Positions 1 through 32,487 of a DNA stretch of 32,487 bases are shown in pieces. Both the position numbers and the translations under genes were made by a program. The notes under the pieces are model-generated. The model saw only the letters and a list, made by a program, of their open reading frames with translations. It was not told the origin of the DNA and did not search any database. Origin of the DNA: Halanaerobium kushneri (lineage in GTDB: Bacteria > Bacillota > Halanaerobiia > Halanaerobiales > Halanaerobiaceae); NCBI RefSeq assembly GCF_900156285.1, contig NZ_FTNC01000029.1, positions 1 to 32,487 of the forward strand, in the 5' to 3' direction. Within the stretch, counting starts at the first letter, position 1. Every line of letters starts with the position of its first letter.

Positions 1-36
1 ATATTAAAAGCAATAGTTGGGAGGTTGATCCAAGAT

Positions 37-270
37 ATGAAAGAAGAAAACTGGCAAGAAAATATGGAAATCCCATTCCATACCCCAGAAGACACAGACA
101 AAGAGTGGTATAAATACGAATGTCCTAAATGTGGGGAGGAAGATGAAGTTCCAGGCTATGTGATAGATGAGTTTGCAATGGGAAAAGATTTGAAAGAGGG
201 TGAGATGCCAGGAGTGGCATGTCCTGAATGTGGTGCGGAAATGAAGTTTAAATATACATTTGAAAGATAA
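37..270 (+). CDS. Small zinc-ribbon protein
   Basis: A 77-residue acidic protein with two CxxC knuckles, CPKCGEED near residue 31 and CPECGAEM near residue 63. This is the layout of a single zinc ribbon that binds one metal ion. I chose the ATG at 37 because the Shine-Dalgarno GGGAGG at 19-24 abuts the in-frame TTG at 25 but sits about 12 bases before the ATG. No catalytic domain is visible. Such stand-alone ribbons often belong to phage or regulatory proteins, but nothing here settles the role. The stop is followed directly by a structured intergenic segment. Confidence 0.6.
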   Translation: MKEENWQENMEIPFHTPEDTDKEWYKYECPKCGEEDEVPGYVIDEFAMGKDLKEGEMPGVACPECGAEMKFKYTFER

Positions 271-272
271 AA

Positions 273-329
273 CCCTACTAAAGAAATATTAATTAACTTC
301 TATAGTAGGGTGGCCGTCAGGCCATTTTG
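273..329 (+). other. Structured intergenic element, two stem-loops
   Basis: An 8-bp perfect stem (273-280 with 303-310, CCCTACTA/TAGTAGGG) encloses an AT-rich 22-base loop. It is followed at once by a second short stem TGGCC/GGCCA (311-315 with 320-324, loop GTCA) and a TTTTGTT tract. The second stem plus T tract could be a weak intrinsic terminator. The pair could also be a leader controlling the gene at 358. Confidence 0.45.
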
Positions 330-357
330 TTCATGTTTAAAAAAGGAGGTTTTAACT

Positions 358-660
358 ATGACATATACTACTGGTCTGACAGTTTTTAATACTGCTCCAG
401 GTGAAAAAGAAGAAATGTACTTTAATGTCTGTGACAGTAAATGTGAAGTAAAAAGAAATACTTTAGGCTATAAAGATTTTGGCTCAACCATGGCTAAAAA
501 GAAGACAAGATTTGATCAGTTTCTCTGTCCTCATGCAGAAGAAGAGTGGCATCAAAAGCTTGAAAAATTAGTTAAGCAGAAAAGAGAAAATCACAGCACA
601 AAAATTGATCAAATGCTGCAGGAAGAGATTGAAGAAATTAAGGCTGAGCATCTAGGATAA
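358..660 (+). CDS. Conserved-looking hypothetical protein with Cys/His residues
   Basis: A 100-residue protein starting at the ATG at 358, which has an ideal AAAGGAGG about 7 bases upstream; an earlier in-frame start at 310 lies inside the upstream hairpin and has no ribosome site. The middle holds CDSKC (about residues 25-29) and FLCPHAEEEWH (about 57-67), so a metal site is possible. The C-terminal third is a charged helix, QEEIEEIKAE, likely coiled coil. I do not recognise a family or function. It lies between two other small proteins in an apparent cluster of orphan genes. Confidence 0.6.
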   Translation: MTYTTGLTVFNTAPGEKEEMYFNVCDSKCEVKRNTLGYKDFGSTMAKKKTRFDQFLCPHAEEEWHQKLEKLVKQKRENHSTKIDQMLQEEIEEIKAEHLG

Positions 661-681
661 CTTTCAGCCGGGTCTACCTCT

Positions 682-704
682 CTAATATTAAAAAATAATA
701 TTAG
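682..704 (+). promoter_or_regulatory. Hairpin abutting the ribosome binding site
   Basis: A perfect 9-bp stem CTAATATTA/TAATATTAG (682-690 with 696-704, loop AAAAA) ends inside the AGGAG ribosome site (703-707) of the next gene. Folding would pair the first bases of the Shine-Dalgarno, so it could tune translation. The stem is all A-U except one G-C pair, so it would be weak. Confidence 0.4.
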
Positions 705-715
705 GAGATGATTAA

Positions 716-1075
716 ATGTTATTAGAACTACAGAAAGACATTGCTGAATTGGAGAAGGAATATAAAGAACTGAAGTTATTTGAAGTAGAATTAAAATTGA
801 TAGAAGTTGAAATGAAAGTAGTTAAATTATTAAATGGTAAGAAATTTTTAGTTAAAGCTCCTGTTGAAGAATTAAAAAATGATATAAAAAGAATTAAGAA
901 TGAACTCTATAATTTAAAAGCTGAAGAACTTGATAGTTCAATAAAAGAAATCAAAGATAAAATTGATTATATTATTGATGGACAGATGACATCTGAAATT
1001 GGTGGAGCAGGTATTTATTTTAGAAATATGAGAGAGGCAGCCAAAAAGAAAAGAGAAAAAAGAAAAGCTAAATAA
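716..1075 (+). CDS. Coiled-coil hypothetical protein
   Basis: A 119-residue, very Lys/Glu-rich protein. Residues 1-40 and 50-85 read as amphipathic heptads (LQKDIAELEKEYKELK and IKRIKNELYNLKAEEL), predicting a coiled-coil hairpin. The C-terminus is strongly basic (AAKKKREKRKAK) and might contact nucleic acid or membrane. The start at 716 is supported by AGGAG eight bases upstream. No enzymatic motif and no recognised family. It is the last of three small co-directional genes before the promoters at 1086. Confidence 0.6.
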   Translation: MLLELQKDIAELEKEYKELKLFEVELKLIEVEMKVVKLLNGKKFLVKAPVEELKNDIKRIKNELYNLKAEELDSSIKEIKDKIDYIIDGQMTSEIGGAGIYFRNMREAAKKKREKRKAK

Positions 1076-1085
1076 AATATTATAT

Positions 1086-1157
1086 TTGCTACAATTTACA
1101 AATAATGGTATAATATTTATATTATCATTGAACTTAAGCTTTAAGTTATGGTAAAAT
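1086..1157 (+). promoter_or_regulatory. Tandem sigma-A-like promoters and inverted repeat
   Basis: The first promoter is TTGCTA (1086-1091), a 17-base spacer, then TATAAT (1109-1114). The second is TTGAAC (1129-1134), a 17-base spacer, then TAAAAT (1152-1157). A perfect 7-bp inverted repeat AACTTAA-GCT-TTAAGTT (1131-1147) occupies the spacer of the second promoter and could be an operator. Both promoters would drive the Rpn-type nuclease at 1180. Confidence 0.5.
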
Positions 1158-1179
1158 ATATTTAGAAGGGAAAATTGCC

Positions 1180-2142
1180 GTGCCTGAAAAATCAAATACA
1201 CCTCATGATGATTTCTTTAAGAAGACCTTTGGCAGATTAGATATCACAAGGAATTTTCTGCAGAGTTATCTTCCGCAAAACTTGAGAGAATTTGTTGATT
1301 TCAGTGAACTTGATCCCAGACCGGTTTCTTATGCTGGAAAGAGCAGTTATTATTCTGATTTACTGTTTAAATCAAATCTAGATGATAAAAAATATGGAGT
1401 TTATTTTCTTTTTGAGCACAAAAGTTATAATGACAGATGGTCGGTAATGCAGATATTTAATTATTTAGCTAAAATCTGGATGCGCGAAAAACGAAGTAAA
1501 GGAGTTAAAAATTTATCTTTTATAATTCCAATTTTATTTTACCATGGAGGTAATGGAAGACTTGTAATAAAAAATTTTGCTGATTATTTTGATCAGAATA
1601 TAATAGAGAAATATGATTTAAATAGGTATCTTCCTGATTTTGAAGCAGTATTTTATGATTTTTCCAATGATTCTAATTTAAAATTATTAGGAGATAGAAA
1701 AGTAAGATTAACATTAAAATTTTTTATGATTGCAAAGATAAAAGATATTAAAATTGTTTATGAAGAAATAATCTCTTATGTAATTAGCGAAAACAGTGTT
1801 GATAAGGATATTTTTTATTTGGGAGTAAATTATATTGCTGATAGTAGAGAGGAATTTGATTATTATCTATTGGGAGAAAAATTAAAATTGAATGGTATGA
1901 AAAAGGAGGGCGATATTGTGGTATCAGCAGCTGATAAATTAAGACTGGAAGGTTTAAGAATTGGGGAAGAAAAAGGTGAACGAGAATTATTTAAGAAATT
2001 AATTCGTGGTAACTTTCCCCAAACAAATGAAGAAATAATACATTTAATAGATAAAGTTGATATTAAAAAAATAGAAGAATTGAGTGAAAGAATTTCCAGG
2101 ATTAAAAATATAAAGGAGTTAGAATATTATTTAAAACAATAG
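1180..2142 (+). CDS. Rpn family recombination-promoting nuclease / PD-(D/E)XK transposase-like protein
   Basis: A 320-residue member of the Rpn (YhgA-like, Transposase_31, PF04754) family, cytosolic Mg-dependent DNA endonucleases that can promote recA-independent recombination. The family opening HDDFFKKTFG is at residues 9-18. The nuclease core is D60 (SDLLFK) followed by EHK (FLFEHKSY, about residues 78-85), the D...ExK arrangement. The C-terminal region is charged and helical. The GTG at 1180 is chosen because GAAGGG lies about 10 bases upstream and the family motif begins right after it. The gene has its own promoters and terminator, so it is a free-standing unit. Its proximity to the helicase downstream resembles a defence or mobile-gene neighbourhood. 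Family call is firm; biological role is inferred. Confidence 0.88.
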   Translation: MPEKSNTPHDDFFKKTFGRLDITRNFLQSYLPQNLREFVDFSELDPRPVSYAGKSSYYSDLLFKSNLDDKKYGVYFLFEHKSYNDRWSVMQIFNYLAKIWMREKRSKGVKNLSFIIPILFYHGGNGRLVIKNFADYFDQNIIEKYDLNRYLPDFEAVFYDFSNDSNLKLLGDRKVRLTLKFFMIAKIKDIKIVYEEIISYVISENSVDKDIFYLGVNYIADSREEFDYYLLGEKLKLNGMKKEGDIVVSAADKLRLEGLRIGEEKGERELFKKLIRGNFPQTNEEIIHLIDKVDIKKIEELSERISRIKNIKELEYYLKQ

Positions 2143-2166
2143 AAAATTGAATTTATTCATACTGAC

Positions 2167-2192
2167 CCTTCTCATTTGAGGAGGTTTTTTTT
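2167..2192 (+). terminator. Rho-independent terminator after the Rpn nuclease
   Basis: Stem CCTTCTC/GAGGAGG (2167-2173 with 2178-2184, one G-U pair, loop ATTT) followed by eight T residues. Confidence 0.75.
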
Positions 2193-2205
2193 GCATTTAT
2201 ACACT

Positions 2206-2240
2206 AGTTCGCGACATAAGACTGTCAGAGCAATATGTTA
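2206..2240. repeat. 35-bp interspersed repeat, copy 1
   Basis: This segment matches 15317-15351 at about 25 of 35 positions without gaps, sharing GCGACATA, CTGTC and TATGTTA at identical spacing. Both copies lie in non-coding DNA just after a terminator. They may be the end of a mobile element or a dispersed non-coding repeat. Confidence 0.35.
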
Positions 2241-2381
2241 GATTAAATAAAAAGCTCAAATGCAGGAAATCACCAACATTTAACGAATGATTATAATTAG
2301 GAAATAAAAGTTATTGATAGAAAATATTTATGACAAAATATGACTTAAATCGACAGAATATTTAGAATGAGGTGGTTTAGA

Positions 2382-5300
2382 ATGCAGAGTAATTTCTCTT
2401 TTTTAAAAGAAAAGTGGTCAAGTTTAGCAGAAATAGCTGAGCTGGCAGAAGAAAACTTATATCAGGATCCAAACACTACAATTGTTAAATTGAGGATGTT
2501 TACTGAGCAGATTGTAGATTACATATATGCTTATGATAATTTAGAGGAGCCTGAAGAAAATAGTTTTTTTAATAAATTAGGATTGCTGGAAAGAGAAGAA
2601 TTAATTCAGGGTGAAATAAAAGGTGTATTTCATACTTTAAGAATTGAAGGAAATAAAGGTGTGCATGAGTCCTTGGATTCAACTCAAACTGCTAAAACTC
2701 TGCTTTCTTTAGGCCATAAACTTGCTGTCTGGTTTATGCAGCTTTATGGAGACTGGAATTTTGAAGCAGCTGAATTTAAACTCCCTAAGAAAAATGATGA
2801 AAAAAGAATAGACTTAGCAGCACTTGAAATGAAATATGACAGTCTGATTGAAGAACTTCAGCAGGAAATAGATAATTTGAAAAAAATTCAGGTCAGTCAG
2901 GAATTAGCAAGCAGAAAAGAAAAAAGTAAAAAAATTAGCAGTAATTTAGTTTTTAATACTGATGAAGATAACATCATTAAAATTAATAAAGATAACAGTA
3001 TAGAAATTAGTTCAGAATATAAATTTATAACCACTGATACTATTGAAGATCAGGACGAAGCTTATAAAAATTCTTGGGATGCTGTTAGAAGAGCTTTTAG
3101 CGGCAGACAGTGTCTTGCCTACTGGCGTTATCCACTCTTTTCAAAGCGGGGAGAAAAACATAAAGAACCAGATATCACAATTATTGATAAAGATTTGGGA
3201 GTTATAATCTTAGAAGTTATAGATATAACTATAGATGAATTAGCCAATGCTCAGTCTGATCGTTGGGATTTCAAAAACGGCAGCAGTCAGGAAGTAATTG
3301 ATACAGTTGAAGATAATTTATATGAACTAAAAGGTTTGTATCAGGGAAATAGAAATTTAAGAAGAATCAAAGAAAGTTCAGCAGTTATTCTACCAGAGAT
3401 AAATAAGGAGCAGTGGCAGGATCGAAACTTTGATGATCAAAGAATAATTTTCAAAAACCAGCTGACCCCGAAGAAATTTTTAAACAGACTTGGAGAAATT
3501 GATACTTTAGCTGGGAATGATACATTAAGTAGTGATGCCTGGAATGATATATTAATGATTTTAACAGGTCAGATTACTTTTGCTGAAAAGAAAGATTTTA
3601 AAAATAATATTGAAAAAGATAAAGCATCTAATTTAATTGATAAATTGTTCGGAGTATTTAAGAAAAATAAATCAAAGAATAAGGAAATGAAAACTAGAGG
3701 ACAAATTAAAGATATTATAAAATCTGATTTATTTGAAGTAGACATGCAGCAGGAAGTTATTGGGAAAACTATTCCACCTGGTCCACAGAGAATTAGAGGA
3801 ATTGCCGGTTCAGGGAAAACTGTTCTTTTAGCTCAAAAAGCTGCCCACATGCATTTAAAGCATCCGGACTGGAAAATAGCTTTAGTCTTTTTTACCCGCA
3901 GTCTGTATGACAGTGTAATTGAAGAGGTTAATAAATGGCTGAAAAGATTTAGTAATGGCAAAGTAGAGTATGATCCAGATAATAATGATCATTTACAGGT
4001 ACTACATGCCTGGGGTGCAAAAGATCAACCTGGGTTTTATCGAGTGTTATGTAAGGCGCATGATATCAAACCATTGAGTGCTCGGAGAAAAAAGCTTGTA
4101 GATGGAGCACCAAATGAAAAATTAGTTCATGCCTGTAAATTTCTTTTAGAAGATGTTGATCAGATACAAGAAGTTTATGATGCAGTCTTAATAGATGAAG
4201 CCCAGGATTTAGTAGTTGATAATGAAGAAATAAAATATGAAGGTAAGCAGCCATTTTACTGGCTTGCCTATCAGAGTTTAAAGACAATAGATGAAGATAA
4301 GGATAAACGCTTGATCTGGGCCTATGATGAAGCTCAGAGCCTTAATTCTTTAAACATACCGACTGCACCACAACTATTTGGAGATGAAGCTCATTTTAAA
4401 CGATTAGTTAGTGGTTTCCATCCTGGAGGTATCAGAAAAAGTGAGATAATGAATAAATGTTACAGAACACCTGGCCCAATTTTAACTGCCGCGCATGCAA
4501 TTGGGATGGGGCTTTTAAGAGAGGATGGGATGCTCAGAGGCTATACAACTCAGGAAGATTGGGAAAATATAGGTTATGAAGTAAAGCAAGGTAGTTTTAA
4601 TCCGGTAGGGCAGAAGGTTGTCTTACATAGAGCAGATGAAATGACTCCCAACCGAGTGCCTGAATTGTGGCCGAACGATATTATAAAGTTTAACAGCTAT
4701 AATACTCGTAAAGAAGAATTAAATAATTTAGTAGAAAAAATTAAATATAATATAGAGGTTGATGGTCTATTACCAAGCAGAGATATATTAGTAATTGCAC
4801 TTGGTAATAATAAAGAAGCATTCAAACTAAAAGTTGAGGCTGCCAGAAAATTAAAAGAGGAAGGCATTGATATCTTTATACCTAAAGCTTTAAAGAATAA
4901 TATTCTTTATCCAAACTATCCTAATGTAGATCCTAATAAATTCTGGAATGATGGGGGAGTAACCTTTACCACAACTTATAGAGCTAAAGGTAATGAGGCC
5001 TATATGGTTTATGTAATAGGGTTAGATAAAATTGCAGAAGATGAACGCAACTTTGCTTTGAGAAATCAATTGTTTGTGGCTTTAAGCAGAACTAAAGGTT
5101 GGTTAGAAGTAAGTGGAGTTGGCAATTTTTCATTTTATGAAGAATTTAAAAATGTAATTAAAAGTGGAAATACTTTTGAATTTGTTTTTCAAAGACCTCT
5201 TTTTGAAAAGAAGGTTAAAGCAGCCAAAAAGAAAGAAAAAAATTCTGAAAAAGAAAAAGTTCAAAAAGAAGAGATTAAAGAAAATAATCCTCAATTAATG

Positions 5301-5495
5301 ATAGTCGAAGAAGAATTAGATAATGAATTTGAAGATTATGAAGATGAATTTGATATTTCTGATATTGTAGAATATTTCGATGGTCGAACAGGAAAAGTGC
5401 AAGATATTGAAAATGATATATTAATTGTATTTAATGAATCAGGTAAAATCGAAAAATGGAAGATGAAAGATGTTGAATTGATTAGGCCTGGTTGA
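2382..5495 (+). CDS. Large NERD-like/UvrD-type superfamily 1 helicase
   Basis: A 1037-residue cytosolic protein likely to unwind or translocate on nucleic acid. Residues 1-125 resemble the DUF4145-like N-terminal domain of type I restriction HsdR subunits (NFSFLKEKW). A coiled stretch spans about 145-180. A NERD-like nuclease fold lies near 230-300 with PD at 263-264 and E278. The SF1 motor follows: Walker A GIAGSGKT 473-480, Walker B DEAQD 605-609, a Q/DEAQS segment near 645, CYRTPG around 694, TTYRAKGNEA near 866 and ALSRTKG with R903. An acidic linker and a small C-terminal domain (FDGRTGKV) end it. ATG 2382 is preferred because AGGTGG lies six bases upstream; the ATG at 2367 overlaps that site. 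The expected ExK lysine is isoleucine (EVI), so the nuclease may be inactive or altered. A defence role is inference from architecture and the neighbouring Rpn nuclease. Confidence 0.85.
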   Translation: MQSNFSFLKEKWSSLAEIAELAEENLYQDPNTTIVKLRMFTEQIVDYIYAYDNLEEPEENSFFNKLGLLEREELIQGEIKGVFHTLRIEGNKGVHESLDSTQTAKTLLSLGHKLAVWFMQLYGDWNFEAAEFKLPKKNDEKRIDLAALEMKYDSLIEELQQEIDNLKKIQVSQELASRKEKSKKISSNLVFNTDEDNIIKINKDNSIEISSEYKFITTDTIEDQDEAYKNSWDAVRRAFSGRQCLAYWRYPLFSKRGEKHKEPDITIIDKDLGVIILEVIDITIDELANAQSDRWDFKNGSSQEVIDTVEDNLYELKGLYQGNRNLRRIKESSAVILPEINKEQWQDRNFDDQRIIFKNQLTPKKFLNRLGEIDTLAGNDTLSSDAWNDILMILTGQITFAEKKDFKNNIEKDKASNLIDKLFGVFKKNKSKNKEMKTRGQIKDIIKSDLFEVDMQQEVIGKTIPPGPQRIRGIAGSGKTVLLAQKAAHMHLKHPDWKIALVFFTRSLYDSVIEEVNKWLKRFSNGKVEYDPDNNDHLQVLHAWGAKDQPGFYRVLCKAHDIKPLSARRKKLVDGAPNEKLVHACKFLLEDVDQIQEVYDAVLIDEAQDLVVDNEEIKYEGKQPFYWLAYQSLKTIDEDKDKRLIWAYDEAQSLNSLNIPTAPQLFGDEAHFKRLVSGFHPGGIRKSEIMNKCYRTPGPILTAAHAIGMGLLREDGMLRGYTTQEDWENIGYEVKQGSFNPVGQKVVLHRADEMTPNRVPELWPNDIIKFNSYNTRKEELNNLVEKIKYNIEVDGLLPSRDILVIALGNNKEAFKLKVEAARKLKEEGIDIFIPKALKNNILYPNYPNVDPNKFWNDGGVTFTTTYRAKGNEAYMVYVIGLDKIAEDERNFALRNQLFVALSRTKGWLEVSGVGNFSFYEEFKNVIKSGNTFEFVFQRPLFEKKVKAAKKKEKNSEKEKVQKEEIKENNPQLMIVEEELDNEFEDYEDEFDISDIVEYFDGRTGKVQDIENDILIVFNESGKIEKWKMKDVELIRPG

Positions 5496-5508
5496 TATTT
5501 ATATTAAT

Positions 5509-5601
5509 ATGACGTATTTTGACATTATTCTGGTAGTAATTACAATTTCAGTTATGATTGCTGCTTTCATCATAACTCTAAAAATCCAGAAATCAAAATA
5601 A
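5509..5601 (+). CDS. Possible 30-residue single-pass membrane peptide
   Basis: A short frame beginning 13 bases after the helicase stop encodes a 30-residue peptide: MTYFD, then about 19 uninterrupted hydrophobic residues (IILVVITISVMIAAFIITL), then KIQKSK. This is the profile of a single transmembrane helix with a positive cytoplasmic tail. There is no clear ribosome binding site, so expression would depend on translational coupling with the helicase. It could be a chance frame in AT-rich DNA. Confidence 0.3.
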   Translation: MTYFDIILVVITISVMIAAFIITLKIQKSK

Positions 5602-5696
5602 TACTTTTATTGAACAAAGAAGCTTATATAATATATTAGATAAATAACCGACATCTAAAGTGATGTTTCAAACTCATGTAGAAAGGACTAATAAAT

Positions 5697-6384
5697 ATGC
5701 TAATTCAGGCAACAGCTAAATTAAGAAATGAGTTAAATTTTAAAAAAAGAAAGACCGGATTTGTTTTCCTGGCATGCTAATTTTCTTAGAATTAATCGGA
5801 GAAAAACAGTAGTTTTAGTTAATGATGCCTGTGACTATTCTGTAATCTTATATGGCATGAAAAAAGATGATTTTAATAATTTTAACGAGCGGGTCAAAGA
5901 AGGAATAAGAAAAACTTTTGAACAGGAAGGAATTAAAGCAAGTTTAATAGAAAAATATTTATCTCAATTTGAAGATTTCTATTTCACAAAAGCAAAAGAT
6001 AGAAGTTATATAGCTAGAATGAATAATTCCTGTAAAATGACTAAAAGATTTGCAGATCGATTTAGTGAAAATGAAGTTAAACTTAAAGATGTTCTACCAG
6101 CCAGAATTAAATATATTTACGATTATGGTGATAACTGGCATCATTATATTGAAACTGAAGAGATTATAGATGATTATAAGTCAAATAAGCCGACACTTTT
6201 GGATGGTGAAGGAACTGCACCACCTGAAGATGTAGGAGGAGTTGGTGGTTTTAGTGAATTTATGCAAATAATCAACAATCCAGATGATGAAGATTATGAA
6301 TCTATGCTGGAGTGGGCTAAAATCCAGAGATTTAAAGAATATGATTCAGAAAAGATAAAATCTGAGCTTGAAAGTTATTTTTAA
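5697..6384 (+). pseudogene. DUF6933/pRiA4b ORF-3-like protein, frameshifted in an A7 run
   Basis: The protein would be about 228 residues. The N-terminal piece starts at ATG 5697 behind AAAGGA and reads MLIQATAKLRNELNF. The rest continues in the +1 frame as KKERPDLFSWHANFLRINRR, the DUF6933-like opening. Removing one A from the seven-A run at 5742-5748 joins the two. The C-terminal half has the plasmid pRiA4b ORF-3 signature: IYDYGDNWHH, then LDGEGTAPPEDVGG and a terminal EWAK helix. Its molecular function is unknown; the domain appears in mobile and accessory regions. The break may be decay, a phase-variable tract or a sequencing error. The next gene has a related domain and is also frameshifted. 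Confidence 0.75.
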
Positions 6385-6413
6385 TATATATCGATTTAGG
6401 AAGTTTAATTTTT

Positions 6414-7096
6414 ATGAAAGGCAAATGCAATATTTGTGGGAAAGAATATACTCAATCAGGAATGTCCAGACATTTAAAATCCTGTTTAGAAAAGCATTAT
6501 GATAAAATAATTGCAGAAGACAAATCTCAAAAAAGCTTATATTATCATATTTATGTCAAAGGTACACACAGGTCAGATTACTGGCTGCAGCTGCAGGTCA
6601 AAGAAGATGCTAAATCAAGTGATCTTGACAAGTTTTTACGTGATATCTGGCTGGAATGCTGCAATCATCTGAGTGAATTTGAAATTAATGAGCAGCGATT
6701 TACTTCCAGTGGAATTAATATGAGTAAAAAAATCAAAGATGTTTTAAGTGAAAAAATTAAATTTCATATACCTATGATTTTGGTTCTTATACTAAATTAG
6801 ATATGAATGTAGTTAATGTATTTAAAGCAGAGGAAAGAAAAGATAAGATTAGTGTTTTGGCAAGGAATAATCAGCCTGAAATCAAGTGCAGTCACTGTGA
6901 TAACCCTGCTGAATATATCTGTCCGGATTGTATTTACAATGGTCTTGGTTGGTACTGCAGTGATTGTCTTGATAAACATGAAGAAAATAATTGTATGTGG
7001 GATTCCAAGAATCTTTTACCAGTTGTTAACTCACCCCGAGTTGGAGTTTGTGCATATACTGGCAATAAAAAAAGGAGGAGGTTAATAAATGGATAA
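6414..7096 (+). pseudogene. Zinc-finger/pRiA4b-like protein, frameshifted near 6764
   Basis: The first frame (6414-6763) begins with a C2HC-type finger, CNICGKEYTQSGMSRHLKSC (residues 5-24), then a pRiA4b-like domain (YYHIYVKGTHRSDYWLQLQV). It runs out of frame at KIKFH. The other frame picks up at 6767 as YTYDFGSYTKLDMNVVNVF, which is the expected continuation. It ends with a second cysteine-rich module: CSHC, CPDC, WYCSDCLDKH, then LLPVVNSPRVGVCAYTG. One missing base near 6764 explains the break. The tail overlaps the next gene by eight bases, so the two were once co-translated. Function unknown; probably a metal-binding member of the same family as the upstream gene. Confidence 0.75.
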
Positions 7097-7781
7097 CTTA
7101 AAGAAAATATTAGATGATTTCTTAACAGATCAGAAGGAGAGGTTAAGCAAGCGTACTTATAATGATTATAGTAATGTAATATCTCTTTTTGAAGATTATT
7201 TAAATAGCTATGCTTATATGCATCTACCGGCGAAAGAACAGGATAATTTTGAAGAGAAAGCGATTTATGGAGAGGAGAGCTATTGTGAGATGTATTCAAT
7301 TGATCAGCTGAGTAGTATGCAGATAGATGACTTTATGGCTGATTTTATGATCAGAAAAGTAATGGCTGAAAAATATTTAATGAAAAAGACAGCTACAGTA
7401 ATGCGCCGCTTCAGTAAATGGTTGAAAAATAATGATTATATTACTGAGGAAAAATTTGATATCATTTATTCTACAATCAACGAAAAAAAAGATAGTCTGC
7501 CTAAAGCAGCTGAATTGTCTGATTTAATTTATGATGAATCAATAAAAAATGAATTTAATAAATATAGTTCTTATGAGGAAGGTAATTATGCTGTCATCAA
7601 AATAAAGCCGGGTAAATTATGGGTTAAAGATTATATGGAGGCTGGAGAAGAGATAGGTCCAGTTATAGTTCCTAAAAAAATAACTGATCTTGCGGAAAGA
7701 GATTTTTTTGTCTTTCTTGAGTTAGGGAAGAAGAATGGGAAGTATTATATAGTTAATAGCGGCAATGTTTATCCTTATTAG
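7089..7781 (+). CDS. Integrase SAM-like N-terminal domain protein without a catalytic domain
   Basis: An intact 230-residue protein with GGAGGAGG just upstream of the ATG. Residues about 5-45 (LDDFLTDQKERLSKRTYNDY) and 85-130 resemble the core-binding SAM-like helices of tyrosine recombinases. The C-terminal part is instead a small beta-rich domain (NYAVIKIKPGKLWVKDY to the end). No R-H-R-Y recombinase residues follow, so it cannot be a complete integrase. It probably binds DNA or protein. It overlaps the preceding pseudogene by eight bases, indicating an original operon. Exact function unknown. Confidence 0.65.
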   Translation: MDNLKKILDDFLTDQKERLSKRTYNDYSNVISLFEDYLNSYAYMHLPAKEQDNFEEKAIYGEESYCEMYSIDQLSSMQIDDFMADFMIRKVMAEKYLMKKTATVMRRFSKWLKNNDYITEEKFDIIYSTINEKKDSLPKAAELSDLIYDESIKNEFNKYSSYEEGNYAVIKIKPGKLWVKDYMEAGEEIGPVIVPKKITDLAERDFFVFLELGKKNGKYYIVNSGNVYPY

Positions 7782-7873
7782 AATTGTTGTTGTGAAATGT
7801 TTATTGCTCCTGAAAGATTAGAAAGATATAATTAATTTGATTATTTCTCAAGGCTTTTAAAAAGGAGTTAAAA

Positions 7874-8212
7874 ATGTATGATTTCAGCAAAAAAACTAAA
7901 AAAGAAATTAGACGGTTGGCAGCTCTCGCTCATGAGAGGGAACTAGAAAAAGCTTTAGTTGATCTGAATTTAAAATTTAAGCAGTGGGAAAAAGAAGAGC
8001 TGGATCCTTTTGAATTGGACAGTGAAATACACAATTTTCATAATAAGATATCTAGAGAAATCTTCAAAAAATATAACAGCTATGATATGGAGGATCATTT
8101 TGTAGCCATAGCTATAGTCAATGGAATAATAGATAAAAGTGAGATCAACACAGAAGCCTACCAGGAACTTGAATCATTAATTGAGAAAATAGAAGACAGT
8201 GATTACTTTTAA
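7874..8212 (+). CDS. Helical hypothetical protein
   Basis: A 112-residue, mostly helical acidic protein with AAAAGGAG eight bases before the ATG. The N-terminus (SKKTKKEIRRLAALAHEREL) and centre (FELDSEIHNFHNKISREIF) look like a compact helical bundle, with no metal-binding or catalytic motif. Only 14 bases separate it from the next gene, so the two are probably co-transcribed and functionally linked. I have the impression of a conserved family but cannot name it. It is one of three genes in this island that remain open. Confidence 0.6.
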   Translation: MYDFSKKTKKEIRRLAALAHERELEKALVDLNLKFKQWEKEELDPFELDSEIHNFHNKISREIFKKYNSYDMEDHFVAIAIVNGIIDKSEINTEAYQELESLIEKIEDSDYF

Positions 8213-8226
8213 TTGGAGGAATATCA

Positions 8227-8650
8227 ATGGTTGCACCTAAAAGAAAAAGATATAATAAAAAACAGAGACTGGCTGCTGCAGAAAAGTGGATTCCTACCTA
8301 TGACGGTAAAAATCTAGTCAAAGGTTACAGCAATTGGTTTGGGGTCGATAAAATCTGTGCAATAAATGAACTTGAATTACTGGGTCATGAGATAGATTCA
8401 GAATATAAAGAGCAGATTTACAAACTTAAAAAAAGACAGGAAGAAGCTGCAAAAAAGGAAAATTTCGATGACCCAGGTGATTTAAAAACAAGAGAATTTG
8501 ATGACTGGCAGAATGCTGATTATTATTTCATAGCCGGTTGTTCCATACGGAATAACCTGGGAAGAATATGAGAGGGAATACAGGGAAGAGGAAGAAGAAA
8601 ATAATAGCAGCAGAAATTTTGATAAAGATGATTTTGATGTACCTTTTTAA
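8227..8650 (+). pseudogene. Conserved hypothetical protein, broken by a small deletion/frameshift at about 8538
   Basis: The frame starting at 8227 (GGAGG 8 bases upstream) gives KRKRYNKKQRLAAAEKWI, then YSNWFGVDKICAINELELLG, a basic N-terminus plus a helix-turn-helix-like stretch, and reaches YYFIAG. It then drifts into a short tail and stops at 8571. The alternative frame from 8540 reads VPYGITWEEYEREYREEEEE and ends FDVPF at 8650, clearly the natural continuation. A few residues expected between FIAG and PYG seem missing, which suggests loss of roughly a dozen bases not divisible by three. Function unknown. Confidence 0.7.
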
Positions 8651-8741
8651 TTGTTATTATCAAGAATAATTGAAAATAATACAGATATTGAATTGTGACA
8701 AAAAAATAATATTCATTGAAAGTATTTAAAATAATATCAAA

Positions 8742-9173
8742 TAATTTGGATAAACAATATAAAAGAATAAAAAATATTCTTGGTCAATTATATAAACCAT
8801 TTCAAGAATCACTAGAAATATACGGCAATTATTAAAAAAAGAACTTTATTTTCCATGTTATGTTAAGGGTCTAGAAGATTTCAACTGGGAAGAATTTTAT
8901 GTTTGGGGTTGAGGACCTAAAGAAGATTCTGAAAGACTTAAAAAGAGTCACCCTTCATACAGGGAGCAATTTGAACTAATTGATTTAGATAGTGATTTAA
9001 AGTCAAAGTGGATAATAGATAAAGCTGATATTGTAGCAAAAGTTAGGAGAATTGATGATAATAATATTTTTTATTTATCTCTGTCAGAATTAGAAACAGA
9101 AAATAAGAATTCTTTAAATTATCAATTGCTGCATGATTATTCAGTCTGGTTTGTAAATAGACAAGATAGATAG
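8742..9173 (+). pseudogene. Conserved hypothetical protein with an in-frame stop and a lost N-terminus
   Basis: A clear coding signature runs from about 8796 to 9173: KKELYFPCYVKGLEDFNWEE, then an in-frame TGA at 8910-8912, then GPKEDSERLKKSHPSYREQF, AKVRRIDDNNIFYLSLSELE and a final NYQLLHDYSVWFVN. The text reads as one protein on both sides of the stop. A probable N-terminal piece (DKQYKRIKNILGQLYKPF) starts near 8742 in another frame, joined at the A7 run at 8834-8840. No intact start or ribosome site is left. Product and function are unknown; I have seen similar sequences only as hypothetical proteins. It fills most of the otherwise gene-free 8651-9189 interval. Confidence 0.65.
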
Positions 9174-9189
9174 TTAGGAGTTGATTATA

Positions 9190-9534
9190 ATGGCTTTAAA
9201 TGAATTATTGAAAAAAAGAGTTGAAAAAAATTTGGACAAATTTTGCGATGAGCGTATTCCAGAAAGAGTTAAAGATCAGATTAAGCTGGATTATAAGATT
9301 AGAGGTAATAGTGTGACACTAATTGAAAAGCGTCCCCATTATAAAAATACAGATGAATGGGTTGAAATGAAGATTGCTCAGTTTAGATTTAATCAGGATA
9401 ATAATAAATGGTCTTTATACTGGTGGAGGCATACAGGTAGATGGTATGAATATGATAATATTGAAGCTACTACTGATTTTCAAAAACTGGTTAATGAAGT
9501 AGATGAAGATCCAACCGCTATCTTTTGGGGTTAA
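9190..9534 (+). CDS. DUF3024 domain-containing protein
   Basis: An intact 114-residue protein. The conserved DUF3024 features are visible: NSVTLIEKRPHY (about residues 38-49), MKIAQFRF, WSLYWWRHTGRWYEYD and the terminal DPTAIFWG. The function of the family is not established; it is small, cytosolic and found in many accessory regions. The start at ATG 9190 is chosen because TTAGGAG (9174-9180) ends right before an in-frame TTG at 9181, leaving proper spacing only for the ATG. It stands between two pseudogenes, so it may be the only functional gene in this segment. Confidence 0.8.
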   Translation: MALNELLKKRVEKNLDKFCDERIPERVKDQIKLDYKIRGNSVTLIEKRPHYKNTDEWVEMKIAQFRFNQDNNKWSLYWWRHTGRWYEYDNIEATTDFQKLVNEVDEDPTAIFWG

Positions 9535-9568
9535 TTCTTAAATAATCGATAGAGATTCAGGTGATAAA

Positions 9569-11134
9569 ATGGCAGTAAAAAAGATAGATCTAATCACAAT
9601 TAAAAACGACAACCTCTCTCTAAACATCAAGGGTAAGCCCCTGCATTCTGATCACGAAAAGGAATTTCCAGAAGCAAATAAAGCTCAGGCTGCAGTCAGT
9701 TTTAGCTCAGTTTTAGACCAAAACTTTGACTTTAAATACCATGAACCAGAGAAAAACAAGCTCAAACTGAGCCAGTTTAACTCCATAAAAAATTACCCTC
9801 TCTTTTTTGAATATCAAAACTATGATTTTTATATAGAATCAGAAATGCCAATTGACATCTACCATCCTAACCGAGAAATCAGGGATCTCTATCACATCCA
9901 AATGACAATCCAAATGTATTATACGGCAGCATTAACTTTGGCAGTGATATAGGTTATTCTGAATTTGAAATCAGAAGTAAGTCTCAGGTTATTTTCACTC
10001 TCAAATTAGAGGTCTTTTCCAGTAAAATTGACTATCAAAAAGACTATCAGCAGTTAATAGAGGAAGTAAATAAAGAAGTATATAATTTAGCCTATGATTT
10101 TTTAAGAAAGACCTATCAGAATATGAACACTGCAGAAAAACAGAACATCTCTAAATCTGAATTCTTTGTAATTATTGAAAATATATTTGCTGATTTATTT
10201 AAAGCTTTAAAATGAGTAGAAGAATCACCCCACCATCAGATTATTAAAAAAAGAAATGTCCGACCAGCCTCCAATGTAAAAAGAGTGGGGAGACAGAGCC
10301 TTAGTGGCTAAATAAAAACAGCCGCCATATGACAAAGAACTTAAGCTGCTGGAAAAGATGCTGGCAGTAGAAAAGAAATTGAGCTATGATAACTTTGAAA
10401 ATAAGTTTATCAAGTGGAGCTTTTCAGAATTAATTAAAAGGCTCAAACATTTTAAGATTAATTATCTAAAAGTGAAAAGAGAAAATGTGGATCAGGATCT
10501 GATTAAAAAGATTGATAAAATGATTAGAAAGTTAAAATTAAAGCCCAAACATTCATTTTTAGCTGAAGTGGGCGAACTGCAGAAAATCAATTCAATTTCT
10601 CTGGTGCTGCAGATGGCCCCCGGCTATAAAGAATTATATAAATATTACTTGATGCTTTTAAAGGGACTTTCTCTAAACGGAGATATCTTTAGACTTTCAA
10701 TTAAAGAGCTCTGGCAGCTTTATGAATACTGGACTTTTTTAAAGTTAAACAGCCTGCTGCAGGATAAATATAAGATGCTAAAAAATAATATTATTAAATT
10801 AGATTACAGCGGCATTAATGTAACTTTATCTAAAGGAGGCTTGGCAGAGGTTGAATATCAAAATCCAATTACGGGGGAGAAATTCACTTTAAGTTACAAC
10901 ACTGCAGCTGGAGATGGAATTACCACCAATCAGAAACCAGATAATATTTTATCTTTAAGCAAAGAAGATTCTGAGCATCAGTACAAATTTATCTTTGATG
11001 CTAAATATCAGCTCAATCAGGCAGAAGATGGGACTCCTTATGCTAGAAGCCACAAAGGGATTCCTGGTCCGGAAGAGGAGGATGACATCAACACTATGCA
11101 CCGCTACCGGGATGCAGTGGCAGCAGCTTGGTAA
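9569..11134 (+). pseudogene. Decayed DUF2357/PD-(D/E)XK nuclease (McrC-like restriction family)
   Basis: Pieces in three frames assemble into one protein: 9569-9905 (N-terminal beta domain), 9907-10212 (NPNVLYGSINFG to IFADLFKALK), a stretch after TGA 10213-10215 (VEESPHHQ), then, after a shift near 10298 and TAA 10313-10315, KKLSYDNFENKFIKW through 11134. That order is the DUF2357 family, whose C-terminus is a PDDEXK_7 nuclease related to McrC and normally partnered with an AAA+ GTPase/ATPase. The nuclease core is preserved: KPD (about 10936) and FDAK (about 10996), then HRYRDAV. The usual C-terminal extension is missing, cut at 11134. No partner ATPase is present. It is dead as it stands. 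Confidence 0.75.
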
Positions 11135-11492
11135 AAAAATTAAATCTGAGGGTTATGGAGTCAATGGCAGCCATATTTATTCCAATCTGATGCTTTTAAA
11201 AAAGGCTGATACCCTGCCTGAACTAAGTATTCGTTCCTTAAAAGAATGGAGAATCTGGCTCGAATTAAAGCGGCTCAAGAAAAATATAAGGTTTAAGCTA
11301 AATAACAACAATTTAGATCAGATCGATAAAATTGAGGGCATTAAGATAGGAGAAGTTGAGCTCAACCTAAAAAAGAATGAACTTTTACTGGAATTAAAAA
11401 ATGATCAGTTTAACTTTTCTTATTCAAAGTTTTTACAAAACCCAAGAGCTATCTTAAATAAAATAATTACCTCGGGAGAAATTAAAAAATAA
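11131..11492 (+). pseudogene. Unidentified gene fragment fused to the nuclease remnant
   Basis: An open frame starting inside the nuclease remnant continues as LGKKIKSEGYGVNGSHIYSN, then LKEWRIWLELKRLKKNIRF and a Lys/Asn/Leu-rich tail ending GEIKK. It does not look like the expected C-terminus of the DUF2357 nuclease. I read it as the 3' end of another gene joined by deletion. There is no start codon with a ribosome site of its own. Family not recognised. Confidence 0.4.
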
Positions 11493-11568
11493 CATTTAGA
11501 GAATTAAGCTTTCAAATTATTCTTATTAGAATTATTCCAGGGTTAAAATATTAAATAAGGAGAATACA

Positions 11569-12306
11569 ATGATTAAACTAGAAATTTGCTGTGCTTCAGC
11601 TGCAGACGCAGTTAATGCTTTTAAAGGTGGTGCAGATCGGATAGAATTAAATTCGGCTATTGCCTATGGAGGTTTAACCCCGAGCCTTGCTGATTTAGAG
11701 TTGGTAAAAGCTAAAACTAATATTCCGGTGATGGTGATGATTCGGCCAAGAAGTGGCGGCTTTTCATATTCTAAGATGGAATTTGAAGTTATGAAAAAAG
11801 AGGCCGAACTGGCAGTTGAATCTGGAGCAGATGGTCTTGTTTTTGGAATACTTAAAGAAAATAGAGAACTTGATCTAAGAAGAAATAGAATTTTAAAAGA
11901 AATTGCAGGAGATAAAGAAACTGTTTTTCACCGAGCTTTTGATATAGTTCCTGATCCCTTTGCTGCCCTGGATAAAATTAAGGAAATTGGAATGGATAGA
12001 GTTCTAACCAGTGCCCTGGCTAATAAAGTTGCTGATAATCTGCAGCTGGCAAAAGAAATTATAGCATATGCTGGTGAAGAGCTGGAAATAGTATTGGGTG
12101 GAGGGATTAGAGAACATAATTTAAAAGAAATCATTGAGCAGACAAACTGCAGAGAGGTACATTTATCAGCTTTCAATAAAAAGGTAGATAAGTCAATGCT
12201 CAAGCAGAAGCTTAAATTTAATAGCGACTGTATTTCAGAGTTTGAATATAAGCTGACTGATATTCAGAAAGTAAAGAGCGTTAAAGAAATCTTAAGTCAT
12301 TATTAG
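11569..12306 (+). CDS. cutC: Copper homeostasis protein CutC family
   Basis: A 245-residue TIM-barrel protein of the CutC family (PF03932). Characteristic strands are LEICCAS (residues 4-10), GGADRIELN, the GGLTPSL loop, PVMVMIRPRSGGF and the VLGGGIREHNL segment near residue 188. The length matches the family. It is cytosolic. The link to copper tolerance comes from E. coli and is not well established for Gram-positives, so a metabolic enzyme role is possible. AAGGAG lies nine bases before the ATG. It is the first intact gene after the decayed island and is followed by an AT-rich inverted repeat. Confidence 0.9.
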   Translation: MIKLEICCASAADAVNAFKGGADRIELNSAIAYGGLTPSLADLELVKAKTNIPVMVMIRPRSGGFSYSKMEFEVMKKEAELAVESGADGLVFGILKENRELDLRRNRILKEIAGDKETVFHRAFDIVPDPFAALDKIKEIGMDRVLTSALANKVADNLQLAKEIIAYAGEELEIVLGGGIREHNLKEIIEQTNCREVHLSAFNKKVDKSMLKQKLKFNSDCISEFEYKLTDIQKVKSVKEILSHY

Positions 12307-12316
12307 TCTGAACTTA

Positions 12317-12341
12317 TTTTCTTTAATTAAATTAAAGAAAA
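12317..12341 (+). terminator. AT-rich inverted repeat, weak terminator
   Basis: A perfect 11-bp stem TTTTCTTTAAT/ATTAAAGAAAA with loop TAA follows cutC. The run of T appears only later (ATTTTT near 12350), so termination would be weak. Its right arm overlaps the CRE-like box. Confidence 0.4.
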
Positions 12342-12349
12342 CGCTTTCA
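12336..12349 (+). promoter_or_regulatory. CRE-like catabolite operator
   Basis: AGAAAACGCTTTCA matches the Firmicute CcpA target TGWAARCGYTWNCA at nearly every position. It lies about 28 bases upstream of the -35 box of the glucosidase gene, consistent with sugar-responsive control. A LacI-family local regulator could use the same site. Confidence 0.6.
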
Positions 12350-12377
12350 ATTTTTACCGGCTTTAGTCATAAAACTG

Positions 12378-12407
12378 TTTACTTCCTAAATCGTTTTATG
12401 TTACAAT
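12378..12407 (+). promoter_or_regulatory. Sigma-A-like promoter for the glucosidase
   Basis: TTTACT (12378-12383), an 18-base spacer, then TACAAT (12402-12407), about 75 bases before the start codon. Confidence 0.5.
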
Positions 12408-12483
12408 AATATTGTTGTTTATAAAATTTTAAGGACCTAATTACAGGGGACAATTACTAAATAAAGAAGTAAGGAGAATTCAA

Positions 12484-15231
12484 ATGGAAAAAGTTAAACT
12501 TGATCTAGAAAAATATGCAGCAATTTCTCGACAGGCAGCTGCAGAAGGCTGTGTGCTTTTAAGAAATGAAAAGCAGGCACTTCCAATTAAAAAAGGAGAA
12601 AAAGTTTCTGTTTTTGGTAGAATTCAATTTGATTATTATAAGAGTGGTACCGGTTCTGGGGGACTTGTTAATACAGAATATGTAGTGGGTATTTTAGATG
12701 CCCTAAAATTAAGCGATGAGCTTGTTCTTAATCAGGAGCTGATCGATACATATGAAGAATGGTTAGAAGATAATCCTTTTGACCATGGTGAGGGCTGGGC
12801 TCAGGAACCCTGGACCCAGAAAGAGATGCCGGTAAGTGCTGAACTGGCTCAAAAGTCAGCCGCTGACTCAGATCTGGCAGTTGTTATTCTCGGCCGCACT
12901 GCAGGAGAAGATAAAGATAATTCAGCAACTAAAGGGAGTTATCTGCTCACAGATACTGAAGAAGAGATGCTGGCCAGTGTATCTGAAGCCTTTGATCGGG
13001 TAGCTGTAGTCTTAAATGTGGGTAATATTATCGATATGAAATGGGTTGATAAATATCAGCCCGAAGCTGTACTCTATGCCTGGCATGGAGGTATGGAAGG
13101 TGGAAATGGAACTGTAGATGTGCTGACAGGTAAAGTAAATCCTTCCGGTAAACTCAGTGATACAATTGCAGTTGACATTTCAGATTATCCTTCTATGGAT
13201 GATTTTGGAAATAAGGATACTTTAATTTATAAAGAAGATATTTATGTGGGTTACAGATATTTTGAAACTGCAGCCAAAGACAGGGTTATCTATCCCTTTG
13301 GCTATGGACTCTCCTATACAGAATTTGAAATCGATATTCTTTCCTTTGAGGAAGGAGAAGATTCACTGACTGTAGAGCTTGAAGTCAAAAACACCGGTGA
13401 TCTGGCCGGTAAAGAAGTAGTACAGGTCTATGCAGCTAAGCCTTTAGGCAAACTAGGTAAAGCAGCCCGGACTTTAGAAGCCTTTGCTAAAACCAATTTG
13501 CTGGAACCGGGTCAGAGCCAGAAATTGAGTTTGAGCTTTAGAAAAGAACAGTTAGCTTCCTATGATGACAGCGGTATTACAGGTCACAAATCTTCATATG
13601 TAATGGAAGCTGGTGAATATAAGATATATGCTGGCAGTGATGTCAGAAAGGCCGAACTTGCCGGAAGTTTTGAAATTGATAGTCTTGAGGTCATAAAAGA
13701 ACTTAAAGAAGCATGTGCACCGGTAGAGTCCTTTAGACGCTTAAAAGTTGATTCAGATGGCAGAATGACGGAAGAGGAAGTACCAGAAAGAACTATAGAT
13801 TTAGATCAGCGGATAGCTGCCAAACGACCGGAAGCAATTCCTTCTACAGGTGATCAGGGTATAAAGTTAAAAGATGTTTATCAGGAAAAAGCATCCTTAG
13901 AAGATTTTATTGCTCAGCTGAGTGATCAAGATCTGGCCTGTCTGATGCGGGGTGAAGGAATGAATTCTCCGAGAGTAACTCCCGGTACAGCCGGAGCTTT
14001 TGGTGGTGTAAGTGAGAATCTGACTGATTTTGGAATTCCTGCTGCCTGCTGTGCTGATGGACCTTCCGGAATTAGAATGGACTGCGGCACAACCGCCTTC
14101 AGTCTGCCAAATGGGACCTCTTTAGCCTGTACATTTAATTTAGATTTAGTAGCTAAATTATTTGACCTGATGGGACAGGAGCTTTTGGCAAATCAGATTG
14201 AAACTATCTTAGGACCGGGAATGAATATCCACCGGACACCTTTAAATGGACGTAATTTTGAGTATTTTTCCGAAGACCCGCTGCTGACCGGTAAAATGGC
14301 GGCTGTGCAGCTCAGGGCAATGAATAAATATAAGGTTACTGGAACAATCAAGCACTATGTGGCCAATAACCAGGAAGCTCACAGACATGATGTGAATTCT
14401 GTGGTCTCTGAAAGAGCCTTAAGAGAAATTTATCTGAAGGGCTTTGAGATAGCCGTTAAAGAAGGAGAAGCAGCTTCTATTATGTCTACTTATGGTGGTC
14501 TAAATGGAATCTGGACAGCCGGAAACTATGATCTCCTGACTACAATCCTGCGGGAAGAGTGGGGCTTTGACGGAATTGTAATGACCGATTGGTGGGCCAG
14601 AATCAATGAAGAGGGTGAAAAAGCCAGAAAAGGAAATACTATTCCGATGGTACGAGCACAGAATGATCTTTACATGGTCTGTGAGAATCCTGAGGAAAAC
14701 AGCTGTGAGGATAATACTTTAAAAGGATTGGCCGAAGGAAAGATCACCAGAGGTGAGCTGCAGCGTAATGCAGCCAATATTCTTAAATTTATAATGGATT
14801 CAGCTGTGATGGAAAGAGACCTTAGTGGAACCGGGGAAGAATCTGATGCAGCAGAAAGTGCTGAAGAACCAGTAAATGTGATGGAATATTATGACCTGAC
14901 TGAATTAGATGCTATTGATCTCTCAGAAGTAGATACTTCCAAAGGAGAGTCAGTTGTCTTTGGCATAATTAGAGGTGAGAGAGGAATTTATAAACTTAAA
15001 CTTGAACTGAAAGCCAGTGGAGGAGAAGTTGCTCAGGTTCCTGTTTCCTTATTTGTTAATAATAAGCTAGATTCAACGATTACTATCAATGGTACTGGCG
15101 AGTGGCAGACAGTAGAAAAAGAAATAAGTCTCTGGAGTAAAAATAATTACATCAAATTATATTTTGCTCAGAGTGGAATGGAACTCGGCAGAATGACTTT
15201 TGAATTTGAAAAAGAAATTGAATCAAATTAA
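12484..15231 (+). CDS. Circularly permuted GH3 beta-glucosidase
   Basis: A 915-residue intracellular glycosidase with no signal peptide; GH3 enzymes release glucose or xylose from the non-reducing ends of beta-glycosides. The domains are in swapped order. The GH3 C-terminal alpha/beta domain comes first (residues 15-250, VLLRNEKQALPI, E142 in AGEDKD as possible acid/base, YPFGYGLSYT). A fibronectin-III-like domain follows (about 295-400), then the TIM barrel (about 465-790) with GPSGIR, IKHYVANNQEA and GIVMTDWW, whose D702 is the predicted nucleophile. A C-terminal beta-sandwich (about 815-915) may bind carbohydrate. This permutation is known from Ruminococcus albus and Butyrivibrio enzymes. 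AAGGAG lies seven bases before the start, and a CRE-like box and promoter lie upstream. Substrate cannot be fixed from sequence. Confidence 0.92.
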   Translation: MEKVKLDLEKYAAISRQAAAEGCVLLRNEKQALPIKKGEKVSVFGRIQFDYYKSGTGSGGLVNTEYVVGILDALKLSDELVLNQELIDTYEEWLEDNPFDHGEGWAQEPWTQKEMPVSAELAQKSAADSDLAVVILGRTAGEDKDNSATKGSYLLTDTEEEMLASVSEAFDRVAVVLNVGNIIDMKWVDKYQPEAVLYAWHGGMEGGNGTVDVLTGKVNPSGKLSDTIAVDISDYPSMDDFGNKDTLIYKEDIYVGYRYFETAAKDRVIYPFGYGLSYTEFEIDILSFEEGEDSLTVELEVKNTGDLAGKEVVQVYAAKPLGKLGKAARTLEAFAKTNLLEPGQSQKLSLSFRKEQLASYDDSGITGHKSSYVMEAGEYKIYAGSDVRKAELAGSFEIDSLEVIKELKEACAPVESFRRLKVDSDGRMTEEEVPERTIDLDQRIAAKRPEAIPSTGDQGIKLKDVYQEKASLEDFIAQLSDQDLACLMRGEGMNSPRVTPGTAGAFGGVSENLTDFGIPAACCADGPSGIRMDCGTTAFSLPNGTSLACTFNLDLVAKLFDLMGQELLANQIETILGPGMNIHRTPLNGRNFEYFSEDPLLTGKMAAVQLRAMNKYKVTGTIKHYVANNQEAHRHDVNSVVSERALREIYLKGFEIAVKEGEAASIMSTYGGLNGIWTAGNYDLLTTILREEWGFDGIVMTDWWARINEEGEKARKGNTIPMVRAQNDLYMVCENPEENSCEDNTLKGLAEGKITRGELQRNAANILKFIMDSAVMERDLSGTGEESDAAESAEEPVNVMEYYDLTELDAIDLSEVDTSKGESVVFGIIRGERGIYKLKLELKASGGEVAQVPVSLFVNNKLDSTITINGTGEWQTVEKEISLWSKNNYIKLYFAQSGMELGRMTFEFEKEIESN

Positions 15232-15255
15232 ATAAGCTCTTAATTATAAATGAAC

Positions 15256-15281
15256 AGCACCTGTCAATTATGGCAGGTGCT
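15256..15281 (+). terminator. Terminator after the glucosidase
   Basis: Stem AGCACCTG/CAGGTGCT (15256-15263 with 15274-15281) extendable by two inner pairs, followed by TTCATAATTTT. Confidence 0.7.
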
Positions 15282-15588
15282 TTCATAATTTTACTTATTT
15301 TTTTATTAAAAACATTCGTTTGCGACATACTGCTGTCGGATTTCTATGTTATCCTTTAATTGTAAAGGAGTTATTGAGATATTTAAAACACTGGATATTT
15401 ATGAAGCTACCTTACGGAAACTAAATCTTGAAAATTTCTAGTATTATATAGATTCTAATTAGTTTTAAATATTAGCCACTAATAATTGCCTATCCTGAAT
15501 CTAAAAAGGAAAAATATAAAAAGAAAATTGATATAATAGACAATACTGAGCTGGATCGTTCTTTTAGAAATGATGATTCAAAAAAGCA
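15282..15588. other. Gene-free interval with a repeat copy and decayed coding remnant
   Basis: About 300 bases without an intact gene. It contains the second copy of the 35-bp repeat (15317-15351). From about 15478 a short frame with coding-like composition (PLIIAYPESKKEKYKKKIDI, then DNTELDRSF) has no start codon and runs into the terminator. Probably a leftover of a lost gene; no family recognised. Confidence 0.4.
15317..15351. repeat. 35-bp interspersed repeat, copy 2
   Basis: Ungapped partner of 2206-2240 with about 25 of 35 identical positions, including GCGACATA, CTGTC and TATGTTA at the same spacing. Confidence 0.35.
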
Positions 15589-15616
15589 AAGGCACCTGAT
15601 AAAAATCAAGTGCCTT
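15582..15616 (-). terminator. Terminator of the PEBP-like gene
   Basis: On the minus strand a 7-bp stem AAGGCAC/GTGCCTT (15589-15595 with 15610-15616) is followed by TGCTTTTTTG, downstream of the stop at 15635. Confidence 0.7.
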
Positions 15617-15634
15617 GATAATTAATTTTACAAA

Positions 15635-16102
15635 TCAGCGTGTATATTTAGCTTTTAAAACAGCCTTCTGCAGTACATGACCTTCCATTGTCTTGAGCAG
15701 AGTTTCTTTGTCCGCTCCAGTCTTTAACTCAAGCTGATCATCAAGAGCATAGACATAGAATCTGTAAGTGTGGACTCCACTGGGTGGTGCCGGTCCCCTA
15801 TAGCCTAATTCATTAAAATCATTTTTACCCTGTGTGGCTCCATTTAATTCTTTAACTTTTTCTTTCCTTTCAATATTTTTTGAAATCTCACTGATATCTG
15901 CCGGAATATTCCAAATCAGCCAGTGGGTAAAATTACCGTTTGGGGCATCAGGATCATCAACAATAACAGCCAGAGTTTTTGCATCTGAAGGCACATTTTC
16001 AATTATCAGCGGAGGAGAAATATCTCTGCCGTCTGCTGTGTATTCTTCAGGAATAAAGCCACCGTCTTCAAAGGCAGATTTAATAAGCAGTTCCTTTTCC
16101 AT
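15635..16102 (-). CDS. YbhB/YbcL family Raf kinase inhibitor-like (PEBP) protein
   Basis: A 155-residue phosphatidylethanolamine-binding-protein family member, the usual bacterial length. The ligand-pocket motifs are present: D50PDAP54, H60W, and GYRGPAPPSGVHTYRF near residues 99-114. There is no signal peptide, so it is cytosolic. Bacterial members bind small anionic ligands, but their physiological role is largely unknown. AAAGGAGG precedes the start by eight bases on the minus strand. It is monocistronic with its own terminator. Confidence 0.92.
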   Translation of the reverse strand: MEKELLIKSAFEDGGFIPEEYTADGRDISPPLIIENVPSDAKTLAVIVDDPDAPNGNFTHWLIWNIPADISEISKNIERKEKVKELNGATQGKNDFNELGYRGPAPPSGVHTYRFYVYALDDQLELKTGADKETLLKTMEGHVLQKAVLKAKYTR

Positions 16103-16462
16103 AAATTTCAGCCTCCTTTCTTAATCTCAAAAACTAATCAGCTGGATTAAGTTTTATATCTAGGCTTTTATAGTCTTTTATTTCAATTATATAATAACAA
16201 AAAACATTCAGAAAATAAAGAGTTGTAGAAGTAATTGCTACAGTCAGAGAGCTAAAATAAAGATAAAAAAGAAATTTCTATGTATTGGTATAATTACTAT
16301 AAATATTTTATAATATTATTAGACAATACACCGACATTAGAAAAATATTAGATAAAGAGGCTATATTTATAAAAAGCTTGAATATGATATATGAGAAGCA
16401 GAAAATAGTTTAAAAATATACAGAGAGAGGACTAAATTGAACTTAAAGTTGGAGGTATCATT
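16103..16462. other. AT-rich divergent intergenic region
   Basis: This 360-base region separates the minus-strand PEBP gene from kptA. It holds a promoter-like TTGGTA (16285-16290), an 18-base spacer and TATAAT (16309-16314) pointing toward kptA. The following bases resemble 5627-5654. No open frame with a ribosome site was found. Confidence 0.45.
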
Positions 16463-17014
16463 ATGAACAAAACCAAACTCTCAAAAACTATCTCTTATAT
16501 TCTGCGCCATCATCCGGAAGATTTTGACTTAAAACTGGCAGCAGATGCTTCTGTTAAAACAGATGAACTTCTGCAGGCATTGAGTAAGAAGTATAAAAAT
16601 ATAACAAAGAATGACTTAATAAAGCTGGTCCAGAATGATTCCAAGGAGCGTTTCAGATTTTTAGATGGCAGGAAAAGAATCAGAGCAAGCTATGGCCACA
16701 GCATTGATGGAGTTAATCCAGATTACAGAGCCGTTAAGCCACCTAAAATTCTCTATCATGGTACCAGACCTGAGGTTAAAGATATAATTCTTGCTTCTGG
16801 TCTCAAACCGATGAAAAGAAATTATGTCCACTTAAGTGTTGAGATACAAGAAGCTGAGAAGGTGGCTCTGAGAAGAACCAGTAAACCGGTAATTTTTAAG
16901 ATTAAAGCTCTTAAAGCTCATCAGGAAGGACAGAACTTTTATAAAACAGCAGCAAATATCTATCTAACTGATAAGATTTCTGCTAAATATTTATCTTTAC
17001 TGAAAAAGGATTAG
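16463..17014 (+). CDS. kptA: RNA 2'-phosphotransferase, Tpt1/KptA family
   Basis: A 183-residue enzyme that transfers an internal RNA 2'-phosphate to NAD+, giving ADP-ribose 1'',2''-cyclic phosphate. Typical family length. Motifs: SYILRHHP with R15 at the N-terminus, then a winged-helix-like lobe to about residue 75, IRASYGHS (H79), ILYHGT (residues 97-101) and the arginine pair R137/R138 in VALRRTSKP, matching the Arg-His-Arg-Arg active-site pattern. GGAGG lies eight bases before the ATG. In bacteria, which lack the fungal-type tRNA splicing that makes this phosphate, its natural substrate is unclear; repair or ADP-ribosylation of nucleic acid ends has been proposed for the family. Monocistronic. 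Confidence 0.93.
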   Translation: MNKTKLSKTISYILRHHPEDFDLKLAADASVKTDELLQALSKKYKNITKNDLIKLVQNDSKERFRFLDGRKRIRASYGHSIDGVNPDYRAVKPPKILYHGTRPEVKDIILASGLKPMKRNYVHLSVEIQEAEKVALRRTSKPVIFKIKALKAHQEGQNFYKTAANIYLTDKISAKYLSLLKKD

Positions 17015-17150
17015 ATTCATTCCCCTTATTGTAATTTAAATTGACAAGATTATAGATTTAGCAGGATCAAGATAAAGGAATTCTATTATAGATGATGAAT
17101 TATAATAGTATTGGAATAATCTTTTTGTACAGCAAGAGGGGGGAAGTAAA

Positions 17151-17531
17151 ATGAAAAAAATACTGGTCGGTGTGGATGGAACGGAAAAGTCAAAAAAAAC
17201 ATCTCATATTGCCGCAGACTTGATTAATCCTGAATCAGAAGTTACTTTAATAACAGTAATTACTGAAGCTGTAAAAGAAGAGAATATTAAAGAACGAATA
17301 AAAAAAGTAATGGACAAAGAAGCAAATTTTTTTAAAAAAAGAGGCATAAAAGTAAAAAAGGAAATTCATTATGGACACCCTGCTGAAATAATCTGTAATT
17401 TTGCTGCTGAAAATAATTTTGACTTAATTATTCTGGCTGATAAAAAAGACGAAAAAAGAAGTTTTTTATTAGGTGGAACCAGTGATAAGGTAGTTAGACA
17501 TGCAAAACAGGCAGTAATGGTAGTTAAATAG
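17151..17531 (+). CDS. Universal stress protein (UspA family)
   Basis: A 126-residue single-domain Usp fold. MKKILVGVDGTEKS begins strand 1, EIHYGHPAEII and FDLIILADK follow, and the end KVVRHAKQAVMVVK is the family's last strand. The usual ATP-binding run G-x2-G-x9-G-S/T is only partly kept: ADKKDEKRSFLLGGTSDKV retains the final GGT but has D/K in place of the first glycines. Nucleotide binding may therefore be weak. Purine-rich GAGGGGGGAAG precedes the ATG, and a terminator follows. Confidence 0.9.
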   Translation: MKKILVGVDGTEKSKKTSHIAADLINPESEVTLITVITEAVKEENIKERIKKVMDKEANFFKKRGIKVKKEIHYGHPAEIICNFAAENNFDLIILADKKDEKRSFLLGGTSDKVVRHAKQAVMVVK

Positions 17532-17581
17532 CTTTTCTAATAAAATATATTTTTAGGAAATTAAACTTTAATAGACTAAAG

Positions 17582-17624
17582 CACCCTCTAAGTCTTGATT
17601 GATTTTAGAGGGTGTTAATTTTAT
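17582..17624 (+). terminator. Terminator after the Usp gene
   Basis: Perfect 9-bp stem CACCCTCTA/TAGAGGGTG region (17582-17590 with 17606-17614) followed by TTAATTTTATTTT. Confidence 0.75.
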
Positions 17625-17718
17625 TTTAAAGATTGCTAAAGAAGATAGAATTGCATTTGCAGAATAGAAGTCATATAAAAAATTATTAATATTAATCTTT
17701 TAAAAAGGAGAAATTAAT

Positions 17719-18471
17719 ATGACAGAACTTGAATTATTGCTTGATTTTCATATAGAGGGTAAAAGACAGGGGCCAGGCAATACTGAGGATACAATAAAAG
17801 CACTGAGCTTTATGGAGCTAAATGAAGATGAAAATTTAAAAGTTGCAGACATTGGCTGTGGTACAGGTGCCCAGACAATTACTCTGGCTAAAAATATTAA
17901 AGGAGAGATAACAGCTGTTGATTTATTTACTGAATTTTTAAATGAATTAAATTCAAGGGCAGAAGAACTGGGCTTAGCTCATAAAATCAATACTTTAAAA
18001 AAATCAATGGATGATCTGCCCTTTGGCCGTGAAGAATTTGATATTATCTGGTCTGAAGGAGCAGTTTACATTATGGGATTTGAAGCAGGCATCAAGTATT
18101 GGAAAGAGTTTTTAAAAACAGGCGGTTATCTGGCAGTAAGTGAGATAACCTGGCTCACCAATTCCAGACCGGTTGCAATAGAAGAACACTGGAATAGTGA
18201 ATATCCCGAAATTGATACAGCTTCAAGCAAAATTAAAATCTTAGAAAAAAATGGTTTCTCACCAGTTGGATATTTCTGTTTGCCAGAATCAAGCTGGATT
18301 GATAGTTATTACAAACCAATGGAAGAACGTTTTGACAATTTTCTTAAAAAACATAATTACTCAGCAGCAGCCGGGCAATTGATAGAGAAAGAAAAAGAAG
18401 AAATAAGACTCTATAAAAAGTATAAAAATTATTTAAGTTATGGCTTTTATATTGCTAAAAAGATAAGATGA
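17719..18471 (+). CDS. Class I SAM-dependent methyltransferase
   Basis: A 250-residue methyltransferase. Motif I VADIGCGTGAQT lies at about residues 42-53, the acidic ribose contact AVDLF follows, and FDIIWSEGAVY corresponds to motif IV. The C-terminal half carries substrate-recognition helices (YYKPMEERFDNFL). It resembles small-molecule/ubiE-like methyltransferases, but the substrate cannot be assigned. AAAAGGAG sits nine bases before the start. It is convergent with the NhaC gene. Confidence 0.88.
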   Translation: MTELELLLDFHIEGKRQGPGNTEDTIKALSFMELNEDENLKVADIGCGTGAQTITLAKNIKGEITAVDLFTEFLNELNSRAEELGLAHKINTLKKSMDDLPFGREEFDIIWSEGAVYIMGFEAGIKYWKEFLKTGGYLAVSEITWLTNSRPVAIEEHWNSEYPEIDTASSKIKILEKNGFSPVGYFCLPESSWIDSYYKPMEERFDNFLKKHNYSAAAGQLIEKEKEEIRLYKKYKNYLSYGFYIAKKIR

Positions 18472-18535
18472 TTTTATACTTTGTTAACTCCACAGGATAT
18501 TAAACTTTTTTTGATAATCTCTTTTATTTTAATTG

Positions 18536-19897
18536 CTAATGTTGGACTAAAAATTTTTCCTCAACATAGCTAACTAATAGATTAGAAAAGGGCATCAGGA
18601 GTGGAAAGAATGCATAGGGAAAATATTCTACTGTTGTCACTCCTAAAACTGCTGTCATCATTAAGGCGTTAACATTCCAGGGGATTAAGGGTGAAAATAT
18701 GAGGCCGGAATCTCCCAGTGCTCTGGCCAGTTCTTTTCTTTTAACCTTCATTTGGTCGTAATTTTTTCCCAGCATTTTAGCCGGCAGAAATACTCCCAGA
18801 AACTGATTGCAGCCCAGAGCAGCAGAAATTATACCTGCAAAGATCGTTACAGTAATCAGATGCATTTTTTTCTTAATTAGATGAATAAATGGTTTTAAGA
18901 GACTGTTTAAAACTCCCATTTGTTCCAGGAGTCCTCCTAAAAGAACAGCAAAAATAATTAGCGAAATTAGCTCCAGCATACTTGTTAAACCGCCGCGACT
19001 AAGTATATTATCTATGAAGACCACCCCAGTTTTATTTTTAAAACCTCTAAACATAATATTTAAAAGTTCTGACCAGCCTCTTTGTGTTAAAGATATTCCC
19101 ACTGCTAAAGAAAATAGAATGTTTAGTGCAAGATTAATAATTGTTGGTATTTTTAAGATGGCCAGAATAATGATTAAAATTGGAGGCAGTAAAAGCCAGT
19201 AGGAAATCTGAAAATTGCTGTTTAAAAGTTTAATCAGAGAATCTAAATTAACTGCAGCTGTCATGCTGGAAAAACTGTTTAATCCAATAAAGAGAAAAAT
19301 TAAAGCTGTAATTAGATAAGGTAAAATTGCAGTTTTGAGCATATGGTAAATCATATCCATTAGCCGGGCTTCTGAACTGTGAGCTGTGATAATAGCAATT
19401 GAAGAAACTGGTGACATTCTGTCTCCTACATAAGATCCAGAAATAATTGCTCCTGCAGCTAAGGCAGGGTTAAGCCCCATTGTCTGGGCCAGACTGATTA
19501 AGGCCAGTCCGATTGTACTTGCAGTTCCCACAGCGGTACCAACTGCCATTGAAACAAGAGAAGTTGAAATAAAAGAAAGGATAAAAAAGTATCTGGGGCT
19601 GATAGTCTGCAGCCCGAAGTAGATCATTGTCGGTACTGTGCCTACAGCAATCCAGAGTCCGATCATCATTCCCAGTAAAAATAAAATTAAAATTACATTA
19701 CCTATATTTTTAAAACTTGAAAAAAGCATTTCTTCAATTTCCTGCCACTTATAGCCCCAGTATAAGGCTAAAGCTATAATAATTATTATTTCAAAAAAGA
19801 GAGCAATCTGAATCGGTGCCTCCCAGAATAGAACAGAAAATAAGATCAATAAAACCATTGTAATCACAGGTATTACTGCCTGTTTAAAAGTTAACAT
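18536..19897 (-). CDS. nhaC: Na+/H+ antiporter, NhaC family
   Basis: A 453-residue polytopic membrane protein with about 11-12 hydrophobic helices. Family landmarks include the conserved SMAVGTAVGTASTIG (about residues 115-129), the AAGAIISGSYVGDRMSPVSS stretch (about 147-166) and a second-half GCNQFLGVF plus LGDSGLIFSPLIPWN. NhaC proteins exchange cytoplasmic Na+ for H+; related carriers exchange malate/lactate or amino acids, so substrate is not certain. Sodium extrusion would suit a halophilic or alkaliphilic host. It has its own promoter. Confidence 0.88.
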   Translation of the reverse strand: MLTFKQAVIPVITMVLLILFSVLFWEAPIQIALFFEIIIIIALALYWGYKWQEIEEMLFSSFKNIGNVILILFLLGMMIGLWIAVGTVPTMIYFGLQTISPRYFFILSFISTSLVSMAVGTAVGTASTIGLALISLAQTMGLNPALAAGAIISGSYVGDRMSPVSSIAIITAHSSEARLMDMIYHMLKTAILPYLITALIFLFIGLNSFSSMTAAVNLDSLIKLLNSNFQISYWLLLPPILIIILAILKIPTIINLALNILFSLAVGISLTQRGWSELLNIMFRGFKNKTGVVFIDNILSRGGLTSMLELISLIIFAVLLGGLLEQMGVLNSLLKPFIHLIKKKMHLITVTIFAGIISAALGCNQFLGVFLPAKMLGKNYDQMKVKRKELARALGDSGLIFSPLIPWNVNALMMTAVLGVTTVEYFPYAFFPLLMPFSNLLVSYVEEKFLVQH

Positions 19898-19939
19898 TCC
19901 AATTCCCCCAGAGTTTTCTATTTATTATTTACCAATCCT

Positions 19940-19969
19940 ACTATATAATTAATTTTGAACATATGTCAA
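19940..19969 (-). promoter_or_regulatory. Sigma-A promoter of the NhaC gene
   Basis: On the minus strand, a consensus TTGACA (19969-19964), an 18-base spacer and TATAGT (19945-19940), about 43 bases before the start codon. Confidence 0.65.
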
Positions 19970-20034
19970 CACTTTGCCGGAAAAAGTTTTAATTATTTTT
20001 TGATTTGATATAATAGAAACCAGGAAGTGATAGA

Positions 20035-20240
20035 ATGCTCAAAAATCTGCCTGTTTTACCAAATCAGCTTTTCAACCAGATTAAAACTATGGAACTGGAT
20101 AATGTCTTTCCAATATTCAGTGTAGGCAGCATTGTTTTAATCACAGCCGCTGGTTATCTCTTTTTCCGAGAAAAATTAAGAACAAAAGAATGGGCTTCAT
20201 TCTGATGACAGTAATAACACTAATTTTAATCAATATTTAG
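20035..20240 (+). pseudogene. EamA/DMT-family transporter C-terminal remnant
   Basis: A frame from ATG 20035 gives 56 residues including VFPIFSVGSIVLITAAGYLF, FREKLRTKEW, the last-helix pattern of EamA/drug-metabolite transporters. It stops at 20203. The last helix continues in another frame as GFILMTVITLILINI to 20240, so a frameshift lies near 20194. The first several helices of the family are missing. It fills much of the 390-base gap between nhaC and the next gene. Confidence 0.6.
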
Positions 20241-20287
20241 AGCTGATTGAAATATAAAAAGATAATATTTAAATTAAAGGAGTTAAT

Positions 20288-20776
20288 ATGGAGAAATTTA
20301 AAAAGCGAAAATTCAACAGTTTCGGAGAATTTATTAAAGAATTAAAATTTATTATCAAAAATAGAGATCAGATAAAGAAATTAGATTCAGGAGAACTGCT
20401 TGATGCAGAATTCAGGCAGAGGCTGATGATGGCTGTAACGGAGGTCAACGGCTGCCGCTACTGTTCCTACTATCATTCAAAACTGGCTCTTAAGGCAGGT
20501 ATCAGTCAGGCTGAACTTAATTCTCTTTTAGCAGGTGAATTAGAAGACTGTCCGAAAGAAGAAACTTTGGCTCTATTTTACGCTCAGCACTGGACAGAAA
20601 AGAAAGGGCAGCCCGAAGAGGAAATGATGGATAAGGTTAAGGCTGAATATGGAAGAGAAAAATTTGAAACTATTAACTTAGCAGTCAGAATGATTAATTT
20701 CGGCAACCTGTCGGGGAATAGTTTTGATTATTTTCTTTATAAATTAAGCTTTGGTCTGCTGGCACAGAGCAGCTGA
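20288..20776 (+). CDS. Carboxymuconolactone decarboxylase (AhpD-like) family protein
   Basis: A 162-residue helical protein of the CMD/AhpD family. The signature CRYCSYYH (C56, C59, H63) is the redox CxxC plus histidine relay of AhpD-like peroxidase-reducing proteins; gamma-carboxymuconolactone decarboxylases lack this pair. That favours a thiol-disulfide role, perhaps peroxide detoxification in an anaerobe. It is cytosolic. AAAGGAG precedes the start by seven bases. It lies 58 bases before an MFS carrier and may be co-transcribed. Confidence 0.88.
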   Translation: MEKFKKRKFNSFGEFIKELKFIIKNRDQIKKLDSGELLDAEFRQRLMMAVTEVNGCRYCSYYHSKLALKAGISQAELNSLLAGELEDCPKEETLALFYAQHWTEKKGQPEEEMMDKVKAEYGREKFETINLAVRMINFGNLSGNSFDYFLYKLSFGLLAQSS

Positions 20777-20813
20777 TACTGCTGTTGCTGTCTGTGCAAA
20801 TTATTAAAATAAT

Positions 20814-20833
20814 ATTATTCCCGGAGGAATAAT
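20814..20833 (+). promoter_or_regulatory. Hairpin masking the ribosome site of the MFS gene
   Basis: A perfect 8-bp stem ATTATTCC/GGAATAAT (20814-20821 with 20826-20833, tetraloop CGGA) contains most of the Shine-Dalgarno GGAGGAA and ends two bases before the ATG. Folded RNA would block ribosome loading, suggesting translational control or coupling to the gene upstream. A further hairpin (20762-20797, GCACAG/CTGTGC) precedes it. Confidence 0.5.
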
Positions 20834-20834
20834 T

Positions 20835-22079
20835 ATGGATATTAAAAAAGATAAAAATATCAAAAAATTTGGATTTTATGGTCTGCTGAAAAACCTTAAA
20901 TTCTTTGAGCCATTTCTTTATATATTTTTTCTCAGCCTTGGTTTTTCCTATTTTCAGATTGGAACCCTCATTTCAATCAGAGAAATTACTAAAAATATAC
21001 TGGAAGTACCATCAGGTATTTTTGCTGATCAGTACGGCCGTAAAAAAAGCCTGCAGATCTGTTTTATTTTCTATATCTTTTCCTTTATTTTATTTTACCT
21101 GGCTTTAAATTATTTGGTTATGATTCTGGCAGTGATTTTTTTTGGTATAGCTGAGGCATTTAGAAGTGGAACCCACAAAGCTATTATTTTTTTATATCTT
21201 GATCGCAAAGGGCTTGCCGATAAAAAGTCGGAAGTTTATGGAAGAACTAAATCCTATTCACTGATAGGTTCAGCCATTTCAGCTTTAATTGGAGCTTTTA
21301 TAGTTTTTGTAGAATCAAACTACAGATTGATTTTTTTATTTTCTATTATCCCCTATATTCTGGACTTTATTTTAATTTCTACTTATCCGGCTTACCTGGA
21401 TGGAAAAACAAATGGAAATTTAGATTTAAAGAAATTTTTTCTGGCTGGAATCGACAGTCTAAAGAGACTGTTATTTAATTTACAGGATTTGCGGAAAGGA
21501 ATTATAAATTCAGGTATTTATGATGGATTTTTTAAGGTTCTAAAAGATTATCTGCAGCCGATTTTAAAAATAGAATTGATTGCACTGCCTTTAATGCTGA
21601 ATTACGGTGAAGAAAAAAGACTTTCAGTTCTGCTTGGCCTGTCCTATGCAGTGATTTATCTACTCAGTTCCGCTGCCAGCCGCAGCGCCTTTAAGCTGAA
21701 AAGAATTTTTGTAGATACAGGTAAAGCTCTAAATATTGTCTATATTTTAACAGTAATTATAATGGCTCTGATCGGCTTAATTATAAACAGCGGTTTTACT
21801 TATTTTATAATTCTTTTGTTTATCTTATTCTATGTTCTTAGAAGTATGAGAAGACCGGTGATGCTCGATTATATTGCCAATATCATAGCTGAAAAGGAAA
21901 GAGCAACTATGTTATCTATCGAATCGCAATTTAGAACTGTTTTCATTGTGGTTTCAGCTCCAATTATTGGTTTTATTGCTGACCGATGGGGTTTAAATAT
22001 AATGTTTCTGACAGCTGCTTTAGTAATGCTTTTATTAAAAACTTTGATCAAATTATCAATCCAAAAAAATAGCAAATAG
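20835..22079 (+). CDS. MFS transporter
   Basis: A 414-residue major facilitator superfamily carrier with about 12 hydrophobic helices and a central cytoplasmic loop (about residues 195-235). Motif A between helices 2 and 3 is recognisable as GIFADQYGRKKS (about residues 62-73), and a second-half copy reads GFIADRWGL. Proteins of this kind export drugs or small metabolites; the substrate is unknown. The start at ATG 20835 follows GGAGGAA, which lies in a hairpin. Confidence 0.88.
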   Translation: MDIKKDKNIKKFGFYGLLKNLKFFEPFLYIFFLSLGFSYFQIGTLISIREITKNILEVPSGIFADQYGRKKSLQICFIFYIFSFILFYLALNYLVMILAVIFFGIAEAFRSGTHKAIIFLYLDRKGLADKKSEVYGRTKSYSLIGSAISALIGAFIVFVESNYRLIFLFSIIPYILDFILISTYPAYLDGKTNGNLDLKKFFLAGIDSLKRLLFNLQDLRKGIINSGIYDGFFKVLKDYLQPILKIELIALPLMLNYGEEKRLSVLLGLSYAVIYLLSSAASRSAFKLKRIFVDTGKALNIVYILTVIIMALIGLIINSGFTYFIILLFILFYVLRSMRRPVMLDYIANIIAEKERATMLSIESQFRTVFIVVSAPIIGFIADRWGLNIMFLTAALVMLLLKTLIKLSIQKNSK

Positions 22080-22225
22080 AAATTATTTTGTTAACTGAGC
22101 TGATATGATATACTAAAATTAGCACAAAGTTTAAAATGAAGCAGTTGGCTGATTATTTGGAAAGCCAGAGTCTGGAGTAGGCTTATCTTTTAAGTTTAAT
22201 TATAAAAACAGGAGGGAGCGGGATA

Positions 22226-22525
22226 ATGTTAAAATCAATATTTAATGCTTTTGTTTCAAATAAAGCAGGTAAACTATATTTAACATCGATACTTATTTTG
22301 ATTATTTCTAACATAATACTTAGTAGTAATAGTAATTTATATTTCATCGGTACAGCTGCTGTTATTTTTTATGTCATTGCACTGGTTTATTACTCAAGAC
22401 ATATGGAAATAAATATCTGGGTTAATATTCTCTTAGTTGCTTTAACTTTAGTACCTTTTGGGATCTGGATGACTTTAATATATTTTGCCCGCAAAAATTA
22501 TTATCTAAATCAGCCAGAGGATTGA
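22226..22525 (+). CDS. Small integral membrane protein
   Basis: A 99-residue protein with three likely transmembrane helices (about residues 17-33, 37-56 and 64-88) and a short polar tail. AGGAGGGAG lies about 9 bases before the ATG. The next gene starts four bases after its stop, so the pair are translationally coupled. No family recognised. Confidence 0.65.
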   Translation: MLKSIFNAFVSNKAGKLYLTSILILIISNIILSSNSNLYFIGTAAVIFYVIALVYYSRHMEINIWVNILLVALTLVPFGIWMTLIYFARKNYYLNQPED

Positions 22526-22529
22526 TATC

Positions 22530-22766
22530 ATGCTGACAATTAAATGTGCAAAATGCAAAAGTAAATTATTTAAATACAAAAAAATTGGCCAGGGCAGAGT
22601 TCTCCGCTGCTGGAAGAGCAAAATAACAAGGCTTTATGATGGAGAAGTTAAAGGTAAAAACTTTGTCTGTAAAAGTTGCGGTAATATTATAGCTGAAATC
22701 AAAGATGACCGCCTCGATATGAATAGTGATGCCTTTACTTACAGCGGAACAAAAATCAGAAAATAA
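22530..22766 (+). CDS. Small zinc-ribbon-like protein
   Basis: A 78-residue basic protein with CAKC at residues 6-9 and CKSC near 48-51, a widely spaced zinc ribbon, plus an isolated C27. It follows the small membrane protein by four bases. A role in metal or nucleic acid binding is plausible, but no specific function can be given. A strong terminator closes this two-gene unit. Confidence 0.65.
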   Translation: MLTIKCAKCKSKLFKYKKIGQGRVLRCWKSKITRLYDGEVKGKNFVCKSCGNIIAEIKDDRLDMNSDAFTYSGTKIRK

Positions 22767-22804
22767 TTTTGATCTTTAATTTTAAAAATAATTGTTATAA
22801 AGAA

Positions 22805-22833
22805 AGCCGGGATTTCCCGGCTCTTTGATTTTT
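22805..22833 (+). terminator. Strong intrinsic terminator
   Basis: GC-rich stem AGCCGGG/CCCGGCT (22805-22811 with 22816-22822) followed by CTTTGATTTTT. Confidence 0.85.
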
Positions 22834-22892
22834 AAACAGGGAAAATAAAATTAATCAAGAATTATATATAATAGAAAAGGAGAATCTTTAAG

Positions 22893-23438
22893 TTGGATTA
22901 CCATCAAAAAATTTTAGAGGAAATTAGAAAATATAAGCCGAACAGTCAGGCTGAGAAAAAATATAAGCGTCAAATTATAAATTTTTTAGCTAATAATGAA
23001 GATGACTATTTGCGAACTAATTCTAAGGGGCATTTAACAGCTTCTGCCTGGATAGTCAATCATCAGGGTGATAAGATTCTACTTCACCATCATCAGGCAC
23101 TAGATAAATGGATTCAACTGGGTGGACATTTAGAAGAGGGAGAATTAATTGAAGAAGCTGCTTTAAGAGAAGCTGCAGAAGAATCCGGTTTAAATTCACT
23201 TTCAGTAGTTGAGCAGAAAATATTTGATCTTGATGTTCATAAAATTCCTGCAGTTAAAAAGCAGGCTGAGCATTTTCACTATGACTTAAGAGTTTTATTG
23301 CAAGCAGATGCTGGAGAAGAATTAGAAAAGAGCAGCGAATCTAAGAATTTAAAATGGATTGATCTCAATAGAGTAGATAACTATGTCGATGAAGAATCAG
23401 TATTAAGGATGCTCAGAAAAACTAAAATGAAAATTTGA
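22893..23438 (+). CDS. Nudix hydrolase
   Basis: A 181-residue Nudix hydrolase; the family cleaves nucleoside diphosphates linked to another moiety, using Mg2+. The Nudix box occupies residues 78-100 with the full G-x5-E-x7-RE-U-x-EE-x-G-U spacing (GGHLEEGE then LREAAEESGL). The N-terminal 45 residues are an extra helical region. The TTG at 22893 is the likely start: AAAGGAGA lies ten bases upstream, and no in-frame ATG appears before the domain. It is 16 bases from the TrmO-FmdE gene, so the two form an operon. Substrate unknown. Confidence 0.88.
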   Translation: MDYHQKILEEIRKYKPNSQAEKKYKRQIINFLANNEDDYLRTNSKGHLTASAWIVNHQGDKILLHHHQALDKWIQLGGHLEEGELIEEAALREAAEESGLNSLSVVEQKIFDLDVHKIPAVKKQAEHFHYDLRVLLQADAGEELEKSSESKNLKWIDLNRVDNYVDEESVLRMLRKTKMKI

Positions 23439-23454
23439 TATTAAGGAGACAAAA

Positions 23455-24537
23455 ATGAAAGTTAAAAAAATAGCAGAAGTTAGAAGTAAATATAAGGAAC
23501 CTGTTGGTCCGGATGAGATGAAAAAGAATAGAAGTATAATTGAGGTTGAGGAAGAATACCTGGATGGTCTTGACAAAATAGAAGATTATGAATACCTGCA
23601 GATCCTTTTCTATTTTCATAAATCGGAAGGATATGACCTAATCAGCAAAAGAAGAAAGGGGTCGGAAAGAGGTCTCTTTACCTCCAGAAGTCCCCGCAGA
23701 CCAACACCGATTGGGATTACAACTGTGGAATTATTGAAAAGAGAGGGTAATAAACTGCATGTCTATGGACTTGATGCGATAGATGGAACTCCAGTTATTG
23801 ATATTAAACCTTACGCCTCATTTATGGATCAGCCAACTCTATCTCTGCAGAAGAAGACACCGCGCTACAGGATTAATAAATTGATCAGATATCAGAATCT
23901 TCATGATTTACTGCTTAAGACGGGAGAACTGCACGGACATTACTGTCCCTTTCTTGCCCTGGGAGTGCTGGCTGCTGCAGATGCCTTAAAGAGACTTGCT
24001 GCAGAAAATGATGGAATGGAGGATTTACTGGCTGTAGTGGAATCTAACAGCTGTTTTAGTGACGGTATTCAATATGTCGCCGGCACTACCTTTGGCAATA
24101 ATTCACTCATCTATCGTGATTTTGGCAAGACAGCTGTCACCTTTGTCAAAAGAGAGAATTCATCAGAAGCTCTTAGATATTACCTCAAAGATCCAGATTT
24201 TATTGAACGGGAATATCCAGAAGCAGCTGAATTATTTAAAAAAGTTATTGCAGAAAGAAGAGGCAGCAAAAAAGAACAGCAGAAAATGAAGGAACTCTGG
24301 CAGGAGATAGCTTTTGAAATAATTGAAGCAGATCCTGATAAATACTTTAAAATTGAAGAAAATGCTGAAATCGAACTACCTGATTATGCCCCGATCTTTG
24401 CTGATGCTGAATGCAGTAAGTGTGGGGAGAGATTAATGGCTGCCAAAGCTGTTCAAAAAGATGATAAAGTTTTATGCAGGGACTGTGCTGAAAGCAGTTA
24501 TTATCAGCTTGACGGCAGCGGAATAGTTGAGAAATAA
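23455..24537 (+). CDS. TrmO-like methyltransferase fused to FmdE domain and zinc ribbon
   Basis: A 360-residue three-part fusion. Residues 1-145 match TrmO/TsaA (UPF0066), a SAM-dependent enzyme that N6-methylates t6A37 of tRNA-Thr in E. coli: GLFTSRSPRRPTPIG at 73-87 and GLDAIDGTPVIDIKPY at 105-120. Residues 150-300 match FmdE, the accessory subunit of archaeal formylmethanofuran dehydrogenase: H160GHYC164, SNSCFSDGIQYVAGTTFGN near 198-215 and C200. Residues 318-346 form a zinc ribbon (C320xxC323...C341xxC344). FmdE-like proteins in non-methanogens are linked to molybdenum or metal-cofactor chemistry; function here is unproven. GGAG precedes the ATG. It is followed 11 bases later by a Cys-rich miniprotein, which looks functionally tied. 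Confidence 0.9.
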   Translation: MKVKKIAEVRSKYKEPVGPDEMKKNRSIIEVEEEYLDGLDKIEDYEYLQILFYFHKSEGYDLISKRRKGSERGLFTSRSPRRPTPIGITTVELLKREGNKLHVYGLDAIDGTPVIDIKPYASFMDQPTLSLQKKTPRYRINKLIRYQNLHDLLLKTGELHGHYCPFLALGVLAAADALKRLAAENDGMEDLLAVVESNSCFSDGIQYVAGTTFGNNSLIYRDFGKTAVTFVKRENSSEALRYYLKDPDFIEREYPEAAELFKKVIAERRGSKKEQQKMKELWQEIAFEIIEADPDKYFKIEENAEIELPDYAPIFADAECSKCGERLMAAKAVQKDDKVLCRDCAESSYYQLDGSGIVEK

Positions 24538-24548
24538 GGAGGCTAATT

Positions 24549-24737
24549 ATGACCTGCAAATGGTATCCGGTCTGTCCGATGAAGAGATTTTATGAAGCTG
24601 GTAAAATAGATAAAAAGTGGGTTGAAAACTACTGTCATGGTGATAATAAAAGCTGTCAGCGCTATCAAATGGAAGAGCGCGGCGAATACCATCCTGATAA
24701 TATGCTGCCTGACGGCAGTATTGATCAGAGTTTATAA
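24549..24737 (+). CDS. Small four-cysteine conserved protein
   Basis: A 62-residue protein with C3-x5-C9 and C29-x6-C36, then RYQMEERGEYHPDNMLPDGS. The four cysteines suggest an iron-sulfur or zinc site. I recognise this as a small conserved family that databases sometimes mislabel as uracil-DNA glycosylase; it is far too short for that. It starts 11 bases after the TrmO-FmdE gene with AAGGAGG upstream, so it is likely co-translated with it and may be an electron-transfer or assembly partner. Confidence 0.75.
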   Translation: MTCKWYPVCPMKRFYEAGKIDKKWVENYCHGDNKSCQRYQMEERGEYHPDNMLPDGSIDQSL

Positions 24738-24778
24738 ATCTCAGTAATTAATAATAAATAAAAACAGGTGATAGTATT

Positions 24779-25285
24779 ATGTTAGAGAAAAGACTTAACA
24801 ATAAAACTGCCCTAATAACAGGGGCCAGCCGGCTGCAGGGAATTGGCGCAGCAATTGCCAGGAAATTAGCAGAAGATGGTGCAGATATTTTTTTTACTTA
24901 CTGGCTTGATTATGATCGAAAGATGCCTTGGGGCGCAGAAAAAGAAAGAGGCGGCAGAATAATTAATCTCAGTTCAGGTCAGTTTAAAGGACCAATGGAA
25001 AATGAGATGGCTTATGCAGCTACCAAAGGAGCAGTGGATGCCTTAACCATCTCTCTGGCAGCTGAATTAGCTCCCAAAGGAATAACAGTTAATGCTGTTA
25101 ATCCGGGTCCTACAGATACCGGCTGGATGGGTCAGGAGCTGAAAGAGGAGTTATTGAAAAAGTTTCCGCAGGGTAGAATCGGTCAACCTGAAGACACAGC
25201 CAGACTGGTTAGTTTTCTGGCCTCAAAAGATGCTGAATGGATTACCGGGGAAATTATAAATTCTGAAGGTGGATTTAAGCGTTAA
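24779..25285 (+). pseudogene. Short-chain dehydrogenase/reductase with internal in-frame deletion
   Basis: The frame is open for 168 residues, but SDR enzymes are about 250. The N-terminal TALITGASRLQGIGAAIA nucleotide-binding loop is intact to about residue 54. It then jumps at KE/RGGRIINLSS (about residue 57), skipping the stretch that holds the D-x-S and NNAG motifs and about 80-90 residues. S65/S66, Y79-x3-K83 and the PGPTDTGWMG loop are present. Without the central Rossmann strands it is unlikely to fold as an active oxidoreductase. AGGTGA lies eight bases before the ATG. Confidence 0.8.
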
Positions 25286-25309
25286 AAATTAATGATTGAA
25301 GGTGATTAA

Positions 25310-25762
25310 ATGTTTCTTGTAAGTTCCTGTCTGGCAGGAATTAACTGCCGCTATGACGGCAAAAATAACTTAAATAAAAAAGTTGCAGAGTTAGTCAAAA
25401 CAGGAAAGGCAATTCCGGTCTGTCCTGAAGTTTTGGGAGGACTCCCGACTCCCAGAGATCCCTCCGAAATTATTATTGATGATCAAGGCAGGAAAAAAGT
25501 TATAACTGAAAAGGGTAAAGATCTAACAGCTGAATTTAAACTGGGGGCAGAAAAAACTTTAAAAATAGCAAAAATTGTGGAAGCCAAAAAAGCATTACTG
25601 CAGCAGAGAAGTCCCTCCTGCGGCTCGGAAAAAATCTACGACGGAACTTTTAGCGGTACATTAATCAGCGGCAGAGGTCTCACAGCTGAATTATTAATAA
25701 AAAATGGGATAAAAGTTTTAACTGAAACTGATTTAGTGAAAAACAATTTAATTGAAGATTAG
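25310..25762 (+). CDS. DUF523 family protein
   Basis: A 150-residue protein matching DUF523, with the invariant pattern VSSCLAGINCRYDG (C7, C13), VCPEVLGGLPTPR near residues 37-49 and RSPSCGSEKIYDG near 99-111. The conserved cysteines suggest a metal or thiol site. Function not established. GGTGAT precedes ATG 25310. It lies 24 bases after the SDR remnant and is co-directional with its neighbours. Confidence 0.9.
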   Translation: MFLVSSCLAGINCRYDGKNNLNKKVAELVKTGKAIPVCPEVLGGLPTPRDPSEIIIDDQGRKKVITEKGKDLTAEFKLGAEKTLKIAKIVEAKKALLQQRSPSCGSEKIYDGTFSGTLISGRGLTAELLIKNGIKVLTETDLVKNNLIED

Positions 25763-25791
25763 ATTTAATAAAAATTTAAGGAGCTAAAACA

Positions 25792-26166
25792 ATGGCTGAA
25801 TTTAAACTGCAGCATTTAATAACAACCGGGACCCGCGAAGCAGAGATGATAGAGGCCTTACTCAATGATAACGGGATTGAGCTTATTGTGCGCCACGATG
25901 AAACCGGGGACTATACTATGCTTTATATGGGCTATTCCGCCTTCAATATAGAACTTTATGTTGCAGAGAAGGATTATAAAGAGGCTAAAGAACTGCTGGA
26001 AAGTTTAAATATAGAGGCTACAGAAGAAATTAAAGAAGCAGATCAGAGTCGAGAACTTAAAAGTGATAAAAATAGAAACAGAAACTTTTCTTTTTATCTG
26101 GCTCAGATTGCTAAAATAATTATTGTTCTCTATCTACTTTTACATTTACTACCCCTATTTTTTTAA
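25792..26166 (+). CDS. DUF2007-like protein with C-terminal membrane anchor
   Basis: A 124-residue protein. Residues 5-70 show the DUF2007 (putative signal-transducing) fold: LITTGTREAEMIEALLNDNG, then IELYVAEKDYKEAKELLESL. A charged linker follows, and a single hydrophobic helix (about 104-124, IAKIIIVLYLLLHLLPLFF) anchors it, leaving the domain in the cytoplasm. AAGGAG precedes the start. It ends the DUF523 unit. Confidence 0.78.
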   Translation: MAEFKLQHLITTGTREAEMIEALLNDNGIELIVRHDETGDYTMLYMGYSAFNIELYVAEKDYKEAKELLESLNIEATEEIKEADQSRELKSDKNRNRNFSFYLAQIAKIIIVLYLLLHLLPLFF

Positions 26167-26172
26167 AAAGTT

Positions 26173-26212
26173 TTAAATATTCTTTTTATGTTAGATTATT
26201 AAATATTCTTTT
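26173..26212 (+). repeat. Direct repeat pair TTAAATATTCTTTT
   Basis: An identical 14-base word at 26173-26186 and 26199-26212, 26 bases apart (about 2.5 helix turns), in the leader of the methyltransferase gene. It could be an operator or simple AT drift. Confidence 0.3.
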
Positions 26213-26263
26213 TTGGATGATATAAAAAAACAATAAAAAATAATTGACAGGGAGGCAAAAATA

Positions 26264-27133
26264 ATGAAAGATAAAAGCTATTCTGCTTTATCAAATGCTG
26301 CACTTAGAGCAGCAGAATCATATTATCCCGAAGATGAGAGACTCTTTTATGATGGAGCAGCATTTTATTTAATGCCTCCTCTCTGGAAACTGTTTTTAAA
26401 GCTGATTAAGTTTTCTCCTCTAAGAGAGATGATATTTGCTAAAAGAGATAAAGAACTGCCTGGCGTAATTGGCAATCTCTTATACAGAACAAGATATATT
26501 GATGACACTTTAAGAGAAAACTTAAAAGAGATGGAGCAGTTATTAATTCTTGGCGCAGGATTTGATACAAGGTCCATCAGGATTGAAGGGTTGGAAAATC
26601 TGGAAGTCTTTGAAGTAGACCATCCTGAGACTCTTTCCAAAAAGAAAAAAGGATTAAAAAAGTTATATCAGGATCTTCCTGAATATCTTAATTTGGTAGA
26701 AATTGATTTTGAAAAAAGAGACTTAAATGAGGTGCTGCAGGAAAATAATTTTGATAAGAATAAGAAAACTTTTTTGATCTGGGAAGGTGTTACTCAATAT
26801 CTGGAAAGAGAAGCGGTGGATAAAGTAATCGATTATTTTGCTGAATTAAAGAGTGGAAGCAGAGTAGTTTTTAGTTATGTGAAAAAGGAAGTAGTTGTTG
26901 GTTCTGAAAGATCTGAAGTTGATGAAAAAATTATCTCTTTTGTTGAAGAGATGGGTTCTCCCTGGAAAACCGGCCTTAAAAGCAGTGAAATTGAAGAGAT
27001 CTTAAATTCACGAGGTTTAGAACTAATAGAAGATGTGGGAAAGGATGAGTATCAAAAGCTGTATTCTGATTTAAGCAGCAGAGAAATCAGCATTTATGAT
27101 GGTGAAAGAATAGTTTATGCAGTTAAGGATTGA
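26264..27133 (+). CDS. Class I methyltransferase, leucine carboxyl methyltransferase (LCM/Tcmp)-like
   Basis: A 289-residue SAM-dependent methyltransferase of the LCM/PPM1-like family (PF04072). Motif I is LLILGAGFDTRSIRI (about residues 92-106), the acidic residue follows in FEVDHPETL, and FLIWEGVTQYL (about 168-178) is the family hallmark. Related bacterial proteins methylate small molecules, often in secondary metabolism. GGGAGG lies nine bases before the ATG. It stands alone; the gene after it is a remnant. Confidence 0.88.
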   Translation: MKDKSYSALSNAALRAAESYYPEDERLFYDGAAFYLMPPLWKLFLKLIKFSPLREMIFAKRDKELPGVIGNLLYRTRYIDDTLRENLKEMEQLLILGAGFDTRSIRIEGLENLEVFEVDHPETLSKKKKGLKKLYQDLPEYLNLVEIDFEKRDLNEVLQENNFDKNKKTFLIWEGVTQYLEREAVDKVIDYFAELKSGSRVVFSYVKKEVVVGSERSEVDEKIISFVEEMGSPWKTGLKSSEIEEILNSRGLELIEDVGKDEYQKLYSDLSSREISIYDGERIVYAVKD

Positions 27134-27244
27134 TAAAGAGAAATTATTCAATTAAAGAATGAAATAATCAACTTTCAATATACTTAATTTTAGGCTGTAT
27201 TTGTGTTTTAACTAAATAATTATTATGTTAATATAATTTATAAT

Positions 27245-27535
27245 GATAAAATTGCTATAGCTGATTTGGAGTCACAGCAGCAGATTTTAAATTTAAGTCT
27301 GGAGCTGTTGGAGGAAGAAGAGAAGATTGATGTTTTGATCAATAATGCGGGAATTTATCAAAATAAATTAGAATATAGTGAAGATCAGATAGAAAAGACT
27401 ATAGCTGTCAATTATCATTCTCAGTTTATTTTAACACTTCATTTGCTTCCATTATTAGATAAAATTACCTTTAACTGCCTACATCCAGGAGTTATTAATA
27501 CCAAATTGCTGCAAAAAGGTTGGGGAGCGGAATAA
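27245..27535 (+). pseudogene. Short-chain dehydrogenase/reductase remnant
   Basis: Coding text runs DKIAIADLESQQQILNLSLE, then IDVLINNAGIYQNKLEYSED and IAVNYHSQFILTLHLLPLLDK, then jumps to ITFNCLHPGVINTKLL. The NNAG motif is present, but the N-terminal nucleotide-binding loop and the catalytic YxxxK are gone: the first by truncation, the second by an in-frame deletion near residue 68. No ribosome site. It is a different SDR from the one at 24779 and lost different parts. Confidence 0.75.
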
Positions 27536-27624
27536 AAGTTTTGAAATGATAAGATATCAGGAAATTATAAACAGGTTACCTGATCGATTTCTGAAGTAAA
27601 AGATATAAATAAAGAGGTGAATAT

Positions 27625-28017
27625 ATGTTTTATCTACTAATGCTGGTTACATTTTTGGTGGCACTCCTTGTCTGCTATATAGTAAGCAGATTGTTTAATG
27701 ATTCAATTTATAAAATTTTAAACTTAATAGTACCTGAGGCAATCAATCAGGCCTGGCTTAAATATATTAAATTTGCAATTTATGTGGTTGGAATCTCCGG
27801 GGGAGTCAGAGTCTGGGATTTAGAAAAATATATAACTTCTCGCTATGAAAATAGAGAAGTTGTTCAACTTACAACTGAGCGCTGGACTTTAGAAATTTAC
27901 AGAACTTTGATTGGTTCTCTGCAGAGCATTGCTACAGTCTTACTAATCTTTTTTGTCTTTACATTAATTGCTTATGTTGTCTTGAGTATTTTTTCATCAA
28001 AAAATGAGAAAAAATAA
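27625..28017 (+). CDS. Conserved-looking membrane protein
   Basis: A 130-residue protein with hydrophobic helices at about 2-22, 48-62 and 98-122 and a conserved-looking middle (GGVRVWDLEKYITSR, WTLEIYRTLIGSLQS). AGAGGTGA lies seven bases before the ATG. No enzymatic residues and no named family recognised. Confidence 0.65.
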   Translation: MFYLLMLVTFLVALLVCYIVSRLFNDSIYKILNLIVPEAINQAWLKYIKFAIYVVGISGGVRVWDLEKYITSRYENREVVQLTTERWTLEIYRTLIGSLQSIATVLLIFFVFTLIAYVVLSIFSSKNEKK

Positions 28018-28114
28018 TTGCTGGTTGATTTTGTTAAGAAGCAGTAAATTAGTTGAATATACAATGACTGCAATTTGAACAGTAATTTAAAGTGGAAAAA
28101 TCTGATCCATATAG

Positions 28115-28143
28115 TTTACAATTTTAATTTAAAATGATAAAAT
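28115..28143 (+). promoter_or_regulatory. Sigma-A promoter for the ATP-grasp/esterase operon
   Basis: TTTACA (28115-28120), a 17-base spacer and TAAAAT (28138-28143), about 75 bases before the start codon at 28220. Confidence 0.6.
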
Positions 28144-28219
28144 TAGTTAACTTATTAATAACAGTTATGATTATAATTAGTGATAATTCGAGAAGTAGAG
28201 TAGAGAAAGGAAGGATCAT

Positions 28220-29380
28220 ATGAATTTTATCTTTATATCGCCATATTTTCCTAATAATTTTTATAATTTCTGTGTGGAGCTTAAAAACGCCGGAGTCAAT
28301 ATACTTGGAATTGGAGATATGCCCTATTTAGAATTGAGAAGAGAGCTTAAAGATTCTCTGACAGAATATTATAAAGTTGATAATATGGAGGACTATTCCC
28401 AGCTGCTTAGAGCTTGTGGATATTTCACCCATAAGTATGGAAAAATTGATAGAATTGAGTCCAATAATGAACATTGGTTGGGAAAAGATGCCCGTTTGCG
28501 AACTGATTTTAATGTGCCAGGTTTAAAAATTGATGAAATTGAAGCAATGAAGTACAAATCAAAGATGAAAGACGTCTTTCAGCAGGCTGGTTTAAACACA
28601 GCCCGCGGCAGGGTTGTTAACAGTCTCAACGAAGCCGAAGACTTTATTGCTGAAGTTGATTATCCGGTGGTTGTTAAACCTGACAGCGGTGTTGGCGCAG
28701 CAGATACCTATAAAATTCACAATCACGATCAACTGTTAGATTTTTTTAATAATAAATTAAATCTTGATTATATAATGGAAGAATATATCGAGGGCAAAAT
28801 ACACACTTTTGATGGGCTGACAGATCAAGAAGGTAATATTGTTTTTTCCTCCTCAATGGTCTATAAGGGTGGAATTATGGAGACTGTTAATGAGGGGCTT
28901 GATATGTATTATTATATTCCGCGAGAGCTACCGGAAGATATAGTGGAAGCTGGTAAAAAGACGGCTCGGGCCTTTGAACTCAAAGAAAGATTTTTTCACT
29001 TTGAGTATTTTAAACTAGCGGACGGAAGAATTGTTGCCCTGGAAGTTAATATGAGACCACCTGGAGGGCTGACTCTGGACATGTTTAATTATGCCAATGA
29101 TATAAATATCTACAAAGCTTATGCAGAGTTGATAGCTCATGGTGAATTTAGAGCAGATATCAGCAGAAAATATAATTGTTTTTATATCGGCCGTAAGAAT
29201 TTTATCAATTATAAGCATTCTTTAGAAGATATTTTAAATAATTATGGTCAATATATAGTTTTACACGAAGCAATTTCGCCCATTTTAGCTCCTGCTATTG
29301 GAGATTATGGCATAATTTTAAGAACTGAGGAAATGGAGCAGGGAAAAGAAGCTGTTAAATATGCGATAGATAAAAATTAA
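28220..29380 (+). CDS. ATP-grasp domain ligase
   Basis: A 386-residue ATP-grasp enzyme, the superfamily that activates a carboxylate as acyl-phosphate and couples it to an amine or other nucleophile. Residues 1-100 form the N-terminal alpha/beta lobe (FIFISPYFPNNFYNF). ATP contacts include VVVKPDSGVGAADTY (K153) and MEEYIEGK (about 186-193), with E275VNMRPPGG as the metal-binding acidic/arginine strand. It resembles carboxylate-amine ligases more than biotin carboxylases. GAAAGGAAGG precedes the start. It opens an operon with two esterases (28- and 56-base gaps), so it may build a ligated product that the esterases modify or release. Substrate unknown. Confidence 0.85.
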   Translation: MNFIFISPYFPNNFYNFCVELKNAGVNILGIGDMPYLELRRELKDSLTEYYKVDNMEDYSQLLRACGYFTHKYGKIDRIESNNEHWLGKDARLRTDFNVPGLKIDEIEAMKYKSKMKDVFQQAGLNTARGRVVNSLNEAEDFIAEVDYPVVVKPDSGVGAADTYKIHNHDQLLDFFNNKLNLDYIMEEYIEGKIHTFDGLTDQEGNIVFSSSMVYKGGIMETVNEGLDMYYYIPRELPEDIVEAGKKTARAFELKERFFHFEYFKLADGRIVALEVNMRPPGGLTLDMFNYANDINIYKAYAELIAHGEFRADISRKYNCFYIGRKNFINYKHSLEDILNNYGQYIVLHEAISPILAPAIGDYGIILRTEEMEQGKEAVKYAIDKN

Positions 29381-29408
29381 TTTTTTTGAAAGGAAAGCAG
29401 GTATAATT

Positions 29409-30158
29409 ATGCAGATAGAGTACAGAAGTTTTTACAGTTCAAATTTAAATCGGGAGATGCCTTTTAAAATCTACGGCTATGCCGGAAAACCAATGCTTGT
29501 TTTCCCTTCTTCTGGTGGTAGTTTTCATGAATACGAGGACTTTGGTATGATTGATGCTATCTGGCCTTTTATTGAAAATGGTGAGCTAACAGTTTATGCA
29601 GCAAGCAGTGTTGATGCTGATTCCTGGCTTAATTTCGGCCTCCATTCCCATGATAAGGCTTTAGTTCACAACAGCTATGATCGCTATATTGTTGATGAAC
29701 TGCTGCCTCTGATTAAATATCATTCCAATTGGCAGGGAGGATTAATTACTACTGGCTGCAGTATGGGCGCCTACCATGCTGTCAATTTTTATTTTAAACA
29801 TCCTGATGCCTTTGATACCGCTGTTGCTTTAAGCGGTATTTATGATGCCAGATTTTTTACCGGGGGCTATATGGATACAGAAGTCTATTTGAATTCCCCG
29901 GTTGATTATTTAAGGGAGCTGGAAGATGATTGGTATCTCAATCATTATCGCAAAAATAAGTTGATTGTCTGTGCCGGTCAGGGCAGATGGGAGAAAGATA
30001 CTTTAAGAGATACCAGGCTTTTAGATACTATTCTGGCTGAAAAAGGGATTCCTGCCTGGTTTGATTACTGGGGTTATGATGTAGACCATGACTGGACAGG
30101 CTGGAGAGAGCAGATGCCCTATTTTCTGGGAAAGCTTAAAGAAGAGGGAATTATCTAG
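29409..30158 (+). CDS. Esterase-like alpha/beta hydrolase (EstA/Fes-like)
   Basis: A 249-residue alpha/beta hydrolase without a signal peptide. The nucleophile elbow is GCSMGAYHA with S118, and H227 in VDHDWTGW is the likely catalytic histidine. The N-terminal stretch FPSSGGSFHEYED could shape the oxyanion site. Similar proteins are annotated as esterases of the putative tributyrin/Fes type. It is the second gene of the ATP-grasp operon and is followed by a second, different esterase. The substrate is unknown. Confidence 0.88.
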   Translation: MQIEYRSFYSSNLNREMPFKIYGYAGKPMLVFPSSGGSFHEYEDFGMIDAIWPFIENGELTVYAASSVDADSWLNFGLHSHDKALVHNSYDRYIVDELLPLIKYHSNWQGGLITTGCSMGAYHAVNFYFKHPDAFDTAVALSGIYDARFFTGGYMDTEVYLNSPVDYLRELEDDWYLNHYRKNKLIVCAGQGRWEKDTLRDTRLLDTILAEKGIPAWFDYWGYDVDHDWTGWREQMPYFLGKLKEEGII

Positions 30159-30214
30159 TTTAGTTGATTTTAAAAAAAGTAAGATCAATAAAAAAGGTAG
30201 CTGAGGGGTTCTAG

Positions 30215-31060
30215 ATGATAAAAGAAAAAATAGATATTAAAATTATAAAGGACTTTAAATCTGAGGTTTTAAATAATTCCAGAAAAATAAGAATATATTT
30301 ACCGCCTTCTTATTCAGCTCAAAAGAATAAATTTTATTCAGTTTTATATGTTCATGACGGTCAGAATGTATTTTACGGCCGGGAATCTTTTTCTGGAGAT
30401 TCCTGGAATCTGCATCAGACTGCAGAAAGGTTAATTAGAGCCGAAAAAATTGAAGAAATTATAATTGTGGCTGCTGATAATATGGGTAAAGAACGGCTGA
30501 GCGAATATGCTCATCAGGATGGTTATTATAGAGGGAAGAAGGTTAAAGCCAGAGGTTTTGCCTATGAAAAATTTATTATTCGAGAACTAATGCCCTTTAT
30601 TGAAGAAAATTACAGAGTTAGAAAGGGTCCAGAAAATACAGCCTTAATGGGTTCATCGATGGGAGGGTTGGTTACTTTCAACATTGGATTGCGGAGGAGC
30701 GATCTCTTTGGCAAACTTGCAGTGATGTCTCCCTCCTTCTGGTGGGGTAAAAGTTCCCCGCTGGAAAAAATTAATTCTTATAATTATCATAATTTAAAGA
30801 GCAGAATCTGGCTGGATACGGGTGAGGCCGAAGGTAAATTTATGTCTTTTACGGAGGATGTCATTTCAAGGCTCAAAGAGCTTAAAAGAAAATTTAAACT
30901 TGATTTAATCTATTATCAGGTTCCCGGAGCCGTTCACAGCGAAACTGCCTGGGCAGCTAGAGTTCACTGTCCCCTCCTATATTTTTATGGAGATTTTGCA
31001 GATCTTAAAAAGCTGAAATCGAAAGATTTTGATTACAGCTACTGCAAAAAATTAAAATAA
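30215..31060 (+). CDS. Esterase-family alpha/beta hydrolase (IroE/Fes/esterase D-like)
   Basis: A 281-residue alpha/beta hydrolase of the esterase-D family: RKIRIYLPPSY at 23-33, VLYVHDGQNVF at 43-53, nucleophile GSSMGG with S148 (146-151), and H241 in GAVHSETAW as the catalytic histidine. This family includes enterobactin/siderophore and feruloyl esterases. There is no signal peptide, so an intracellular ester is cut. The ATG has a weak ribosome site (GAGGGG); translation may rely on readthrough from the previous gene. It closes the operon. Confidence 0.88.
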   Translation: MIKEKIDIKIIKDFKSEVLNNSRKIRIYLPPSYSAQKNKFYSVLYVHDGQNVFYGRESFSGDSWNLHQTAERLIRAEKIEEIIIVAADNMGKERLSEYAHQDGYYRGKKVKARGFAYEKFIIRELMPFIEENYRVRKGPENTALMGSSMGGLVTFNIGLRRSDLFGKLAVMSPSFWWGKSSPLEKINSYNYHNLKSRIWLDTGEAEGKFMSFTEDVISRLKELKRKFKLDLIYYQVPGAVHSETAWAARVHCPLLYFYGDFADLKKLKSKDFDYSYCKKLK

Positions 31061-31070
31061 CAAACAGATA

Positions 31071-31094
31071 AAGCCGGTATTAGCCGGCTTTTTT
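31071..31094 (+). terminator. Operon terminator
   Basis: Perfect 7-bp stem AAGCCGG/CCGGCTT (31071-31077 with 31084-31090, loop TATTAG) followed by TTTT. Confidence 0.85.
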
Positions 31095-31137
31095 CTAACT
31101 CTGAAATTTAATTGAAGGCTATACTGCTGCTGAAAGA

Positions 31138-32091
31138 TTAAGCCAGTTTTTTTATAATTTTTTCTAAATAGCGTGATTTGAGCTGCTTACTGGCCATTGC
31201 CTGTTTAATGGGAGGCAGTTTTAAAATAGCTGAGACTACAGCTGCCATTGCCCGGTGGCTGCCGAAAGCCTGGTTATCGAAAATCAAATTCTGCAGTTTA
31301 CCTCTTTCAATTGCCATCATAACTGTTCTGTGGACTGAATTAACGGGAGTTATAATTTCTTCTTTGCGCCGCTGCAGACTTAAGGAGCTGTTGGGGCAGG
31401 AGCGAACACAGACTCCACAGCCAAGACAGATATCATGGTCAATCACTACCTTTTCATCATTTCTGGAGATTGCATCGATTGGACAGGCTTCAATACACTT
31501 ACCACAGTCAATACAGCTTTGGTAATTGATCTGAGGTAGATAATGAGTTGTCTGTACCGGATGCAGATTGCCAAACTTTTTTGCTGCCAGAAGTGCCTCA
31601 CAGCAGCAGCCACAGCAGTTGCAGATAAAGGTAGGACTCTCACGCACATTTTCTCCACACTGAACAAGTCCGTGCTCATAAGCCTGATGTAAAAGCTCCA
31701 GACACTCTGAAGTTTCAACTCGACGGGCATGATCATGGCGGATTAAAGAATCAGCAGTGTTATTAAAGGTCATACAGATATCAAGTGGAGCATCACAGGC
31801 CTGATCAAGGTGGTGCATTTTATGCCTGCAGTAACAGGTGCTGATTCCTATATCTTCAGCACTTTCTATGATATGACTTGCTTTTTCAAAATCCAAAATA
31901 TGGACCATATTATCTTTAGAGAGAACTTCTTCATTAACATAGACCCGGCCCAGTTTGGTCTCGCTGGCTAAAAATAGATCTTTAATAAAATCTTCTTCCA
32001 CATTCAAATACTGATGATATAATTCTGCCAGCAGTTTTTGATTGATATCCTGACGGGTTCTCATCATTGAAAATTCAAAAAAACCTGCCAT
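31138..32091 (-). CDS. 4Fe-4S dicluster ferredoxin-like protein, N-terminally truncated
   Basis: The 317 residues contain a two-cluster ferredoxin module, C193IDCGKCIEAC203P and C222LGCGVCVRSC232P. Before it lie cysteine pairs C86YC88, C99, C106 and a dense cluster FICNCCGCCC at 156-164, so it binds several iron-sulfur clusters and probably transfers electrons. Family members begin with about 110 further residues, a winged-helix-like domain ending in LPPPMAGFFEFSMMR. Here that frame continues upstream for about 22 codons (KKYILPPP) to a stop at 32160-32158. The ATG at 32091 has no ribosome site, so the N-terminus is deleted and the gene may be inactive. Confidence 0.7.
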   Translation of the reverse strand: MAGFFEFSMMRTRQDINQKLLAELYHQYLNVEEDFIKDLFLASETKLGRVYVNEEVLSKDNMVHILDFEKASHIIESAEDIGISTCYCRHKMHHLDQACDAPLDICMTFNNTADSLIRHDHARRVETSECLELLHQAYEHGLVQCGENVRESPTFICNCCGCCCEALLAAKKFGNLHPVQTTHYLPQINYQSCIDCGKCIEACPIDAISRNDEKVVIDHDICLGCGVCVRSCPNSSLSLQRRKEEIITPVNSVHRTVMMAIERGKLQNLIFDNQAFGSHRAMAAVVSAILKLPPIKQAMASKQLKSRYLEKIIKKLA

Positions 32092-32169
32092 TGGTGGTGG
32101 CAGTATATATTTTTTTACTCCCTGATCTTTAGAATCCAGAGATTCCGCAAATGATTTTTAAAAAATAAG

Positions 32170-32195
32170 GAGAATACAGTTCAAACAGTATTCTC
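32170..32195. other. Perfect 8-bp hairpin GAGAATAC/GTATTCTC
   Basis: A stem of 32170-32177 with 32188-32195, ten-base loop. It lies at the point where the truncated ferredoxin gene ends. The strand is unclear; it could be a terminator without T tract or a deletion scar. Confidence 0.3.
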
Positions 32196-32360
32196 AGCAG
32201 TAGTTCCAAAATAAAGAATATTAGAAATATTAGTCATACAATTATCCCAATTAAAAACCTTATGATGATTGATAATTCGGGCTTTAATAAAGGAAATCCC
32301 CGCCCTTTTTTGAAAGTGTTAATTGACAAGAAAAACACACAAAAAAGGAGACGGGGAAAA

Positions 32361-32487
32361 ATGAAAACTAAAAATCATACATTAAGTTGTTATCAATATT
32401 GTAACAGGGTCTACGATTTAATTCAAAAATTAGAGCAGATTGAAGATAAAAGAGTTCATCCTTCAGTAAAACTACCAACTGTAATTT
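32361..32487 (+). CDS. Probable transposase, 5' end only
   Basis: The frame begins at ATG 32361 behind AAAAAAGGAG and reads MKTKNHTLSCYQYCNRVYDL, then QKLEQIEDKRVHPSVKLPTV, running off the window. It resembles the N-terminus of an insertion-sequence transposase, but only about 42 residues are visible, so this is tentative. Upstream, 32279-32311 holds GGGC/GCCC plus six T, possibly the left end or a protective terminator of the element. Confidence 0.45.
   Translation, partial: MKTKNHTLSCYQYCNRVYDLIQKLEQIEDKRVHPSVKLPTVI

What the first reader, a model, noticed from the sequence alone, without database searches (positions are those of the whole stretch)
28115..31094. ATP-grasp ligase plus two unlike esterases in one operon
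A promoter, three tightly spaced genes and a terminator form a clean cassette: an enzyme that makes an amide/ester-like bond followed by two intracellular alpha/beta hydrolases with intact triads. This could be a small pathway for making and remodelling an unknown ligated metabolite.
Basis: inference. Interest (0 to 1): 0.6.

Follow-up and report, generated by a model that had tools for sequence, protein, structure and literature searches.

The report
Widespread ligase–esterase gene pair
A small operon in a salt-loving bacterium holds an ATP-driven, probably amide-bond-making enzyme next to two esterase-like enzymes, and the first two genes travel together in many gut and soil bacteria, which points to a common small-molecule cycle whose product nobody appears to have named.

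Summary
The cassette is real. In Halanaerobium, AG (28220-29380, ATP-grasp), E1 (29409-30158) and E2 (30215-31060), both PF00756 alpha/beta hydrolases, lie 28 and 56 bp apart between a conserved extended -10 promoter and a strong intrinsic terminator.

The linkage is not local. AG and E1 are adjacent on the same strand in 70 of 80 genome loci found by AG alone, across Bacillota, Bacteroidota, Spirochaetota, Synergistota and Nitrospirota, and also on rhizobial plasmids. In 196 Erysipelotrichales genomes, 144 have both, 3 only AG, 3 only E1, 46 neither. Among 61 relatives of the window, the same 11 hold AG, E1 and an E2 orthologue. E2 is a lineage-restricted third member (16 of 80 loci), and the window copy lacks the C-terminal domain of its orthologues.

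AG is closest in sequence and fold to the L-amino-acid ligase RizA. E1 folds like CE1 esterases and S-formylglutathione hydrolase, with conserved Ser118, Glu195 and His227.

Best reading: a ligase/hydrolase module that makes, and then cleaves or edits, an amide (dipeptide-like) metabolite. Module: strong. Amide ligation: likely. Hydrolysis of AG's own product: inferred. Substrate: unknown. The library searched held no description of the pair. New variant of a known kind.

The parts
28115..28143 (+). promoter: TTTACA, 17 bp spacer, extended -10 TG-N-TAAAAT
   Evidence: TG and most of the -10 hexamer invariant in 8 orthologous upstream regions
28207..28215 (+). ribosome-binding site before AG
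   Evidence: read from sequence; conserved AAAGGAA.GAT in Halanaerobium orthologues
28220..29380 (+). AG: ATP-grasp carboxylate-amine ligase, RizA/L-amino-acid-ligase-like, 386 aa
   Evidence: K153, E262, E275, N277, R279 invariant in 49 homologues
29409..30158 (+). E1: PF00756 alpha/beta hydrolase, 249 aa, putative triad S118/E195/H227
   Evidence: partner of AG in 70/80 loci
30215..31060 (+). E2: PF00756 alpha/beta hydrolase, 281 aa, putative triad S148/E206/H241; lacks the C-terminal domain(s) of its orthologues
   Evidence: orthologue present in the same 11 Halanaerobiota genomes as AG and E1
31070..31096 (+). intrinsic terminator (9-bp stem, U run), may also serve the convergent Fe-S gene

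Best explanation
A conserved metabolic module. AG uses ATP to activate a small carboxylic acid, most likely an amino acid, as an acyl phosphate and joins it to an amine, giving a dipeptide-like or amino-acyl amide metabolite. E1, a cytoplasmic serine hydrolase, acts on the same compound or its direct precursor or derivative, most likely hydrolysing it so that the pool can be turned over (a make-and-break pair, in the way cyanophycin synthetase is paired with cyanophycinase). E2 is a lineage-specific second esterase that adds a further cleavage or editing step in Halanaerobiales. Shown: three genes in one transcription unit by layout; AG-E1 linkage and co-occurrence across phyla; RizA-like ligase fold with its catalytic residues; CE1-like hydrolase fold with conserved Ser/Glu/His. 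Inferred: amide product, amino-acid substrate, hydrolysis direction, role of E2.
For: An AG-only search gave 80 loci, 70 with E1 adjacent, all 70 on the same strand, typical gaps below 60 bp, in both gene orders and as AG-E1-AG. The two AG copies of AG-E1-AG operons are old paralogues (46-53% identical to each other, about 73% within each type) that fall in separate clades, yet share one E1. Of the nine genomes behind the ten loci without adjacent E1, six carry E1 elsewhere, and two others have different PF00756/PF12146 hydrolases as neighbours of AG (L069, L089). Co-occurrence 144/3/3/46 in 196 Erysipelotrichales and 11/0/0/50 in Halanaerobiota-centred genomes. AG and E1 pairwise identities correlate, r = 0.84 over 73 loci. 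AG model pLDDT 93; RizA 4wd3 Z 32.2 (rmsd 3.8, 360 aligned), BL00235 3vot Z 31.6 (rmsd 3.5, 361 aligned), ahead of PurK at Z 28.6. Profile hit to RizA 4e-19, sharing the E84, R94, H260, E262, E275 and R279 positions. E1 model pLDDT 94, feruloyl/S-formylglutathione esterases Z about 23.
Against: No neighbour beyond E1 recurs across phyla, so the context does not name a substrate. The RizA-like fold is shared by PurK, PurT and biotin carboxylases, so amino-acid ligation is not proven. E1's fold relatives cleave esters and thioesters, not amides. A few genomes have only one of the two genes. r = 0.84 also reflects shared host phylogeny, since no control gene was used.
Confidence: 0.4

Rival explanations
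1. E1 works upstream of AG: it frees a carboxylic acid (a hydroxycinnamate or other acyl group) from an ester taken up by the cell, and AG then conjugates that acid to an amino acid.
For: E1 and E2 are structurally or by sequence closest to feruloyl and related CE1 esterases. In two MAGs AG lies in an aromatic-pathway operon (AroE-SKI, EPSP synthase, DAHP synthase, prephenate dehydratase, dehydroquinase), and in Peptoclostridium AG-E1 is flanked by two DAHP synthases.
Against: No signal peptide; no linked uptake or aromatic-degradation genes in most loci; the aromatic contexts are few and the AG of that operon has no E1 beside it.
Confidence: 0.2
2. E1 is an acyltransferase rather than a hydrolase: it moves the acyl or aminoacyl part of AG's product onto a hydroxyl acceptor.
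For: Ser-Glu-His triad and fold shared with the mycolyltransferases Ag85 and Cmt (Z 20-22.5); PF00756 contains true acyltransferases (established knowledge).
Against: S-formylglutathione hydrolases and feruloyl esterases score as high or higher; no acceptor-related gene is linked.
Confidence: 0.15
3. AG is not an amino-acid ligase but a PurT/PurK/biotin-carboxylase-like enzyme acting on formate or bicarbonate, with E1 removing a formyl or similar group.
For: PurK and PurT are the next best folds (Z 25-28.6); E1 resembles S-formylglutathione hydrolase; a formate/nitrite transporter gene lies directly upstream of AG in a Mogibacterium-type group.
Against: RizA and BL00235 score above all PurK/PurT structures, only RizA passes 1e-15 by profile, and the transporter is seen in one related group only.
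Confidence: 0.12
4. The three genes are unrelated housekeeping enzymes brought together by chance or by operon drift.
For: Flanking genes differ between lineages.
Against: Same-strand adjacency in 70/80 loci across phyla and one-to-one co-occurrence in two independent genome sets.
Confidence: 0.03

Closest known systems
RizA / BL00235 L-amino-acid ligases (PDB 4wd3, 3vot)
   Same: Same three-domain ATP-grasp fold, best structural and profile matches, shared E84, R94, H260, E262, E275 and R279 positions. Lals join two free amino acids, and ATP-grasp enzymes work through an acyl phosphate (PMC6920838).
   Different: About 20% identity, no biosynthetic cluster around AG, a dedicated esterase partner, and wide distribution among anaerobes.
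Cyanophycin synthetase plus cyanophycinase (make-and-break pair; from established knowledge)
   Same: ATP-grasp ligase paired with a serine hydrolase; AG has a weak, sub-cut-off match to the cyanophycin synthetase model (36 bits against 850).
   Different: AG (386 aa) has no Mur-ligase half; E1 is an alpha/beta hydrolase, not an S51 peptidase. Similarity of logic only.
CE1 esterases, S-formylglutathione hydrolase (FrmB/EstD), Ag85 (PF00756)
   Same: Fold (Z 20-23.7) and Ser/acid/His arrangement.
   Different: E1 is only about 10-19% identical to the solved structures listed, has no NCBIfam match and carries its own conserved HDW..W motif.
BacD/YwfE alanine-anticapsin ligase
   Same: L-amino-acid ligase fold, Z 26.7.
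   Different: 25.8 bits against an equivalog cut-off of 850.

Membership tests
ATP-grasp superfamily | ATP-grasp domain above curated cut-off | tested here: met
   PF13535 42.6 bits against 27; PF02655 and PF02786 also above cut-off
ATP-grasp superfamily | conserved ATP/Mg and catalytic residues | tested here: met
   K113, K153, H260, E262, E275, N277, R279 invariant in 49 homologues
L-amino-acid ligase (Lal) group | closest sequence and fold relatives are Lals | tested here: met
   RizA is the only PDB profile hit below 1e-15; RizA and BL00235 top the fold list, Z 32.2 and 31.6 against 28.6 for PurK
L-amino-acid ligase (Lal) group | ATP-dependent dipeptide formation from free amino acids | not testable with these tools
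   needs an enzyme assay
BacD (alanine-anticapsin ligase) | NCBIfam equivalog cut-off | tested here: not met
   25.8 bits against 850
Carbamoyl-phosphate synthase-like PRK12767 / CPSase | NCBIfam equivalog cut-off | tested here: not met
   44.3 bits against 286 and 33.7 against 1027
PF00756 esterases (E1, E2) | Pfam gathering score and serine-hydrolase elbow | tested here: met
   E1 41.4 and E2 115 bits against 22; GxSxG at S118 and S148
Enterochelin esterase (E2) | NCBIfam equivalog cut-off | tested here: not met
   49.3 bits against 222
Feruloyl esterase / CE1 (E1, E2) | activity on feruloyl esters | not testable with these tools
   fold similarity only; xylanase-feruloyl esterase equivalog not reached by E2 (50.2 against 1200)
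Graspetide RiPP system | precursor peptide gene beside the ATP-grasp ligase | not tested
   AG and E1 are usually within 60 bp of each other, but short ORFs further out were not surveyed

The most novel reading that the evidence does not exclude
A common but undescribed intracellular amide (dipeptide-like) metabolite is made by AG and broken down by E1 in many anaerobic gut and sediment bacteria, for example about three quarters of the sampled Erysipelotrichales genomes.
Probability: 0.35. Interest if true: 0.75.

Novelty: new variant of a known kind. Interest (0 to 1): 0.5.

Why it matters
If correct, two genes predict a shared metabolite in a large share of gut Erysipelotrichales and other anaerobes, and the question can be settled with two purified enzymes. 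It would also give a dedicated partner and a physiological role to a branch of L-amino-acid-ligase-like enzymes whose relatives are known mainly from antibiotics and biocatalysis.

Tried and rejected
T-box motif upstream of the operons: none in 84 upstream regions. Riboswitches in 16 loci: none directly upstream of AG or E1; the only T-box (L058) precedes an Asx/Lys-type tRNA synthetase gene. Phage origin: viral contigs gave only distant matches and the phage collection three short unannotated fecal records; not pursued. Heat-shock context (hrcA-grpE-dnaK-dnaJ downstream of AG-E1 in a Mogibacterium-type group): a one-lineage neighbour, rejected as a functional clue. Operon mates within 120 bp vary by lineage (transporters, AzlC and MazG proteins, M29 peptidase, PALP enzyme), with no constant third partner. 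Literature: no paper in the searched open library joins ATP-grasp with this esterase; the 2009 amidoligase survey by Iyer and colleagues is not held, so a prior mention there cannot be excluded.

Full report
What is there. The window is a Halanaerobium contig (G000:C16; its nearest rows in the AG tree are Halanaerobium). Three same-strand genes at 28220-29380, 29409-30158 and 30215-31060 are separated by 28 and 56 bp. Upstream, TTTACA-17-TAAAAT with TG before the -10 (28115-28143) is conserved: the TG and four bases of the -10 hexamer are invariant across eight orthologous upstream regions, including a Clostridiaceae relative. Promoter-like sites as a class are not in clear excess in the region, so conservation is the real support. 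A 9-bp hairpin with a U run (31070-31096) folds at -15.5 kcal/mol, z -5.0.

The proteins. AG matches ATP-grasp_4 (PF13535, 42.6 bits, cut-off 27), and E1 and E2 both match PF00756 (41.4 and 115 bits, cut-off 22). No curated NCBIfam equivalog cut-off is reached by any of them. AG residues K113, K153, H260, E262, E275, N277 and R279 are invariant in 49 homologues. E1 has S118 and H227 in 46 of 46 sequences and E195 in 45 of 46; E2 has S148, E206 and H241 in 15 of 15. Assigning these as triads is inference from position and conservation. None of the three has a hydrophobic leader or membrane segment.

Folds. The AG model (pLDDT 93) is closest to the L-amino-acid ligases RizA (Z 32.2, rmsd 3.8, 360 aligned) and BL00235 (Z 31.6, rmsd 3.5, 361 aligned), then PurK (28.6) and other ATP-grasp enzymes. 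By profile, RizA is the only PDB match below 1e-15, sharing the E84, R94, H260, E262, E275 and R279 positions, though RizA has Ala where AG has N277. ATP-grasp ligases activate a carboxylic acid as acyl phosphate, and Lals join two free amino acids (PMC6920838). The E1 model (pLDDT 94) falls among CE1 esterases, S-formylglutathione hydrolases and Ag85 at Z 20-24, with only about 10-19% identity, so fold does not give its substrate.

Linkage survey. A genome search with AG alone gave 80 loci in Bacillota, Bacteroidota, Spirochaetota, Synergistota and Nitrospirota; E1 is adjacent and on the same strand in 70. Plasmid hits add Peptoclostridium, Pararhizobium and Sinorhizobium AG-E1 pairs. Both gene orders occur, and many Erysipelotrichales loci read AG-E1-AG; the two AG copies are old paralogues (46-53% identical) in different clades. 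Ten loci lack an adjacent E1. They come from nine genomes (L096 and L110 share one assembly); six of the nine carry E1 elsewhere, and L069 and L089, which do not, have other alpha/beta hydrolases beside AG. Co-occurrence is 144 both, 3 AG only, 3 E1 only and 46 neither in 196 Erysipelotrichales genomes, and 11 both, 50 neither in 61 Halanaerobiota-centred genomes. Genomes are related, so these counts are not independent events, but the spread across phyla at 35-50% identity makes chance linkage untenable.

E2. In the same 61 genomes an E2 orthologue (58-80% identity to the window copy) occurs in exactly the 11 genomes that hold AG and E1; one other genome has a weaker 35-40% match. It follows E1 closely in ten; in G008 about 1.5 kb separates E1 from E2 and the Fe-S gene lies between them in reverse orientation. 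More distant E2-like esterases (about 26-31%) sit beside AG or E1 in eight further loci outside that group. E2 is therefore a recurrent but optional member. The window copy ends after about 268 shared residues, whereas ten orthologues continue for 65-170 residues; the window's tail is unrelated and the terminator follows at once.

Mechanism. The simplest model is a ligase and a hydrolase sharing one metabolite: AG forms an amide at the expense of ATP and E1 opens or trims it, with E2 adding a step in Halanaerobiales. The module claim is well supported, amide ligation is likely, and the direction and substrate are inferred. Genomic context does not name the substrate: neighbours differ by lineage. 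Scattered hints point to amino-acid or small-acid metabolism: an AzlC-type transporter in two Erysipelotrichaceae, an amino-acid permease and DAHP synthases in Peptoclostridium, an aromatic-pathway operon in two MAGs, and a formate/nitrite transporter in a Mogibacterium-type group. Each is one or a few lineages and none is decisive. No T-box or riboswitch was found directly upstream.

Known or new. AG belongs to the ATP-grasp superfamily and resembles Lals; E1 and E2 belong to PF00756. No searched paper describes their pairing, but one likely relevant survey is not held, so prior mention is possible. I rate this a new variant of a known kind: known enzyme folds in an apparently undescribed, widespread two-gene module.

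Noticed in passing
window 30960-31060: E2 of this strain has lost the C-terminal domain(s) present in all ten Halanaerobiota orthologues; the longest orthologues (L034, L037, L038) carry about 170 extra residues.
   Followed up: partly
L044, L046-L051, L054, L055, L057, L062, L063, L072, L077, L081, L091, L098, L105: Operons AG-E1-AG with two old AG paralogues around one esterase, suggesting two related ligation reactions sharing one hydrolase.
   Followed up: partly
L046 4567-7883: Tandem array of five related HAD-like genes (PF18143 in the homologue L044) between a PALP-type PLP enzyme and AG-E1-AG.
   Followed up: no
G008:C5:900015-900386 (L013): Fragment of an AG gene (residues 1-123, 80% identical) apart from the full copy, probably a remnant of a second copy.
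   Followed up: no
window 27266-27535: Short ORF resembling part of a short-chain dehydrogenase, probably a decayed gene.
   Followed up: no
L109 2895-9212; L110: AG as a late gene of an aromatic amino acid operon (AroE-shikimate kinase fusion, EPSP synthase, DAHP synthase, prephenate dehydratase, dehydroquinase); the L109 genome has no detectable E1.
   Followed up: partly
window 31138-32091: Convergent gene for a ferredoxin-type Fe-S protein that reaches no specific family cut-off; in relative G008 its homologue lies in reverse orientation between E1 and E2.
   Followed up: no
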